From: Bacillota bacterium
Lineage (GTDB): Bacteria; Bacillota; Clostridia; Acetivibrionales; JAMNXU01
NCBI GenBank assembly: GCA_023623175.1
Contig: JAMNXU010000020.1
Span: forward strand, 1 to 64,000
Direction: 5' to 3'
Length of the DNA stretch: 64,000 nucleotides
Within the stretch, counting starts at the first letter, position 1. Every line of letters starts with the position of its first letter. The position numbers and the translations under genes were made by a program. This document shows, one piece after another, positions 1 to 64,000 of this stretch. The notes below the pieces were generated by a model. The model ran no database searches. It saw only the letters and a list, made by a program, of their open reading frames with translations, and was not told the origin of the DNA.

Positions 1-406
1 TAATGTTATTCAAAGAGACCTCTCCTTCCTTGGTGGTTTTTGTTTGGTTAATTTAATTATACCAAAGAAGATTGGTCTCTTTTACTTTTATCCTACAACT
101 ATTTTACACCGAGCCAAATATGGACAAGTCAGTTTGTTGCATATTTACGAATGACTTCGTTGGGAATCGCCTAATTGCACCCGCTCCGTTCACGGAGGTT
201 TCCAGCTTATCAAGTAGCAAATTTCATAATAATGCCTGCTGTTATTTATTAACTTTGAATAATTGCCAATTTTAGAGGGTTAATATATGTAATTAAAGGT
301 TTTGGTTAGTGACAAACAGTTAAATTATTTATTACCGATAAATAGTTTAATTACTTGTCATAACATATTCTTATTAGTGTCTAATTTTTTTTTGGAGGAA
401 TTCGCC
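1..406. other. Intergenic region before the first gene
   Basis: No convincing gene is seen. The first 85 bases can form a loose hairpin between AAAGAGACC near 12 and GGTCTCTTT near 73. A short CTCCG/CGGAG hairpin lies near 184-198. The open frame at 72-275 has no ribosome site and odd composition, so it is not called. Confidence 0.5.
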
Positions 407-2023
407 ATGAAATCCCGCAAACGCTTTATATTCATTTTGCTTTTTGCGTTTGTACTTGCCATGTTCAACGGCTGCGGCGGGAAAGAAAAAGAAAACATTA
501 TTGAACCATGGAAGAAGGCAAATAAACTGGATCCGGTTACTCTCACGTTATATTTGCCTGCAAGCCTTGGATGGTATTCGGCCTATTATGGGAATCAACT
601 GGTTAATGAAATAACCGAAAAGCTGAATGAGCGCCTGAAAGTGATTAATGCAAAACTGGAGATAGGTAATGTAGTTTTTGAAGATGCCCCTCTGAGAATG
701 ACTATAGACAAGTCCTATAAAGTAGCCATTGAAAGTGGGCTTAAAGTGGACCTGTTTTTTAAAGGAAGCAGTTATGACCAAACGGCTGGTTTCTCGGCCC
801 TGTACAATTTGCCCCTAGTGATAAAAGAACTGGGTGATAATAACCATGCTGCGGATTTAACAGAACTTTTTAAAAATTATGCTCCGCAATATTACAGCAA
901 ATTTGAAAAAGAAGAACTGGATCTGCTTACTTACAAGGGTAAACTTCTTGCAATACCTTCACTGAACTATCCCAATGTTTCCCGCACCGTGGCGGTCGTA
1001 AGGGAGGACCTGGTGCAGAAATACAAAATAAAGCCCATCAAATCCCTGGAGGAGTATGAGAATTTCCTTGAGACAATCAGGAAAAATGAAAGCGACATAA
1101 TTCCCGTGCTGTTCGGGGCTGGAACCTTAAATTACAATTACATACTGTTCGATTATTTCGGAAGAAACTACGGATATTTTGAATGCGGTTCCAAGGGCTC
1201 AAATATTGTATGCCGTATGGATGATCCTGATATGAAACTGGTTGCCTGGGAGAGGACAAAGGAATTTTTGGATATTGCCAGGATGATAAGGGATTGGTAC
1301 CAGAAGGGATATTTAAAAGAAATCAGGCAGGTTGACATGCTGGACGTTCTCTCGGGGCAGTATGCGTCTTTTATCGGGAAAACCGGCACGGCGGAACAGT
1401 ACAACCAGATTTTGAATGATAACGGGGGAAGGCCCTGGAAGTACGTGGAATACGAGCTTTTCCCCGAAAGTATAATAGAGAGGGAATTCAATCCCTTCCC
1501 GCTTATTTGCATAAATCCGAATTCAGAGAACAAGGAACGCGCCGTAATGCTGATAGAGCTTTTAATGAGCGACCAGGAGAGTTACGACATTTTTACCTAT
1601 GGCATAGAGAAGAAAGATTTTGTATATGACAAAAACAATAAGCCTAAAGCCATAGTGCCTTCAGGATATATTCCCGAGGTCGATTCGTACATGGTGAACC
1701 ATGCGAAATGGAGTTTTCGCAATATATTCATGGAGCATGAACCTGAAAAGGCTGTGAGAGAAAAACAGAAATCACTCAAGAAAAATACAGTGCTGAATCC
1801 CCTGGCAGGATTTATTGTGGACTCGAATGCTTATTCCGGCAGCGTTCCTGCTGATACCATGTCCCAATACCGCTCCTCAAGCGAGAAAAGAATAATAAAC
1901 GGCCAGATGAGCGATTCGGAAATCCAGGAATACATTGACAATATTAAGCCCGTCCTGGATCCCAGATTAAATGAACTTCAGCGCCAGGTCGACGCGTGGA
2001 AGGCTGAAAACGGGATCAGCTGA
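407..2023 (+). CDS. Extracellular solute-binding lipoprotein with DUF3502-like C-terminus
   Basis: This is a 538-residue substrate-binding lipoprotein of an ABC importer, probably for an oligosaccharide. The N-terminus has three basic residues, a hydrophobic segment and a lipobox ending at Cys23 (FNGC), so it should be lipid-anchored outside the cell. The body looks like the large family 1 binding proteins of Firmicutes, and the last 75 residues resemble DUF3502 of the LipO group (ending in a QRQVDAWK-like stretch). I start at 407 because GGAGG lies at 394-398; the frame is open upstream to 302 but would put 35 residues before the signal peptide. No permease genes follow, so this is an orphan binding protein whose partners must lie elsewhere. 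The ligand cannot be told from the sequence. Confidence 0.85.
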   Translation: MKSRKRFIFILLFAFVLAMFNGCGGKEKENIIEPWKKANKLDPVTLTLYLPASLGWYSAYYGNQLVNEITEKLNERLKVINAKLEIGNVVFEDAPLRMTIDKSYKVAIESGLKVDLFFKGSSYDQTAGFSALYNLPLVIKELGDNNHAADLTELFKNYAPQYYSKFEKEELDLLTYKGKLLAIPSLNYPNVSRTVAVVREDLVQKYKIKPIKSLEEYENFLETIRKNESDIIPVLFGAGTLNYNYILFDYFGRNYGYFECGSKGSNIVCRMDDPDMKLVAWERTKEFLDIARMIRDWYQKGYLKEIRQVDMLDVLSGQYASFIGKTGTAEQYNQILNDNGGRPWKYVEYELFPESIIEREFNPFPLICINPNSENKERAVMLIELLMSDQESYDIFTYGIEKKDFVYDKNNKPKAIVPSGYIPEVDSYMVNHAKWSFRNIFMEHEPEKAVREKQKSLKKNTVLNPLAGFIVDSNAYSGSVPADTMSQYRSSSEKRIINGQMSDSEIQEYIDNIKPVLDPRLNELQRQVDAWKAENGIS

Positions 2024-2108
2024 TTGCAAAAAACTGCTGTTTAAAAAGCCGCTGTCATGGCAATTTTAATACAGTAAGACATGAGGTTTGAAAATGGCAT
2101 TCCAATAC

Positions 2109-2115
2109 AGGAGGT
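2109..2115 (+). promoter_or_regulatory. Ribosome binding site that sets the start of the small membrane protein
   Basis: AGGAGGT stands 8 bases before the ATG at 2124. It lies inside the longer open frame, so the TTG at 2088 and ATG at 2094 are unlikely starts. Confidence 0.7.
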
Positions 2116-2123
2116 TTTACGAT

Positions 2124-2564
2124 ATGGCGGCTTTTTTGCCCGCAAGGCGCAGCAAATGGTGGATAGCCGTATTTGCAGTATTTGCGGCAGTGGTTTTTGG
2201 CTTTTTTCTTTTTGTTCGGACCGTGATGCAGGGCCAGCCGGTTAACATGCAATTTATCGTCGCGAATACCGTTCTTTCGCTGATACTGGCTTTTGTGGCA
2301 TGTATATTCGGATATTTCAACGCCCATCTGGTTTTCATATTTACTGCAGCCGGAGTTATTGCTGGCATGGTTCTGATGTTGATAACTATCAGCAAAAATA
2401 CCGGATGGGAAGACCTGATAGGATTTATTCTTTTCCTGGAGTTTAGCGTTTTCGGTTTTGTTGCGGGCATTTTACTGCAGGTGATACATTTTATTTATAC
2501 TGTTACGAGAGGCCGAAGGAAAAGCAGGGAAGAGAAAGGTAAAGAGAAAGATAATAATACTTAA
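2124..2564 (+). CDS. Small integral membrane protein, unknown function
   Basis: This encodes about 146 residues with four hydrophobic segments, a basic N-terminus and a highly charged tail of alternating Arg, Lys and Glu. It is not a family I recognise. It follows the solute-binding lipoprotein by 100 bases on the same strand and could be cotranscribed, but nothing in it resembles an ABC permease (no EAA loop). The start was chosen by the AGGAGGT at 2109-2115. Location in the cytoplasmic membrane is well supported; any role is open. Confidence 0.65.
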   Translation: MAAFLPARRSKWWIAVFAVFAAVVFGFFLFVRTVMQGQPVNMQFIVANTVLSLILAFVACIFGYFNAHLVFIFTAAGVIAGMVLMLITISKNTGWEDLIGFILFLEFSVFGFVAGILLQVIHFIYTVTRGRRKSREEKGKEKDNNT

Positions 2565-2867
2565 GATAAGGCATGACATGGGATGTTCTCTTGTTAAAGA
2601 CAGATAACGAAGACGGTTCTTATCCTGTCTCAGCTTAACACGAGGAAGATCAACCGGCAGACAAGGGAAATATAGTTATGCAGCAAGGAAACATTGCAGG
2701 GTCTGGTACGAAAGCGATTCAGATTTGAATTGGAATGCAGTACGGAAATGTTACAACCTCTGAAAGCATAGTCAGGAAATACAATGTTGCGAACTTTCAC
2801 TGATATAAAGGAAAATCCTGTTATGGTATAATATAATTATGAAAATATTCCTTGTGAGGTGCCGTTC
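2565..2867. other. Intergenic region before galU
   Basis: No gene is seen in these 303 bases. The only clear signal is the extended -10 promoter element at 2824-2832. Confidence 0.5.
2824..2832 (+). promoter_or_regulatory. Probable extended -10 promoter of galU
   Basis: TGG followed by a perfect TATAAT gives an extended -10 element 35 bases before the galU start. No good -35 box is seen at the usual distance, which fits extended -10 promoters. Confidence 0.5.
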
Positions 2868-3746
2868 ATGAAAGTTCGCAAAGCCATAATTCCCGCCGCA
2901 GGTCTGGGGACCCGTTTTCTTCCCGCAACCAAGGCCCAGCCGAAGGAAATGCTTCCCATAGTGGACAAGCCTACAATCCAATATATTGTTGAAGAGGCCG
3001 TAGCAGCGGGGATTGAAGATATACTCATTATTTCCGGAAGGAATAAAAGGGCGATTGAAGACCACTTTGACAAGTCCTATGAACTGGAAGAGGAACTCAG
3101 GAAAAGAAATGAGCATGAACTGCTCAGCATGGTGGAGAGCATTTCCAATCTCGTGGATATTCACTATGTCCGTCAGAAGGAGCCAAGAGGTTTGGGCCAT
3201 GCCGTATACTGCGCCCGTAATTTTATCGGTGATGAACCCTTTGCGGTTTTGCTGGGCGACGACATTGTCAAATCCGAAGTTCCCTGCATCAGGCAACTGA
3301 TGGATGTGTATGACGAGTACAAGACGACAATCCTGGGAGTACAACAGGTGCCGGAATCCGACGTTTCAAAATACGGGATAGTAAGCTGCAAAAACGTCGA
3401 AGGCAGGGTTTACAAGGTGAAGGACCTCGTTGAGAAACCTGAAAGGGATAAGGCGCCGAGCAATATTGCCATACTGGGGCGATATATCATCTCACCGCAG
3501 ATATTCCGATACCTGGAAGATGCCGAACCCGGCAAGGGCGGCGAAATCCAGCTTACCGATGCGCTGAAACGGCTCATAGGTTCCGAGGCCATGTATGCTT
3601 ATGATTTTATAGGTAAAAGATATGATGTCGGAAACAAGCTGGGTTATCTTGAAGCTACGGTCGAATTCGCACTGGAGCGCGAGGACCTGAGGGATGAATT
3701 CAGCCGGTACCTTAAAAATGTAGTAAAAAATTTGGAGTCAGAGTAG
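2868..3746 (+). CDS. galU: UTP--glucose-1-phosphate uridylyltransferase
   Basis: GalU makes UDP-glucose from UTP and glucose 1-phosphate in the cytoplasm, for wall polymers, glycolipids and exopolysaccharide. The 292-residue product begins [17 protein letters not shown], with the nucleotide-binding loop [11 protein letters not shown] at residues 12-22 and the usual [11 protein letters not shown] stretch after it. Later motifs such as [22 protein letters not shown] and GEIQLTDA are all present and the length is normal. The ATG at 2868 with GAGGTG just upstream is preferred over the GTG at 2859. The gene stands alone between its own promoter and a strong terminator. Confidence 0.95.
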
Positions 3747-3769
3747 GCTTTGTTTATAATGGCTCAAGG

Positions 3770-3799
3770 AAAAAACAGGGGAATTATCCCCTGTTTTTT
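3770..3799 (+). terminator. Intrinsic terminator of galU, probably bidirectional
   Basis: A perfect 12-bp stem (AAAAAACAGGGG and its complement) with a 6-base loop and a T6 end. It has A6 on the other side, so it could also stop transcripts coming from the convergent gene at 3915. Confidence 0.9.
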
Positions 3800-3914
3800 C
3801 ACATCTCAATATTCTTACCCTTTGTCAATCCCGTGATTCCCATTTAATATTAAAGCGTCAATATTCAGGCATCGTATTCTATTGGATATTCTGGATTGTT
3901 AACCAGGCAGCCAT

Positions 3915-4997
3915 TTATTCAACTTCTTCTATTACATATTGCTGTGTGCCCAGGTTGCGTTTCTCCAGTTCTTCGAGCTGCACAAAAGGATCCTTGCCGT
4001 GGAGACGTTCAAACAAGTGGCCCTTATCTCCCAAAACATAGCCCCTGGGAACGCCTTGCATAATCAGGTTTTCAAATTTAATGGCATCAAGGCACGCCCG
4101 TTCAATGGCCACTATATCTTTGGACGCCATTATCCCGATATCCGGGACAAGGGATGGTGTCGTAAGGCCCCAGCAGTCGCAAAGCGCAGTTATGTTGGTG
4201 AGGAAGTTTATATAAAACACATGGCCCGGGGCAAAGGTGCCAAGTACAGTTTCAGTGCATATTGCCATACCGGTCTGGAAGTCCTTGTATCTGTCAGCAG
4301 TCATTACAAGCGCCTCATTGGGACAAACCTTGACGCAATGCTGGCAGAAAGTGCAGTGATGGAAAAAGACGTTGTATTTGCCTTCCTTGTCAAAACTATT
4401 GGCGTTGTGATTACAGCTTTCGATACATAATTCGCAGTGGATGCACCGTTCCTCGATCCATTCAATGCCGCCTTCCAGGCTGTGTATCTGGGCGCGCGTC
4501 CTGTCAGTTACGCAACCCATCGCTATATTTTTGCAAGCGCCGCCGTATCCGCAGGCTCCGTGGCCCTTGACGTGGGACAGGTCTATCATGACCTCGGCGT
4601 CGTGAATGTAGCCGGCGACGTCAACATTTTTAAAGGTGTTGAAATCCACGTATTTCTCGTAATAGTATTTGCCTGTGAAACCGCATGCATAGACTATCGG
4701 GACTCCGAGGTATTCTTCCGTGTATCCCCTTGTCCTTGCGCTGCTGATGTCCTGGTCGGTTATAAAAACTTTGGCTCCATAACCCTTGAGTTTGTCTGCA
4801 AGTATTTTCACAAACAGGGGATGGATGGTCGAATAGCCGATGTTCCTTCCCAGGTGCATCTTGATGGCCGTAAGTTTGCCCTTGACAACCTCCTCCAAGC
4901 CCATCCGGTCTATAAGTCTGCCGAACTTGGCCGGAAGAGTTTCGTTGGCATTATACTTGGTATATTCAACCGATGCAAATAAAACTTTAGAGCTCAT
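3915..4997 (-). CDS. DUF362 domain protein with two 4Fe-4S clusters
   Basis: About 360 residues. The first part is a DUF362 domain, and a ferredoxin-like segment is inserted in it with two CxxCxxCxxxC sets at about residues 185-195 and 215-225, each able to hold a 4Fe-4S cluster. Proteins of this type are common in anaerobic Clostridia; their reaction is not established, though an electron-transfer role is likely. The start at 4997 is preferred over 5018 because GGAGGG lies 4-5 bases before it, while nothing suitable precedes 5018. There is no signal peptide, so it is cytoplasmic. It converges on galU. Confidence 0.85.
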   Translation of the reverse strand: MSSKVLFASVEYTKYNANETLPAKFGRLIDRMGLEEVVKGKLTAIKMHLGRNIGYSTIHPLFVKILADKLKGYGAKVFITDQDISSARTRGYTEEYLGVPIVYACGFTGKYYYEKYVDFNTFKNVDVAGYIHDAEVMIDLSHVKGHGACGYGGACKNIAMGCVTDRTRAQIHSLEGGIEWIEERCIHCELCIESCNHNANSFDKEGKYNVFFHHCTFCQHCVKVCPNEALVMTADRYKDFQTGMAICTETVLGTFAPGHVFYINFLTNITALCDCWGLTTPSLVPDIGIMASKDIVAIERACLDAIKFENLIMQGVPRGYVLGDKGHLFERLHGKDPFVQLEELEKRNLGTQQYVIEEVE

Positions 4998-5152
4998 AGG
5001 TCCCTCCGCTTCTTTCATTTTTTAAATTTTATGTTTTCAACAGGACATAATTTTATATTTTCAAAAGAACAGGTTTAGCAATTGGACATTTAAACAGCTT
5101 CGCCGTGTTAAAATCGTTGTTTGCCAAAATGCCGGTTCGCCAAGTAAACGGG

Positions 5153-5929
5153 TTAAATGAATATGTCGAGATAGCTGTGGGAAATCTTGCGCAGTCTCCT
5201 GGCGTCAAGGCGCTCCACGCCGGGTTTGTCTGCCACGGCGTCAGCATAATCGGTTCTTGTATATTCCTCGATGATTTCCATCGGGAGAATCGGAGTGTAA
5301 AGTTTTGCCTTTCCTACCAGCGACATTGCCCTTTTGGCTGCTTCGCGGATTCGTCTTTCGGCTTCGGCCAGGTCTACGCATTCAGCCCTGTTTCTTCCTA
5401 TGGCGCGCTTAACCACGGCGGTCTCTACAGGACCCAAAAACGCCCTGGCTTCGGCACATGCTGCCTCATCGCCGGAGACCATCAGCACGGGCACTTTGAA
5501 ATGAGCGCACATGGTTGCCCATTGTCCGATTTCCCCTGTTCTTTTTCCGTTTATATAGTAGTTAAATCCTTTCAAACTGGACTGGGTATGATCAAGAAAA
5601 GCGTTCATAGTGCCGGCCATTGCGTGGGCGCCTATTATAATGGTGCCGTCAAAGGTTTCGTCAAGGGCGCCGGTCCACAGATCGTTCAGTTTATGATCAA
5701 CGGTTACTCTTTTGTCCAGCAGTTCCGGGATAAAGTTGTTGGCGCCCCCATGCCTGTCTACGACCATTACCTCTGTGGCACCGCCTTCAAAAACTCCCTC
5801 TATTGCCGCATTCAGGTCAGCCATTAGCCTTTCCCTGGCAAACTGGTGCCGTGGGTCGGACTTGCTCATCATTTCAATGCAGTCAATGCCGCTTATACCT
5901 TCAAGGTCCGTGTGTATGTAGATTTTCAA
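5153..5929 (-). CDS. dppA: M55 family D-aminopeptidase (DppA-like)
   Basis: This 258-residue protein is a zinc aminopeptidase of the DppA family, which removes N-terminal D-amino acids from peptides, typically to recycle D-Ala peptides from the wall. All expected metal ligands are visible: Asp8 and Glu10 in TDLEG, His60 in DRHGG, His102 in IGAHAMAGT and Glu133 in GEIGQ; His114 in DHTQSS matches the catalytic histidine. It begins with TTG at 5929, with a good AGGAGG at 5937-5942 seven bases away. It stands without the dpp peptide transporter genes that follow dppA in Bacillus, so uptake must be done elsewhere. DECAMER assembly is known for the family but not visible here. Confidence 0.9.
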   Translation of the reverse strand: MKIYIHTDLEGISGIDCIEMMSKSDPRHQFARERLMADLNAAIEGVFEGGATEVMVVDRHGGANNFIPELLDKRVTVDHKLNDLWTGALDETFDGTIIIGAHAMAGTMNAFLDHTQSSLKGFNYYINGKRTGEIGQWATMCAHFKVPVLMVSGDEAACAEARAFLGPVETAVVKRAIGRNRAECVDLAEAERRIREAAKRAMSLVGKAKLYTPILPMEIIEEYTRTDYADAVADKPGVERLDARRLRKISHSYLDIFI

Positions 5930-5942
5930 GGCTATTCCTCCT

Positions 5943-6508
5943 TTCGGTATGTTCTTTTTTGTGAAAGGCTTGATCGAATCATCCTGGTTGAATGATTCTT
6001 AATGTTTATATATTTATTTATAAAAAAATTATATATTATGCCCGGCGTTTAGGCTACGTTTTATTGTTTGAATACATGCATTATATTGTTGTGATATTAA
6101 TGGTTGTACAGATTCTTTAATGGTTGTATAAATGTTGTATAGATTTCTTTAATGGAAAATTCATTTTTTTGTATCATTAAAACCATTATAGTTTTGAAAG
6201 CATTATAATTGAGATTGTCATTTACCTTTGCGGACAATTTTTTGATATAATAAGGTCTGAATCGGGCTTTAATGTTATAATCGAACAACTTAAACAACTT
6301 TGATTTACGGCAGTAACTACATAACCTATTTTACAGCCTGGTTTCAGCCTGATACAAATACAACGATTAGTCCATTGCTAATGTGACAGGCAGCTTGTCG
6401 CAAATGCAACAGCAAGCCTTTTGCAGATGCAATAACAGCCTGTCGCAAGTGCAACAGCCTGTCTGCTGCATATGTGACAGCTTTACAGAACAGAAAAGGA
6501 GGATTGCC
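5943..6508. other. AT-rich intergenic region with two decayed repeat patches
   Basis: Between divergent genes. Around 6098-6155 the phrase AATGGTTGTA(T/C)A recurs with TTCTTTAATGG three times. Around 6390-6490 a second, different unit recurs (listed separately). No gene is convincing: the minus-strand frame at 6097-6297 has no ribosome site and is mostly low-complexity AT. Confidence 0.5.
6390..6488. repeat. Degenerate tandem repeat upstream of the HD-domain gene
   Basis: A unit close to TGTCGCAAATGCAACAG recurs about four to five times at 17-25 base spacing (near 6408, 6419, 6443 and 6469). It is readable in the frame of the downstream gene but lies before its ribosome site, so it is not part of the protein. 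Confidence 0.6.
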
Positions 6509-7087
6509 ATGAGTGCGCCTGGCAGGGAGCAGGCCTTTGAACTGCTTAAGAAATATGTTAAAAATGAAAGCCTGATTACCCACGCGTTGACGGTCGAAGC
6601 GGTGATGCGGCATTTTGCCGAGGTGCTCGGCGAACCCGACGTTGAAAAGTGGGGTGTCGTAGGTTTGATCCATGATATTGATTATGAAATGTATCCCGAG
6701 CAACACTGCGTCAAGGCGCGGGAAATCCTTGAAGAGAACGGTTTTCCCGAGGACTATATCCATGCCGTGCAAAGCCATGGCTGGAGTATTTGCTGCGATG
6801 TCGAGCCCGTTGAAAGAATGGAGAAGGTGCTGTTCACCATCGACGAGCTCACAGGGCTCATAGCCGCGACGGCGCTGATGAGGCCGAGCAAAAGCATTCT
6901 GGATACCGAAACGCAATCGGTGAAGAAAAAGTGGAAGCAGAAGAGCTTTGCCGCCGGCGTCAACAGGGACATAATAGCCAAAGGAGCTGAAATGCTGGGC
7001 CTTGAGCTCGATTTCATCATTGGTGAGACCATCAAGGGTATGAGGAAAGTAGCGGAGGAAATAGGGCTCAAGGGGACGATTCAATAA
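6509..7087 (+). CDS. HD-domain phosphohydrolase-like protein
   Basis: This 192-residue protein has an HD metal-dependent phosphohydrolase pattern: His25 in LITHALTVEAV, the His55-Asp56 pair in LIHDIDYE, and further histidines at 66, 85 and 90. The family hydrolyses nucleotides or small phosphoesters, but this short stand-alone type has no settled substrate. The start at 6509 is fixed by AAAGGAGGA just upstream; the frame is open earlier only because the upstream repeat happens to lack stops. It is cytoplasmic and monocistronic, converging on the NAGPA gene with a shared terminator. Confidence 0.85.
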   Translation: MSAPGREQAFELLKKYVKNESLITHALTVEAVMRHFAEVLGEPDVEKWGVVGLIHDIDYEMYPEQHCVKAREILEENGFPEDYIHAVQSHGWSICCDVEPVERMEKVLFTIDELTGLIAATALMRPSKSILDTETQSVKKKWKQKSFAAGVNRDIIAKGAEMLGLELDFIIGETIKGMRKVAEEIGLKGTIQ

Positions 7088-7245
7088 ATTCAGAATATGA
7101 AGAAGAAACGGGCGGTTTATAAACCAGGACCGTTTGGACGTTTGTAAAATATACAATTTTTATGAATAGGGCAGATTCGTGTTTTAGAATGGGCTTTTTT
7201 GTGCTTAAGAACGAGAATTTGTGAAAAAACGCTTTCCAGGATTCG

Positions 7246-7282
7246 AAAACCGCTTTCCAGGATTATGGAAAGCGGTTTTTTT
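7246..7282. terminator. Intrinsic terminator between convergent genes
   Basis: AAAACCGCTTTCC pairs perfectly with GGAAAGCGGTTTT across an 8-base loop, followed by T7 on the plus strand. It serves the HD-domain gene and may also act on the minus strand, where four T follow. The left arm is preceded by a second copy of GCTTTCCAGGATT at 7231, a small tandem duplication. Confidence 0.9.
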
Positions 7283-7340
7283 GTTATGCATTATCTGAAA
7301 TAAATATTACAAAATTTAATCATATTAAAATCTAATTCTG

Positions 7341-10238
7341 CTACGATTCAATCGGCTTATATTCATAAGTAATGGTTTTTCCCCTCACAACCACGAGCAT
7401 GTACTGTGCGTTTCGAGTGTCCTTTTCATTGAAGCTTCCCGTATCAAATCCGGCCGATGACACGTATTTGACGCCGTTTTTGGCATAGCTGGAATTTGTG
7501 CTGCTGCCGTAGAATACCCAGATATTCTGTCCGAAAATCTCATGCTGCCTTGTAAGAATATCCTGGAGCAGTTCGGCTTCAGCGCTGTCTGAGAAGTTTT
7601 GCGGCGAATTGGCGAGGAATATGAAAATATTGTCCTCCCTTGAAGCGGAAAGCACGCCCAGCAGCCATTTCCACTGGTCAGCGCTTCTTTTCCCGTTGTT
7701 TTGCAGTACCAGGCTCTTGTTGCTCATGTCGAGCTGGATGAACCTGCTGTTCTCATACACGAAAGTTTTATATCCGCTGTTGGGGACGACCACGGGTTTA
7801 TTGACCCCCGCGGCCGCGAGATTTCCCTTGCTGCCAACAAAGGCGCCAACCTCGATATACTTGTTTATTTTATCCGCGAGCTTGGCAAGCAGTGTCTTTT
7901 CCAGGTTATTTCCCGGATCCGACGCCATGCCGAACACGGAAAAACGGAAAGAACCCGGGGTCTTTACGTAGACAGGCGTAGGCTTGTAGTTCTGGTCCAC
8001 GGCCCTGGTGTTCTGCGGCACCATTGTCATGTCCAGTGTCTTGTGGGCAGAGGTTACCAGCGTCAGGTTGTCAAGATATACGACGCCGCTGTCAGCCGAC
8101 GAATCGGTGCGGAAAACGCTGAAACTGAACAATGTGGCTGGGAGTGGGATGTTGCTCATGGATAATTCGAGGTACTTCCAACCGGTCCAGTCCAGCTTGT
8201 CTGCAAGGCTAACATAATGCAGCCTGCCCTGCGCATCGAGAATCTCGACATTGAGCCGATTTGAGCTTTCATGGTCATTGTACGCGTGAATGCCTAATTT
8301 GCGGATTTCCCCGCCAAGCTTTATGCCGCCGTTGTTGATATAGAAATAACTCGCCCTGTTTGTTTCGGCTTCGGGGAAATTGTATGTCAGCTTACCGGAG
8401 TGGCTTCCGGAAACGCTTTGTTCTCCTGATATTTCATATTTGCCTTCTATTTGCTTTAAATTGGAATAATAATAGCCGTTAGGCTTTTCAAAATCGTCAA
8501 CGACTTGCGGTATGAATACCGGCACTGAAACACCGCAGAAGGCGCGGCCTTTTCCGACGCGGGCTTCCACGTAACCCGTACCCTGGCCCGTGGCATGGAA
8601 TATTCCATCGCGGAATTCACCGATTTCGCCATTAACGATCCATTCCACATCCTTGTAATTTATGTCGGCCGTGTATCCATCGCTGCTTTTTCCGGTTATT
8701 TTAAACACCTTTGTCTGGTTGGTGCCAAGGTAAAGCGAACGTACACCAAGGTCAAGTTCAACGGGCTCTGGCAGGACGTTGAGCTCAAGGGAACCCGTGA
8801 CATTGCCTATGGAAGCCGTGATAACAACCTTACCTTCCGTCTTCGGGAAAAACCTGTTTCCTTCGAAATATCCGGTGCCTTCCGGCGCGGACCAGACAAC
8901 TTCGTTCCGGTCAACATAAATGGGATTAAGATACTTGTCATAACCGCGCACCGTGAACTCGCGACTGGTATTGACGAAAACATTTTTGTCCACGGTATCT
9001 ATGACAAGGCCTTCCAGTTCTCCCGGGGGTGCGATTGAGAAAACGCCGATCGCCGTTGCGACATTCCTCAGGGAACTTTCGGAAGGGGAATTGACGACTT
9101 CAAGATTGGTTGACGCCGTTTTTCTTGCGACCATGGTCGTAGAGCCTCCGCCATCCAGGTTGACGGCATTGTGGCAGCCAATTTCTTTCATCAGGACGGC
9201 CAGGTCGTACAATGTAAGTCCCGTGCTGATTTTCTGGCGCCCGTCAACGGTCACCATTATCAGTTTTTTACCGTCCTTTGAAGTCCCGACCGCTGTCCTG
9301 GGGTTGTTGGTAGAAGTGGTGCCTTCGGGTATATGGGAAAAACCGGAGGGTATTTTTCCGTCCTTTAAAAGAACGGCGCCGCCCGTGAGGCCCATTTTCA
9401 GCTTCTCAGCGTTGGGTGTCATGGATATGCTGAATTTTACGGGGTCACCCACTTTAAAATTTTTGGTTATAAGGTCGCTGACTTTGCTGTCCTTGGCGTC
9501 ACCGCCTGCAATAACCACGAAGCCGTTTTCGGGGATCTTAACGGCAGGTTTCGCTACGCGGATTTCCTTTACCTTGCCGTTTTCGACGACCATCTCGGTG
9601 AAATAGGGATGGGCCTGCGGGGAGTTGGTACCGAGAGATGTTGTGTACATCCTGGTGTCCTGGATGGTAATGTCGTTGTACATGTAGTAATGTGGCTTAT
9701 TGTATCTTGCCACCGTTATGGCTTTGCCCGACGGCGTATACAATGTAATGTTCGGTTTCCAGTAATCCAGCAGGACCTGGTTGAGGTCGTTTATCAGCAG
9801 AGATGCAAAGGTATTTTTGCCTGAATTTATCGTCGCATCGGCGACCTGGAATTCACCGGATTTTAATACAACTCCGACGGGATCCTTTACAGTGTTGAAA
9901 AAACTGGCGTTAATTGCGGCGACTGCGCCCGTGGCGGTAGCAAGGTTCATCGTGTTTGAAGGCTTGCCGGCTGCGTCCTGGCTTGTGATCACATCTACCC
10001 TGACATTGGGATTTGACAGATCCACGGAGAGTATGTTTATATTAAGCCATCCATCCGCTGTAAAGCGCCTGACATGCTCAAGCGTGACTCCCGAGGTTAT
10101 GCGTTCCAGCGGGGAGATTATGTCGTAGATGACCTGTTCATGGGCGCCCTTTACGGGTACCGGAGTCAGAACAGACATGCATAAAAGCAATGCGAGACAA
10201 AGCGACAGGGTTCTTTTCAGTGACTTGTACAACTTCAT
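7341..10238 (-). CDS. Secreted phosphodiester glycosidase (NAGPA domain) with metallophosphatase-like C-terminus
   Basis: A 965-residue exported protein. Residues 1-32 form a signal peptide (KSLKRT, hydrophobic core, VKGAHE cleavage region). Residues about 100-395 are a NAGPA (phosphodiester glycosidase, DUF2233) domain with NPRTAVG at 312-318 and the hallmark LDGGGSTTMV at 361-370. The family removes GlcNAc from GlcNAc-phosphodiesters; bacterial members act on wall or exopolysaccharide phosphodiesters. Residues 400-580 look like Ig-like (Big) beta modules, 590-740 like a carbohydrate-binding beta-sandwich, and the last 200 resemble the tail seen in other Clostridial family members. Start ATG has GGAGGT 5 bases away. 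It is transcribed alone; no anchor motif was seen, so it is probably secreted or held by the binding modules. Confidence 0.85.
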   Translation of the reverse strand: MKLYKSLKRTLSLCLALLLCMSVLTPVPVKGAHEQVIYDIISPLERITSGVTLEHVRRFTADGWLNINILSVDLSNPNVRVDVITSQDAAGKPSNTMNLATATGAVAAINASFFNTVKDPVGVVLKSGEFQVADATINSGKNTFASLLINDLNQVLLDYWKPNITLYTPSGKAITVARYNKPHYYMYNDITIQDTRMYTTSLGTNSPQAHPYFTEMVVENGKVKEIRVAKPAVKIPENGFVVIAGGDAKDSKVSDLITKNFKVGDPVKFSISMTPNAEKLKMGLTGGAVLLKDGKIPSGFSHIPEGTTSTNNPRTAVGTSKDGKKLIMVTVDGRQKISTGLTLYDLAVLMKEIGCHNAVNLDGGGSTTMVARKTASTNLEVVNSPSESSLRNVATAIGVFSIAPPGELEGLVIDTVDKNVFVNTSREFTVRGYDKYLNPIYVDRNEVVWSAPEGTGYFEGNRFFPKTEGKVVITASIGNVTGSLELNVLPEPVELDLGVRSLYLGTNQTKVFKITGKSSDGYTADINYKDVEWIVNGEIGEFRDGIFHATGQGTGYVEARVGKGRAFCGVSVPVFIPQVVDDFEKPNGYYYSNLKQIEGKYEISGEQSVSGSHSGKLTYNFPEAETNRASYFYINNGGIKLGGEIRKLGIHAYNDHESSNRLNVEILDAQGRLHYVSLADKLDWTGWKYLELSMSNIPLPATLFSFSVFRTDSSADSGVVYLDNLTLVTSAHKTLDMTMVPQNTRAVDQNYKPTPVYVKTPGSFRFSVFGMASDPGNNLEKTLLAKLADKINKYIEVGAFVGSKGNLAAAGVNKPVVVPNSGYKTFVYENSRFIQLDMSNKSLVLQNNGKRSADQWKWLLGVLSASREDNIFIFLANSPQNFSDSAEAELLQDILTRQHEIFGQNIWVFYGSSTNSSYAKNGVKYVSSAGFDTGSFNEKDTRNAQYMLVVVRGKTITYEYKPIES

Positions 10239-10344
10239 TTTGACCTCCGTTCCGGCTTTTGAGAAACGCCGCAGGCAGTATTAAGATGAGTATTAAAGCA
10301 TAGCCTTCAATTGACGCTATGCAATTAAGCTTGTAGAAATTAAA

Positions 10345-10500
10345 CAATGGCAGTTAATCGTAATATTTGGCAGTTTTACCGGCGCAATTGGCCAATTGCC
10401 TGCAATTGGTCAATTACCGGCATAATTGGCAGTTTTACCGGCACAATTGTACAATTACCGGTATCCGGCATAATTGGCAGTTTGCCGGTATAATTAACTG
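10345..10500. repeat. Degenerate tandem repeat after ttcA
   Basis: The phrases GGCAGTTTTACCGGC, CAATTGGCCAATTG and AATTACCGGCATAATT recur in turn about four times between 10350 and 10497. Units are about 20-45 bases and blurred. It begins directly at the stop codon of the TtcA-like gene and fills most of the space to the NAGPA gene. Many sub-motifs are palindromic (CAATTG, CCGG). Confidence 0.6.
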
Positions 10501-10501
10501 T

Positions 10502-11215
10502 TCACCAGCCGCATATGCCTGAACGTTTCATAGCGCCGAAAATATTGCTCTTAACGTCCCTGGTGTCCTTTGACAAGGTGCCAAGTAAATCCTTGATATA
10601 CTGGCGCTTTGTGTGTCCGTCGAGGTGGCACGGGCTGGGCACGGGATTGAGACCGTATTCCCTGACAAAAGCTTTTATTTCCTTTTCCTCCGTGTATATA
10701 AGCGGCCTGATCAGATACAGCTTTTTACGGTCAAGCCATGTAACGGGGGAAAAGGTGTGAAACCGCCCCTCGTATATCAGGCTTAAAAGCAGGGTTTCAA
10801 TGGCATCGTCCCTGTGATGTGCAAGGGCGACCTTGTTGCAGCCCAGACGCAGCGCCGCGTTGTGCAGCGCGCCCCTTCGCATATTGGCGCATAGAGAACA
10901 GGGATTTTCCTCCTGCCTGGCTTCAAACACGACTTTTCCTATATAGGTTTCTTCAACGGTATAATTCACTCCCAAATCGCTGCATAACTGCCTTATGGGG
11001 GTTGTGTCAAAATTGCCGAGGCCCATGTCAAGCGTTATGGCCTCCAGTTCGAACCTCTTGGGAAAAAAACTGCGGAGACGGCTCAGAGCCACGAGAAGAG
11101 TCAGGCTGTCCTTGCCGCCTGAAACTCCCACCGCAATCCGGTCGCCGTCCTCTATCATGTTATAATCCTGTATGGCCTTTCTCACCTGGCCGAGGATACG
11201 TTTGCCGTAAATCAT
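10502..11215 (-). CDS. TtcA-family tRNA thiolation protein
   Basis: This 237-residue cytoplasmic protein has the PP-loop SGGKDS at residues 32-37, which activates a tRNA base with ATP, and Cys106-x-x-Cys109 plus Cys196, which in TtcA hold an iron-sulfur cluster. TtcA makes 2-thiocytidine at tRNA position 32; closely related Firmicute proteins may act on other sites, so I assign the family only. The HHRDDAIETLL stretch is also typical. Start ATG at 11215; the ribosome site is weak (AGGACA). The gene is followed by a repeat array and read away from the tRNA-Pro gene. Confidence 0.85.
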   Translation of the reverse strand: MIYGKRILGQVRKAIQDYNMIEDGDRIAVGVSGGKDSLTLLVALSRLRSFFPKRFELEAITLDMGLGNFDTTPIRQLCSDLGVNYTVEETYIGKVVFEARQEENPCSLCANMRRGALHNAALRLGCNKVALAHHRDDAIETLLLSLIYEGRFHTFSPVTWLDRKKLYLIRPLIYTEEKEIKAFVREYGLNPVPSPCHLDGHTKRQYIKDLLGTLSKDTRDVKSNIFGAMKRSGICGW

Positions 11216-11438
11216 ATGGATGTCCTGTTAAAATAAAAAGCTGGTTGCCGAAATTATCCGTTTTATGCAGCATTGCCGCTGCTCAGCAATATTTCACTGA
11301 ATTGAGCAAAATTCTCATATCGATATATGTAATTATAAGTTATATGGTCCTGGGTATCAAGTTAAGGGAATGTTACAAATAGGTTACCAAAAGGTTAAAA
11401 CACGGAATACAGGCGGGATACATGTCCCGGACAGGACC

Positions 11439-11563
11439 GGGACAGAGGGAAAAACCGTCCTGTGTCCCTGGATTGGGACAAGAGAACCGTCCCCGTGTCC
11501 GGATTGGGACAAGAGAACCGTCCCCGTGTCCGGATTGGGACAAGAGAACCGTCCCCGTGTCCC
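11439..11563. repeat. Cluster of four GGGACA...TGTCCC palindromes
   Basis: Four copies of an imperfect palindrome of about 27 bases: 11439-11468 (divergent), 11475-11500, 11506-11531 and 11537-11563. The last three are spaced exactly 31 bases and nearly identical. The arms are GGGACA and TGTCCC around an asymmetric core with AGAACCGTCCCC. Same family as the copies near 26085, 33612, 36921 and 59971. Resembles REP elements; see the findings. Confidence 0.85.
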
Positions 11564-11588
11564 ACGGAGATTTTTGAAAATAAAAACA

Positions 11589-11617
11589 TTGAATTAAATC
11601 CGGTATTGTAGTAAAAT
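11589..11617 (+). promoter_or_regulatory. Promoter of tRNA-Pro
   Basis: TTGAAT (11589-11594) and TAAAAT (11612-11617) at 17-base spacing, about 40 bases before the tRNA. Confidence 0.65.
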
Positions 11618-11658
11618 ACATTTGCTGAGTCCGTGTGTCAAAACACAGGAATATATTT

Positions 11659-11734
11659 CGGGATGTGGCGCAGCTGGTAGCGCGCGTGGTTTGGGACCAT
11701 GAGGCCGCAGGTTCAAGTCCTGTCATCCCGACCA
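11659..11734 (+). tRNA. tRNA-Pro (anticodon TGG)
   Basis: A full cloverleaf: acceptor stem CGGGATG with CATCCCG, anticodon stem CGTGG/CCATG, loop TTTGGGA giving anticodon TGG at 11692-11694, a TTCAAGT T-loop, discriminator A and an encoded CCA end. It reads codons CCA/CCG-type proline by wobble. Confidence 0.95.
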
Positions 11735-11959
11735 GAGGTGTCCATACGCAAGTATGGACTATCGTTTTGTTGGGACATGGATGAATTTCACATTTTGTCG
11801 TTATTATTACTTTTATGAAGAAATTTACAAGAAAAATTTGAAAAACATATTGCAAAGTTATACAAAATATTGTAATATCTTAAAAAGAAAAACAATTTAT
11901 TAACAATGATTACGCTATTTATTGAGTTTTTATTACAAAAGAAGTATTGTGAGGTACCT

Positions 11960-12121
11960 ATGGTTGAAAAAAAAGAAACATTGGAGGAGAAAATAAACCA
12001 ATTTCGACTAAAACTTGACAGCATGCTTGAAACGCAACCGGTGAATTCCTGTGAGGTCCTTAAATTGAGCAAGAAGCTTGATTTGCTGATTGCTGACTAT
12101 TACAGCAAAAAAGTTGTTTAG
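11960..12121 (+). CDS. Spo0E-like sporulation phosphatase
   Basis: A 53-residue helical protein with the Spo0E motif S-x-x-L-D at residues 37-41 (LSKKLDLLIADYY). Members remove phosphate from Spo0A~P and so delay sporulation; this is the family role, not shown here. The ATG at 11960 has GAGGT five bases upstream; the frame is open back to 11906 but without a start signal. It is a stand-alone small gene between the tRNA-Pro and the repeat array before the Tad operon, and it supports a spore-forming host. Confidence 0.85.
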   Translation: MVEKKETLEEKINQFRLKLDSMLETQPVNSCEVLKLSKKLDLLIADYYSKKVV

Positions 12122-12298
12122 CGAATTTCCGGAAATACCTGATTTCCGGAGATTCGGTGTTAAGGTTCCCGTATTTGAGGGCCCGTTATACCCTTAAACT
12201 ATCACAGGTCTGCTGATTCGGTTTAAATGCATTACCCGGCCTGAGATTATTATCTTCCGAATCCCATTACCCGTCTGATATTTTCCGTCATCATAAAT

Positions 12299-12425
12299 AT
12301 TAGTCTGAATTGTCACGGTGTATTATTTGAATTACACAATTATTATCTGAATTAACTCAATATTATCTGAATTATCACAATTATTATCTGAATAATTACA
12401 ATTATAATCTGAATAATCACAATTG
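12299..12425. repeat. Six-unit tandem repeat with 20-21 base period
   Basis: Units close to ATTATCTGAATTATCACAAT start at about 12302, 12322, 12342, 12362, 12383 and 12404. The period equals two helical turns, and each unit has A/T tracts, so bending or phased protein binding is possible. It ends 106 bases before the -35 box of the Tad promoter. Confidence 0.8.
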
Positions 12426-12530
12426 TTAATTCATCATCCATTTCGTTTCTTCCGATTATTGACTCTGCTAAATCCGGTTGCAAATTATTAAATTCTTTGC
12501 AGATTCTTTATCCTGAAAATACCAAACCTA

Positions 12531-12559
12531 TTGACAAAAAATTACATATTCCATATAAT
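12531..12559 (+). promoter_or_regulatory. Consensus promoter of the Tad pilus operon
   Basis: A perfect TTGACA (12531-12536) and perfect TATAAT (12554-12559) with 17-base spacing, 41 bases before the first start codon. This is the clearest housekeeping-type promoter in the window. Confidence 0.85.
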
Positions 12560-12599
12560 AGTAATTGTAAATAATGTAAATTTATGGAGGTAATTGCCT

Positions 12600-13790
12600 T
12601 TGATCAGCATTGTTTTGGCTGACACCGATGAAGCATATATAGACAGGCTCGGGAATTTTATCGCGGCAAAATTCGGCGGACGCGCGGAAGTGGCGGTTTT
12701 TACGAAACCTGAAAGGTTGAAAAAACATCTTGATGGATGCAAGGGAGTTGACATTCTTCTTTCGACACATGAATTTGCGAATGAAACAGCGGGATATGAC
12801 AGGGCCGGGATGAAGTTTATCCTCTGCGATTACCAGCCGGAGGATGAATCGGGCAACCGGGTGTTCAAATACAAACCCGCGAGCATCCTGCTGGAGGAAA
12901 TACTATCGAAATATGCAAAAACGGGTTCTGAAACACTGGGAAAACTGTTCAAGGGCAACAGGAGGACAAAAATCATCGTGGTTCACTCAGCCCGCGGCAG
13001 CTGCGGCAAAACCCTGATATCACTGGCACTTTGCATGCAGTTGTCCAGGCTGGGGATCAGCGCCCTGTATCTGAACCTGGAAACGGTAACTTCACTGCAT
13101 TATTATTTAAACGATTCAAATGCCGAAAAAGGATCCGACGGCATGACGGCGCTTCTTTACCACCTTAAGCAGGATATCGGAAGGGTGCCGCTGAAGTTTG
13201 ACGCAGCCGTGTCCAATGATTCTGCAATGAACATAGCCTTCATGCAATATCCCAACAGTGCTTTCGAGCTTAGCGAGCTTACGCCGGCCGACCTGTCAAA
13301 CCTTTTATACCAGGTTAAAAGCATAGGCAAATATGATGCAGTTGTTATCGACACGAAGCCGGGGCTCGGAGAAGACATTGCCTGCATCCTCTCCCACTGC
13401 GACGCAGTGGTTTACGTTTTAACCCAGGAGGCAATTTCCTTTTACAAGCAGCGCGTACTTGAGAAGGAAATCAGCAAATATCCCGGGTTGCGGTACGAAA
13501 ACACCAGGGACAGGTCAGTTTACATAATTAATCGATATGCCAAAGAGAGGAATTTGGCGGAAAAGGACAGGAACCCTGCCGAAGAAAGATTTTCGGCCGA
13601 TGAGTTTGAAATACCTGTCTTGAGGGATATCTTCGTTCATAATTCGCGGGCATTCCAGGTTAATCCCAGGGGAAGCCTGCTAAAAGCGCTGGAAGCCCCT
13701 GTGCGCAAAATTGTCGAGAAGGCGGGCATTTCCCCTGCTATGGGCATATCCACCGAATTGCCGGCTGAGGTCATGGAGCTGACGGTATAA
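12600..13790 (+). CDS. tadZ: TadZ/CpaE-like pilus-assembly ATPase
   Basis: About 396 residues. The N-terminal 110 residues look like an atypical response-regulator receiver (ISIVLADTDEAYIDRL), followed by a MinD/ParA-type ATPase with a deviant Walker A SARGSCGKT at about 130-138 and a YDAVVIDTKPGLGE Walker B region. TadZ proteins place the Tad machine in the cell. The usual KGGxGKT glycines are changed to ARGSCGKT, but the second lysine and threonine remain. The start is a TTG at 12600, nine bases after GGAGG; the TTG at 12594 is only three bases away from it. First gene of the operon. Confidence 0.85.
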   Translation: MISIVLADTDEAYIDRLGNFIAAKFGGRAEVAVFTKPERLKKHLDGCKGVDILLSTHEFANETAGYDRAGMKFILCDYQPEDESGNRVFKYKPASILLEEILSKYAKTGSETLGKLFKGNRRTKIIVVHSARGSCGKTLISLALCMQLSRLGISALYLNLETVTSLHYYLNDSNAEKGSDGMTALLYHLKQDIGRVPLKFDAAVSNDSAMNIAFMQYPNSAFELSELTPADLSNLLYQVKSIGKYDAVVIDTKPGLGEDIACILSHCDAVVYVLTQEAISFYKQRVLEKEISKYPGLRYENTRDRSVYIINRYAKERNLAEKDRNPAEERFSADEFEIPVLRDIFVHNSRAFQVNPRGSLLKALEAPVRKIVEKAGISPAMGISTELPAEVMELTV

Positions 13791-13905
13791 AGGGCTGTCT
13801 TAATAAAAGAGGCTGGATGCATGAAGGGATCCGTACAGGGGGAGCTGGATGAATTAAGTGTTCCGAAATAAAGGAAGCTGATGACATGAAAGAAACCGAT
13901 GTAAG
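13776..13905. repeat. Tandem repeat spanning the tadZ stop and the tadA start
   Basis: A unit of 32-34 bases with the core GAGCTGGATGA recurs at about 13776, 13810, 13842 and 13875. The first copy holds the tadZ stop codon, the last holds the ribosome site and ATG of tadA. Units share also a ...TCCG ending. Confidence 0.7.
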
Positions 13906-15148
13906 GAGTACTGATATAAAAGACGCGGCTGTTGACAACTCTTTGATGGAGTCCGTAAAGCAAAAAGTTGCCGAAGCCATCGATATATCAAGGGAATACT
14001 CTGACGAAGAATTCCTCGCGCTGATAGAAGATAAGGTTTTTGAAGCGACCCGGTACGCGTATTTGAACAGTGAGACCAAAAGAAAACTGATAGAAAGTAT
14101 TTTCAATTCGAGGCGCAGGTACGATGTGCTGCAGCCTTTGCTTGAAGACAGTTCAATAACCGAGATTATGGTCAACGGACCTGGATGCGTGTTTATAGAA
14201 AGGGGCGGGAAAATTGAAAAAACGGGCATTGCATTTGAAAGCGAGGAAAAACTGTACAACATCATAAATTCAATAGTATCCAGGGTCAACAGGGCGGTGA
14301 ATGAATCATCCCCGATCGTTGATGCGAGACTCTCCGACGGTTCCCGCGTCAATGCAGTGCTGAAGCCCATTGCTTTGAACGGTCCCGTGCTGACCATAAG
14401 GAAATTTTCAGGCAAACCCCTGACCATGGATCAACTTGTGGCCCTGGGGTCATTGACGGCGGAGGTTGCGGAATTTTTTGGAAAAATGGTCAGGGCCAAG
14501 TACAACATATTCATTTCGGGAGGCACCGGAAGCGGGAAGACAACGTTTCTCAATGCCCTGTCGGGTTTTATACCGCGTGATGAAAGAATAATTACCATAG
14601 AGGATTCGGCAGAGCTGCAGCTTACCTGGATTGACAACATTGTAAGGCTGGAGACGCGCAATCCCAATACCGAAGGCAAGGGCCAGATAACGATCCGGGA
14701 CCTCATCAGGACATCGCTTCGCATGAGGCCGAACCGCATAATCATCGGTGAGGTCAGGGGGGCCGAGGCGCTGGATATGCTCCAGGCAATGAATACCGGC
14801 CATGATGGTTCGCTGTCCACGGGCCACGCGAATTCAACGGCCGATATGCTCTCAAGGCTGGAAACCATGGTGCTGTGCGCAGCGCAGATTCCCCTGGAGG
14901 CAATACGGCAACAGATTGCGTCTGCACTGGACTTGATAGTTCACCTGGGAAGGTTAAGGGACTCGAGCAGGAGGGTGCTCGAAATCACCGAGGTCCTGGG
15001 ATGCGAAAACGGGCAGATAAAGCTGAATCCGCTGTACAGGTTTGAAGAAAGGGGGGTGGACAAAAACGGTGTTATAGTGGGAGAACTGGTTAAAACGGGC
15101 ACATTGAAAAACATGGTAAAACTAATGCAGGCCGGCATTAGCTTATGA
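13886..15148 (+). CDS. tadA: Tad secretion ATPase (CpaF/TadA)
   Basis: A 420-residue hexameric-type secretion ATPase that powers Tad pilus assembly from the cytoplasm. It carries Walker A GGTGSGKTT at 212-220, the Asp-box region RIITIEDSAEL, the RPNRIIIGEVRG Walker B region, and the GHANS histidine box typical of type II/IV secretion ATPases. The N-terminal domain has the EIMVNGP signature near residue 93. The ATG at 13886 has AAGGAAG eight bases upstream. It stands 95 bases after tadZ, the space being filled by a tandem repeat. Confidence 0.95.
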   Translation: MKETDVRSTDIKDAAVDNSLMESVKQKVAEAIDISREYSDEEFLALIEDKVFEATRYAYLNSETKRKLIESIFNSRRRYDVLQPLLEDSSITEIMVNGPGCVFIERGGKIEKTGIAFESEEKLYNIINSIVSRVNRAVNESSPIVDARLSDGSRVNAVLKPIALNGPVLTIRKFSGKPLTMDQLVALGSLTAEVAEFFGKMVRAKYNIFISGGTGSGKTTFLNALSGFIPRDERIITIEDSAELQLTWIDNIVRLETRNPNTEGKGQITIRDLIRTSLRMRPNRIIIGEVRGAEALDMLQAMNTGHDGSLSTGHANSTADMLSRLETMVLCAAQIPLEAIRQQIASALDLIVHLGRLRDSSRRVLEITEVLGCENGQIKLNPLYRFEERGVDKNGVIVGELVKTGTLKNMVKLMQAGISL

Positions 15149-15258
15149 TGATGCGGACACATTTAAACCGGGCTGAAAACCTGAAAAACATCTTAAAACA
15201 TGTAAAAACAGCAACTAAAAAGTAAACAAAAAAGCAACTGAAAAGGAAGTTGTCTGAT

Positions 15259-16158
15259 ATGCTTTTTTTCCTGTTACTTGGCAGTTTCTGCGCATTGTTC
15301 TGCGCAGCCATATTTCTCTATCCTGCTGTAAAAACGAAAATACATATTTATTTGAGACGAAATGCCATAAAAAAACGCATTTTGGAAGAAACGGCGCCCA
15401 AAGCCCTGCAGGAAGCTGCCACGAATTACAACACATATAATCTTTCTTTTACAGAATGGCTTAAATATACACTGCTTGCAGCGGCGGCGACGGTGGCGGT
15501 CAGCGTGATGTTTTTCAGGAATGCGGGATTTACCGTTGCCATGCTGCCGCTGGCGTTCCTGTATCCCGGGGTTAAAAAGAAACAGTTGATAATCAGGAGA
15601 AAGAAAAGGCTGACAGAGCAGTTCAGGGACCTTCTGCTCTCGCTGTCCTCATCGCTTTCGGCGGGGAAATCCCTGGAATCGGCGTTTTTTACAGCGGCAA
15701 AGGACCTGGAAATGCTGTACCCCGATGGTGATGCGCTGATCATGAAGGAACTTGACATTATAACCCACAAGCTCGAAATGAACGAACCCATTACGGAAGC
15801 TCTCGCGGATTTTGCGCGGAGAGCGGACATAGAGGACATCACGAGTTTTTCCGACGTCATCGCGGTGTGCGGGAACACCGGCGGAAACCTGAATGCCGTT
15901 GTGAGAAACGCGGCGGACATTATCAGCCAGAAGGCGGAGATATTGAACGAAATTGACGTAATTACGACACAACAGAAAATGAGCCAGAAAATCCTCGGTG
16001 TAATGCCTTTTGTTTTGCTCGCCCTTATACAGGCCGGATCTCCAGACTATATAAAGCCGCTGTATACCGCTGCGGGGCATATGGTAATGGCCGTCGTCCT
16101 TACCCTTCTGGTGCTGTCTTTTTACATCGGCGCCAGGATTGTTGATATAAAAGTATGA
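15259..16158 (+). CDS. tadB: Tad inner-membrane platform protein TadB
   Basis: About 299 residues with a GspF (type II secretion F) domain. One hydrophobic segment starts the protein, a pair lies near residues 70-110, a long cytoplasmic helical domain follows (SLSSSLSAGKSLESA motif near residue 130), and two closing segments end it. TadB and TadC form the membrane platform on which TadA acts. The ATG at 15259 is chosen, with GGAAG nine bases upstream, rather than the TTG at 15250 that touches the ribosome site. Confidence 0.9.
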   Translation: MLFFLLLGSFCALFCAAIFLYPAVKTKIHIYLRRNAIKKRILEETAPKALQEAATNYNTYNLSFTEWLKYTLLAAAATVAVSVMFFRNAGFTVAMLPLAFLYPGVKKKQLIIRRKKRLTEQFRDLLLSLSSSLSAGKSLESAFFTAAKDLEMLYPDGDALIMKELDIITHKLEMNEPITEALADFARRADIEDITSFSDVIAVCGNTGGNLNAVVRNAADIISQKAEILNEIDVITTQQKMSQKILGVMPFVLLALIQAGSPDYIKPLYTAAGHMVMAVVLTLLVLSFYIGARIVDIKV

Positions 16159-16190
16159 ATTGCTAATGAAGCATGAGTTGCAAATGTGCG
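16155..16190. repeat. 18-bp tandem duplication at the tadB stop codon
   Basis: Two adjacent 18-base units beginning ATGAATTGC and ATGAGTTGC; the first contains the tadB stop. Confidence 0.7.
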
Positions 16191-16216
16191 GAAAAGGAGC
16201 ATGATCGCAGTATTTT

Positions 16217-17077
16217 ATGTTTGCGGGGATTTTGCTGTGCATCCAGCTGATGTTGCTGCTGATAATGCATATACCCGCCGTGAAAAGGTACGGCAGGGAA
16301 TTTTCAAAACCATTGTCCGGGGAATTCAGGGTTTTAATATTCCCTGCGGCTCTCTTTCTGCTGGACCTGGCGGGGCACAAATACTCCAGCTTTTATGAAA
16401 GAAAGCTGAAAGTGAAGCTCGGCGAACTTGGCGGAGGCAAAAACATCAATGTTTGTATAAGGCTTTTTATCGGCTGGAAACTGACGCTTTTGTGGATTGC
16501 CGTAATGGGACTCACGGCTTCAGCCGCTGTTGTCGAGGTTGATTCTGCGTTCCTTGTATTTGGCGTTCTGATCAGCGCGGTCGCCTTTATTTTACCGGAC
16601 CGGCAGCTTGAAAACAGGATAAAAAAACGCAGGGCCGAGTTGCAGCGTGAATTCCCGGAATTTATCAACAAGCTTATATTGCTTGTTGATGCGGGGATGT
16701 CGGTGAGGGCGGCCATCCAGAGAATTGTCGAGCGGAGTGTGAAGGACCGCGTCCTCATCATGGAGCTGGCACAGACGCTTAACGAAATTGCTTCGGGGAA
16801 ACCTGAAATAAAGGCTTATGAGGATTTTGCAAAACGGTGCCGGCTGCAGGACATTTCGGCGTTTTCCTCCGCCCTCATACAGAACCTGAGAAAGGGCAAC
16901 GACGAACTCGTAACGATACTGAAACTGCAAGCGGCAACCTGCTGGCAAAACAGGAAGAACGCAGCCCGGAAAACCGGGGAGGAGGCTTCCTCCCGGTTGC
17001 TGTTACCGCTGTTCATAACTTTCATTGCAATACTGATCATGCTCATGACACCCGCGATAATGCAGATGCGGATTTAA
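16217..17077 (+). CDS. tadC: Tad inner-membrane platform protein TadC
   Basis: A 286-residue partner of TadB with the same GspF fold: hydrophobic starts near 3-18 and 85-125, a cytoplasmic helical domain with LILLVDAGMSVRAAIQRIVE, and a C-terminal membrane segment. The start is odd. The best ribosome site (AAAAGGAG, 16192-16199) sits one base before an ATG at 16201 that is in another frame, while the true frame has a stop at 16202 and its only start at 16217, 17 bases away. This suggests weak or coupled translation, or a small sequence change at the start. Confidence 0.88.
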   Translation: MFAGILLCIQLMLLLIMHIPAVKRYGREFSKPLSGEFRVLIFPAALFLLDLAGHKYSSFYERKLKVKLGELGGGKNINVCIRLFIGWKLTLLWIAVMGLTASAAVVEVDSAFLVFGVLISAVAFILPDRQLENRIKKRRAELQREFPEFINKLILLVDAGMSVRAAIQRIVERSVKDRVLIMELAQTLNEIASGKPEIKAYEDFAKRCRLQDISAFSSALIQNLRKGNDELVTILKLQAATCWQNRKNAARKTGEEASSRLLLPLFITFIAILIMLMTPAIMQMRI

Positions 17078-17220
17078 CGAATTTTTAGCAGGACTGTATG
17101 TAAGCAGAGTTGTATAAGAAAAGATTTACGGTTTTGCGGGTTTTGTGAAAGGGGTTTGTGGGCTTGTGAAATTTAATAAACCATGTTTGAGAAATTAAGA
17201 AAAACAAGGAGGTCGCTGGC

Positions 17221-17436
17221 ATGATGAATCTGGTCAGGAATTTTATCAGGGAGGAAGACGGTCTCGGAACGGTGGAAATAGTCATTATCGTCGCGGTTCT
17301 CGTCGGTCTTGCGCTGATATTCAGGAAACAGATATACTCGCTTGTCAACCAGGTGTTTGACAGGATTTTCGGAAGCGTCGGAGAAACGACGGTTCTGCCT
17401 GAAAGTGAATACACAATTGAAAAAACTCTCGAGTAA
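17221..17436 (+). CDS. flp: Flp-type pilin (type IVb)
   Basis: A 71-residue prepilin. A short charged leader ends at Gly14 (REEDG) and is followed by LGTVEIVIIVAVLVGLALIF, with Glu at position +5 of the mature protein, the classical type IV prepilin pattern cut by the A24 peptidase encoded two genes on. The mature subunit would be about 57 residues, mostly the hydrophobic polymerisation helix. AAGGAGGT precedes the ATG at 17221; the second Met is an alternative. This is the only pilin in the operon. Confidence 0.92.
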   Translation: MMNLVRNFIREEDGLGTVEIVIIVAVLVGLALIFRKQIYSLVNQVFDRIFGSVGETTVLPESEYTIEKTLE

Positions 17437-17544
17437 TAACCGCCAGGTAGATTACAGTCTTACAGTCTTTCGTAATTTTAAGTATTTCGTAATTTTAGGA
17501 TCAGAGATTAAACAGATTAGAGATTAAGTACACGGAGCGAAATC

Positions 17545-18087
17545 ATGGAGCTTGTCAAAACATTATGCGTTCTTGCCCTGGCGCTGTCTGCGCTGATTAC
17601 GGATATAAAGACCAAAAAGATAAAAAATTCGATTAATTTTTCATTCATGTTCCTGGGGATTGCCGCAAATGCGGCTGACGGCGGCCTGGTCGGCGTAAGC
17701 AGGTCGGTCCTGGGAATAGCGGCGCCGCTGGTATTGCTGGTACCGCTTTATGCACTGGGGATGCTCGGAGCAGGAGATGTAAAATTGTTCTCGGCAGTCG
17801 GCGCCATAATGGGGGCAGGTTTTACCGCGGCAACAACAGTTATTTCGTTCCTGTTCGGCGGGGCAATCGGCGCAGCGCTCATGGTTATAAAAGGCCATGG
17901 AAGATACAGATTCAGGGTCTTGGGAACGTATCTGAAAACATGCCTTTTAACCGGGACAATCAGTGATTACAGGGAATTCGGAAGCGCTGAAAAACCGGGA
18001 TGGTTCCGTTTTTCCCTTGCGATTGCTCCCGCCGTTGCGATCCAGTTGCTGCTCAGGCTGGATCACTTTTTTCTGATTTTACTTTAG
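17545..18087 (+). CDS. tadV: Prepilin peptidase (A24, TadV/CpaA type)
   Basis: A 180-residue membrane aspartyl protease that removes the leader of the Flp pilin. It has the two catalytic aspartates in the usual places: Asp20 in ITDIKTKKI and the GAGDVK motif near residues 75-80. It is the short form without the methylase domain of PilD. About five to six membrane segments. The space from flp (17437-17544) contains duplicated TTTCGTAATTTTA and AGATTA phrases. Confidence 0.92.
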   Translation: MELVKTLCVLALALSALITDIKTKKIKNSINFSFMFLGIAANAADGGLVGVSRSVLGIAAPLVLLVPLYALGMLGAGDVKLFSAVGAIMGAGFTAATTVISFLFGGAIGAALMVIKGHGRYRFRVLGTYLKTCLLTGTISDYREFGSAEKPGWFRFSLAIAPAVAIQLLLRLDHFFLILL

Positions 18088-18114
18088 ATTTGAGAGTTGA
18101 CGGGAGAAAAAGGA

Positions 18115-20058
18115 ATGCTGAAAGAAAATTGTGAACGGGAGTTTATCCGGTGCATGGAAATAATCGAAGAAAACTGCGGCGGAGGTTTGCGGATTGTACT
18201 TAAGCCGAAATTGGCGCCGGATATTATCCAGTACCAGTTAAATATGCTTGCGTACAACAGTTTTAACGGTATCGCGCCGCTGCATGTGCGTGCCAAAAAC
18301 GGAGAGAACCTGTTCTGCTATGAACTGCCCGAAGGGTACAGGCCTGTCCTTGCAGAATATGCGGAAGGCAGGGCTTTGCCTCCCGAAAAGCTTGCCTGTT
18401 TTCTTGAAAAAATCCTTGACATTTTATCCGGCAGCAGAAAGCTTCTGCTCGAGGAACACAGATTTCTCCTTGAAAGAAATCTAATATTCGCTAACTCTTC
18501 GGGGAAACCCTGTCTTTTGTACTGCCCCGCCGACATTGGTTATGATGCTTTAAAAAATTTCAAACAACTGGTCGCTCAGTGCCTTGTAAGCAGCGCAGCG
18601 GGACAAAGCGCCGAATTCATTCAATATGCCAAAAGGCTTGCCGAGCGTTTGGAGAATTCCGATTTCAGCTTTGCGCTGATGAGGGAAGTTATTACCGAAT
18701 ATGCCGGCCTGGCTGCCGGAACGGGAACAATGGGAACAGGCGATTTCGCGCCGTCGGTCATGGACAGGGTCGATATAAAGAGTGCCTCCGCACTGGCCGG
18801 CAAAACCGTAAAAGCAGATGAAACCGTAATGGACAATGATGCCGGCATTGACGAAAAAAACAGCCGGGAAATGCCGCTGAAGGGCATTTGGAGCAAGCTG
18901 CCGCCCCAGGCACTTAAGTACGCTGATGTAATATTTGTGATTTCAGTCCAGGTCATTGCCTTAAGCCTTTCCGCAATAGCCGATTGCGTGCTGGACTCGA
19001 AAGGAATCCCGACATCGGTGAGGTACCCGGCTTTTTTCGTGGCAGTGATTATTTTAAATGTTGCCCTGCTTATAGGGGCACTTAACGGAAAAGCCGATAA
19101 TTTCGCGATAGATAATTCCGCGATAAATGGCCAGCCCGGAGAACCGGGGTTAAGTGAGATTATAAATAAGGAAATAAATGAGAAATTAAATGAGAAAATA
19201 ATCAAAAAAATTAATGGAAAAGTTAAAGAAAAAATTGATGAGAAAAGATTAAATAAGGATGAAAAATCAATTAAAGCAGGAATTATTATAAAGGAAGAAA
19301 AGGAAAAAGAAAAAAGGGACGATTTTGACGGGGAAAAATCTTTAAAAAAGGAAGAGATATTTGAACAAAAAGATTTAAACGAAATTAAAGACTTAAGAAC
19401 AGAAAAAGTATTAAAAACAGGTTTAATCAAAGGGAACACATTAGATAAAGAAAAAGCATTATACAAAGAAAAGGTATTAGATAAAGAAAAGGCATTAAAT
19501 TTAGAGAAGGCATTAAACAAAGAAAAAGCATTAAATAAAATAAAAGAAATAAATAAAGAAAAAGAATTAAGTAAAGAAAAAATATTCAAGGAGCATGAAC
19601 TAAACAAAAAGAAAGAATTAAGCGCGGAAAGGGCAACAGGCATCGATAAAGACTCAAGCACGCAAACCGCATTAAATGGAGAAAATGAGTTAAACAAAGA
19701 AATATTAAATTTAAGAAAAGAAATAAACGAAGCGGAAACGACAATATTGTGCGAAATCGGAAGAAAGGCCTGGCTTAAGAAAGATCCCGCGGGAAATGAT
19801 CCCGGTGTTGTAATAAGCAAAAGCCGGTTTGTAATCGGCAGAAACCCGGAAAAGTGCGATATGGTGATACCGGTCAGGACGGTGGGACGGGTCCACGCTG
19901 AAATAGTAAACAGGGGGTCGGATTTTTTCATTATCGACAGGGAATCCAAAAACGGCACGTATGTGAACGGAAAACGGCTGCAGGCCGGCGAGGAGTTAAG
20001 GCTTTGCAACGGCGACGCCATAGTGTTTTCCGAGGAAAGGTATTATTTTTTGATATAA
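18115..20058 (+). CDS. DUF6382 and FHA domain protein of the Tad operon
   Basis: About 647 residues. Residues 1-190 look like the DUF6382 domain found in Firmicute Tad loci. Two membrane segments follow near 265-330, then about 200 residues made of Lys, Glu, Leu and Asn with an irregular six-residue repeat (LNKEKA-like), and finally an FHA domain from about 575 with RFVIGRNP, GRVHAEI and NGTYVNGKRL. FHA domains bind phosphothreonine, so the protein may link a Ser/Thr kinase to the pilus machine; this is inference. The repeat DNA is far more AT-rich than its flanks. The start ATG at 18115 has GGGAG eight bases away; a TTG at 18097 is the alternative. Confidence 0.82.
   Translation: MLKENCEREFIRCMEIIEENCGGGLRIVLKPKLAPDIIQYQLNMLAYNSFNGIAPLHVRAKNGENLFCYELPEGYRPVLAEYAEGRALPPEKLACFLEKILDILSGSRKLLLEEHRFLLERNLIFANSSGKPCLLYCPADIGYDALKNFKQLVAQCLVSSAAGQSAEFIQYAKRLAERLENSDFSFALMREVITEYAGLAAGTGTMGTGDFAPSVMDRVDIKSASALAGKTVKADETVMDNDAGIDEKNSREMPLKGIWSKLPPQALKYADVIFVISVQVIALSLSAIADCVLDSKGIPTSVRYPAFFVAVIILNVALLIGALNGKADNFAIDNSAINGQPGEPGLSEIINKEINEKLNEKIIKKINGKVKEKIDEKRLNKDEKSIKAGIIIKEEKEKEKRDDFDGEKSLKKEEIFEQKDLNEIKDLRTEKVLKTGLIKGNTLDKEKALYKEKVLDKEKALNLEKALNKEKALNKIKEINKEKELSKEKIFKEHELNKKKELSAERATGIDKDSSTQTALNGENELNKEILNLRKEINEAETTILCEIGRKAWLKKDPAGNDPGVVISKSRFVIGRNPEKCDMVIPVRTVGRVHAEIVNRGSDFFIIDRESKNGTYVNGKRLQAGEELRLCNGDAIVFSEERYYFLI
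19150..19700 (+). repeat. Low-complexity repeat inside the FHA gene
   Basis: AAA/GAA-rich coding repeat with an 18-base unit (TTAAATAAAGAAAAAGCA-like) clearest from 19440 to 19620. It encodes the charged LxKEKA linker and leaves a long but spurious open frame on the other strand. Confidence 0.75.
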
Positions 20059-20074
20059 ATATTTGATATATATA
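20049..20074. repeat. 13-bp tandem duplication at the FHA gene stop
   Basis: TTTGATATAAATA (with the stop codon) is followed directly by TTTGATATATATA. Confidence 0.65.
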
Positions 20075-20371
20075 TTATATATTTGAAAAAATTGCTTGAT
20101 CCTGTGATAGAGATAGTATTTATGTTATGGTTTTATTTTTTTATGGGCGCAAAAAGCCGCGGTTTCAGTGCAAAACTGTTTTGTATGAATAAGTGCAGAA
20201 GCCATGATTGTAAATAGATAACAAGTTGGAAATTGATAAATTTATTGCCGATTTGTATTTGATTGATGTTTAACCTGTATTATATAATTAAAAATAACAT
20301 CCGGACGGAATTTGCAGCATTTTCTGATTGCGCGTCGCAATCTCAGTTTTATACAGGACAGGGGGATTTCA
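20059..20371. other. Intergenic region after the Tad operon
   Basis: No gene. It is AT-rich, with a TATATAAT-like -10 near 20281-20288 that may serve the sugar isomerase gene; the -35 is unclear. No strong terminator was found after the FHA gene. Confidence 0.45.
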
Positions 20372-21232
20372 ATGGGTAAGTTTATTTTCAGTGCCTTTGC
20401 CGATGAAATTGACCCGATGCTTTCGGTTCAAATGGACGAACTGGACAGGTACGGCATTAAATATATTGAAATGCGCGGTGTCAACGGCAAAAACCTGGTG
20501 CAGCACAGCCTTGAAGAAGTAAAGGAAATTAAAAAGCAGCTTGATGAAAGGGGATTTAAAGTCTCCGCCGTGGGTTCGCCCATAGGGAAAATAAAAATAA
20601 CCGACGATTTCGGCCCCCATCTGGATCTGTTCAGGCACACAGTGGAAATTGCAAAAATCCTCGAGACAAAGTATATAAGGATGTTCAGCTTTTTCATTCC
20701 CGAAGGCGAAGATCCGGCAAAATACAGGGACGAGGTCCTGGAAAGATGGCAGAAATTTATTGAAGCTTCCGAGGGAAGCGGTCTCATTCTTGTGCATGAA
20801 AATGAAAAGGATATTTACGGGGATACCGCAAAGCGCTGTCTCGACCTTTTGCAGACATTGAACTGCGACAGGGTGAGGGCGGTATTTGATCCTGCCAATT
20901 TTGTCCAGTGCGGAGAAGTCACCTGGCCGGATGCCTACAATTTATTGAAGGATTACATTGAATACGTTCATGTAAAAGACGCCGTTTACAGCGATAAGAG
21001 CGTCGTGCCGGCAGGCCATGGGGACGGCAGGATTTATGAAATACTGAAAGACCTGTATGACAGCGGATTTGAGGGTTTCCTGAGCATTGAGCCGCATCTT
21101 GGCAACTTTGTGGGATTTGCCACACTGGAGAACAACAAGGACATCAGCAAGCTTCCCGAAGGAGGTCCGAGGCTGTTTGCCGTTGCGGAAAATGCGCTGA
21201 GGAAGCTGGTTGAAAGTATTGAGAAGTGTTAA
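20372..21232 (+). CDS. Sugar phosphate isomerase/epimerase (xylose-isomerase-like barrel)
   Basis: A 286-residue TIM-barrel protein of the large AP endonuclease 2/sugar isomerase family. Typical pieces are FSAFADEID at the start, EMRGVNGKNL, LVHENEKDIYGDT, VFDPANF and VHVKDAV, where Glu, Asp, His residues usually hold a divalent metal. Such enzymes act on keto sugars, inositol derivatives or related compounds; the substrate is not evident. The start at 20372 follows CAGGGGGA. It is followed by a Gfo/Idh/MocA oxidoreductase 126 bases on, a frequent pairing in sugar or inositol catabolism. Confidence 0.88.
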   Translation: MGKFIFSAFADEIDPMLSVQMDELDRYGIKYIEMRGVNGKNLVQHSLEEVKEIKKQLDERGFKVSAVGSPIGKIKITDDFGPHLDLFRHTVEIAKILETKYIRMFSFFIPEGEDPAKYRDEVLERWQKFIEASEGSGLILVHENEKDIYGDTAKRCLDLLQTLNCDRVRAVFDPANFVQCGEVTWPDAYNLLKDYIEYVHVKDAVYSDKSVVPAGHGDGRIYEILKDLYDSGFEGFLSIEPHLGNFVGFATLENNKDISKLPEGGPRLFAVAENALRKLVESIEKC

Positions 21233-21358
21233 TTTGATAATTATTAGCCGGGAAATTAGTAAATACAAACTTTGAAAAAGGTTTTGATAAATTTTGATGA
21301 GACGGGTTTTGCGAACCTGTTAAACCTGCTCGATCAATAAGAAGGAGGACCGGGATAA

Positions 21359-22516
21359 ATGGACAAGGTACGTATAGGAATTATCGGATACGGCAATATG
21401 GGAACAGGCCATGCGAAATATCTCGTTAATGGGGAAGTGCAAAACGCCGAACTTACGGCAGTGTGTGACATCAATCCTGCAAAGCTTGAAGCCGCAAAAA
21501 AGAGTTTCGGGGACAAGGTGAAACTCTTTTCCGATGCGGACGAGCTTATTGCATCGGGCTGTGTGGACGGCGTAATCATTTCAACTCCCCACTATTCTCA
21601 TCCGCCGATTGCAATAAAGGCGTTTGAAAAAGGGCTGCACGTGCTCGTGGAAAAACCTGCCGGAGTATACACAAAAGCCGTCAGGGAAATGAATGAGGTT
21701 GCCGTAAAAAGCGGAAAGGTTTTCGGCATAATGTACAATCAAAGGACCAATCCGCTCTACCAGAAGCTCAGGGATCTTGTGAAATCGGGAGAACTGGGTG
21801 AAATAAAGAGGTCCGTATGGATAATTACGGACTGGTACCGTCCGCAGAGCTATTACGATTCCGGCGGATGGAGAGCCACCTGGGCGGGCGAAGGCGGCGG
21901 AGTGCTGTTGAACCAGGACCCGCACCAGCTTGACCTTTGGCAGTGGATTTGCGGCATGCCAAAGAGGGTCAGGGCGTTCTGCGCCTTCGGCAAGTACCAT
22001 GATATTGAAGTTGAAGATGATGTAACGGCCTACGTGGAATACGAAAATGGCGCCACCGGCGTGTTTATAACATCCACCGGCGAAGCTCCGGGAACCAACA
22101 GGTTTGAGATTTCCGGTGACCGCGGAAAGATCGTAGCCGAAGACGGCAAGCTGACATTCTGGCGTCTCAGGGTTTCGGAAAGACAGTTCAACAGGGAATA
22201 CAAGGGCGGATTCGGAGAGCCGGAGTGCTGGAAGTGCGAGATACCGATCGAGGGACGCCACACCGGTCATGCGGGCATTACGGCCAACTGGGTAAATGCC
22301 ATACTCAAGGGCACTGAGCTCCTGGCTCCCGGTATTGAGGGCATAAACGGCCTTACAATTTCCAACGCAATGCATTTGTCGGCCTGGACCGACGACTGGG
22401 TAACCCTGCCCCTGGATGAAGACCTGTTCTACGAGTTGCTGCAGCAAAGGATAAAGAATTCGAAAACGAAAAAGGTATCAGGCGACAAGGTATTGAATGT
22501 CGACGGAACGTTTTAG
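21359..22516 (+). CDS. Gfo/Idh/MocA family oxidoreductase
   Basis: A 385-residue NAD(P)-dependent sugar or inositol dehydrogenase. The Rossmann nucleotide site is GIIGYGNMGTGH at residues 6-17, followed by the family EKPAG motif near 98 and GGGVLLNQDPHQLDLWQW near 180, where the histidine region lies at the active site. The start has AAGGAGGAC. The product is 30-40 residues longer than many relatives through its C-terminus. It is likely cotranscribed with the isomerase before it. Confidence 0.9.
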   Translation: MDKVRIGIIGYGNMGTGHAKYLVNGEVQNAELTAVCDINPAKLEAAKKSFGDKVKLFSDADELIASGCVDGVIISTPHYSHPPIAIKAFEKGLHVLVEKPAGVYTKAVREMNEVAVKSGKVFGIMYNQRTNPLYQKLRDLVKSGELGEIKRSVWIITDWYRPQSYYDSGGWRATWAGEGGGVLLNQDPHQLDLWQWICGMPKRVRAFCAFGKYHDIEVEDDVTAYVEYENGATGVFITSTGEAPGTNRFEISGDRGKIVAEDGKLTFWRLRVSERQFNREYKGGFGEPECWKCEIPIEGRHTGHAGITANWVNAILKGTELLAPGIEGINGLTISNAMHLSAWTDDWVTLPLDEDLFYELLQQRIKNSKTKKVSGDKVLNVDGTF

Positions 22517-22614
22517 AGGTCAGTGCCCAAAGCCAGTGGCTGCAGTTCAGGTGCAGTTAAAGTGGTTGGAGCAAAGTTAGAGTCAGGGGTATAGACAGTG
22601 ACAACTAATATAAG

Positions 22615-22653
22615 TTAATACAGGTCCCTTTGCGATAAAGGGACCTGTATTAA
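22615..22653. promoter_or_regulatory. Perfect 17-bp inverted repeat before the second oxidoreductase
   Basis: TTAATACAGGTCCCTTT and its exact complement are separated by a 5-base loop (GCGAT). The right arm ends 26 bases before the GTG start of the next gene. No T-run follows, so it is not a standard terminator. It may be an operator for a dimeric regulator or a stable RNA hairpin. Confidence 0.8.
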
Positions 22654-22678
22654 TGGACAGATTTCATGAGGCAAGAAG

Positions 22679-23701
22679 GTGATTGTCATTAAAGCGCTGA
22701 AGTCAGCAATTATCGGATGCGGCAATATACACGGATTACATGCCGAAGGAATTATAGGAAGCAATGTCGCAAGCCTGGAAATGGTGGCGGACATAGATAC
22801 AGAAAGGGCAAAAAAAGCCTCTTTGAAATACGGTTGCCGGTACACGACGAATTATAAGGATATTCTTAACGACGACACCATCGACGTCGTCCACATATGC
22901 ACGCCTCATTATCTCCATGCTCCCATGTCCATTGAAGCGATGCGCGCAGGAAAGCATGTTTTTGTGGAAAAACCCATGGCAATAAGTGTCGCCGACGCCC
23001 GCGAGATGATAGAAGTCTCCGAACAGACGGGAAAAAAGCTGGGTGTTTGTTTTCAGAACCGCTACAATTATACAACGGAAAAAATACTGCAACTGATCCG
23101 GTCTGGCAGCGTCGGGGCGGTGAAAGGCGCAAGGGCTTTTGTTACGTGGAACAGGGACGAAAAATATTATGCGAGCGGAGCCTGGAGAGGTACGTGGAAA
23201 GAGGAAGGCGGAGGAGTGCTGATAAACCAGGCTATTCATACCCTTGACCTGGTGCAGTTTTTTTTGGGAGACGCGGTCAGTGTCAAGGGCAGTTACAGCA
23301 CGCGCCTGCTCGAAGGGATAATTGAAGTTGAAGACACGGCCGACGCGACTATAAGGTTTGCTTCGGGGGCTAATGCCATATTTTTCGCAACCAACTGCCA
23401 TGTGACGAATTCTCCCGTCATGATAGAAATCATGTGTGAAAATGCGGTTTTGAGGCTCGAGGGCAGCCTGACCGTTACCTATAAAAATGGCGAAACGGAG
23501 AAATACGAAGAAATCGACAAGGCCACGGGAGAAAAGGCATATTGGGGAAAAGGACACGTACTTATAATCAAGGATTTCTACGAAAGCATATTGAACGGAA
23601 ACGCGGTCAGGGTTGACGGAAATGAAGGGATAAAGGCAATAAAGATTATAAACGGAATTTATGAGTCTGCGAGGATTGGAAAATTCGTCAGCCTGGTGTA
23701 A
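22679..23701 (+). CDS. Gfo/Idh/MocA family oxidoreductase, second copy
   Basis: A 340-residue relative of the preceding enzyme, with IIGCGNIHGLH as the NAD-binding loop, VEKPMA near residue 95 and GGGVLINQAIHTLDLVQ near 175. The two proteins share the family plan but differ enough to act on different substrates. The start is uncertain: GTG at 22679 overlaps its AAGAAGG site, and an ATT at 22688 would be better spaced. It probably belongs with the isomerase-oxidoreductase set, but the inverted repeat between the two suggests separate control. Confidence 0.87.
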   Translation: MIVIKALKSAIIGCGNIHGLHAEGIIGSNVASLEMVADIDTERAKKASLKYGCRYTTNYKDILNDDTIDVVHICTPHYLHAPMSIEAMRAGKHVFVEKPMAISVADAREMIEVSEQTGKKLGVCFQNRYNYTTEKILQLIRSGSVGAVKGARAFVTWNRDEKYYASGAWRGTWKEEGGGVLINQAIHTLDLVQFFLGDAVSVKGSYSTRLLEGIIEVEDTADATIRFASGANAIFFATNCHVTNSPVMIEIMCENAVLRLEGSLTVTYKNGETEKYEEIDKATGEKAYWGKGHVLIIKDFYESILNGNAVRVDGNEGIKAIKIINGIYESARIGKFVSLV

Positions 23702-23736
23702 GCTGGCCGGCGGTTGATTACGTTAAAAAATACTAT

Positions 23737-23766
23737 TTGACTTTTACATAAAACCAGTGTTATAAT
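23737..23766 (+). promoter_or_regulatory. Promoter of the tRNA-Val/tRNA-Thr unit
   Basis: TTGACT and a perfect TATAAT at 18-base spacing, 127 bases before tRNA-Val. The stretch after it has duplicated CTTGCAA and GCAATGGC-like phrases. Confidence 0.65.
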
Positions 23767-23892
23767 GTCACTGCTAAACGCAATAGTAAAGAGCCTTGCA
23801 AGAGCAATTGCAGCAATGGCTCTGTAAAACCAGGCTGCAGCAAAGCCTTGCAAAAGTCATGTTAGGCAACGCGGCAGCAGTTTCAGATTAAT

Positions 23893-23968
23893 GGGCGCTT
23901 AGCTCAGCTGGGAGAGCACCTGCCTTACAAGCAGGGGGTCACAAGTTCGAGCCTTGTAGTGCCCACCA
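23893..23968 (+). tRNA. tRNA-Val (anticodon TAC)
   Basis: Acceptor GGGCGCT/AGTGCCC, anticodon stem CCTGC/GCAGG with loop CTTACAA, GTTCGAG T-loop, discriminator A and encoded CCA. Confidence 0.95.
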
Positions 23969-23974
23969 TTTTAT

Positions 23975-24050
23975 GCTGGTGTAGCTCAGCAGGTAGAGCA
24001 GCTGACTTGTAATCAGCAGGTCGGGGGTTCGAATCCGTCCACCAGCTCCA
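23975..24050 (+). tRNA. tRNA-Thr (anticodon TGT)
   Basis: Acceptor GCTGGTG/CACCAGC, anticodon stem GCTGA/TCAGC with loop CTTGTAA, GTTCGAA T-loop, discriminator T and encoded CCA. Six bases after tRNA-Val, so one transcript. Confidence 0.95.
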
Positions 24051-24055
24051 TGACA

Positions 24056-24090
24056 AAAGCCACAGCAAATGCTGTGGCTTTGTATTTTTT
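24056..24090 (+). terminator. Terminator of the tRNA pair
   Basis: AAAGCCACAGC pairs with GCTGTGGCTTT across AAAT, followed by a T-rich tail. A 22-base tandem duplication (GGGTTGAACCAGGTTCAGAATT) follows at about 24101-24146. Confidence 0.9.
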
Positions 24091-24208
24091 AATGCTGAGT
24101 TTTGGGTTGAACCAGGTTCAGAATTGGGTTGAACCAGGTTCAGAATTATTTCCGGCCATAATGCTTTTCAAAATTCTTGTGGGCATAGCTATAATGGACA
24201 CGTGTATC

Positions 24209-24739
24209 CTAAATGTATACGCTTGTACCGGTCGGTGGGCCAAGATTTTTACTTTCCCGGCTGTTGGCCTTTGTATATTTTTCCAATATTTCCTCGGGAA
24301 TAATTATATCCCTTATCGTATAGCGCAGGGTTGCCGACGGCACAGGTATATCCACGCGCTGGCCGATGCGTTTCAAAAGCAGTCCCCTTCCCAGCGGAGA
24401 AAGACAGGACGCGCAGTCAACGCTTTCGTCAGGAAATTGCTCGTAGGGAAGGACTATACGGTACCTGTATATTTCGCCGTCATCCATATCCTGGACTTCC
24501 ACAATGCTTTCAATAATTACAAAGGGAAACCCGCTTGCTTTTTTCACCGAAGTTTTGCAGCTGCTGATGTAATTATTTATGCTTTCGATATATTCCTTGA
24601 AATATTCAATTACTTCAAAGCTTTCTTCCGAATGTTCGCGAAAGTATCCTTTAAACAATTCATCCTTTATTTCCTCGATATCCCTGGCATGGTTCTTGAG
24701 GATTTCTATAATTTCCTTGTTGTTAAGTTTTACGCACAT
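24209..24739 (-). CDS. GreA/GreB-like transcription factor
   Basis: A 176-residue protein whose second half matches the C-terminal FKBP-like domain of GreA/GreB: YRYRIVLPYE, then SPLGRGLLLKRIGQRVDIPV, then YTIRDI. Gre factors rescue backtracked RNA polymerase. The N-terminal 65 residues are helical but do not look like the standard Gre coiled coil with its acidic tip, so it may bind polymerase without stimulating cleavage, as other Gre-like anti-factors do. The ribosome site GAGGGAG lies close to the ATG. A hairpin lies in its likely leader at 24798-24833. Confidence 0.75.
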   Translation of the reverse strand: MCVKLNNKEIIEILKNHARDIEEIKDELFKGYFREHSEESFEVIEYFKEYIESINNYISSCKTSVKKASGFPFVIIESIVEVQDMDDGEIYRYRIVLPYEQFPDESVDCASCLSPLGRGLLLKRIGQRVDIPVPSATLRYTIRDIIIPEEILEKYTKANSRESKNLGPPTGTSVYI

Positions 24740-25298
24740 TTTTATCTCCCTCTAAACTCAAAATGGAATAAAATAACATTGCTTCAATAAAACTATAAGG
24801 CACTTCACGGGGATAACCCCTGTGAAATGCCTCTATATACATGCTAACATAAATGTAAATCTGTGTCAATAGTGGTTGTGCATGGTATTTAATTGAATAA
24901 GGGATATTTAATGGCAAAATCATCCCAAAGTTTTCAAAACATATAATCCAATATTTTTTCAGTCAAAATTCATCCGGGTTTTCCGGTTAAAAATCAGCCA
25001 GTTTTCCAATAAAAATGAGCCTGTTTTTTTCAGGCAGGAATCATTCGATCCAAAAATTACAGCCGTTTCTTTCCAAACCGATCGGTCAAACTGGTATAAT
25101 TATGAACAAAGGTATATATATCGCCGACAGCGACAGGCCAGGTTCAATCCGGTGCAATATCAATTTGGTGCAGTAATTGATGCAATTAATAATATTGCCA
25201 TCAATAAATAATATCGCATCAATAATGCCCTGGCGGTTGCGGCGGATTATACGGCCCAAAATCAAATTTTCAGAAAAATACGCGGGGAGGATAAGACA
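24740..25298. other. Intergenic region between gre-like and isomerase genes
   Basis: No gene in about 560 bases. There is a hairpin at 24798-24833 (AGGCACTTCACGGGG paired imperfectly with CCCCTGTGAAATGCCT), a minus-strand TTGACA at 24864-24869, four related phrases with AAAATCA/CCGGTTTTTC around 24955-25035, and GCAATATCAAT/GCAATTAATAAT duplications at 25150-25220. Confidence 0.5.
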
Positions 25299-26063
25299 AT
25301 GCGCTTCGGAATCTGCACAGGAATCGAAAATGTGCCTTTGCTTGAGGAAGCGGGCTATGATTATTTCGAATGGTCAGTGACAACAATTGCGTCATTGAGT
25401 AATGAAGAGTTCCGGGAGGTTAAAAACAGGCTCAAGGGCTTTTCACTGAAACCGGAGGCTTGCAACGTTTTCTTTCCGGGGACGATGATGATCGTTGGTC
25501 CCGATGCAGACATGAATGCAATAAAAGAATACGCCAGGAAAGCATTGGGCAGGGTGGCGGAACTGGGAACGCAGGTAACAGTGGTCGGAAGCGGGAAATC
25601 AAGAAGAGTTCCTGAAGGCTGGGAAAAAGCCAGGGCCCTGGATCAATTCTGCGCAGTGCTCCAGGTAATAGGCGACTTGGCGTCGCAAAATGGGATTATT
25701 GCAGTAATCGAACCTCTGAACAGCGGGGAGACCAACCTGGTAAATTCCGTTGCCGAGGCCCACGAGCTGGAGAAACTGGTAAATCACCCGAATGTGAAAC
25801 TGCTTGCGGATTTTTATCACATGCGGGTCGGCAACGAGCCAATGGATGGCTTGGTTGCAGCGGGAGAAAAAATAAGGCACCTGCATATTGCCAACAGCAA
25901 CGGGCGCCTGTATCCCCTTGATAAAAACGAAGACAGCTACGAAGAATTTTTCGGCGCATTGAGAAAGATCGGCTATAATGGAAGAATCAGCGTGGAAGCG
26001 TCCACAAAAAACATGAGGGAAGAAGCGGTAAAAGCACTGAAATTACTGAAAGAACTGGTTTGA
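25299..26063 (+). CDS. Sugar phosphate isomerase/epimerase, second family member
   Basis: A 254-residue TIM-barrel protein of the same broad family as the one at 20372 but closer to the hydroxypyruvate isomerase/tagatose epimerase type: MRFGICTGIENVP at the start, VIEPLN with the metal-binding Glu, LLADFYHM, HLHIANS and ISVEAS. A divalent metal site is expected. GGGGAGG precedes the ATG. It is alone on its transcript, and two GGGACA palindromes follow its stop codon. Confidence 0.85.
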   Translation: MRFGICTGIENVPLLEEAGYDYFEWSVTTIASLSNEEFREVKNRLKGFSLKPEACNVFFPGTMMIVGPDADMNAIKEYARKALGRVAELGTQVTVVGSGKSRRVPEGWEKARALDQFCAVLQVIGDLASQNGIIAVIEPLNSGETNLVNSVAEAHELEKLVNHPNVKLLADFYHMRVGNEPMDGLVAAGEKIRHLHIANSNGRLYPLDKNEDSYEEFFGALRKIGYNGRISVEASTKNMREEAVKALKLLKELV

Positions 26064-26084
26064 GTTGCAAATCCTTGGATAAGT

Positions 26085-26142
26085 GGGACAGGAGAACCGT
26101 TCCCGTGTCCCGAGTGGGACAGGAGAACCGTCCCCGTGTCCC
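26085..26142. repeat. Two GGGACA...TGTCCC palindromes
   Basis: Copies at 26085-26111 and 26116-26142, 31 bases apart as in the 11.5 kb cluster, placed 22 bases after a stop codon. Confidence 0.85.
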
Positions 26143-26199
26143 GGAAAAATTTAATAAATATTGGAACTTTTATCTGGACGGCGCGTCTTAAATAGTAAA

Positions 26200-26232
26200 A
26201 ACAACATGTAAAAGTTTAACAACATGTAAAGG
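26200..26232. repeat. 18-bp tandem duplication at the ribosome site
   Basis: AACAACATGTAAAAG at 26200 and AACAACATGTAAAGG at 26218; the second copy carries the start of the Shine-Dalgarno sequence. Confidence 0.7.
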
Positions 26233-26243
26233 AGGATTACATA

Positions 26244-28406
26244 ATGAAACGTAGTTTGGCGCTGTTGCTAGCTCTGTTTATGCTGACGGCCGCACTGGTT
26301 CCGGTGCAATCCTTTGCGGCAGATGACAAGGGGCTTGAGTCTGCGATTAAAAGAGCAAAATCACTGTTCAACATTGATGACAGCTATACCAACTTTGACT
26401 ATTATTCCTACACTTACAACGGCAAAACCCTGTGGAACCTGATATGGAACAGGGAATCCACGGGCAGTATTTATGTGCAGATTGATGAACTTGGGACGGT
26501 TATTTCGTATGATCGCTACGATTATACTGACTACAATGAGCGTAAACTGCCCAGGCTCTCCAGGGAGGAAGCTTATGAAAAAGCCCTGGAGTTTATTAAA
26601 AAGGTGAATCCCGATGTTCTTGACCAGGTCAGGGTGGAGGAATATACCGGCCTCTACTGGCTGCACGACCCGTACTATTATTTCGAGTTTTACAGGGTGC
26701 ACAATGATATTCTCTTCCCGGACAACAGGATCGGTGTTTCCGTGAACAAGCAGACAGGAGAGGTTCACAATTACAAGTTTGACTGGACCGACAACGTCAA
26801 ATTTCCTGACAGTTCGAAGGCTATAAGCCTTGGGGAAGCTGAGAAGGCTTACGAGAAAAACCTGGGCCTTAAGCTCATTTACAGTTTCAACGGCGACAGC
26901 AAGAACCCCAAAGTTTATCTTGCGTATGTTCCCGTATTTGATTCCGGCGTGTGCATTGACGCCCTGACGGGCGAGAGGATCGACCTGTACTCGGCGATCA
27001 GGGGCGGTGCAGGCGGAAAGGGCGACGCAGTATATGACACGGCAGAGGAGGAAATCAGTGAAAAAGTCAGCCTGTCGCCGGAAGAGATAAAGGCAATCCA
27101 GGAAGTCAACAGGCTCATAAGCCAGAGCAAGGCCGAAGTCACGGCCAGGTCCATCAAGCAGCTTGGGATAACTGAAAAACACAAGCTTATAAGAGCCGGT
27201 CTTTCAAAAAGCTGGGCATATCCCGGCGGATTTGTCTGGGATCTGTATTTTGAAAAAACCAATGTTGGCGATCAAAATGCGGATTATATATATGTAACTC
27301 TTGACGCCAAAACCGGGGAACTCGAAGGATTTTCCAGGAGCTGTAACAGCGAAAAGCCCGGGGAGTTCAAACTTGACAGGAACGGTGCCAGGGCTGTTGC
27401 GGAGGAATTTTTAAAGTCAATCATTCCCGGCAAATTTGAATACCTGAAATATGAAGAAGGCCCGGTATATGGAATATATCCCGTCGCAGAAGAAGAGTAT
27501 CCTGAAACAACAGGGCAGAGGCACTATTACTTCAACTATACAAGATTGGTTGACGGCGTGCCCTTCGTTGACAATACAGCCAGCGTAAATGTTGACACCG
27601 TTACCGGCATGGTTGAAAGCTTCTACATTACCTGGACAGAGCCGGAATTCCCCGATAAAAATACGGCGATTTCAATTGAAAAGGCGTACGAGTCATTTTT
27701 CGCGAAAATCGGTTTGAAACTGCAGTACAGGCTGAAGGGTGGCACCTGGTTGCCCAGGCCGGTTGATGCGGAACAGACCGTTCTACCTGAAGTCGTCCTT
27801 GTTTACATGGCTGACCAGGCCAAACCCAACCGGATAGATGCAGCAACCGGAGAGGTTATAAATTACGACGGTACTTTGTACAAGGAAAGCGAGCCCGTGA
27901 CCTATACGGACATCAGCGGCCACTTTGCTGAAAATGAAATTGCAATACTGGCAGGACTCGGCATTTCACTGCCCGGAACCGAATTCAGGCCCAACGACGG
28001 CATAATCCAGAAGGATTTCCTGAATCTGCTTGCAAAGATCCTGAACTGGCCTTCGCTGTCTGAAAAGGAAACCCAGGAAGAGGTCGACAGGATGTACTCT
28101 TACCTGATCAGGAACGGCGTTGTAAAGGCCGGTGAAAAGAATCCCTCAGCCGGTGTAACGAAGGAGGAAGGTATACGGTTCATAATAAGGGCCCTGGGTT
28201 ATGAAAAGGTTGCCGAACTGCCCGACATATTCGTCGTCAGGTTCTCCGACGCGGATCAGATCAGCAAATCGATGTACGGCTATGTTGCGATTGCCAGCGC
28301 ACTGAAGCTGATAGAAGGCGACAGCGAAAACAGGTTCAATCCTGGACAAAACCTGACGAGAGGCGAGGCCGCGGTTATTTTCTACAGGATGCTGCTGGTC
28401 GAATAA
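26244..28406 (+). CDS. Exported YcdB/YcdC-domain protein with S-layer homology domains
   Basis: A 720-residue surface protein. Residues 1-25 are a signal peptide (KRSLALLL, VQSFAADD cleavage). The middle holds repeated YcdB/YcdC-type modules, seen twice as a two-part unit with SREEAYEKALEF/NKQTGEVHNY and a second set with DAKTGELEGF and DTVTGMVESFY. The C-terminal 170 residues contain SLH motifs (YTDISGHFAENEI, FSDADQISKSMYGYVA, and RFNPGQNLTRGEAAVIF), which bind pyruvylated wall polymer. So the protein is held on the cell surface; the role of YcdB modules is not known. AAAGGAGG precedes the ATG, and the ribosome site region is an 18-base tandem duplication (26200-26232). Confidence 0.88.
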   Translation: MKRSLALLLALFMLTAALVPVQSFAADDKGLESAIKRAKSLFNIDDSYTNFDYYSYTYNGKTLWNLIWNRESTGSIYVQIDELGTVISYDRYDYTDYNERKLPRLSREEAYEKALEFIKKVNPDVLDQVRVEEYTGLYWLHDPYYYFEFYRVHNDILFPDNRIGVSVNKQTGEVHNYKFDWTDNVKFPDSSKAISLGEAEKAYEKNLGLKLIYSFNGDSKNPKVYLAYVPVFDSGVCIDALTGERIDLYSAIRGGAGGKGDAVYDTAEEEISEKVSLSPEEIKAIQEVNRLISQSKAEVTARSIKQLGITEKHKLIRAGLSKSWAYPGGFVWDLYFEKTNVGDQNADYIYVTLDAKTGELEGFSRSCNSEKPGEFKLDRNGARAVAEEFLKSIIPGKFEYLKYEEGPVYGIYPVAEEEYPETTGQRHYYFNYTRLVDGVPFVDNTASVNVDTVTGMVESFYITWTEPEFPDKNTAISIEKAYESFFAKIGLKLQYRLKGGTWLPRPVDAEQTVLPEVVLVYMADQAKPNRIDAATGEVINYDGTLYKESEPVTYTDISGHFAENEIAILAGLGISLPGTEFRPNDGIIQKDFLNLLAKILNWPSLSEKETQEEVDRMYSYLIRNGVVKAGEKNPSAGVTKEEGIRFIIRALGYEKVAELPDIFVVRFSDADQISKSMYGYVAIASALKLIEGDSENRFNPGQNLTRGEAAVIFYRMLLVE

Positions 28407-28450
28407 GAAATTTTAGCTGCAAAATCGAATAAGAAATCTCAGCTGCAAAA
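28399..28450. repeat. 26-bp tandem duplication at the SLH gene stop
   Basis: Two units starting TCGAATAAGAAAT at 28399 and 28425. The first contains the in-frame TAA; both end AGCTGCAAAA. Confidence 0.85.
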
Positions 28451-28463
28451 TAAAAGGGAAAAT

Positions 28464-28501
28464 AAAGGAGCGTTACGGCAATTGCCGGGCGCTCCTTTTT
28501 T
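28464..28501. terminator. Terminator between convergent genes
   Basis: AAAGGAGCG and CGCTCCTTT arms with an inner GGCAATTGCC stem, followed by T6. It ends six bases before the stop of the minus-strand MutS-like gene. Confidence 0.88.
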
Positions 28502-28506
28502 CTCAA

Positions 28507-30210
28507 TTAATCTTCTATTGCCTGCCAGCTCCCGGTTTCCAGGAAAGCTTCGGCCCTCCTTTCAGCCTGCTCTACAATGGAGTCCCGGTAGCCGATGAGC
28601 TTTAGCAGCCTGATTGCGTTGCGCGACTGGGAGCGCCCCGGGTAGAGCTTGTAATCAAATATTATTTCATTGTTTTCTATTCTCTCCTGGAAATGATAAT
28701 TGTCAAAATGAAAATGCAAAATGCTCGTCAGTTCCAGGTCGTGGGTGGCTGCAAAACACAGGCAATTGCTTTCTGAAAGGTAATGAAGCGCCTGGGATGA
28801 AGCGGCAATTCGCTCCACCGTGTTGGTTCCCCTCAGCACCTCGTCAATGAAACACAAAACGGGCACCTTGTCATTGATGCTGTCAATAATCCTCTTGAGA
28901 GACCGGATTTCAACTATGTAGTAGCTTTCACCGCTGTGGAGGCTGTCGCGGAGCGCCATCGAGGTGAAAATCATGAAATAGCGCGAAACATATTTTTTCG
29001 CGAGGCAGGTGAATATGGTCTGTGCCAGGATTGCGTTCACGGCGGTGGTTTTCAGGAATGTGGACTTGCCTGACGCATTGGAGCCCGTTATTAACACGGA
29101 TTTTTTCGTGCTTAATGAATTTGGCACAGGATCGTCCAAAAGCGGATGGACAATATCTTCAAATTCAAGCTTTATTCCCTTCGTAGGATCAAGGTGGTCA
29201 AGCTCAGGATTACACCAGCTTTCCAGGTTGGCCCTGTAGGAAGCTACTGCAATAAGACTGTCCAGTTCGCCCAGGGTTTTAAAGATTGCATGGAGCTCTT
29301 CGCCGTATTTGGACATTTTTCTGAACATCCCCCTGAATGCCAGTATCTCACCCAGGAAGAAAGTTTTTACATATTCAATAAATACATCCTCGGTTCTGTA
29401 CAGGAGCAGCGATGATTTCCTTATCAGGCCTTTTACCTTTCCGAGGGTATTTTTAAGTACTGCGGCTTTTTCAGCCAGTTCCGGCGCGGTTTCGCCATCT
29501 GCTTTCCCAAGGAGCCGCGCGATTTTTTCCGCTGATTTTATCATGGCAACAATGTAGCTCAGCGCGACCAGGTGGGAGGAAATTTCAGTCCTCGCCCGGT
29601 AAGCCGTCGACATGTTCGAGAATATTGAAATGAACAATAGGAGAAAACCAAGGGGTGCATTGATAAGCATAACGGCTAAGGCTGCCAGCGGCGCTGCGGC
29701 CATTAGCATGTAACGATTCTTCAAAAGCGGCGAATCCTTGGCTCCGCCCAAAAAGTAATCGGGTATGTTGACGGAATCCACCTTTCCAAGACATGCAAGG
29801 TGGAACTGTAAACTTCTTCTCAAATCCCTGTTTTCAGAAAACAGCCTGATCAGCCTGTCCCTTTGCTTCAGGACAGAGTCGTTGAACACGGGTTCCCTAA
29901 GCATTGCATAAAGGCATTCTTCGCCCGGGACCGACCATGTGGCGTTTATTTTCCCGAAAACCTTGTCCATTTCAAGGTCATTCCACGTGATATCGTCTAT
30001 ATAGAATTTGTCTTTGTTTATTGCCCTGAGCATGTTGAAATAATTGGAGCATGCAGAAGCTTTATGTTTTTGTTCCGGTACTTTTCCCCATTGGGCGTCT
30101 ATTTCCTTCAGCAGCCTTTTTGACCTTCGTCTTTTGTTAAGCCATGAATATGTGGCTATTGCACACAAGGCCAGTATCACCAGGACGGGATAACCCAAAT
30201 TGTTCTCCAT
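28507..30210 (-). CDS. Membrane-anchored MutS-like ATPase
   Basis: A 567-residue MutS-family ATPase without the mismatch-reading domains. The C-terminal part is the MutS ABC-type ATPase: Walker A GSNASGKST at 376-384, Walker B VLCFIDEVLRGTN with Asp-Glu at 456-457, and AATHDLEL as the H-loop. Unlike repair MutS it has an N-terminal membrane segment (residues 6-24) and a hydrophobic pair near 165-200, so it sits in the membrane. It is of the kind sometimes annotated as MutS-related in Firmicutes and Bacteroidetes; function unknown, mismatch repair unlikely. The ATG at 30210 follows GAGGAG; a TTG at 30225 overlaps that site. Confidence 0.85.
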   Translation of the reverse strand: MENNLGYPVLVILALCAIATYSWLNKRRRSKRLLKEIDAQWGKVPEQKHKASACSNYFNMLRAINKDKFYIDDITWNDLEMDKVFGKINATWSVPGEECLYAMLREPVFNDSVLKQRDRLIRLFSENRDLRRSLQFHLACLGKVDSVNIPDYFLGGAKDSPLLKNRYMLMAAAPLAALAVMLINAPLGFLLLFISIFSNMSTAYRARTEISSHLVALSYIVAMIKSAEKIARLLGKADGETAPELAEKAAVLKNTLGKVKGLIRKSSLLLYRTEDVFIEYVKTFFLGEILAFRGMFRKMSKYGEELHAIFKTLGELDSLIAVASYRANLESWCNPELDHLDPTKGIKLEFEDIVHPLLDDPVPNSLSTKKSVLITGSNASGKSTFLKTTAVNAILAQTIFTCLAKKYVSRYFMIFTSMALRDSLHSGESYYIVEIRSLKRIIDSINDKVPVLCFIDEVLRGTNTVERIAASSQALHYLSESNCLCFAATHDLELTSILHFHFDNYHFQERIENNEIIFDYKLYPGRSQSRNAIRLLKLIGYRDSIVEQAERRAEAFLETGSWQAIED

Positions 30211-30329
30211 ACAGCATCTCCTCAAAATTAAACGATTTGCAGCGCCTAAAATAAAGCACTTAAATGCAGCACTTAAATAATTAAAGCGCTTAAATTAAAA
30301 TATTTGCAGCAATTAATAAACATTGCGGC

Positions 30330-30480
30330 ATCAGCTTTGTGAGCACTATAGCAATGACGCATTGTGCAATGACGAATGGGCAATGTAGCAATGGCACATT
30401 GTAGCAATCGCATTGAAGCGATGGCAAATTGCAGCAATGGCACCCTATAGCAATTGAAACACTGCAACAATGGATTTGCA
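30330..30480. repeat. Degenerate GCAATG repeat
   Basis: TAGCAATGGCACATTG-like units (GCAATGACGCATTG, GCAATGTAGCAATGG, GCAATCGCATTGAAGC and others) recur about eight times at 13-25 base spacing. Confidence 0.6.
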
Positions 30481-30596
30481 CACATTATACCATATCTTAT
30501 TCCCTGATATCTTATTCACGAGCGCATTTCGCAAACAAAAACCCATCTTTCTGCATCAGGATGGTGTGCATATTATTGTCATTAGCCATATTTAAA

Positions 30597-30655
30597 CTAT
30601 GTTCATGATTCAATTAAGCTATGTTCATGATTCAATTAAGCTATGTTCATGTACG
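30597..30655. repeat. 22-bp tandem repeat
   Basis: CTATGTTCATGATTCAATTAAG occurs at 30597 and 30619 without a change, and its first half again at 30641. The period is exact. Confidence 0.85.
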
Positions 30656-30870
30656 AGGCACATATTGGCCTCATGTACACTCGCTGCGCACACACCAAGT
30701 ATTTTTCAATGCCATGTCAAACAGCCATTTCTCAGTATTTATGCGTTTTTGGAGCATCGGGACGGTTTACACATTTCCTCACGCTTTACCGGGTATCGGA
30801 ATATACTATATCAGAAAAACAGCCTGCTTGGGCCGGAAAGAGCATATAAGCCCAATAAAGCCGGACGGGG

Positions 30871-31653
30871 GTGATAAAACTGGAACCTATCGTTGAAGTG
30901 ATCAATGTCGCAATGAAATACCAGTCATTGAACGGAGAAATCCATGCGCTGAAGGATATCAGCTTCAGCGTTGATAAAGGCGAGTTTGTGAGCATAGTCG
31001 GTCCCAGTGGCTGTGGAAAATCCACTCTCCTGTCGATAATTTCCGGATTGCTTGCTCCGACGTCCGGAATGGTTTTGATTGATGGGGAAAAGGTAACCGG
31101 CACATCGAAGAAAGTTGGATACATGCTGCAAAAGGACCACCTTTTCAACTGGAGGACCATACTGGGCAATGTATTGCTCGGGCTGGAAATCAGGGGCGAG
31201 GTGACTCCCGAGTCCCGGGAATATGCTTTAAACTTGCTCAGGTCATATGGATTGTATGAATTTAAGGACAAATATCCTGAACAGCTTTCGGGGGGGATGC
31301 GTCAAAGGGCTGCATTAATCAGGACACTCGCGACAAAACCGGAAATACTTCTGCTGGATGAAGCTTTTTCGGCGCTGGATTATCAGACCAGGCTGGCGGT
31401 CAGCGAGGACATTTACAAAATCATTAAAAAAGAAGGCAAAACGGCCATCCTGGTTACCCATGACATTTCGGAAAGCATAAGCATGGCGGACAGGGTCATC
31501 GTATTAACCAAGAGGCCGGCCACCATAAAAAACATTCATAAAATAGAATTCTCGTGCAATAACAGGACTCCCATAAGCTGCAGGGATGCTCCCGAGTTCA
31601 GGCATTACTTCAACAGGATCTGGAAGGAGCTTGATATACATGTTGAAAATTAA
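30871..31653 (+). CDS. ABC transporter ATP-binding protein (NitT/TauT family)
   Basis: A 260-residue nucleotide-binding subunit of an importer. Walker A GPSGCGKST at 44-52, Q-loop MLQKDHLF, signature LSGGMRQRAAL, Walker B ILLLDEAFSALD and LVTHDISE are all present. It groups with SsuB/TauB/ThiZ-like subunits. The start is a GTG at 30871 after a weak GGACGGGG; a CTG or later GTG is possible. It overlaps the permease gene by 14 bases, so the two are translationally linked, and the binding protein follows. Confidence 0.9.
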   Translation: MIKLEPIVEVINVAMKYQSLNGEIHALKDISFSVDKGEFVSIVGPSGCGKSTLLSIISGLLAPTSGMVLIDGEKVTGTSKKVGYMLQKDHLFNWRTILGNVLLGLEIRGEVTPESREYALNLLRSYGLYEFKDKYPEQLSGGMRQRAALIRTLATKPEILLLDEAFSALDYQTRLAVSEDIYKIIKKEGKTAILVTHDISESISMADRVIVLTKRPATIKNIHKIEFSCNNRTPISCRDAPEFRHYFNRIWKELDIHVEN

Positions 31654-32470
31654 AAAACGCAGCAACAATGATATTTCACCGGAACACCGGGAGTTTCTCA
31701 GGGCGATGAAACTTCGCAGGGCGGCCGTTTTGGTTACGCAAATCATTGTATTGATCGGGTTTTTTGTGTTGTGGGAAATGGCGGCAAGGTACAAACTGAT
31801 CGATGCGTTCATAACGAGCCAGCCTTCGAGGATTGTGAGGTCACTGACCGATCTGTACCGGCAGGGAAAGCTGCTCATGCATATTGCCATAACCTGTTAT
31901 GAAACGGTGATCGGCTTCCTGCTGGGAACGGCCATCGGAACAATTATTGCCGTAATCCTCTGGTGGTCTGAGTTCCTGGCCAAAGTTACGGAACCCTACC
32001 TCGTGGTTTTAAACAGTCTTCCGAAAATAGCCCTGGGACCCATTTTCATAGTTTGGATAGGAGCGGGGCCGGCGTCAATTATTGCAATGGCTCTGGCCAT
32101 TTCACTTGTGGTGACCATACTGGAAGTGCTCAACGGATTCCTCTCCGTTGACAGGGATAAGATTAAGCTCGTACAAACCTTTGGAGCAAACAGATTCCAG
32201 GTGCTTACCAAGGTTGTACTGCCGGCAAACCTGCCGACAATAATAAATTCACTCAAGATAAACGTCGGCCTTTCGTGGGTCGGTGTAATCGTGGGCGAAT
32301 TCCTCGTATCCAAGGCCGGATTGGGTTACCTGATCGTTTATGGCGGCCAGGTTTTCCAGCTGGATCTCGTCATGACAAGCGTTCTCATCCTGGCGGTGGC
32401 TGCAGCGCTGATGTACCAGGGAGTCGTGCTGCTTGAGAAAGTGCTTGTCAAGAGAATGTCCAAAAGCTGA
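31640..32470 (+). CDS. ABC transporter permease (NitT/TauT family)
   Basis: A 276-residue membrane subunit with six predicted membrane segments and the EAA-like cytoplasmic loop GANRFQVLTKVVLP, which docks on the ATPase. The ATG at 31640 has AAGGAGC ten bases upstream, inside the end of the ATPase gene. The frame is open further back to 31586 but overlaps coding sequence without a start signal. Confidence 0.9.
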   Translation: MLKIKKRSNNDISPEHREFLRAMKLRRAAVLVTQIIVLIGFFVLWEMAARYKLIDAFITSQPSRIVRSLTDLYRQGKLLMHIAITCYETVIGFLLGTAIGTIIAVILWWSEFLAKVTEPYLVVLNSLPKIALGPIFIVWIGAGPASIIAMALAISLVVTILEVLNGFLSVDRDKIKLVQTFGANRFQVLTKVVLPANLPTIINSLKINVGLSWVGVIVGEFLVSKAGLGYLIVYGGQVFQLDLVMTSVLILAVAAALMYQGVVLLEKVLVKRMSKS

Positions 32471-32553
32471 AGCAATAATTCTTTCACAAAAAGCTGATAA
32501 ATCTTTCAAATAAATTACTTTCTTTTGAAATTAAGTAAAGGGGGTTTTGGTAA

Positions 32554-33576
32554 ATGAAACATGCTAAACGAATCCGTATAATTGCCCTGTTGTTGGCTGT
32601 GATTTTCGGAATCTCGCTTCTTTTGACCGGTTGCAAGGAAAAAGGCCTTGTAAAAGTTAGACTCAACGAAGTTACCCACTCCGTGTTTTATGCGCCCCAG
32701 TATGTTGCGCTGGAACTGGGCTTCTTTGAGGAAGAGGGTCTTAAAATCGAGCTGACCACGGGCCAGGGCGCCGACAAGGTAATGACAGCGGTGCTTTCGG
32801 GCCAGGCAGATATTGGCCTTGCAGGACCGGAGGCAGCAATTTACGTCTACAATGAGGGCAAGGAAGACCATGCGGTGGTATTTGCACAGTTAACCAAGCG
32901 TGACGGTTCTTTCCTCGTAGGCAAAAAACCTGAGCCTGACTTCAAATGGGAAAATGTCAAGGGGAAAACGATAATAGGCGGAAGAAAAGGCGGAGTCCCG
33001 GAAATGACTCTTGAGTATGTCCTTAAGAAAAACAGCATAATGCCGGGCGAAGACGTCACTATTGACACCAGCGTGCAGTTTGCGCTTATGGCAGGCGCGT
33101 TCACCGGCGGAGACGCTGAGTATGTGACACTGTTTGAGCCCACGGCATCAATGATCGAGAAGGAAGGCAAAGGATATATACTGGCCTCGATAGGTATGGA
33201 AAGCGGAGAAATTCCCTATACGGCGTATTTTGCAAAGAAGAGCTACATAGAAAAGAACAGGGATATAATACAGAAATTCACCAATGCCATATACAGGGGC
33301 CAGCTGTGGGTAGAAAACCATACACCGGAAGAAGTGGCAGAAGTGCTCAGGAACGCGTTCCCGGACACGGATGAAGATATACTTGTAACAGTTGCCAGAC
33401 GTTACAAGGAGCAGGATGCATGGCAGAAAGACCCGATCATGAAGGAAGAATCGCTCGGATTGCTCCAGGAAGTAATGAAAACAGCCGGAGAACTTAAAAA
33501 GGAAGTTCCCTACGACCAGCTCGTGACAACTGAATTCGCCGAAAAGGCCATAGAACTGGTCAAGGAAGACAAGTAA
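32554..33576 (+). CDS. ABC transporter substrate-binding lipoprotein (SsuA/THI5-like)
   Basis: A 340-residue binding protein with a lipobox at LLTGC (Cys27) and the SsuA/NMT1 fold: EVTHSVFYAPQYVALELGFFEEEGL, then GQADIGLAGPEAAI. It delivers an unknown small compound to the permease encoded before it; family members bind nitrate, sulfonates, thiamin precursors or riboflavin. No thiamin or flavin gene or riboswitch is nearby, so the ligand is open. A large cluster of GGGACA palindromes begins 13 to 35 bases after its stop. Confidence 0.9.
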   Translation: MKHAKRIRIIALLLAVIFGISLLLTGCKEKGLVKVRLNEVTHSVFYAPQYVALELGFFEEEGLKIELTTGQGADKVMTAVLSGQADIGLAGPEAAIYVYNEGKEDHAVVFAQLTKRDGSFLVGKKPEPDFKWENVKGKTIIGGRKGGVPEMTLEYVLKKNSIMPGEDVTIDTSVQFALMAGAFTGGDAEYVTLFEPTASMIEKEGKGYILASIGMESGEIPYTAYFAKKSYIEKNRDIIQKFTNAIYRGQLWVENHTPEEVAEVLRNAFPDTDEDILVTVARRYKEQDAWQKDPIMKEESLGLLQEVMKTAGELKKEVPYDQLVTTEFAEKAIELVKEDK

Positions 33577-33930
33577 TATAACTGGATACGGGTGGGACAG
33601 GTGAGACACGTGAGACACGGGGACGGTTCTCTTGTCCCACCGATGGGACACGGGGACGGTTCTCTTGTCCCACCGATGGGACACGGGGACGGTTCTCTTG
33701 TCCCGGGGACACGAAGATAAGATTGGAGACGGGGAATAATGGTTCTTCTATCCCGGGATATGGGGACACAGGAACCGTCCCCGTGTCCCTGCGCAGGTAC
33801 ACAGGAACCGTCCCTTTGTCCCGTCCCGCCGTCCCCTTGTCCCGGGTTCCCGTGTACCAGGTTCCTGTTTTTTAATTCCGTATAAATAATGCATATATTG
33901 GCAAGAATGTCTGGAAAGGAGGATTTTTTT
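33577..33930. other. Intergenic region filled with palindromes
   Basis: Almost wholly occupied by the palindrome cluster 33589-33870; no gene. The last 60 bases carry the AAAGGAGGA site of the next reading frame. Confidence 0.6.
33589..33870. repeat. Largest cluster of GGGACA palindromes
   Basis: Clear copies lie at 33612-33638 (left arm changed to GAGACA), 33645-33671, 33678-33704 (33-base spacing, inverted orientation), 33763-33789 and 33796-33822 (opposite orientation). Further decayed pieces with GTACC arms run to 33870. The switch from one orientation to the other occurs between 33704 and 33763. Confidence 0.85.
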
Positions 33931-33951
33931 ATGGCCTGGCGAATAGAATAG
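33915..33951 (+). promoter_or_regulatory. Strong ribosome site and six-codon frame ending in TAG
   Basis: AAAGGAGGA at 33915-33923, seven T, then ATG at 33931, five sense codons and TAG at 33949-33951. The frame is the same as the following zinc-ribbon gene. It is either a leader peptide or the original gene start interrupted by an amber codon. Confidence 0.55.
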
Positions 33952-33966
33952 TTGTGGGGTGTTTAT

Positions 33967-34605
33967 ATGGTGCTTCCTACCGACTTCACCGTCGCCTACA
34001 AATGTCCCTGTTGCGGAGCCTTTGAATTTTTAAGCATATCCGTTTTTAAACTGAACAGAACCAAAACAGTCAGGGGTTGCCGGCGCTGCAAAGAATCGCT
34101 TTTTGAGACCGAAGCGCGGAGTGACGGAAGCTTTCGGTTTGATGTGCCATGTATTAGCTGCGGCGGAAGGCATGTATTTTTTCTTGACAGAAAAGCCGTT
34201 ATAAATGGCGAAACAGCCATTTTTCCGTGTGAGAGAACCGGCATGGAGATCTTTTTCACGGGCAGAGACAGCAAGGTAAGAAGCCTCGTTGACAAATTGG
34301 AAAATGAGTTGGAGAAACTCATTTCCATGTTTGGTTACGAAAGATATTTCAAAAATTCAAGGATCATGCTCGACACCCTCAACATAATTCATGACATTGC
34401 CGAAAAAAAGAAACTCTACTGCGCGTGCGGGAGTCGCGGCATAGAACTCGTACTGCTTCCCGGTGAAATCAGGCTGCAATGCAGGAACTGTTTCCTCTGG
34501 GAATCGCTTAAGGCAGCAACCAATGAAGATCTGAAGGCAACAATGCAGAGGAAAAAGATTTGCCTCAGCAGAAATTATCTTAAAGGAATTGTTTCTGAGC
34601 GATAA
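33967..34605 (+). CDS. Zinc-ribbon protein, unknown function
   Basis: About 212 residues with four Cys-pair motifs: CPCC near 13-16, CRRC near 38-41, CISC near 61-64, and CAC with CRNC in the last third. These can bind zinc. The central part (SLVDKLENELEKLISMFGYERYF) is helical. I do not recognise the family, although it lies just before rho, where Clostridia often carry such a gene. The start is uncertain: ATG at 33967 with GGGGTG upstream, TTG at 33952, or ATG at 33931 if the TAG at 33949 is read through. Confidence 0.7.
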   Translation: MVLPTDFTVAYKCPCCGAFEFLSISVFKLNRTKTVRGCRRCKESLFETEARSDGSFRFDVPCISCGGRHVFFLDRKAVINGETAIFPCERTGMEIFFTGRDSKVRSLVDKLENELEKLISMFGYERYFKNSRIMLDTLNIIHDIAEKKKLYCACGSRGIELVLLPGEIRLQCRNCFLWESLKAATNEDLKATMQRKKICLSRNYLKGIVSER

Positions 34606-34775
34606 AATCAGGGTAATTGACAAATTGTTGGGGAAATGATATACTTTCTCATTGGTAATTGAGACCTTTCTTCAGGTTACCGCAATCCCCGCGCAGATGT
34701 TTTTATCTTCCTGCTATGATTTATTCCCAGGACAATGGAAATAAATAAACAAAAAATTGAATAAGGCGGTGTTTT

Positions 34776-36668
34776 ATGGAAGAAGTAAATCTGGAGAAAA
34801 AGACTCTGGAAGACTTACGTTTTATTGCAAAAATGCTTGGAATCAAGAATATTGCAAAATATAGGAAAAAAGAACTCATTGATGTAATCAAAGAGACTGC
34901 CATGGCCGATGCGAAAAAGCAGGAGGCTTTGGCAGCCCGGTCCGATGCTGAGCAAAAAACGGATGATGCCGGAGTGAAGGAAGAAGGAGATAAAGTCTCC
35001 GAAGAACGCGAAGTAGCCAAAGAAGCTGAAGAAGAAGTTAAAGAAGCGGACAGGGAAGCTGTAAAAGAGGAAAGCAGGGAAGAAACAAAGGAAGTTAAAG
35101 AAGAAGCTAAAGAAAAAGCCAGGGAAGAAGAAAAATCCGCTGCCGCTGCGGAAGAGCCCGTTGTTAAAAAGTCGAGAAGGGGAAGACCCAGGAAAAATCC
35201 CATTTTAACCGAAGCGCCTGTTCAGACTGTTGCTCCTGATCTGGCAGAACGCAAGGAAGAAGCGGAAGAAGAAAAGAAGGAAGAAGAAAAGAAAGAAGAA
35301 GTTAAGAAAGAAGAAGATAAGAAGGAAGAGTACGTCGAGTCGCGGGTAACAGAAGCAGTCCAGGCGACGGTTGAAGAACAGGTAAAAGAGTCTGAAGCCA
35401 AACCCGAATCAAGGGAAAAGTCTACAGCAGAACCTGTGGAAAAACAGGTTTCTGAATCCAGGGAATCTCAAAGACAGCACGAATTTAAAAAGGATACGGA
35501 AGGTCAGCCCAATTTCTACTACAAAAAAATTGAGAGCGATGATCCGGTTGAAGGAGTACTTGAGGTTTTGCCCGACGGTTACGGCTTTTTGAGAAGCCAG
35601 AATTACCTGTCGGGGCCCAAGGATGTTTATGTTTCCCCGTCCCAGATTCGTCGCCTTGGACTTAAAACCGGTGACTGGATCAGGGGAAAAGGAAGGATAC
35701 CGAACGACGGTGAAAAATTCCAGGCGCTCCTTTATGTACAATCCGTTAACGGCGATCCTCCAGAAGTGGCAGCAAAAAGAGTCCCGTTTGAAAATCTTAC
35801 GCCCATATTCCCGAATGTCAGGATAACACTTGAAACCGAACCGCGCGAATATGCCACGCGCCTGATAGATCTTATCGCTCCCATAGGCAAGGGACAGCGC
35901 GGAATGATAGTTTCACCGCCCAAAGCCGGTAAAACCGTGCTTCTTAAGAAAATCGCCAATGCAATAACGACCAATTATCCGGACATGGAACTCATTGTAT
36001 TACTGATTGACGAACGTCCGGAAGAAGTCACCGACATGCAGAGATCAATCAAGGGCGAGGTATTGTATTCAACCTTCGACGAGGTGCCAGAACACCATAT
36101 CAAGGTTGCGGAAATGGTCCTTGAAAGAGCCCAGAGGCTCGTCGAGCAAAAGAGGGACGTTGTAATTTTACTCGACAGCATAACAAGGCTTGCAAGGGCT
36201 TACAACCTGACAATTCCCCCTACCGGCAGGACGTTGTCGGGCGGTCTTGATCCGGGCGCGCTGCATAAGCCCAAGAGATTTTTCGGCGCGGCAAGGAACA
36301 TAGAAAACGGAGGCAGCCTCACCATTATTGCCACGGCGCTTATAGATACCGGAAGCCGCATGGATGACGTTATCTATGAAGAATTCAAGGGAACGGGCAA
36401 CATGGAGCTGCATCTTGACAGGAAACTGTCTGAAAAGAGAATTTTCCCTGCAATTGACATAAACAGATCGGGTACGCGGCGGGAAGAACTGCTGCTGTCA
36501 CAGAAAGAGCTTGAAAGCATCTGGGCCATAAGGAAAGCCATGAGCAACATGGGAACGGCCGAGGTTACGGAAATGCTGATAAACAGGCTCACGCAGACCA
36601 AGAGTAACGAGGAATTCGTAAACAGTATCAACACTGCATTTCTCGACAGTAATAAGTGGGCATTATAG
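34776..36668 (+). CDS. rho: Transcription termination factor Rho
   Basis: A 630-residue RNA-dependent hexameric helicase that ends transcripts. An N-terminal Rho_N (SAP-like) helical domain covers 1-45. About 210 residues, very rich in Glu, Lys and Ala, are inserted before the cold-shock RNA-binding domain, which starts near 258 ([15 protein letters not shown]). The motor has Walker A PPKAGKT near 381-387, [11 protein letters not shown] and [14 protein letters not shown]. The insertion contains an AT-hook-like [12 protein letters not shown] stretch. Such insertions occur in Clostridia and Actinobacteria and can bind RNA or phase separate; that is family knowledge. The terminator that follows is intrinsic. 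Confidence 0.95.
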
Positions 36669-36708
36669 CAGTTGGTCTGTGCAATAAAATAATGCAACAA
36701 AAATAACT

Positions 36709-36760
36709 AAAGCTAAGCTGCGCTCCATTTTTCTGGTTCAGCTTAGCTTTCTTATTTTTT
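36709..36760 (+). terminator. Intrinsic terminator of rho
   Basis: AAAGCTAAGCTG pairs perfectly with CAGCTTAGCTTT across an 18-base loop, followed by CTTATTTTTTAA. Confidence 0.85.
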
Positions 36761-36920
36761 AACGTTTTATTTTCATACCTGTATAAATATTTCGCGTAAT
36801 CAATATTTCTCTTAAATAATATTTTCTCTTTATCTTATTTCAATTTTACTTAATTTGGACAAGAATATTAAAATCACAGGTCAAAATACTTTATCGGCTG
36901 CTTTAAACAAAAATCCAAGT

Positions 36921-36947
36921 GGGACAAGAGAACCGTCCCCGTGTCCC
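36921..36947. repeat. Single GGGACA palindrome
   Basis: One full copy, 27 bases, placed three bases from the stop codon of the minus-strand LuxR gene. It could act as that gene's 3' hairpin. Confidence 0.85.
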
Positions 36948-36950
36948 ATG

Positions 36951-39900
36951 TTATATCAAATTTAGTTCTTTCGCTTTCTGGACCGCCTGGACCCTCCTGT
37001 TGACATTCAGTTTGCCGTATATGTTCCTGACGTGGGTTTTTACGGTGTTGACGGACATGTAAAGGTTCTGGCTTATTTCCATGTTGGAAAGGCCCTGGGC
37101 AATGAGCCTTATAACCTCTATTTCCCTCTCGGTCAGCGGTTCTATCAAATTATGTTCTGAATGCCGGGTACCGGCGGGAACCTCGGAAATATAGCTTTGC
37201 AGCTTCCTGGCGAAAGCTATCTGCGTCGCCAGGAGCTTTAAGGCTTCAAGGCGCTGGGACGTGAAAACTCCGGGCAAGAAGTTGTTTTCGAGGTATATGA
37301 CGCCGGAGGGAATGCCCTGCAACAACAGCGGCACGCAGGCAATGGATTTTGGATTGGATTCGGATATATACGGGTCATTGGAAAATATTCCAAAATCCTC
37401 CCCGAGGTTTATCGCGACGGTGTCGGAAGTCCTGGCAACATAATTCACTACGGACATTGATACTTCGTTATATTCGCTGAGCGGCACCGTTTTCGCCTTC
37501 GACCTCGTGTCGTCGGAAGTCTTAAGCGCCTCAATGAACAATTCGCCGTCCTTTTCGAAAATAAGGCAGCCGCTGTCCGCGCCCATGCTTTTGACTATGA
37601 TGTCCAGGAAGCCTTCCAGCAGAGCGTTTATGTCAGTTTCGTTCGTGATGCTTTCGACCGCTTTTTTAACAAGGTATGAATCAAATTCGGTGATGGCCGT
37701 TCCGGCAGAAGGCGCCGAATAATTCAGCATGCTGCTGATCGCTTTGCCGGTTTGGATTGCCGTGTTTTCCGGCGCAAATTCGCCGAGAACGTCAGAATAC
37801 CTGTTTTTCAGATCATTGACCTTGTTCGCCGCGCCCCATTTTCCGTAAGCATTGCATGCATCCTCCAAATAGGTTTTTGCAACCTTTTCCATACCGCGGC
37901 CGAGGTAAAATTTGCCCGCAAGCTCACAGGCAAGTGCTTCATTTTGAATATAACCATAGGTTCTTGCTGAACTGATGGCCTTTTCATAAAGCAACATGGC
38001 CTTTTCCGTCTCGTTCAGAAGGCTTGCCGCCTGGGCGCACACGAGCAGGTACTTGTGCTCGAAATTGTCTTTGCAGGACGCGGCCCATTTTTCCAGCCTG
38101 CGAATGTTATTTCTCAAGATTCTTCTGTAATATTTTTTCTCCCTTGCCGGCAATTCCGGGAAAACAGCCGTTATAACCAGCGATTCGTAGAAGAAAAATT
38201 CTGAATAAACCAAAAAGCCGATGATAGAACCTAGCAGCGGCCGTATTTTCTGCGCGAGCTCCAGTGCGGATCTGTAGTCGCCGGCCATGTAGCGCAGGTG
38301 CATTTTGGCCCAGTAATATGTTGCCAGCGATGAATTGTCTTCCTTCACCAGGTTCAAAATTTCATCCCTGTCAAGTTCTGCCGCACCGTCGGCAAGCGAG
38401 CCTGACCTGCGCCCCGTCATCGCGGAAACGACTTTATCGTAAATAGTAATACTGACCAGGAGAAAGAAGTGCTTTATTTTTTTAAGCAACTCGTTTTTTT
38501 CGCGGATGAATTCTTCGACATGTTCCAGCCTGGTTCCTGTGATATAAAGATTTTCGGTAAGAACGCAGTCGGCATAGCCGGCAATTACGAGGTTGCCAGA
38601 CTCATTTCCTGCCGCTGAGGCTTTTCTGAGATAATCGAGCGCGAGCGCCGCATGGTTCGTCCAGTGATGAATCAGTGCTCCTACTACAAAATATATGATG
38701 CACTTGTAGGAACTGAGGTCGTATTTCTCCGCGAGCCGGACGCAGAGCTGGGCAAACCTGTCCCCGGTCCTGTAGTCTCCGAAAACGATGCCGCTGGTAA
38801 TGCCGTATCCCAGGTAGCCCACTGGAGCAACTTCGCTGTTTCCGGAGCGGAGAACGTAGTTGCCCGTTTTCAGAATGATAAAACTGTACAAGTCGGGGAA
38901 AACGGCCATGCTGACATAGCACAGGCGCGCCAGCAGCTCCGAGATTTTCTTCTGCTTTATTTCTTTCATCTCAGGCAGGAGGTAAAGGTCTTCGACGGTC
39001 CTGTTGCGCATGAACCATTTATATAAAACCAGTTCCTTAGCATAATGAAGCGCAGCGGGACGCAGCGGTATCTTCATACCCAGGTCCTGGAGCGCGCGGA
39101 GTCCGGTGTATGTTGCCTCTGCAAACTTTCCCACGCCCGCATACAGCGTCATTTTTAATCCGTAAACATCGGCGCGGTCGATATCTGACCGCGATTTTTC
39201 AAGGATAAAATCAAACAGCTTCTCGGCTGATTCTTCATCTTCGCACAGGTACAGCGCCTGGGCATATTCCAGGTACAGCTCAAAGCTGAGGCGGTAGTCG
39301 GATTCCCATGCATTGTCCTGGATCAGCTCCCTGGCGCATCTGAAATATTCTAGCGCTGAAGCGTATGCGCCGGAAGCCCTCGCCTTGCGCCCCGCCAGCA
39401 GGTTGAACCTTGCCAGCGTCAGCCTTTTCCCGGAATCCTGTATTAACTCCAGGCCGCGGTTGAAGTGGTCCATCATGGCGAGGATATTTTCTTCGAAATT
39501 GCTTCCGCGCATATTCATATTATTTAAGAGGTAGGAACCTATCATTACATGATTCTGCTTTTTCTCTTCTTCCGTGACAAGGGAATAGGCTGCCTGCTGG
39601 ACCTTGTCATGAAGAAACTCGTACAGCAAATCGTTTTGGGACTGTTTATTATGGACCTGCTGACCCGGGGCTGAAGCTGTTTCTTCCGTTTCAGCGGCGA
39701 TAATCAGGCCTTCATGAACGGCCGGTATAAGGGTCCTGGCCGTTTCTTCCACTGATTTGCCGCAAAAGGCGGCAAGGGAATTGAGGTCAAACCTGTTGCC
39801 ACAGCAGGAGGCCAGCTTGACGAGTTCCCGGGTTTCCCCCGGAAGTCTCTGGATCTTGCTCAATATAAGATCCATGATGTCTTCGTTTTGCCGGAAAGCC

Positions 39901-41681
39901 TGGATGGATTCGAGATCCCAGTGCCAGCGCTCATGCCTGCTGTCATAGTACAACAGCCCTTCATCATGTATTATCTGAAGGATCTGTTTTAGGGAGAAAG
40001 GATTGCCTGCCGATTTACGGTACAGGCATCGTGTAAGAGAGTCAATATCCGGGAGCAGCGTTCCCAGCGAATCTGTCACAAAATTCTCCGCTTCCTGCAT
40101 CCGGAGCGGTGAAAGCTGTATATGTAACCTGCTGACCAGGTTATCTTCCGGGCTCCTGGCCTTTATAACATTAAGCAGCGGGTGCTCTTCGCCTAGCTCA
40201 TTTTCGCGGTATGCGCCCACTATTAGCAAATGGCTCAGGTCCGTGTCGCGCATGAGAAACTCCAGAAGCTTTATCGACGCGCGGTCGGCCCACTGGAGGT
40301 CATCGAGAAAAAGCACAAGCGGATGGTTCTTCCATAAAAATACCTTTATAAAATCCTTAAAAACATTCAAGAAACGGGTTTCCGCTTCCTGGGGCGGCAG
40401 TGGTTCCACGGGCTGCTGCATGCCCACTATCCATTCCAGCTCCGGTATAATTTCGGTAACAACCGCGCAATTGCGGCCGATGGAGTGCAAAATCCTGTTT
40501 TTCCACCATGTAAGCGTCTTGGTGCTTTCGGTCATCAGCTGCCTTGCGAGATTGCTGAAAGCATCGATATAAGGGGCATAGGGGATGTTTTTTCTGAGCT
40601 GGTCTACTTTTCCCGCAATAAAATAGCCTTTTCCGGCTGTGACGGCTTGGAGGCTTTCATTAACCAGCATAGTTTTTCCGATGCCGGGTTCGCCGCTTAC
40701 AAACACGATTTCAAAGGCTCCCCTGCAAACGCGGCTGAAAGCAGCCCTGAGCATCTCCGTTTCCTCATTTCTGCCGTAAAAGGCGTTGCTCAGGCGAAGT
40801 TGCGCGGATTTATCCTTTTTTGCAATGTCAATATGCCTAATCTGCCCCGTTTTGACAAGCTGGCTCTTGCATTCCCTGAGATCGCATAAAAGCCCGTATG
40901 CGCTTTGGTACCTTTCATCCGGGTTTTTATTGAGCAGCTTCGTTATGATGTCGGAAATGGCGGGCGGGATTGCGTCGTTAACCTGATGCGGAGGTGTCGG
41001 CTTCTGCGTCAAATGGGCATACGCCCACTCGGTGGGATTATTGGCCTTAAACGGCAGCGTGCCCGTAAGCATTTCATAAAATATTACGCCGAGGGAATAA
41101 AGGTCGCTGCGCCTGTCCATGAAGATTTCAACCCGGCCTGTCTGTTCCGGCGGCATGTACTCGGGAGAACCTGCCGGACAGACCAGGGCGGAAGGCGCAA
41201 CCTGGTTTGAATGGTTGAAAAACTGCACCGCATTGCAGAAATCGGTAATATATATCTTGCCGGTGTCGGGCTTTATCAGTATGTTGTCGGGATTCAGGCT
41301 CCTGTGGATGACCCTGCTCGCGTGTATTTTTTCGATAATTTCTGCAATGCCGACGGCAATATCGACAAAATCGACGATGCCGACAGGCTGTTTTTTCAGA
41401 TGTTCGCGCAAAGTTACAGCGCCGATGTCTTCGAAAATCAGCGCAAAAACGTGTTCCGACTGATCTGCCTTGACGGGTTTTAAAATTCCTTCTATATCGA
41501 GGTTCCGCGTTATTGCGTATTCGCGCATAAAATCCGAAACTATGGCGGAATCAAATGTTTCTTCCTTTAGAACCTTGATTATAACAGGCGCCTGATCATT
41601 TATGTCGCAACCTTTATATAATTCGAAGCAATTATTTTCATTAATAAGCTCATAAATTCTGTAACCTGCTAAATCAATCAT
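36951..41681 (-). CDS. Giant regulator: pseudokinase, AAA ATPase, GAF and LuxR HTH
   Basis: A 1576-residue cytoplasmic signalling protein. Residues 1-270 are a Ser/Thr kinase fold, but the glycine loop is missing, the HRD motif is HRS (126-128) and DFG is DFC (147-149); Lys36, Asn133 and Asp147 remain. This points to a pseudokinase. From about 300 there is an AAA/STAND ATPase with Walker A GEPGIGKT at 330-337 and LVLFLDDLQWAD; then about 600 residues of TPR-like helices; a GAF domain near 1340-1490; and a LuxR HTH in the last 65 residues (LTEREIEVIRLIAQG, MSVNTVKTHVRNIY). It should bind DNA and respond to a ligand or partner. No target genes can be named. It is a single gene. Confidence 0.9.
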   Translation of the reverse strand: MIDLAGYRIYELINENNCFELYKGCDINDQAPVIIKVLKEETFDSAIVSDFMREYAITRNLDIEGILKPVKADQSEHVFALIFEDIGAVTLREHLKKQPVGIVDFVDIAVGIAEIIEKIHASRVIHRSLNPDNILIKPDTGKIYITDFCNAVQFFNHSNQVAPSALVCPAGSPEYMPPEQTGRVEIFMDRRSDLYSLGVIFYEMLTGTLPFKANNPTEWAYAHLTQKPTPPHQVNDAIPPAISDIITKLLNKNPDERYQSAYGLLCDLRECKSQLVKTGQIRHIDIAKKDKSAQLRLSNAFYGRNEETEMLRAAFSRVCRGAFEIVFVSGEPGIGKTMLVNESLQAVTAGKGYFIAGKVDQLRKNIPYAPYIDAFSNLARQLMTESTKTLTWWKNRILHSIGRNCAVVTEIIPELEWIVGMQQPVEPLPPQEAETRFLNVFKDFIKVFLWKNHPLVLFLDDLQWADRASIKLLEFLMRDTDLSHLLIVGAYRENELGEEHPLLNVIKARSPEDNLVSRLHIQLSPLRMQEAENFVTDSLGTLLPDIDSLTRCLYRKSAGNPFSLKQILQIIHDEGLLYYDSRHERWHWDLESIQAFRQNEDIMDLILSKIQRLPGETRELVKLASCCGNRFDLNSLAAFCGKSVEETARTLIPAVHEGLIIAAETEETASAPGQQVHNKQSQNDLLYEFLHDKVQQAAYSLVTEEEKKQNHVMIGSYLLNNMNMRGSNFEENILAMMDHFNRGLELIQDSGKRLTLARFNLLAGRKARASGAYASALEYFRCARELIQDNAWESDYRLSFELYLEYAQALYLCEDEESAEKLFDFILEKSRSDIDRADVYGLKMTLYAGVGKFAEATYTGLRALQDLGMKIPLRPAALHYAKELVLYKWFMRNRTVEDLYLLPEMKEIKQKKISELLARLCYVSMAVFPDLYSFIILKTGNYVLRSGNSEVAPVGYLGYGITSGIVFGDYRTGDRFAQLCVRLAEKYDLSSYKCIIYFVVGALIHHWTNHAALALDYLRKASAAGNESGNLVIAGYADCVLTENLYITGTRLEHVEEFIREKNELLKKIKHFFLLVSITIYDKVVSAMTGRRSGSLADGAAELDRDEILNLVKEDNSSLATYYWAKMHLRYMAGDYRSALELAQKIRPLLGSIIGFLVYSEFFFYESLVITAVFPELPAREKKYYRRILRNNIRRLEKWAASCKDNFEHKYLLVCAQAASLLNETEKAMLLYEKAISSARTYGYIQNEALACELAGKFYLGRGMEKVAKTYLEDACNAYGKWGAANKVNDLKNRYSDVLGEFAPENTAIQTGKAISSMLNYSAPSAGTAITEFDSYLVKKAVESITNETDINALLEGFLDIIVKSMGADSGCLIFEKDGELFIEALKTSDDTRSKAKTVPLSEYNEVSMSVVNYVARTSDTVAINLGEDFGIFSNDPYISESNPKSIACVPLLLQGIPSGVIYLENNFLPGVFTSQRLEALKLLATQIAFARKLQSYISEVPAGTRHSEHNLIEPLTEREIEVIRLIAQGLSNMEISQNLYMSVNTVKTHVRNIYGKLNVNRRVQAVQKAKELNLI

Positions 41682-41846
41682 TGACTGGATTACCTCACCG
41701 GAAAGTTACAAAACCGCTGAAAACATCATGTTCCAAAAAAACACGTGTTGATAAAAAAATATATAATTTACTTAAATTATACTAAACGCGAACGCATTAG
41801 TAAATAATGCCCGGTTTGGAAGAATAGTGTCGAATCCAAAAAACTC

Positions 41847-41875
41847 TTGATTAGACGGTCAGGTTGTGCTAAAAT
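41847..41875 (+). promoter_or_regulatory. Promoter of rpmE
   Basis: TTGATT and TAAAAT at 17-base spacing, with TGC before the -10 giving an extended element, about 100 bases before rpmE. Confidence 0.65.
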
Positions 41876-41973
41876 ATCTTTTGTCTGTTATTCGGAAACA
41901 TTTTTCAAAATAAACAATAAACACAATACGAGGCGGAAACAATCCGTTCGGCAATTGAAAGAAGGTGAAAGCG

Positions 41974-42177
41974 ATGAAGAAAGGAATACATCCCGAATAC
42001 GGTGAAGCGGTAATCAGGTGTGCCTGTGGCGAAACCATCACCACCGGTTCCACAAAAAAGGAAATGCGCGTTGAAATATGCTCCAAATGCCATCCTTTCT
42101 TTACCGGTAAGCAGAAATTTGTTGATACCGGCGGACGCGTTGACAAGTTCAAGAAGAGATTCGGCCTGGAACAATAG
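41974..42177 (+). CDS. rpmE: 50S ribosomal protein L31 (zinc-binding form)
   Basis: A 67-residue L31 of the zinc (C+) type, with Cys16 and Cys18 in RCACG and Cys36-x-x-Cys39 in ICSKCHPF. It opens MKKGIHPEY and keeps the [18 protein letters not shown] stretch. The ATG at 41974 follows GAAGGTG; an in-frame GTG three codons earlier lies within that site. In Firmicutes rpmE often follows rho, as here, though a large regulator gene on the other strand is set between them. Confidence 0.95.
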
Positions 42178-42180
42178 TTT

Positions 42181-42212
42181 AAAAGGTTGCAAAAGCAGCC
42201 TTTTATTTTTTA
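42181..42212 (+). terminator. Terminator of rpmE
   Basis: AAAAGGTTGC pairs with GCAGCCTTTT (one G-T pair) across four A, then ATTTTTTAT. Confidence 0.8.
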
Positions 42213-42981
42213 TATGGTTATGACACTGGTATAAGGCAACTCTGGTATAAGGCAATAGCTTTGAAACAACGCAATGTCTAAGAAATAGCGCAAAGATATT
42301 GGGAGCATTACCGTTTTGATTGGCCATGACTTCGGGATTCATCCCGGAGATGTTATCATGGAAGGCATAGTCCTGCAGATTCATCCCGGAAGGCGTCGTC
42401 CGGGAAACATCATCCGGGACTTTATGGGGCTGTCAGCGCGCCCGGCTGGCGCTTTCCTTGTTTAAAGCCGAGCGATAGGCTATAATAATTCCAGAAGGTG
42501 AAGTTTTTCAAAACACAACAAATATAAATATATCAAATATAAATGATAAACAGATGAAATTGAATAAGGACACGAATTAATATGCAGATGAATTTTTAAA
42601 CTGTTAAACATATAAAACAAACTAAATACCAAACAGATTGAACAGATCAGTTAAACCGGATTATTTAAATAGATAAATTAAACAGATAATCAGATTAAAC
42701 AGTTTAAAAACAAATAAACATATATTAAACAGATTAAACAAATAAAAATATAAAACAGTTAAAACAAATAAACAAATAGACAGATAAAACCATTAATCAG
42801 ATAAAACAATTAAACAGATTTAAACAAACAGGTTTAAACAATAAAGCAGATTAAACAAATTAATCAGATTAGACAGATTAAACAGGCTGATTAAGTTGGT
42901 AAATATCTTCAACAGGTTATTTTAAAGTATATTCAGGGACAGCAGATTGAATGTCTGCCAGTCCGGTTGCAGGAGTGATAT
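42213..42981. other. Long repeat-rich gap between rpmE and the DUF1385 gene
   Basis: No gene in about 770 bases. From 42222 there is a 16-base tandem duplication (CTGGTATAAGGCAA), from 42330 a blurred repeat of ATTCATCCCGGA with GTCCGGGA, and from 42500 to 42900 an A-rich AAACAGATT repeat. Confidence 0.6.
42500..42900. repeat. A-rich AAACAGAT repeat tract
   Basis: About thirty imperfect copies of ATTAAACAGA, ATAAACAAAT and similar 8-14 base units. The plus strand is nearly free of G and rich in A. No start codon or ribosome site stands out. Confidence 0.75.
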
Positions 42982-43992
42982 ATGATTATTTCAAACAAAC
43001 CGGTTAAAAAAACAAGTATAGGTGGCCAGGCGCTGATCGAGGGTCTTCTGATGATCGGGCCGAAAAATGCGGCAATAGCGGTCAGGAAACCCGACGGCGA
43101 AATAGTAGTTGAAAAGAGACCGCTTCCTGCAAAAGGCAGGATTTCTAAAATCCCTGTTTTAAGGGGTATTGTTTCCTTCGGGCGCCAGATGGTGATGGGC
43201 GTGAAGGCCCTTATGTTTTCTGCCGATTTCTATGACATTGAAGAGGAAGAAAAGCCCGAAAAGGAAAAGAAGCCGAACCGTATCGGCGAAAAGATCCGCA
43301 ACCGTTTCAGCGGGATCGGCGAAAAAATCGACGCCTTTTTTGAACGGCTGATGGAAGGCCGGATGAAGGATGTAATGATATATGTCTCGGTCACCCTGTC
43401 AATCCTTTTCAGTATTGGTCTGTTTATACTGCTGCCCAATTTTCTCGCCGGGCTTATGCCGTTTAACAGGGACACCTGGGCGGGAAGCGTTTTCTACAAC
43501 CTGTTTGAAGGCGCAGTGAGGGTAACGCTGTTTATAACCTACCTTGTGCTGGCGTCAAGGCTCAAGGAAATGAAAAGGGTCTGGCAGTATCACGGGGCCG
43601 AGCACAAGACAATTCACTGCTACGAGGCCGGAGAAGAGCTCACCGTTGAAAACGTGATGAAATATTCCACCAAGCACCCGAGGTGCGGAACATCGTTCCT
43701 TTTTATAGTGATGATTGTAAGCATACTGGTATTTTCGCTTTTGCCCGTTTTTCCCTCGATGCTGGTCAACATGCTGTTGAGGTTCCTGCTCGTGCCGCTG
43801 GTTGCGGGCATTTCCTATGAAATAATAAAGCTTGCGGGCAGAAGCGACAGAAAAATAGTCAGGGTAATAAGCGCCCCGGGACTGGCGTTCCAGAGGTTTA
43901 CCACGCGGGAGCCCGATGAATCTCAGGTGGAGGTGGCAATCACCGCGTTTAACAATGTGCTTGTACCGGAACCGGACGCCGACAGGTGGTAG
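42982..43992 (+). CDS. DUF1385 membrane protein (YqhQ-like)
   Basis: A 336-residue membrane protein of the DUF1385 family. It starts with the family signature GGQALIEGLLMIGPKN near residues 12-27 and has YHGAEHKTIHCYEAGE near 210-225 and TKHPRCGTSFLF near 236, whose His and Cys residues may bind metal. Membrane segments cluster near 135-190 and 240-290. Function is unknown; the gene pairs with rpmE and prmC in many Firmicutes, as here. CAGGAGTGATAT gives the ribosome site. The stop codon lies in the first unit of a 30-base tandem repeat. Confidence 0.9.
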   Translation: MIISNKPVKKTSIGGQALIEGLLMIGPKNAAIAVRKPDGEIVVEKRPLPAKGRISKIPVLRGIVSFGRQMVMGVKALMFSADFYDIEEEEKPEKEKKPNRIGEKIRNRFSGIGEKIDAFFERLMEGRMKDVMIYVSVTLSILFSIGLFILLPNFLAGLMPFNRDTWAGSVFYNLFEGAVRVTLFITYLVLASRLKEMKRVWQYHGAEHKTIHCYEAGEELTVENVMKYSTKHPRCGTSFLFIVMIVSILVFSLLPVFPSMLVNMLLRFLLVPLVAGISYEIIKLAGRSDRKIVRVISAPGLAFQRFTTREPDESQVEVAITAFNNVLVPEPDADRW

Positions 43993-44070
43993 TCCGCCGA
44001 AGGCAAAAGAAACAGGCAGCAGTCTTCGGCAGGTAAACGGGACAAGTGGCAGTCTGCGGAAGTCAAACGA
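43981..44070. repeat. 30-bp tandem repeat, three units, starting at the DUF1385 gene end
   Basis: Three adjacent 30-base units at 43981, 44011 and 44041 share ACAGGTGGTAGTC...CGGAAG...AAACG with scattered changes. The first includes the last codons and TAG of the upstream gene; the third reaches nearly to the prmC ribosome site. Confidence 0.88.
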
Positions 44071-44093
44071 TTATGACGTTGCGAGGTAATGCC

Positions 44094-45164
44094 ATGACCG
44101 TCGAGGAAGCTTTTAAAAAAGGCGCTGAAATATTGAAAAAGGGGAAAATAGAAGTCCCGGCTAGGGAGGCCGGGGTTTTGCTTTCATTTATATTGCAAAA
44201 AGACAAGTCTTACATCTATGCCCATGGAAAAGATGAAATGCCCGAGGACAGGATAATTTTGTGGGAAAAGCTGTTTGCGCAGCGGGCTGCCGGAAAGCCG
44301 CTGCAATACATAACGGGAGAGCAGGAATTTATGTCGCTTCGCTTCAGCGTTGATGAAAGGGTGCTGATCCCTCGGCATGATACCGAAACCCTTGTGGAAG
44401 CGGTAATAGATTACGTAAAAAATCATACACGATATGAAGCGGGCGCCGATTCCCGGCATGGAAAAGGCGGAGGTGCTGAACACGGAACCGGTATCGGTGC
44501 CAGGCATGTAGCAAACGACAGTTCCGGGCATGAAACAAAAACGAGAGTTGATTCCCGATATGGAACAGGGCGCGGATTCGGAGAATACAGCGGGAAACTT
44601 CTTGAAAAAAGCGGCGCACCGCTGAGGATACTCGATATTGGCACCGGCTCAGGGTGCATAGCCGTAAGCCTGGCTTATTACCTGGAAAACTGCGTTGTAA
44701 CCGCCGTGGACATATCGGAGGGAGCGCTGGAAATTGCGCGCGAAAACGCTGAAAGAGCAGGCGTCGCCGGCAGGATCGAATTCATTAAAAGCGACCTGTT
44801 TTCTGCCCTGGCTTCTCCCGAGGGGCCGAGGCTTTTCGATGTCATAGTGTCAAACCCGCCCTATATTCCCGAAAGCCAGAGACATACCCTGCAAAGGGAG
44901 GTGCGGGAATACGAGCCGGCTCTTGCGCTTTTTGCCGGGGAAGACGGGCTTGAAATAATATGCAGGATAATTGAGCAAAGCCCGGACCATTTGGCGGAGG
45001 GCGGAAGGCTGTTCATCGAAGTGGGACAGGGCCAGGCAGGAAATGTGCTTAAATTAATGGAACCGCATTTTACCAGGCTGGAGATCCACAGGGACATGGC
45101 AGGCATTGAAAGGGTTGTGAGCGGGCAGGTAAGGGATCTCTGGGCAAGGTTGGATAATAAATAA
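44094..45164 (+). CDS. prmC: Release factor glutamine methyltransferase, with inserted linker
   Basis: PrmC methylates the GGQ glutamine of release factors RF1 and RF2 with S-adenosylmethionine. It has an N-terminal helical domain, a SAM loop ILDIGTGSGC near 179-188 and the catalytic NPPY at about 254-257. The protein is 356 residues, about 60-70 longer than usual, because residues about 112-175 between the two domains are an insertion rich in Gly, His, Arg and Asp (RHGKGGGAEHGTG, RYGTGRGFG) made of imperfect 24-30 base repeats. The ATG at 44094 follows GAGGT; the frame is open back to 44046 within the tandem repeat. Confidence 0.93.
   Translation: MTVEEAFKKGAEILKKGKIEVPAREAGVLLSFILQKDKSYIYAHGKDEMPEDRIILWEKLFAQRAAGKPLQYITGEQEFMSLRFSVDERVLIPRHDTETLVEAVIDYVKNHTRYEAGADSRHGKGGGAEHGTGIGARHVANDSSGHETKTRVDSRYGTGRGFGEYSGKLLEKSGAPLRILDIGTGSGCIAVSLAYYLENCVVTAVDISEGALEIARENAERAGVAGRIEFIKSDLFSALASPEGPRLFDVIVSNPPYIPESQRHTLQREVREYEPALALFAGEDGLEIICRIIEQSPDHLAEGGRLFIEVGQGQAGNVLKLMEPHFTRLEIHRDMAGIERVVSGQVRDLWARLDNK
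44428..44600 (+). repeat. In-frame degenerate repeat inside prmC
   Basis: The phrase CGATATGAAGCGGGCGCCG at 44430 returns with changes at 44556, and shorter CGGCATGGAA, CAGGCATGTA and GGGCATGAAA phrases lie between. It encodes the extra interdomain linker. Confidence 0.7.
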
Positions 45165-45298
45165 TAATTATTGCTTATTTTCTGAATAAAATAAAAATAC
45201 GTGGAAATTACACAGCATTATATTTGTTTTTGGGTATTTTTATGCTAATATCTGTTTAGAACACAGTAAATTTGCTGACAAATTTGGAGGGCGAAAAA

Positions 45299-46603
45299 AT
45301 GAAATATCCCGAATTACCTAATTATAGTGAGTTGGGGAAAAAGCTGGTTGAGTACAGCCGACTGAAGGCCGAATACGGCTCCACTGGGATTGAGGCTGTA
45401 TTGTCCGAAGCGGAACAGGCTTTGAAAAATGCGATCGACAAGCTGATTGCGCTTCCCGTGGATCCCGTGCTCCAGGCGAAAGAACCCAATTGTCTCAAGG
45501 AGATTAAAAAACTCAGGCCCGAAGGCCCGAGAAAAATCTGGAAAACCTTTGACAGGGATCTTTATATTGAAAAGCTTTCCGGTGCCATGCTTGGACGTTT
45601 TGCCGGCTGTACCCTCGGGGCGATAGTGGAATTCTGGGAAATAGAGGAGATGGAGAAATGGGCGAAACACACGGGAGACCAGTTCCCGCCCGTTGATTAC
45701 TGGTCGGCGGCAAAGGTCCCCTATGCGCTGAGATACCAGAAAAGCCCGTGTTCTGCCTATACCCGCGACGGCATGGACGGGGTGCCCGTTGACGACGACA
45801 TCGCGTATACCCTTTTGGGTCTGCTGATAGCCGAGGAATTTGGTCTTAATTTCAACAGTGATGATGTGGGCAAGGCATGGCTGAAGTACCTGCCCTATGC
45901 CTGCACGGCGGAGCATGTAGCTCTTGAAAACCTTAAGGCAGGTATACCCGGAAGCAAATCCGCGGATTATGACAATCCCTACTGCGAATGGATAGGCGCG
46001 GATATTCGCTCAGACCCGTGGGGTTATATTGCCCCGGGATATCCTGAAAAGGCTGCTGAAATGGCTTATTATGACGCTTACGTGAGCCACCGCCGCAACG
46101 GCATTTACGGCGAAATGTTCTTCAGCGCAGCCATAGCGGCCGCGTTTACGGTAGACAATCCCATAGACGCGATAAAAATAGGATTGACTGAAATACCCGC
46201 CGAGTGCAACCTTGCAAAGGAAGTGGCATGGGCCCTTGAAGCGGGCAAGGATATAAAGAATTACAGGGATGCAAGGCAGGCAGTGGAAGATCATTTCAAG
46301 GGAATGAGCGGAGTCCACACCATTAACAACGCATGCCTTACGATATTCGGACTCATGATCGGAGGAACCGATTTTACAAAAGTAATATCCGAGGTTGTGG
46401 CAATGGGACTGGACAACGACTGCACCGCAGCCACTGCCGGCAGCATAGTCGGAGCCATTGTCGGCAAAAAGGGAATACCGGAACACTGGTACAGAAAATT
46501 CAATAACAAGGTTGTGTCCTACCTGATAGGTCACGACAGCTTCCGCATTGATGATCTGGTTGAAAGGTTTGCAAAACTGGCCGAAAAGGCTTTGACAGAA
46601 TAA
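45299..46603 (+). CDS. ADP-ribosylglycohydrolase family protein
   Basis: A 434-residue member of the DraG/ARH family, which removes ADP-ribose from proteins or small molecules using two magnesium ions. Family marks are LGRFAGCTLGAIVEFW near 105-120, the acidic DDD in VPVDDDIAYTLLG, and the C-terminal GLDNDCTAATAGSIVGAIVG, which stands for the usual DxDTxAAxxGxxxGA with Asn-Asp-Cys in place of Asp-Thr. It is longer than DraG (about 300) by an N-terminal 100-residue helical part. No DraT-like transferase is nearby. The ATG at 45299 follows GGAGG at eight bases. Confidence 0.88.
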   Translation: MKYPELPNYSELGKKLVEYSRLKAEYGSTGIEAVLSEAEQALKNAIDKLIALPVDPVLQAKEPNCLKEIKKLRPEGPRKIWKTFDRDLYIEKLSGAMLGRFAGCTLGAIVEFWEIEEMEKWAKHTGDQFPPVDYWSAAKVPYALRYQKSPCSAYTRDGMDGVPVDDDIAYTLLGLLIAEEFGLNFNSDDVGKAWLKYLPYACTAEHVALENLKAGIPGSKSADYDNPYCEWIGADIRSDPWGYIAPGYPEKAAEMAYYDAYVSHRRNGIYGEMFFSAAIAAAFTVDNPIDAIKIGLTEIPAECNLAKEVAWALEAGKDIKNYRDARQAVEDHFKGMSGVHTINNACLTIFGLMIGGTDFTKVISEVVAMGLDNDCTAATAGSIVGAIVGKKGIPEHWYRKFNNKVVSYLIGHDSFRIDDLVERFAKLAEKALTE

Positions 46604-46651
46604 AATCAGCAGCAGTGCGGCCTCAGGATTTAATGCCAGGGGGGTTAAATA

Positions 46652-47947
46652 ATGAATGGGAATAAGGTCAATTTATTACTGAAGCTAGCTGCTCTGTTGT
46701 TGACGCTGTTAATATCCGTGTTATTTGTATCGGGTTGTTCGCGTAAGCAGAAAGGAGATGTGGAAGACTTGAAGGACTACATTACCAGTGTTAAGAGGGC
46801 AGAGTCGGGGACAACAATAGAAGTCGGCCCCTATGATGATTATGTTACGGCGATAAACAATTTAAAGCCCGGCGATGAACTGGTGCTGCACGAGGGAACA
46901 TACTACGGCCCGTTCAATATAAACGTGTCGGGAACGCCGGACAAACCGATAATCATCAGGGGTTTTGGACAGGGAGAAAAACGTCCCGTGCTGTTCTATG
47001 CCGGAGGCACCGCAAACCTGATGGAGATTTACGGGAACAACCTGGTACTGGCGTACCTTGAATTCAGACCGCCGGAGCCAGATGTGCATGCCATACGCAT
47101 CAAACCTGAACAGAACGGAGTAAGAAGCAATATACTGATCGAAAACTGCGTTTTCCGCGATTGCGGCGGAGGTTCCATCGACGCCAATATCGCAAACGGG
47201 GTGTACGAAAAGATAAAAATAATCAACAACAGGTTTATAGGAGTAAAGGCGACGCCGGTCTACATCGGCGAACACTCCGGAACGGCGCGCGTGGATGAAT
47301 TCGTTTTCGAGGGCAATTTCATCGAAGCCTCTCAGATCGACAATAAGAATGTCGTAGGGTACGGCATCGAGCTCAAGCTGAATGTAAAGGGAGGAATAAT
47401 CCGCAATAACCTTATCATGAACTCCCAGGGACCCGGCATCATGGTTTACGGCGCAAAGGACGCAAAACCCGAAGATGCCAACATTGTTGAAGGAAATATC
47501 GTGGTGGGTTCCAGGAACAGCGCAGGTATCGTGGTAGGCGCCGGGCCGTCAGTCGTAAGGAACAATATAGTGCTCGGATGCTCCGGCGGAGGAATTTCAG
47601 CCCTCAATTACGGCGGATGGAACCTGTTTGAGCACGTGACGATAGAGGGCAACACGGTGGGTCTGAATACCAAATCCGATTTTTATGTTGATGAAGGCTA
47701 CAGGAACACTTCAAGTTTCAAAGCCGAAGACAACCTGGTGATCCCGGGCGATGAAGGCTTCCAGTCCGAGGAATTTGGCGAGAAGGTCATAAAGGCAATT
47801 GAAGGGGACGAGGAGCTAGCGGAAATGATTGAAAATCTCAAGGTTTCCGCGCCTGAACTCCCGCAGCTCAAAAAAGCCTGGGCAAAGATGGAGAAAGGGC
47901 CTTTCAACCTGAAACAGGTCAAGGAAATACTTGACGAGTTGGTGTAA
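46652..47947 (+). CDS. Beta-helix lipoprotein
   Basis: A 431-residue lipoprotein with a hydrophobic signal and a lipobox VSGC near residue 29. The rest has the pattern of a right-handed parallel beta-helix: short Asn-rich turns such as NILIENCVFRDCGG, KIINNRFIG, FEGNFIEA, IRNNLIMNS, VEGNIVVGS and VRNNIVLGC at about 22-residue steps. Relatives are polysaccharide lyases and chondroitinase B-like proteins (GDELVLHEGTY, FNINVSGTPDKPI is the family start). No catalytic site can be named. It follows the ADP-ribosylglycohydrolase gene by 48 bases and may share its transcript. Confidence 0.85.
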   Translation: MNGNKVNLLLKLAALLLTLLISVLFVSGCSRKQKGDVEDLKDYITSVKRAESGTTIEVGPYDDYVTAINNLKPGDELVLHEGTYYGPFNINVSGTPDKPIIIRGFGQGEKRPVLFYAGGTANLMEIYGNNLVLAYLEFRPPEPDVHAIRIKPEQNGVRSNILIENCVFRDCGGGSIDANIANGVYEKIKIINNRFIGVKATPVYIGEHSGTARVDEFVFEGNFIEASQIDNKNVVGYGIELKLNVKGGIIRNNLIMNSQGPGIMVYGAKDAKPEDANIVEGNIVVGSRNSAGIVVGAGPSVVRNNIVLGCSGGGISALNYGGWNLFEHVTIEGNTVGLNTKSDFYVDEGYRNTSSFKAEDNLVIPGDEGFQSEEFGEKVIKAIEGDEELAEMIENLKVSAPELPQLKKAWAKMEKGPFNLKQVKEILDELV

Positions 47948-48009
47948 TTCAGGCTTTGGCAATATGGTGAAATTCGGTTAAATGCCTGTGTATGGGCATA
48001 GGTTCAGAT

Positions 48010-48062
48010 ACCGGCATCATGACCGACGTACGCGGACATGATGCCGGTGTATTTCATTTTAT
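48010..48062 (+). terminator. Terminator after the beta-helix gene
   Basis: ACCGGCATCATG pairs perfectly with CATGATGCCGGT across a 15-base loop; the tail is GTATTTCATTTTATTT. Confidence 0.75.
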
Positions 48063-48137
48063 TTAATGTTTGTTTTCCTGTTTTGTATGTTTTATTTCCT
48101 GTTTTCAATCGCCCGCCAGGGAAAGAGGAGGGTCGAT

Positions 48138-48425
48138 ATGCGAAAAAATATGCATGTTATCCGTAAAGCACCGCTAATAATTGCAATCTGCCTTGTTTTG
48201 GCGGCAATGCTGATTTCCTGTTCAGGGAAAAACAATGAGTCCCCGGCAACAGGGACAGAAAAGAACATGGGAGAGCATGTTGACGACATCGAAGAGCAGG
48301 ACTGGTGCGGTTTCAATACGTCTCTGCAAACACATCAGACCTATCTATATAATCCTGTTCAGCGGACCATAAAACTCGAAACCATTGCAACAGAGACAGG
48401 AAAGTACATTGTGGTGGAACAGTAG
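48138..48425 (+). CDS. Small lipoprotein, unknown function
   Basis: A 95-residue protein with a hydrophobic signal and a lipobox LISC (Cys near residue 28), then a hydrophilic mature part of about 67 residues. No family is recognised. The ATG at 48138 has GAGGAGGG nearby; the frame is open upstream to 48066 but without a ribosome site. It may be cotranscribed with the zinc-ribbon gene 47 bases downstream. Confidence 0.65.
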   Translation: MRKNMHVIRKAPLIIAICLVLAAMLISCSGKNNESPATGTEKNMGEHVDDIEEQDWCGFNTSLQTHQTYLYNPVQRTIKLETIATETGKYIVVEQ

Positions 48426-48472
48426 TCAGGGAAGGGAAGCAGGTAAACTGAACCATATCTGGAGGCTATTAG

Positions 48473-49372
48473 ATGGCTATTGATTTTGACAAATGGTTAA
48501 TTGAAGCGTTAATCGCGTATCCGGTTGAAGATCTGAAACAGGCAACCAATGATTTTTACAGCGGGATTTGCCGGAGAACGGGCGGCAGCAATGCTTTCGG
48601 CGTAAACGGTGCGAAGGAGTACGTGGTGGCTTTTGTACTGTTTGATCTAGTCAAGTACACTTGTGAATCTACAAATATCATCAATTCTGAAGAATTGAGG
48701 CAGGCTCTCACGGATTTCAACAGGCTCGTGCTGGGCGGAATTGTCAGGGTTATCACCGGTCAGGCAGGGCCGCTCGAGTTCAGCGATTTCATGGACAATT
48801 TACTGAGCAGGGTTCCGGTCATAACAAACGAGACATGGAGCGCCGGCTACCGCATCGTGGAACGCCGGCACAAATGGGTCGAGAGTCAGCCGTTTGCGAG
48901 GGAAGTATACAAGTCCAGCCTGCTTGACATCCAGGCAGACAATACTCATAACGGGGCCGGAAACAATACCCGCAGCAATTTTGAAAAAAGCTCCGGCAGC
49001 AGTTACGGCAATAAAACCTGCAGCCAGGATGCCGACAGCAATTTTGTCCGGAAGAATGAACATATAGGATATTTTGAAGGGGATATTGGGGACTATCCGC
49101 TTTACATAACTCCGAAGTTTTACATCACGGCATATGCCTGCCCGATTTGCGGGCGCCCGTTATACAAAACCCTGTTTCATGAGCTGGAGCAGCTTAGTAC
49201 CGACGAGGGCCGAATATTAGTGGAAAGAATATTTACCTGCGAAAACTGCAGGGCTTTCTTTGCATCTGACAAGTACCTGGATTCGGGATACTATTACCAG
49301 CGAAGACTCAATGAAGAGGATTACCGGGTGCTCCTTGGCCATTACGACAACTGCGGAAGCACTTCGTGGTAG
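48473..49372 (+). CDS. Zinc-ribbon protein with Ser/Asn-rich linker, unknown function
   Basis: A 299-residue cytoplasmic protein. The N-terminal 155 residues are mostly helical; a 40-residue linker rich in Asn, Ser and Gly follows (near 160-200); the C-terminal part has a zinc ribbon from CPIC near 222-225 and CENC near 258-261. It is not a family I know. It has the same general plan of Cys pairs as the protein at 33967 but no clear similarity. GGAGG precedes the ATG. Its stop codon lies in the loop end of its own terminator. Confidence 0.72.
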   Translation: MAIDFDKWLIEALIAYPVEDLKQATNDFYSGICRRTGGSNAFGVNGAKEYVVAFVLFDLVKYTCESTNIINSEELRQALTDFNRLVLGGIVRVITGQAGPLEFSDFMDNLLSRVPVITNETWSAGYRIVERRHKWVESQPFAREVYKSSLLDIQADNTHNGAGNNTRSNFEKSSGSSYGNKTCSQDADSNFVRKNEHIGYFEGDIGDYPLYITPKFYITAYACPICGRPLYKTLFHELEQLSTDEGRILVERIFTCENCRAFFASDKYLDSGYYYQRRLNEEDYRVLLGHYDNCGSTSW

Positions 49373-49390
49373 AAGTGCTTCCGCGCTTTT
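49353..49390 (+). terminator. Terminator overlapping the stop codon
   Basis: GCGGAAGCACTTC pairs perfectly with GAAGTGCTTCCGC across GTGGTA, then GCTTTT. The stop TAG (49370-49372) is at the loop edge, so the last codons are part of the stem. Confidence 0.85.
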
Positions 49391-50768
49391 ACCGGCTGCT
49401 GCCGTTTGTCGGGCTGTTTATGCTGTTGCTGTCATTATCGCTGCCTCTTTCACTGCCGCCTGTATGGTCCCCGGCACTTTTGCCGGTTTTGCCGGTTTTA
49501 TTTTTATGGGCTTTTCCAGGTCTGCCGTTTGTAAAACCCGGGTTTGCATTACCACCGGGCCGACTGTTCCGTGAGACCGTGACAGGCTCATTTATCGCGA
49601 CAGGCTCGTTTACCGCGGCAGGCTCGTTTATTATGTTAATCAGGCCCGAAGCCTGGAGGTTTTTCATTATAACCATGATAACCGGGCCGAAAACAATGCC
49701 GGGCAGCCCGAAAACGCCTATGCCCAAATACATGGAAATCAGCGTCAGCAGCGGATGAATGCCTATTTTGGACCTCATGACCCTGGGTTTTAAAACATGC
49801 CGCGATATTATGGTCAGGATATATATTGCAGTCAGACCCAAAGCCATGATATACCTGCCCGCGGCAATATTGACGAAAATCCACGGAATGAGGATAATCC
49901 CCGTGCCCACGAATGGTATGACCTCTCCTATTGAAACTATTATCGCCATAAGAAACGCATATTCGACGCCGAGGGCGCTCAGCACAATGAGAACGGCGGC
50001 AAAAGTGATGCTCATAAGTAGCACCGTGGATTTCAGGTAATCCCACAAATCAATGAATATTTCCTTGCGGATATGGGAAAACCTTTCCGACAGTCTTTTG
50101 GACAGAAGTTTTTTAATAAAGTCGCTGATCAATTCCTTGTCGCTGCTTATGAAATAAGCGGATAATATAGTGAAAATAACATATATGATAATCCTCGGCA
50201 ATGATTTTACCGTGTTGAAAATGGAGCCTGCGGTTGCTGTGACGATATTTCTCAGCTGATTTACAATTTCTTTAAGAGTTTCTTCAATTGCGTTGGAAAC
50301 TACAGGGGGCAGTTCTTTGTACCATGCCGCGGCTTGTTTTACCAGATCCTCAAGGCCGCCGGCATTGCCGTTTGCCGGATCCGACGAGCCGAAACCTGCC
50401 GCGAGGCTTAACAGGTATTCATAAAGACTCGTACTTTCCGATGTGATTTTTACATAATCCGTTATCCTGTCCTGGAGCGCGACAAGCTCCCTGTAAATTT
50501 TCTGTGTACCGGCCACAATGAGCAGTCCGATTATGCTGACGGTCAGGAGCAGCGAAGCAAATGACGCCGCTTTTCTGGGGACTCGCAATTTGCCGTTAAG
50601 GAGCATTACGATCGGCTCGTTAAGCATGGCAATGACGAGAGCTATGACAAAGGGTATAAAAAAAGGAAGAAGGAATTTAAATATAACAAAAAGCGCGAGC
50701 AAAATCGCCGCAAATACCAGCAGCCGGCGTATTAACGATTTGTAACTGACATTGTTCCCAAGATCCAT
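49389..50768 (-). CDS. ytvI: YtvI-type AI-2E family membrane protein
   Basis: A 459-residue member of the AI-2E transporter family, closest in plan to the sporulation membrane protein YtvI. About eight membrane segments lie in residues 12-90 and 190-365, with a cytosolic or external helical part near 95-185. The family exports or moves ions or small signals; YtvI itself has no known substrate. The C-terminal 85 residues are an extension: three or four NEPVAI-like six-residue units, then a Gly/Asn/Ser-rich tail. It converges on the zinc-ribbon gene. Confidence 0.82.
   Translation of the reverse strand: MDLGNNVSYKSLIRRLLVFAAILLALFVIFKFLLPFFIPFVIALVIAMLNEPIVMLLNGKLRVPRKAASFASLLLTVSIIGLLIVAGTQKIYRELVALQDRITDYVKITSESTSLYEYLLSLAAGFGSSDPANGNAGGLEDLVKQAAAWYKELPPVVSNAIEETLKEIVNQLRNIVTATAGSIFNTVKSLPRIIIYVIFTILSAYFISSDKELISDFIKKLLSKRLSERFSHIRKEIFIDLWDYLKSTVLLMSITFAAVLIVLSALGVEYAFLMAIIVSIGEVIPFVGTGIILIPWIFVNIAAGRYIMALGLTAIYILTIISRHVLKPRVMRSKIGIHPLLTLISMYLGIGVFGLPGIVFGPVIMVIMKNLQASGLINIINEPAAVNEPVAINEPVTVSRNSRPGGNANPGFTNGRPGKAHKNKTGKTGKSAGDHTGGSERGSDNDSNSINSPTNGSSR
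49583..49637 (-). repeat. 18-bp tandem repeat inside ytvI
   Basis: CAGGCTC(A/G)TTTA(T/C)CGCG units at 49583, 49601 and 49619 on the plus strand; exact 18-base period, encoding the NEPVAI/VTV repeat. Confidence 0.85.
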
Positions 50769-51359
50769 AACATCTACCCATTAATCTATTAATTACATTT
50801 GCGCTCAATTTAGAATCCAGCTGCACTTCATTGCAGCCGGCCTGATTCCTGTTAAATCGTTCCCTTTCAGTGTTTCATGCTATTCATTGCCCGGACCATG
50901 CCGTTCATTGCTCGTTGACCTGTACCGTCCATCTTTTTTATTTTTTATTATCCATTCTTCGGCCTTTTGCTGAAGAATAACCATTTTTAAAGGCGAAGTT
51001 TCTTGCCGGAGAAATTATTTGAACTTTAAATGCCAAGGGAATTAATTTTTCAATATCAAGGATTAAATAACGAACTACAAAATTAATTTTATACATATTT
51101 TATATAAATTTAATTATCTAATTATATTTTTTTTTGTCCCGATATGCAAGAAAAACATTCTGTACCGCGGATTTTGTATACAGGATTCAATCGGTATTCC
51201 CCGAATACATTGAAAACAGTGCATTACAGCATATTTTTATTTTTTTGTTATTGCAAAACGAACACCTTTGAAGTATAATAGCAATGGTAGATTGCCGCGG
51301 CTGTAATTGTAAACACGGGAAAACCGGCCGCGGGATTATAATTAAGGGAGCGTTACAAG
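50769..51359. other. AT-rich divergent region between ytvI and the rnf locus
   Basis: No gene in 590 bases. CATTGCAGCCGG/CATTGCCCGG/CATTGCTCG phrases recur from 50828 to 50920, and 51040-51150 is very AT-rich. The promoter for the small ORF is at 51251-51279. Confidence 0.5.
51251..51279 (+). promoter_or_regulatory. Promoter upstream of the rnf locus
   Basis: TTGCAA and a perfect TATAAT at 17-base spacing, 80 bases before the small ORF and 360 before rnfC. Confidence 0.7.
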
Positions 51360-51560
51360 TTGAATAAGGAATTTATTATACACGCTGGTGTCTTGTTCGG
51401 CGTCGCGCGCCGTGATGGCTTAAACATGGAAAGCCGCGGCATTGAAGACATAGATAGTTTACGAAAAGCAATGGCCGGCAGCTTGCTGAAAACAGAAGCT
51501 GTACTGAGCGGAGATTACAAAATTAACAATGACAATAAAATAACAATGATGTTGCAATAA
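51360..51560 (+). CDS. Small protein upstream of rnf, unknown function
   Basis: A 66-residue frame starting with TTG at 51360, nine bases after AAGGGAG. The sequence is balanced and not low complexity until the last 16 residues, which are Asn/Lys-rich (a short AATAACAATGA duplication). No family is recognised. It has its own promoter and a terminator directly behind it, so it could be a real small gene or a leader that controls rnfC. The next gene, rnfC, has no other evident promoter. Confidence 0.5.
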   Translation: MNKEFIIHAGVLFGVARRDGLNMESRGIEDIDSLRKAMAGSLLKTEAVLSGDYKINNDNKITMMLQ

Positions 51561-51590
51561 GGTCTGCATTAATGCAGGCCTTTATTATTG
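51557..51590 (+). terminator. Terminator or attenuator between small ORF and rnfC
   Basis: AAGGTCTGCATT pairs with AATGCAGGCCTT (one G-T pair), almost no loop, followed by TATTATT. It overlaps the stop codon of the small ORF and lies 49 bases before rnfC. Confidence 0.75.
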
Positions 51591-51638
51591 TGAATTTTTT
51601 AATTAACATTTTTTACCTACTGGGAGGTATGTGGGGAC

Positions 51639-52988
51639 ATGCTATTTACAAAAAAAGCCACCTTCAGGGGTGGGGTTCCCGTTCCGCACTGGAAAAACAC
51701 CGCTGAAGCGGAAACATTGCAGATGGGAGTACCTTCAAAAGTTTATATTCCCATGCTGCAGCATATAGGGGCGCCTTGTACGCCGGTTGTCAACAAGGGA
51801 GATACCGTCAAGGTCGGACAGGTGATAGGAACGTCCGACAAGCTGATATCAGCGCCCATACATTCAAGTGTATCGGGAAGAGTGACAAATGTCGCGCCAA
51901 TGGTCGTATTCAACGGTCAAAGCGTTATGACGGTTGAAATAGAAACAGACGGGTTGCAGGAAGTCCATGAAGACGTAAAACCGCCGGTATTCAACAATAA
52001 GGAAGAGTTTCTCGAACAACTTAAAAAGTCCGGGCTGGTGGGCCTCGGGGGAGCGGGTTTTCCGACCCATGTAAAACTTGCGCCGCCGCCGGGCAAGGAA
52101 GTTGACACTCTCATAATTAACGGATCGGAATGTGAGCCGTATATCACTTCCGACTACAGGGAAATTATCGAGAATTCCTGGAACATTCTCCTTGGCGTAT
52201 ATACGCTCGTTGATCTTTTCGGGTTTAAAAACGTCTGGATAGGGATTGAAGACAACAAGCCCGAAGCGATCAAGGTGCTGAGCAATATTGCGGCGAAGGA
52301 CGACAAGTACAGCGATGTGGTCAAGGTAGTCAAGCTGAAGTCGCGCTATCCGCAGGGCGCCGAAAAAATGCTGATTTATGCCTGCACCGGGAGAAAGGTG
52401 CCGCCGGGCAAATTGCCCGCCGATGTCGGCGTTATAGTTATGAACATTAACAGCGTATCTTTCATCAGGGAGTATATAAGAACAGGGATGCCCCTTGTAA
52501 AGAAGAGGGTTACGGTGGACGGCCCGGCCGTCAAAAATCCCGCCAATGTTGAAGTGCCCATTGGCACGCCGATTGCCGATGTTTTTGAGTTTTGCGGAGG
52601 TTTCAGGAGCGAGCCTGTAAAGGTGCTCATGGGAGGACCAATGATGGGCGTTGCCCAGTATTCGTTGCAGTACCCGGTGCTTAAGCACACCAACGCGCTA
52701 ATTGCATTGGACGAGAAGAGCGCGAAGATCCCGCCCGAAGGTCCGTGCATCCGGTGCGGCAGATGCGTCGATGTGTGCCCGATGAACCTGATGCCCCTGC
52801 ACATTAACCGCCATTCCCTGCACGGGGATGTGGAAGCGCTTGAAAAATATCATGCCAATGATTGTATGGAATGCGGCTGCTGTTCCTACGTGTGCCCGGC
52901 AAAACGGCACCTGGTGCAGTCAATTCGCCTTGCCAAGGCGCAGCTCCGCCAGGCAGCGACGGCAGCAGCGGCGAAAGGGGGAAAATAA
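51639..52988 (+). CDS. rnfC: Rnf complex subunit C
   Basis: RnfC is the NADH/FMN- and iron-sulfur-carrying subunit at the cytoplasmic face of the Rnf complex, which moves electrons from reduced ferredoxin to NAD and pumps Na+ or H+. The 449 residues contain the N-terminal barrel-sandwich part, a GGAGFPTHVK nucleotide/flavin loop near 130, and two 4Fe-4S sites in CIRCGRCVDVCP and CMECGCCSYVCP near 368-420. The tail is short, as in Clostridia. GGGAGGT precedes the ATG by ten bases. Confidence 0.95.
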   Translation: MLFTKKATFRGGVPVPHWKNTAEAETLQMGVPSKVYIPMLQHIGAPCTPVVNKGDTVKVGQVIGTSDKLISAPIHSSVSGRVTNVAPMVVFNGQSVMTVEIETDGLQEVHEDVKPPVFNNKEEFLEQLKKSGLVGLGGAGFPTHVKLAPPPGKEVDTLIINGSECEPYITSDYREIIENSWNILLGVYTLVDLFGFKNVWIGIEDNKPEAIKVLSNIAAKDDKYSDVVKVVKLKSRYPQGAEKMLIYACTGRKVPPGKLPADVGVIVMNINSVSFIREYIRTGMPLVKKRVTVDGPAVKNPANVEVPIGTPIADVFEFCGGFRSEPVKVLMGGPMMGVAQYSLQYPVLKHTNALIALDEKSAKIPPEGPCIRCGRCVDVCPMNLMPLHINRHSLHGDVEALEKYHANDCMECGCCSYVCPAKRHLVQSIRLAKAQLRQAATAAAAKGGK

Positions 52989-53939
52989 ATGGAAAACGGT
53001 CTGTTGATGACATCATCGCCCCATATCAGGGATAATACCAATACGAGAAGGCTCATGGCCGATGTGATAATAGCGTTGCTGCCCGCATGCGCGGCAGGAG
53101 TTTATTTCTTCGGACTCAGATCATTGCTGGTGCTCCTGGTAACCGTGGCAGCCAGCGTTATTGCCGAATATATTACGAGAATACTGCTCAAAAGGGAGCA
53201 GACAGTCGGCGACATGAGCGCAGCTGTGACAGGATTGATTCTCGGCATGAACCTGCCGCCGACGATTCCCCTTTGGATTGCCATTGTTGGTTCGGTTTTT
53301 GCAATTGTTATAGTAAAACAGCTTTTTGGAGGTATTGGCCAGAACTTCGTCAATCCCGCGCTGGCCGCAAGGGTGTTCATGGTAATTTCCTGGCCGGTGC
53401 AAATGACCCGCTGGATTATTCCCGACGCAGTTTCGTCCGCGACTCCCCTGGGACTTATTAAGGAAGGAGCATCGGCAGCAGAGGAACTTCCCGGATATTT
53501 TGAGCTGTTTATTGGTAAAAAAGGCGGTTGCATCGGAGAAGTTTCTGCGGCGGTACTGCTGATCGGTGCTGTCTACCTTGTGGCGAGACGCGTTATAACC
53601 CTTGAGATTCCCCTCACCTATATCGGATCGTTTGCGCTGTTGACGTGGATATTCGGCGGCGACAGGCTGTTTAGCGGCGACGCCCTTTATCACGTTTTGT
53701 CGGGAGGGCTGATTCTTGGAGCGTTTTTCATGGCCACGGACTATACGACATCGCCGGTAAACAGGAAGGGAAGGCTGATCTTTGGTATCGGCTGCGGCGT
53801 TCTTTCCGCGATAATCAGGCTCTTTTCCAATTACCCCGAGGGAGTTTCCTTTGCCATCCTGATAATGAACACCCTCGTTCCGTTAATAGAGCGCTATACC
53901 ATACCCAGGAGTTTTGGAGGTGGCAAATCCGTTGCGTGA
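52989..53939 (+). CDS. rnfD: Rnf complex subunit D
   Basis: A 316-residue membrane subunit with about nine segments, start codon one base after the rnfC stop. RnfD binds FMN covalently at a threonine; here DAVSSATPLG near residue 150 matches the S(G/A)AT motif. MATDYTTSPVNRKG near the C-terminus is a strong family mark. It forms the ion-moving core with RnfA, E and G. Confidence 0.95.
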   Translation: MENGLLMTSSPHIRDNTNTRRLMADVIIALLPACAAGVYFFGLRSLLVLLVTVAASVIAEYITRILLKREQTVGDMSAAVTGLILGMNLPPTIPLWIAIVGSVFAIVIVKQLFGGIGQNFVNPALAARVFMVISWPVQMTRWIIPDAVSSATPLGLIKEGASAAEELPGYFELFIGKKGGCIGEVSAAVLLIGAVYLVARRVITLEIPLTYIGSFALLTWIFGGDRLFSGDALYHVLSGGLILGAFFMATDYTTSPVNRKGRLIFGIGCGVLSAIIRLFSNYPEGVSFAILIMNTLVPLIERYTIPRSFGGGKSVA

Positions 53940-54732
53940 CATGATTAAACCCACATTAACACTGTTTTTGATATGCCTGGTTGTCACGGCCGCGCTGGCC
54001 TTCACCCAGGGAATTACGAGGGATGCCATTGCGAACATGGAAAGGATGGCAGCCGAGGAATCCCGCACGGAAGTGCTGAAGGAAGCCGACAGTTTTGAGC
54101 CTGTTGACAACCTCGGTGAAATTCTCAGGGATGCCGTGGATGCGAATGCCGGTCTCCGCGCAGTCGCCGAGGCATACAGGGGATTCAAAGGTTCTTCGGC
54201 CGTGGGTTATGTTATAACCACCGTTACGAAAGGGTATGGCGGCGACATGAAAGTGACGGTCGGGGTGGATACCGACGGAAAGATAACCGGAGTCAGGATA
54301 GGGGACAGCAATGAAACCCCGGGACTTGGCGCAAAGGTAAAAGAAAAGCCTTTTATATCCCAGTTTTTGGGTGTTAAACCCGAAGCCCCGCTTGGGGTAG
54401 TGAAGGGCGGCAAGAGCAAGCCCGAGGAGATACAGGCAGTCAGCGGCGCCACGATTTCATCGAGAGCCGTAGTCAGCGCCGTGCAGAGTGCATTGGACAT
54501 GGCAGAAGTTCTCAGGAAGACGCAGGCTGTGGATAATCCAGGTGAAATAAACGGAGAGGCACAGGAAGCCGGCGATTTGGACACGGAGCCGGAAGAAGGA
54601 CAGTCCGGTGACGGACCGGATTCGATATCGGAAGAGGAACAGTCCGGTGATGAACCGGACTCGGTACAGGAAGAAGGACAGCCTGATGGCAGCCTGGCCG
54701 GAGTTCCCGGAGAGGAGGGCGGATTGCAGTGA
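53932..54732 (+). CDS. rnfG: Rnf complex subunit G with acidic repeat tail
   Basis: RnfG has one N-terminal membrane segment and an extracytoplasmic FMN-binding domain. The covalent FMN threonine lies in VSGATISSRAV near residues 170-180. The C-terminal 55 residues are an acidic extension built from a 13-residue unit (EEGQSGDGPDSIS and two further copies). The start is unclear: a TTG at 53932 eleven bases after GGAGG, overlapping the rnfD end, or ATG at 53941; I prefer TTG on spacing. Confidence 0.92.
   Translation: MRDMIKPTLTLFLICLVVTAALAFTQGITRDAIANMERMAAEESRTEVLKEADSFEPVDNLGEILRDAVDANAGLRAVAEAYRGFKGSSAVGYVITTVTKGYGGDMKVTVGVDTDGKITGVRIGDSNETPGLGAKVKEKPFISQFLGVKPEAPLGVVKGGKSKPEEIQAVSGATISSRAVVSAVQSALDMAEVLRKTQAVDNPGEINGEAQEAGDLDTEPEEGQSGDGPDSISEEEQSGDEPDSVQEEGQPDGSLAGVPGEEGGLQ
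54591..54693 (+). repeat. 39-bp tandem repeat inside rnfG
   Basis: Units start at 54591, 54630 and 54669 with GGAAGA(A/G)G(G/A)ACAG; the period of 39 bases is exact and gives 13 residues each. The third is partial. Confidence 0.85.
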
Positions 54733-55418
54733 GTGAGAGCAATAAAACGGGTGGAATGAAAGTATTGGTAAACGGCATTTTTAAGGAGAACCCGACGCTG
54801 AGGCTTGTGCTCGGGACATGTCCGACGCTTGCCGTTACAACATCCGCGATCAACGGAATAGGGATGGGCCTTGCAACCACTGTCGTACTGGTCGGGTCCA
54901 ACGTGGTAATTTCGCTCCTGAGGAAACTTATTCCCGACAAGGTCAGGATTCCTGCTTTTATAACCATTATCGCGGGATTCGTGACCATCGTGCAGCTTCT
55001 CATGAAGGCCTATTTACCCGCGCTGGACAAGGCGCTGGGGATATACATTCCCCTGATAGTTGTAAACTGTATCATACTTGCCAGGGCTGAAATGTTCGCA
55101 TGCAGGAATGGGGTTTTTGCATCGGCCCTTGACGGCGTAGGAATGGGAATAGGATTTACGCTGGCGCTGTTTGCCATGGGTACTGTCAGGGAGCTCCTGG
55201 GCAACGGCACCTGGCTCGGGATTAATGTAACAGCAAAGCTTTGGGATCCGGCGATTATAATGATCCTGCCACCGGGAGGATTCATGGCCTTTGGTTTGCT
55301 GATTGCCGTGTTTAACAGGTTTTCTTCCGTCAAGATCAGGCAAACGGGCTGCCAGGGATGCCAGGGCTGTGAACTCCAGTGCGGGAAGGATGACGGCGGG
55401 GAGGTTGAAGCTCAATGA
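54729..55418 (+). CDS. rnfE: Rnf complex subunit E with Cys-rich tail
   Basis: A 229-residue membrane subunit with six segments, partner of RnfA; the two share a 2Fe-2S or Fe site in the membrane centre in solved complexes. Start GTG overlaps the rnfG stop by four bases, with GAGGAGG nine bases upstream. After the last membrane segment comes a hydrophilic tail with GCQGCQGCELQCG, four cysteines spaced by two or three residues, which could bind a metal or an iron-sulfur cluster on the cytoplasmic side. Confidence 0.95.
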   Translation: MSESNKTGGMKVLVNGIFKENPTLRLVLGTCPTLAVTTSAINGIGMGLATTVVLVGSNVVISLLRKLIPDKVRIPAFITIIAGFVTIVQLLMKAYLPALDKALGIYIPLIVVNCIILARAEMFACRNGVFASALDGVGMGIGFTLALFAMGTVRELLGNGTWLGINVTAKLWDPAIIMILPPGGFMAFGLLIAVFNRFSSVKIRQTGCQGCQGCELQCGKDDGGEVEAQ

Positions 55419-56005
55419 AAGAACTGTTAATTATCATAATAAGCTCCATATTGGTAGACAACTTTGTGCTCAGCAAATTCCTGGGTATATGTCCGTTCCT
55501 CGGCGTGTCCAAAAAACTCTCCACCGCCGCGGGCATGGGCGGAGCGGTTATATTCGTAATGACGCTGGCATCGGCAGTTACTTCCCTGGTTTACAAGTAT
55601 CTGCTGATTGGATTCAGGCCGCATTACGACTTCGCGTACCTGCAGACGCTGGCGTTCATACTGGTTATAGCGGCGCTTGTACAGTTTATTGAAATAATGA
55701 TGAAAAAATTCATGCCTCCGCTGTACAAGGCACTGGGTATTTACCTTCCGCTTATCACCACCAACTGTGCCGTGCTCGGCGCAGCGCTCCTGAACATTCA
55801 GAAGGAATACGACCTGCTCAAATCAACGGTTTACGGTTTCGGCGGCGGAGTCGGATTCACCATGGCGCTGCTCATATTTGCCGGGATACGCGAGAGAATT
55901 GAGCTGAATGACATACCCGATGCGCTTAAGGGGCTTCCGATCACGCTTATTGCCGCAGCTCTGGTTTCAATGGCCTTCTTCGGTTTCCAGGGGCTGTTCG
56001 GCTGA
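55415..56005 (+). CDS. rnfA: Rnf complex subunit A
   Basis: A 196-residue membrane subunit, homologous to RnfE, with six segments and the conserved NFVLSKFLGICPFLG near residues 15-30 and TTNCAVLGAAL near 105, which carry the cysteines of the intramembrane iron site. It overlaps rnfE by four bases (ATGA). Length and motifs are standard. Confidence 0.96.
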   Translation: MKELLIIIISSILVDNFVLSKFLGICPFLGVSKKLSTAAGMGGAVIFVMTLASAVTSLVYKYLLIGFRPHYDFAYLQTLAFILVIAALVQFIEIMMKKFMPPLYKALGIYLPLITTNCAVLGAALLNIQKEYDLLKSTVYGFGGGVGFTMALLIFAGIRERIELNDIPDALKGLPITLIAAALVSMAFFGFQGLFG

Positions 56006-56287
56006 TGGATTGACCGGTTGATTTAGCGGATTTGATGTTTTTTTGCCGGGTGGTGGAGCAGTTGTGACGGATTTCCCGGCCGGGCTGACTGAATTGTACG
56101 GCAGATGGAACTGCCTTGCCAGGGAATCATGAGGTTCATGGAACCGTTCGGAACCGGCTGCCTTTCAGACGGGCTGTTATACATTTCAGATGTGAATATG
56201 ATTTTGGGACACGAATACAATAATTTGTTTAAATAAATTTGATTAGTAGATCCAAATTTGTTTGAATAGACCAGGGAGTGGATTGAA
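56006..56287. other. Gap between rnfA and rnfB
   Basis: 282 bases without a gene, unusual for this operon. It contains blurred repeats (GATTGACCGG/GATTTAGCGG; TGGAACTGCC/TGGAACCG) and AAATTTG/AAATAAATTTG phrases near 56225-56265. No terminator or promoter is clear. Confidence 0.5.
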
Positions 56288-57106
56288 TTGCTGTATGAAG
56301 TATTAATACCTGCCACTATTATGGGCGGTCTCGGTATTTTATTCGGAACCGGGCTGGCCTATGTATCCAAGAAGTTTGAAGTTAAAACCGACGAAAGGGT
56401 GGTCCAGGTAAGAGAAGTGCTTCCGGGGGCCAACTGCGGCGCGTGCGGACAGAGTGGGTGTGACGCTTTTGCGGAGGCAGTTGTCTCGGGAGTCTGCAAG
56501 GTAAACGGCTGTCCTGTAGGTGGGGATAATGTTGCAAGGCAGATCGCGGAAATCATCGGCGTTGAAGCGGAAGCGGTCGAAGCAAGAACGGCCAGGGTTA
56601 TGTGCCGCGGAGATTTGTCGGTAAGCAAGGTTAAGTTTGAATATGAGGGAATAAACGACTGCGCGGCGGCTGCGAGCCTGTACGGGGGGCCTATGGCCTG
56701 CTCATACGGCTGCGTTGGCCTGGGCAACTGCGTAAGGGTTTGCGAGTTTGGAGCCATTACGGTGGAAAATGGTGTAGCAAAGGTAAATGAAGCCCTTTGC
56801 ACGGCCTGCGAAAAATGTGTTGCGGCCTGCCCGAAGAAAATTATAGTCATGGTTCCCAAGAGCAGCGAATATGCCGTTAACTGCAGCAGCCTTGACCGCG
56901 GAAACATCGTGATGAAGAACTGCAAAGTCGGCTGCATCGGCTGTGGCAGGTGCGTCAAAGTTTGTCCCGTAAATGCCATTACGCTCAAGAATAACCTGGC
57001 TGTCATTAATCCTGAACTTTGCACAAACTGCGGAGAATGCGAGAAGGTATGCCCCACGAAGGCAATTAACCGTCACCGCTCGCAGATTTTTGCCAACGTG
57101 GGTTAG
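56288..57106 (+). CDS. rnfB: Rnf complex subunit B
   Basis: RnfB takes electrons from ferredoxin. The 272 residues have an N-terminal membrane anchor, the [16 protein letters not shown] cluster domain with further Cys near 60 and 66, a middle Cys set, and three ferredoxin-type motifs ([36 protein letters not shown]). So five or so 4Fe-4S clusters are possible. The start is TTG at 56288 after AGGGAG. The stop codon lies in the first unit of a 34-base tandem array. Confidence 0.95.
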
Positions 57107-57400
57107 GCATGCAGATTGTAATCAAATTATATATTTATTATGCAGGAGTTAAGCATGCAGATTGAAATCAATCGTGCATGGGTTAAGCATGCATGTTGAA
57201 ATTAATTATGCATGGATTAAGCATGCAGATTGAAAATTATTTGTGCATAGGTTAAGCGTGCAGATTTAAAATTAACCGTGATTTAAAAATTACTGAAAGT
57301 TAAGCATGTGAATTATAAAATTCAGGCTTTTGAGTTCAAAGAACTTTGTGTTGAAGTTACAAATAAAAATTATTCGAAATTAAGCATATAAATTAAATCA
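57102..57400. repeat. 34-bp tandem repeat beginning at the rnfB stop
   Basis: Units with TTAAGCATGCAGATTGAAA...TTATGCATGG start near 57103, 57149, 57183, 57217 and 57252, with decayed copies at 57300 and 57380. Spacing is 34-35 bases in the well-kept part. The first unit starts at the rnfB TAG. Confidence 0.85.
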
Positions 57401-57458
57401 AATCAAGAAAAAGTTTGATTTAATACACCGGGTTTCTGATAAAGAAGATATAAATAGG

Positions 57459-57507
57459 GACGGTTCAGCAATACTTTAGCAAAAAGGATTGCCGAACCGT
57501 CTTTATC
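57459..57507 (+). terminator. Terminator of the rnf operon
   Basis: GACGGTTCAGCAAT pairs with ATTGCCGAACCGTC (one mismatch), then TTTAT. It stands about 350 bases after rnfB, past the repeat array. Confidence 0.75.
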
Positions 57508-57574
57508 TATGGGCCGTGCGCTTAATTGTTTCTGTACATCTTTTATTCCTGTATCTCATTCAAACTTCATATTA

Positions 57575-57655
57575 TTCAAACTTCCATAAGCATGTCACAT
57601 AAGCATATCATTTAAACTTCCATAAACATATCATTCAACTTCCATAAGCACCATC
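57575..57655. repeat. Tandem repeat of the PP2C gene 3' end
   Basis: The phrase TTCAAACTTCCATAAGCAT occurs at about 57575, 57611 and 57633. The last copy is the coding end (with the stop) of the minus-strand phosphatase gene; the two others lie behind it. Confidence 0.75.
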
Positions 57656-58734
57656 GTGATGTCGTCGCATACTTCGTCGGAAGACTTGCAACCCATAAAC
57701 CTTGCCGCGTCGTCAACAATTTTATTAAGCGTCCCGCTGGGCGAAGAACGATCATTCAGGAGTATGTTCAGCAACCTGTCTTCGCCGTACTGGTAACCCT
57801 GGCTGTTCTTTATTTCCGCAATTCCGTCGGTGTACATGAAAAGCCTGTCGCCGGGATTCAGTTGGACGCTCGCATTTATATACTGCGGATCTTCCACCCA
57901 GTTGGATATGGGCACGCCGGGCAGGCGCAGAATCTCAAACCTGTCGGTGTTGAACAGGATCGGCGGAACGTTGTGACCGGCGTTGGAATAGACCATGGTC
58001 CTGGTATTCATATTTATTATGGCGTAAAAGACGGTTATATAGAGGTCTGGGTCAAATCCGCTGCGGTTGTACTCTTTGAACAGTGCCGTGAGCGCCTCTG
58101 CGGGAGACAGCAGTTTCCTGTCAATTGTAGAACGCAGGAAAATCGTAAGCATCGAGGCAGGGACGCCATGGCCGGAGACATCAGCTATGTAAATTCCCAG
58201 GTGTTCATCGTCAATTCGGAAAATATCCAGGAAATCCCCGCCGATTGCTTCGCAGGGCCTGTATATAAAAGAAAATTTCAGCTTGTCCTCGGGAAGATTT
58301 TTGGGTAGCAGGCTGCATTGGAGCTTTCGGGCGATATTCAAATCATATTGAAGCTTGAGGTTTTGTTTTAGCACTCTTTCCTGCATTTCCCGGGTTTTTG
58401 TTACATCTCTCAGGACTTCCACGGAACCGATGATTTCACCCTTGGAATTCCTGAGGGGTGAGCATATTACCGAGAATACCCTGTTGCCGATAATCTCTTC
58501 CTTTTCGTGGGTGTGACCGTCAAAAACAGCCTGGCGTGAAATGCAGACGTCGCATGGATCAGTTCGTCCCAGGGCTTCATAGCACTTTTTGCCGATTGGA
58601 TTGTAACCGAGGGCCTCTTCCATTGCGCGATTTACAAAAATCATTCGGCCGTCAAGGTCAATTACTCTAACCCAGTCATGCATGCCGTTCAAAATGCTCT
58701 TGATGAATTCGCCGTTGTTAAAATCAATATTCAT
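57631..58734 (-). CDS. PAS domain PP2C-type (SpoIIE/RsbU) phosphatase
   Basis: A 367-residue cytoplasmic regulator. Residues 10-115 are a PAS sensor (VRVIDLDGRMIFVN, then CPVC-like DPCDVCISR, so a Cys pair near 60), followed by a coiled linker and a SpoIIE-type PP2C phosphatase from about 165 with GGDFLDIF, ADVSGHGVPASM, MYTDGIAE and DDITMV, which hold the Mn/Mg-binding aspartates. Such proteins dephosphorylate anti-anti-sigma factors in partner-switching systems; no such factor is in the window. It diverges from yyaC. The GGGGTG site lies near the ATG. Confidence 0.9.
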   Translation of the reverse strand: MNIDFNNGEFIKSILNGMHDWVRVIDLDGRMIFVNRAMEEALGYNPIGKKCYEALGRTDPCDVCISRQAVFDGHTHEKEEIIGNRVFSVICSPLRNSKGEIIGSVEVLRDVTKTREMQERVLKQNLKLQYDLNIARKLQCSLLPKNLPEDKLKFSFIYRPCEAIGGDFLDIFRIDDEHLGIYIADVSGHGVPASMLTIFLRSTIDRKLLSPAEALTALFKEYNRSGFDPDLYITVFYAIINMNTRTMVYSNAGHNVPPILFNTDRFEILRLPGVPISNWVEDPQYINASVQLNPGDRLFMYTDGIAEIKNSQGYQYGEDRLLNILLNDRSSPSGTLNKIVDDAARFMGCKSSDEVCDDITMVLMEVE

Positions 58735-58946
58735 CCGGTCACCCCTTGAATTTTTCTTTGCAGGAAAGAAAATTTCCGCTTTACTGAAAGAATATTTCCA
58801 CGTTCACCTGGTTTGTATGTCAATGATAACAAAATCATTGATTCAAGGCAATATACCCGCTGGGGAAAATTTCTCGCGCAGTAATAAAACCACCAGTGCC
58901 GGAAATAATATAATACTGACACCAATTCTTGCAACAGGAGAATCCG

Positions 58947-59546
58947 ATGCTGACCAGAACCCATATTATCCGGCAATTTATATGTATCGATAACGCGCTG
59001 GCTTTCAAGCACCTGACGGATTCCCTTTATTCAATAATTTTAAAAGGGCTCCGGCGGGGTTGCAAAAGCATTGTTTTCGTATGCATTGGAACCGACAGGT
59101 CCACCGGAGACAGTCTTGGCCCGCTTGTAGGTTATAAAACGAAATCGATCAGGCAAAGGAACGTGTATATATTCGGGAATCTCGACAATCCGGTGCATGC
59201 ACGGAACCTGAACGAGGTAATGGTCCAAATACGCGAAAACTTTGATAATCCGTTTGTTATAGCCGTTGACGCCTGCCTCGGGAAAGCGGAGCACATAGGG
59301 TATATCAACGTCGGGGAAGGCTCGATCAAACCGGGCTCGGGCGTTAAAAAGGACCTGATGGCCGTCGGAGATGCCTACATCACCGGAATAGTAAATTTCG
59401 GCGGTTTCATGGATTTCCTGATACTCCAGAACACTCGGCTCAGCATCGTGATGAAAATGGCCGATCTGATATCTGAGTCGATTAAATACGTCCTGTGGAA
59501 AATAAGCAGCGACCCCGCATTTGAAGGAATGTTCGCCAGGGAATAA
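58947..59546 (+). CDS. yyaC: Spore protease YyaC family
   Basis: A 199-residue protein of the YyaC (GPR-like hydrogenase-maturation-protease fold) family seen in spore formers. Diagnostic runs are FVCIGTDRSTGDSLGPLVG near 45-63, FGNLDNPVHA near 78, VIAVDACLG near 108 and GSGVKKDL near 135; the acidic residues in these loops form the likely site. Substrate is not known. The start at 58947 follows CAGGAG; a TTG at 58929 is open but has no site. Divergent from the PP2C gene. Confidence 0.88.
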   Translation: MLTRTHIIRQFICIDNALAFKHLTDSLYSIILKGLRRGCKSIVFVCIGTDRSTGDSLGPLVGYKTKSIRQRNVYIFGNLDNPVHARNLNEVMVQIRENFDNPFVIAVDACLGKAEHIGYINVGEGSIKPGSGVKKDLMAVGDAYITGIVNFGGFMDFLILQNTRLSIVMKMADLISESIKYVLWKISSDPAFEGMFARE

Positions 59547-60165
59547 CCGTGACAGGCGAACTTTCTTTTTTAATCGGGCAGAATCCATTCGCGCGGAAAG
59601 TAGATAATTTCCCGTGTTTCCCTGAAAGGAACAGTAAAATTTCCCTATAATTCAGCATAAGGCAGGAGAACATCCGGTAATCCCGCTTTGCCCTGATGTC
59701 CCTTGTTGCTTTTTTGTCTTGCGTTTAACCGGGATAATCGTTTCGATGCCGTCGACGCATCATGATGGCTTTCCTTTTAATTAGCGCTGCCTGGTATTGT
59801 ACGGAGGAACCGTCTCCGTGTACCACCCCGTGTACCGAATTGACCGGCTGGAACATGGGAACTGTCCCTTTGTCCCCCTGTTCCTGGCTTTGTTCCGTGT
59901 TGAAACAGGGAAACCATTTTAATCCCGGTAACAGAGGCAGGAGGATTCCCTCTTTATTTTTGGCATTGCTGGGACAAGGGAACCGTCCCCCTGTCCCGGG
60001 ATTGGGACAGGAGAACCGTCCCCTTGTCCCGCTTGTCCCCGCCGGAAAATTGTTTCCGTGTCTCCCGTGTCCCTAAAAATATTCGGGGTGGATTCAGACA
60101 AATTAAAAAGGTTGGCTTATAATATTTATGTAGGGACTCGTGAGGAGCGGTATGAGGAGGGGCAT
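59547..60165. other. Intergenic region with palindromes
   Basis: No gene in about 620 bases. The first part has no clear structure; 59798-60075 is a loose cluster of GGGACA palindromes. A likely ribosome site and start of the next gene are at 60154-60166. Confidence 0.55.
59798..60075. repeat. GGGACA palindrome cluster with GTAC-armed variants
   Basis: Two clear copies at 59971-59997 and 60004-60030 (33-base spacing), with weaker pieces at 59798-59826 (GTAC arms) and 59857-59882, and single TGTCCC arms to 60075. Confidence 0.75.
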
Positions 60166-60681
60166 ATGAGAAGAAGCAATATTGTTGTGGGAATTATTTT
60201 TATTTTACTCGGCGGACTTTTGATTTTAAATAATTTCGATATTCTGGATATCAACGTGGGCAGTATTATAGCGAAATTCTGGCCGTCATTGTTCATGCTG
60301 CTTCCCGGCATTGCCATGCATTCATCCTTTTTTTCGGGGAGCAACAGGGATGTGGGCATATTGGTGCCGGCAGGGATTTTGACGGTCATGGGCGTGGTAT
60401 TTCAAATATCGGTGATATTTAACGCTTTTGATGTCATGTGGCCGGGCATTATCGCTTCCGTTGCGGTAGGGCTGTTCGAGCTGTACTATTTCGGCGAAAG
60501 GGACAAGGCGCTGCTGATCCCTGTATGTATCATAGGCGGCCTGTCTCTCATATTTTTCTCGACATATTCGCTAAACCGCATCTTCGGCGGCAGACTGAAG
60601 GATTTGTTCCTTCCTGTCGTGCTGATCGTAATAGGCGCATTGGTAATGCTGAAAGCCAAATTAGGCCGAAAAAACTATTGA
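60166..60681 (+). CDS. LiaF/DUF5668-like membrane protein
   Basis: A 171-residue protein with five hydrophobic segments in pairs, beginning MRRSNIVVGIIFILLGGLLI, which is like the N-terminal membrane part of LiaF/LiaI and DUF5668 proteins of envelope-stress systems. The soluble LiaF C-terminal domain is absent. The ATG at 60166 follows GAGGAGG. No histidine kinase or regulator is next to it, so its role is open. Confidence 0.72.
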   Translation: MRRSNIVVGIIFILLGGLLILNNFDILDINVGSIIAKFWPSLFMLLPGIAMHSSFFSGSNRDVGILVPAGILTVMGVVFQISVIFNAFDVMWPGIIASVAVGLFELYYFGERDKALLIPVCIIGGLSLIFFSTYSLNRIFGGRLKDLFLPVVLIVIGALVMLKAKLGRKNY

Positions 60682-60824
60682 CCTGTAAATATTTGTGTTA
60701 AACTGTATATAACAGGGGTAATACTATAATAATATTACCGTAGCCTGAAAGGCTGTTGAGCAGCCTGGCGGATTGTTCACCATCTGCTGCTTTATCAAAT
60801 TTTAATATAAGGAGTGGTATGAGT

Positions 60825-60983
60825 ATGGACAAGTACATATGCACGGCATGCGGGTATGTTTACGATCCCGAAGTCGGCGATCCGGACGCCGGAATTGCCC
60901 CGGGAACGCCGTTTGAGGATCTTCCGGATGACTGGGTATGTCCGTTGTGTGGCGTAGGAAAGGACATGTTCGAGTTGGCATAA
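60825..60983 (+). CDS. Rubredoxin
   Basis: A 52-residue electron carrier with one iron held by four cysteines, Cys6-x-x-Cys9-Gly and Cys39-x-x-Cys42-Gly. [35 protein letters not shown] and the CPLCG end are fully typical, as is the length. Used in anaerobes for oxygen and peroxide removal and in other low-potential steps. AAGGAG precedes the ATG at ten bases; an ATG two codons earlier is an alternative. Monocistronic with its own terminator. Confidence 0.97.
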
Positions 60984-60994
60984 AACCGGCGGGA

Positions 60995-61038
60995 AGCCAG
61001 GAAATGCAGAGCGGTCGCTCTGGTTCCTGGTTTTTTTA
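60995..61038 (+). terminator. Terminator of the rubredoxin gene
   Basis: AAGCCAGGAA pairs with TTCCTGGTT around an inner AGAGC/GCTCT stem, then T7. Confidence 0.88.
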
Positions 61039-61151
61039 TTGTCACGAATTGAAAAACTGGCGGTTTTGACTTATTATATATTGAGTGTATACAGCATGGT
61101 ATTAATCACTGTAATGGTTATGCCGGCGGCGTTTCAAAGGGGGTTAAGCAA

Positions 61152-61874
61152 TTGGAAAAGACAAAGCCTTTAATAGGGGTTACGGCCCATTTCTCAACGG
61201 AAAATGATTATTCCTGGCTCAGGCCGGTGTATTACGACGCAATAAACAAGGTAGGGGGAGCCGCGGTTATTATCCCGATAACCGACGAAGAAAGCGTGTA
61301 TGACGATATAATTGAACGCTGTGATGGCATTTTGCTGACAGGGGGAGCCGATGTGGATCCCCACAGGTACGGCGAGGATATAAAAGTGTTCAACGGGGAA
61401 ATTTCTCCGATTCGGGACAAGGTGGAATTGTACCTTGCGCGCAGGGCAGTGGAACTGAACAAGCCGCTGCTCGGAATATGCCGCGGCATCCAGGTGATCA
61501 ATGTGGCTCTCGGGGGCACGCTTTACCAGGACATACATGCCCAGATCAAGGACAGGGAGCTCATGCAGCATTTCCAGAAAGCGCCTCGCTGGTATCCTAC
61601 CCATAAGATCCTGATAGAGAAGGGCAGCCACGTTTTCAACGCCTTTGGTAAAACCGAGGCGTGGGTAAATTCGTTCCATCACCAGGCCATTAAGGACGTG
61701 GCACCGGGCTTCCGGGTAACTTCGCACAGCACCGACGGGCTGATTGAAAGCATAGAGAATGACAGCTTAAAATTTGCGGTGGGAGTGCAGTGGCATCCTG
61801 AAGCCATGTGGGGAAAAGACGAAGAATACCTGGGTCTGTTCAGGCTCTTCGTCGGGCACTGCAGGGTGAAGTGA
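61152..61874 (+). CDS. Gamma-glutamyl hydrolase-type amidohydrolase (peptidase C26)
   Basis: A 240-residue class I glutamine amidotransferase-like enzyme of the PuuD/C26 type, which splits gamma-glutamyl compounds. The nucleophile is Cys110 in GICRGIQ, and His215 with Glu217 in QWHPE complete the triad; LLTGGADVDP near 62-71 is also typical. The substrate could be gamma-glutamyl-GABA or a related amide, but no polyamine genes are near. The start is TTG at 61152 after AAAGGGGG. Confidence 0.9.
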   Translation: MEKTKPLIGVTAHFSTENDYSWLRPVYYDAINKVGGAAVIIPITDEESVYDDIIERCDGILLTGGADVDPHRYGEDIKVFNGEISPIRDKVELYLARRAVELNKPLLGICRGIQVINVALGGTLYQDIHAQIKDRELMQHFQKAPRWYPTHKILIEKGSHVFNAFGKTEAWVNSFHHQAIKDVAPGFRVTSHSTDGLIESIENDSLKFAVGVQWHPEAMWGKDEEYLGLFRLFVGHCRVK

Positions 61875-62125
61875 AAGCTAAAGCAAAATAATTTAAGTTA
61901 GAGTGCAATAATTTTGAGTGAATAATCTCAGGGATATAAATTGAATAATCTCATGGGTATAAATCCAGGAGGTTTAAAGTAATTGGAACAGGGAGGTTTA
62001 AAGTAATTTAAACGGTAACAGGAATTTTGGCGCAAACAGGTGAAAAGTAATTTAAAGGAGAACAAAAGGATCAGGCAGATAATTAATGACGGATAATTAA
62101 GAGATGTGAGGAAGGAGTGAGGCAG
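61875..62125. repeat. Duplicated phrases after the hydrolase gene
   Basis: GAATAATCTCAGGGATATAAA and GAATAATCTCATGGGTATAAA at 61919 and 61942, then CAGGGAGGTTTAAAGTAATT twice at 61968-62010. No gene. Confidence 0.6.
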
Positions 62126-62326
62126 ATGCCGATGAAATTTTACGTTGGAGATGTAGTGGAACTCAGGAAACAGCATCCCTGCGGCAGCAAGCAATGGGAA
62201 GTGACGCGCGTAGGAGCTGATTTCAGGATAAAATGCCTTGGTTGTGAACATCAGGTAATGCTGCCCCGCCCCAAGTTTGAGAAAAGCGTGAAGAAGATAA
62301 TCAAGTCGATGGCAGAAGAAGAATAA
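62126..62326 (+). CDS. DUF951 family protein
   Basis: A 66-residue basic protein of the DUF951 family, common in Firmicutes: [22 protein letters not shown], then [22 protein letters not shown]. Three cysteines and His residues (HPCG, CLGC) suggest a small zinc site. Function is unknown; it may bind RNA or DNA given its charge. The ATG at 62126 follows AAGGAG; a GTG at 62117 overlaps that site. Confidence 0.9.
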
Positions 62327-62708
62327 GAAGCCGCCAGTCTGGCAAGGGAGAAGGAAATTAGCAAGGAAAAAGGAAAGAGATTCGTACGAAAAAGAAAGCA
62401 GGTCAGTTTGAAGGAAGCAGATCAGTTACAGGAAGAAATCAGATTCGCAGAAATCAGATTCGCAAGGAAAATTTCAGTTACGAAAAGAAAAAGGTATCAA
62501 TTTTTCAAGTTCGAGAAATACTACAAATTAACCGGGAAAAGCTGCAGTCATTTTGCACGGATACTCCATTTTTGCACAAATAATTGCAATTATATTGCTC
62601 ATATAAATTGCAATTATATTGCAAAAACACTGTAATTACGGTGCTCATTATTTAAATTATTAAACGGCTTTAATCACTAAACGATATTATCGGAAAAGGA
62701 ATGATGTG
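62327..62708. other. Repeat-bearing gap before the HtrA gene
   Basis: No gene. It has AAGGAAA-rich repeats near 62345-62400, ATCAGATTCGCA(G/A) twice at 62448-62475 (15-base unit), and AATTGCAATTATATTGC twice at 62582 and 62606 (24-base unit). The small frame at 62408-62635 is made of these repeats. Confidence 0.6.
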
Positions 62709-63878
62709 ATGCTTGGCGGAAGATACAGGCAACAAGGATTTCTGCGTATGTTTTTAATATCACTGCTTACATCCCTGGTGGTTGGAGCAGTGTTTTTTGT
62801 TTTATTGGGGTATGAAAATTTTGTCAATTCGCCGGGGCAGCGTGTTCCGGAAAGCTTCGACGGCACAGTGCCATTGCCGCAGCAGATAGCCGTCCAGACA
62901 CAGAACAGGGGAACCACCGTTGTGGAGGAAGTTGCAAGGGCGTGCATGCCCGGCGTTGTCGGCATTTCAGTACTGCGCCCCTCAGGAAGTATGATTTTCA
63001 ATAGCAACGGGGAAGAGCAGTGGGGAGTCGGATCCGGCGTTATAGTGAGCAGCGATGGCTATATACTGACCAATCACCACGTGGCGGGAGGAAAAAGCAA
63101 AAGAATTATCGTGTCGCTCGCGGACGGCAGAAATGTTGACGGCGTTACGCTCTGGTCAGACCCCGTGCTGGACATCGCGGTGGTCAAAATTAACCTTGAT
63201 GGCCTCACGGCGCTGCCCCTGGGCGATTCATCAAAATTAAACGTCGGAGAACCGGCGATTGCCATTGGAAATCCCCTGGGACTGCAGTTTCAAAGGACGG
63301 TTACCTCGGGAATTATAAGCGCTTTGAACCGGACGATCCAGATCGAAACCGAGGACGGCATAAATTACATGGAAGACCTCATCCAGACCGACGCGAGCAT
63401 CAATCCCGGAAACAGCGGCGGTCCACTGCTGAATTCAAGGGGCGAGGTCATTGGCATCAATACCATAAAAGTTACAGCGGCTGAGGCAATGGGATTTGCA
63501 ATTCCAATAAACGTGACGGTACCGATAATTCAGCGGTTTATCGAGGAAGGCGAGTTCAGGGAACCGTACCTGGGCATATTCGCCTATGACAGGGAAGTGG
63601 CGCCATTCATTGACGGAAAGCTCAGCGAGTTGAAAGAGGGCATTTATGTAGCCCATATAGACGAAAACGGCCCTGCATATAAAAGCGGTATTCGCCTGGG
63701 CTGCGTCATGACCCATGTGGACGGAAAACCCGTAAATACGATGATGCAGCTCAGGGAAATCCTGTATACGAAGAAGCCCGGAGACAAAATCAGGGTAACC
63801 CATGTCAGCAAGGGGAAAACCGAGGAACTGGAAATTACCTTGGGCGAAAAGGACGGAAAGGTTCGGCTGACAAGATAG
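62709..63878 (+). CDS. htrA: HtrA/DegP-type membrane-anchored serine protease
   Basis: A 389-residue S1C protease of envelope quality control. One N-terminal membrane segment (residues 12-36) anchors it; the trypsin-like domain lies outside with the triad His124 (TNHHV), Asp155 (LDIAVVK) and Ser236 (GNSGGPLL); a PDZ domain occupies about 290-385. All catalytic residues are present, so it should be active. The ATG at 62709 follows AAAAGGA; GTG at 62706 is an alternative. A hairpin AATGCTTTTC/GAAAAGCATT lies behind the gene at 63887-63911. Confidence 0.93.
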   Translation: MLGGRYRQQGFLRMFLISLLTSLVVGAVFFVLLGYENFVNSPGQRVPESFDGTVPLPQQIAVQTQNRGTTVVEEVARACMPGVVGISVLRPSGSMIFNSNGEEQWGVGSGVIVSSDGYILTNHHVAGGKSKRIIVSLADGRNVDGVTLWSDPVLDIAVVKINLDGLTALPLGDSSKLNVGEPAIAIGNPLGLQFQRTVTSGIISALNRTIQIETEDGINYMEDLIQTDASINPGNSGGPLLNSRGEVIGINTIKVTAAEAMGFAIPINVTVPIIQRFIEEGEFREPYLGIFAYDREVAPFIDGKLSELKEGIYVAHIDENGPAYKSGIRLGCVMTHVDGKPVNTMMQLREILYTKKPGDKIRVTHVSKGKTEELEITLGEKDGKVRLTR

Positions 63879-63886
63879 AACGAGCG

Positions 63887-63940
63887 AATGCTTTTCATGC
63901 GGAAAAGCATTTACAAAAGGAAAGCATTTACAAAATCAAT
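63887..63940. repeat. Hairpin and 18-bp duplication after htrA
   Basis: AATGCTTTTC with its complement across five bases, then AAAGCATTTACAAAAGG and AAAGCATTTACAAAATC in tandem. No T-run, so termination here is doubtful. Confidence 0.6.
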
Positions 63941-63968
63941 TTACTGTTAAGTATATCGGGAGAAAATT

Positions 63969-64000
63969 ATGGAAATACTACCGATAAACTGGTTTGGAGG
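63969..64000 (+). CDS. Start of a further gene, cut by the window end
   Basis: ATG at 63969 with GGGAGA five bases upstream opens a frame (MEILPINWFG) that runs to the window edge. Ten codons cannot identify it. Confidence 0.4.
   Translation, partial: MEILPINWFG

Follow-up and report, generated by a model that had tools for sequence, protein, structure and literature searches.

Between genes taken for rho and rpmE, on the reverse strand of a 64,000-nucleotide stretch of Bacillota DNA (the whole stretch is referred to as the window), lies a gene whose product joins a degenerate kinase-like domain to a STAND ATPase, a GAF domain and a LuxR-type DNA-binding head. This arrangement raises the question of what the kinase fold does in a transcription regulator: whether it still acts as an enzyme, whether it serves the regulator in another way, or whether it is a remnant.

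A degenerate kinase-like domain on an intact STAND regulator

The gene is an unbroken open reading frame of 1576 residues with an ATG start and a good ribosome site (GGTGAGGT) ten bases upstream of it (Table 1). Matches to Pkinase (residues 21-259, E 4e-33), AAA_16, GAF and the LuxR helix-turn-helix were all well over the Pfam cut-offs, and a match to TPR_CHK1 (residues 1122-1246) was borderline at 27.2 bits against a cut-off of 27. No other full-length match was found in the same genome, the best of the remaining kinase matches being a separate 652-residue frame (34%). Identity as MalT itself was rejected, the NCBIfam MalT model (NF003420) scoring 58.9 bits against a cut-off of 537 and matching the helix-turn-helix part only.

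Table 1 Features of the gene and its immediate flanks, in window coordinates.
Feature	Position	Strand	Basis
Whole gene: kinase-like domain, STAND ATPase, helical repeats, GAF, LuxR HTH	36951..41681	-	ORF and Pfam
Promoter-like site TTTACT-17-TATAAT, 95 bases 5' of the ATG	41776..41804	-	Consensus match only
Kinase-like domain, residues 1-275 (N-lobe about 1-90, C-lobe about 91-275)	40857..41681	-	Pfam, AlphaFold2, PknB match
K36, VAIK lysine, kept (VIIK)	41574..41576	-	Sequence, alignment
HRS 126-128 replacing HRD; codon 128 is AGC	41298..41306	-	Sequence, alignment
DFC 147-149 replacing DFG (D147 kept, Gly to Cys)	41235..41243	-	Sequence, alignment
AAA_16/STAND nucleotide-binding domain, residues 301-488	40218..40781	-	Pfam, E 1e-39
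Walker A GEPGIGKT, residues 330-337, intact	40671..40694	-	Sequence
Walker B LVLFLDDLQWAD, residues 455-466, intact	40284..40319	-	Sequence
Arm and helical-repeat (TPR-like) region, residues about 640-1340	37662..39764	-	Limits estimated
GAF domain, residues 1350-1491	37209..37634	-	Pfam, E 3e-11
LuxR-type helix-turn-helix (GerE/LuxR), residues 1515-1570	36972..37139	-	Pfam, E 2e-18
Hairpin GGGACGGTTCTCTTGTCCC directly 3' of the stop codon, copy of a dispersed repeat	36921..36939	-	Sequence

The glycine-loop position reads NENNCFELYKG, without GxGxxG, and this, like HRS for HRD and DFC for DFG, can be read directly in the protein, as the preliminary description had done. HRS is followed by LNPDN, in which N133 is kept and the catalytic-loop lysine is changed to Asn; E54 is kept and a PPEQTGR motif is present. 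By the usual sequence definition of a pseudokinase (loss of the VAIK Lys, the HRD Asp or the DFG Asp) the domain is one, its HRD Asp being Ser128, so that the earlier classification as a pseudokinase on a STAND ATPase with GAF domain and LuxR output holds. AlphaFold2 (37 sequences) predicted a complete two-lobed kinase (pLDDT 90, pTM 0.90), for which the best matches among solved structures were PknB (1mru_A, Z 31.7, 2.2 Å over 261 residues); the kinase homology domain of STK40 was also near the model (Z 30.0). A 640-residue model of the kinase and STAND domains was set aside as a source for their interface, its arrangement being unsettled (pTM 0.61).

Relatives with a LuxR output

Twelve genome searches covered 1003 genome slots, some genomes being counted repeatedly; those at class and phylum level were samples (391 and 398 genomes out of larger groups), with at most two candidates scored per genome and E-value limits of 1e-180 to 1e-200. 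The sampled genomes held 34 LuxR-output loci including the window's own, with identities to the window's protein ranging between about 60% and 30%. At 23 of these loci a single frame holds the STAND part together with both kinase lobes; the kinase is in a separate frame at two (L152, L110), missing at two (L051, L053) and represented by its C-lobe only at five (L109, L154-L157), and the last two are fragments (G019, G501). Four of the 23 have the LuxR head in a further frame after a break (L052, L066, L167, L169), and the same set includes L020, whose contig ends within the LuxR head, and L108, whose C-lobe is partly masked. The residue counts given below leave out the two fragments and the two separate-frame kinases, one of which reads HGD and GFE and the other HRD and GFN with Glu at the VAIK lysine. 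Pfam was run on five representatives and gave a GGDEF output for L054, a histidine kinase for L112, L159 and L163, and LuxR for L109; the remaining outputs were assigned by motif or alignment only. Relatives of about 31% in the window's order mostly have a GGDEF-like output and keep their kinase motifs (confirmed by Pfam for L054).

The relatives share class and phylum with the window's genome, and two are labelled Clostridiaceae and Hungateiclostridiaceae. They are scattered unevenly, occurring in 2 of the 33 genomes of one order, in 4 of the 22 of another (two with LuxR output) and in 4 of the 30 of a third. Members of different orders are intermixed in the tree, the window's gene standing beside G022 of the same order and G178 of another, which suggests horizontal spread of these regulators. 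Stops or frame breaks were seen inside several homologues (L066 and L045 near query residue 1500; L052, L110, L167, L169); a break near position 8728 of L152 separates the kinase from most of the STAND part, and L053 has an in-frame TGA just 5' of the ATPase part. These interruptions may be draft-genome errors or gene splitting.

Loss of catalytic residues is specific to the kinase

Catalytic residues were compared in 48 sequences with both lobes, 23 with LuxR output and 25 with other outputs. Among the LuxR-output sequences K36, E54 and D193 are each kept in 22, and H126, N133 and R257 each in 21, with Y7, V33, H120, K248, Y258 and D267 invariant (23/23); the catalytic Asp is kept in 8, the DFG-Asp in 14 and the DFG-Gly in 6. 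Lys, Glu, HRD-Asp, Asn and DFG-Asp occur together in six of the 23, none of which has the DFG-Gly, so the full set of six residues occurs in none. The same five residues are together in 20 of the 25 other-output sequences, and 16 of these 20 have the DFG-Gly too. The expectation of an active kinase in most relatives of this plan therefore does not fit the LuxR-output proteins: judged by their residues, the majority of homologues with the same architecture are likewise degenerate. Given the six sequences with the five main catalytic residues, and the HRD/DFS motifs of the window's nearest neighbors (see below), some members of the clade may nevertheless still have an active kinase. Walker A and Walker B are intact in all 31 LuxR-output sequences in which they were scored (the 23 together with L051, L053, L109, L152 and L154-L157), so that the loss is specific to the kinase.

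GxGxxG is absent from all 48 sequences, including the 16 other-output sequences that keep every other catalytic residue, and loss of the loop was for this reason dropped as a sign of inactivity. In distant kinase-ATPase proteins (23-27% identity) the loop begins GEG in eight of nine sequences; the loop was therefore lost before the catalytic residues varied, and separately from the Asp.

HRS and DFC are probably recent

A tree of the core (residues 296-1340, thus without kinase or output) groups the window's gene with L047 and L101 at a support of 100/100. Both of these nearest relatives read HRD and DFS, which rules out HRS/DFC as a conserved signature, the point that an alignment of homologues had been proposed to settle, and indicates that the changes to Ser128 and Cys149 probably arose recently in the window's line, the catalytic Asp being probably a recent loss. 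Near neighbors with intact HRD and DFG had been named as evidence of such a loss and against a switch; the HRD is indeed intact in the neighbors, and the DFG is not. Across the 23 LuxR-output sequences the HRD-Asp position is occupied by Asp in 8 and most commonly by Asn (10), with at least six switches between Asp and other residues, and because Asn is the commonest residue, losses and regains of Asp are indistinguishable. The window's codon, AGC, differs from an Asn codon at one base and from an Asp codon at two.

The kinase evolves faster in the LuxR clade

Evolutionary rate was expressed as the tip length of the kinase divided by that of the core, on a topology fixed from the core, for 23 LuxR-output sequences and 23 others (two tips shorter than 0.04 having been dropped). 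The median ratio was 1.43 in the former and 0.95 in the latter (P 0.003), while the AAA domain, taken as a control, gave 0.80 and 0.78 (P 0.52). The window's gene, at 1.78, ranks fifth of 48; of the four sequences above it L112 and L060 retain both Asp residues, and a high ratio alone is therefore no mark of a dead kinase. Loss of Asp was considered as the cause of the faster evolution and rejected, since its effect was weak across the 46 sequences (P 0.036) and nil within the LuxR clade, where sequences with both Asp (7) and without (16) had similar ratios (P 0.87). The faster evolution of the kinase is thus a property of the clade.

Kinase-less and C-lobe-only relatives

The two kinase-less proteins, L051 and L053, start at query residues 289 and 294, and a search of all frames over the 1200 bases upstream of each gave no kinase match at E 0.05; in three control loci the same search found the N-lobe at E 2e-26 or better. 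The regulator can thus exist without the kinase. L051 has a short start region of its own behind a gene that we take to resemble a sigma factor, and L053 has a weak kinase match (E 0.026) downstream of the gene. Taking the kinase-less and C-lobe-only LuxR proteins together, no sense N-lobe match was found upstream in six of seven; the exception, L155, gave a weak match of 23 N-lobe residues (E 0.002), its contig offering 175 bases upstream. The matches for L157, and for L117 of the group with histidine-kinase motifs, were antisense and chance-like.

A C-lobe without an N-lobe occurs in 15 sequences, five with LuxR output and ten with histidine-kinase motifs (L116, L117, L118, L159-L162 and L164-L166, L159 being confirmed by Pfam); the available sections of the literature compared here gave no description of a C-lobe-only kinase on relatives with histidine-kinase motifs. 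In these 15 sequences H126, N133 and D147 are mostly gone and HRD and DFG mostly erased, while E179, R191, G198, Y202, R257, Y258 and D267 are kept in every one and D193 in 14. Over the 63 sequences with a C-lobe, presence of the N-lobe switched at least five times, on a quick tree with some weak branches and with long-branch warnings for L172/L175 and L171/L119, the latter pair adjoining two C-lobe-only sequences. The 15 C-lobe-only proteins, the strict conservation of the APE-Glu/Arg pair and F-helix residues, and the repeated changes of the N-lobe lead us to a tentative proposal, which we regard as possible but not as probable: that the family's kinase is shrinking to a C-lobe that acts as a non-enzymatic docking surface for the adjoining ATPase, the window's protein, with its full fold and dead catalytic loop, representing an earlier stage.

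Genomic surroundings

The gene lies between genes that we take to be rho (34776-36668, forward strand) and rpmE (about 41974-42178, forward strand), on the strand opposite to both. Its promoter-like site belongs to a class with 9 occurrences observed against 6.4 expected in shuffled sequence, and is accordingly weak. The GGGACGGTTCTCTTGTCCC hairpin after the gene could, from its sequence, end transcription; terminator-like sites overall showed no excess (8 against 7.7 expected). Eleven copies of the GGGACGGTTCTCTTGTCCC repeat were present in the window at up to two mismatches, and none in 100 shuffles. They lie at 11475-11555, 26085-26134, 33614-33704, 36921-36939 and 59971-60022, in short tandem groups 31-33 bases apart, the hairpin behind the gene being the lone single copy. 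An A-rich degenerate array of TTAAACAGA-type units occupies 42560-42890, 5' of a gene at 42982 that is presumably DUF1385-like.

Neighborhoods were compared for 31 of the 34 LuxR-output loci, and no single gene context that would reveal the target of the window's gene was found. Bactofilin-like genes lie downstream in five of the 31 (L103, L107 and L108 by Pfam; L109 and L154 by similarity cluster), and a bactofilin together with an actin-like gene in two more (L050 by Pfam, L102 by cluster), L050 having the actin-like gene and two bactofilins. A polysaccharide deacetylase is downstream in five (L103, L109, L154 and L148 by Pfam; L107 by cluster). Among the genes concerned are those at L103:3555-5356, L107:11769-12491, L108:3612-4241, L109:7821-8906, L154:1054-1929, L148:8025-9326 and L050:9901-12092; such deacetylase and bactofilin neighbors are shared by several families and by branches far apart in the tree. 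Their recurrence is a hint that, in the genomes concerned, the targets may be envelope or cytoskeleton genes. The hint does not extend to the window's genome, whose one bactofilin is on another contig, with no polysaccharide deacetylase recognizable by eye beside it. PknK of Mycobacterium tuberculosis phosphorylates Rho, according to the accessible part of PMC9045387; a link of this kind to the neighboring rho was set aside as coincidence, no cluster found in at least two of the 31 loci including rho.

A probable non-catalytic input or docking module

The reading that we favor, with a probability of about 0.6, is that the gene encodes a MalT-like STAND regulator of the kinase-ATPase-GAF kind (apparently a CP1-type fusion, see below), in which the kinase, next to the ATPase, would serve for input or docking without catalysis. 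It is based on the replacement of the catalytic Asp by Ser, the retained fold with its K36-E54 pair, the intact Walker motifs and LuxR head, and a clade in which the kinase is degraded, halved or lost. On this evidence the window's kinase very probably no longer transfers phosphate, and the worn, halved or missing domain of the related regulators suggests a handle or sensor rather than an enzyme. From the position of the kinase fold at the N-terminus of a STAND protein we infer that this fold controls opening and multimerization as a built-in element, without acting as an enzyme. A signal on the kinase fold, the repeats or the GAF domain would loosen autoinhibition, upon which the STAND part would exchange ADP for ATP and multimerize, and the LuxR heads of the multimer would bind DNA; nucleotide might gate the kinase fold through K36, E54, N133 and D147, with GAF and repeats providing additional input. 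The allosteric switch put forward in the preliminary description would be plausible.

A kinase domain that is merely vestigial, in a clade that needs none and whose stages of decay vary from genome to genome with little function left, would account for its faster evolution relative to the core than in the cousins, for its absence from two homologues and reduction to the C-lobe in five, and for the wide variation of the catalytic residues. We consider this rather unlikely, since the frame of the window's kinase is open and its fold is predicted, with confidence, to be complete, six positions are invariant across the LuxR-output sequences with K36, E54 and R257 kept in 21 to 22 of 23, and seven C-lobe residues are strictly conserved even where the N-lobe is gone; the tip of the window's own kinase, 1.8 times as long as that of the core, would show constraint only indirectly.

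Improbable, in our view, is a kinase that is active in the ordinary way or through an atypical ATP chemistry that dispenses with the HRD Asp, or through another such as AMPylation, with the regulator itself or partner proteins as substrate. In its favor are the retained K36, E54, N133 and D147, the HRD of the closest relatives, and the bacterial pseudokinases with other chemistries, SelO and SidJ, noted in the available text of PMC12599244. Against it, the catalytic Asp, the catalytic-loop Lys and the DFG Gly are changed to Ser, Asn and Cys, and 15 of the 23 sequences lack the Asp while others lack the N-lobe or the entire domain, so that a shared chemistry seems not to have been under selection. 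That HRS and DFC are assembly or sequencing errors is highly improbable: the genome is in 39 contigs and frame breaks occur at several homologous loci of other draft genomes, but the frame of 1576 codons is unbroken, three separate motif changes are unlike point errors, and completeness and contamination of the genome are given as 99.99% and 0.84%.

The clade amounts to a natural deletion series, HRD/DFS, HRS/DFC, C-lobe only and no kinase, each on an intact STAND part and LuxR head. The DNA output of the LuxR head is measurable, so the role of a dead kinase on a STAND switch can be tested by swapping or trimming domains with a promoter readout.

Comparison with known systems

MalT is not known to have a kinase or a GAF domain, and the Anabaena HstK type is a kinase-AAA-GAF hybrid histidine kinase. 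PknK of M. tuberculosis resembles the window's protein in placing an N-terminal kinase ahead of a large ATPase/regulatory part, but is not known to have a LuxR head. With MalT and the large LuxR-type STAND regulators, as far as the sections available describe them (PMC6468293, PMC10427625), the window's protein shares intact Walker motifs, helical repeats and a LuxR head; it differs from MalT in the kinase placed ahead of the nucleotide-binding domain and the GAF domain placed ahead of the LuxR head. STAND proteins are closed in the ADP state and switch to an open ATP state, in which they multimerize (PMC6468293, in the part available). The N-terminal order kinase, AAA_16, GAF is found in Candida albicans Chk1, and S. 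pombe Mak2 and Mak3 are likewise kinase-AAA-GAF hybrid histidine kinases (available portions of PMC9069115 and PMC5383687); these proteins and HstK have a histidine-kinase output, whereas that of the window's protein is DNA-binding. Joint deletion of the kinase and AAA parts of Chk1 gave a strong phenotype in which, within the accessible text of PMC9069115, the two were not separated. PknK differs in being an active kinase, K55M being phosphorylation-defective (PMC9045387, as far as accessible).

A further close parallel is CP1, a family of bacterial Ser/Thr kinases of which, by the portions available of O'Boyle et al. 2025 (PMC12599244), about 40% are degraded in one or more motifs, and whose pseudokinases are all joined to a COG3899 ATPase and in many cases also to GAF (FhlA) or PAS. 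The words LuxR, STAND, AAA and TPR are absent from the text of that paper in the form available, figures apart, and no paper on the combination of LuxR with such a kinase or pseudokinase fusion was found among the open-access papers searched. The motifs of the Leptospira member Q8F1M0, given there as VLIK, Hkslcpgn and DFS, resemble the window's VIIK, HRSLNPDN and DFC, and the window's protein has a GAF domain, frequent in CP1; its AAA_16 directly after the kinase and its borderline TPR_CHK1 match would fit a linked COG3899 ATPase. A degenerate kinase joined to this kind of ATPase and GAF is therefore already described as a kind in the accessible account of CP1. That account reports CP1 chiefly from cyanobacteria and proteobacteria, whereas the relatives of the window's protein belong to its own class and phylum and end in LuxR.
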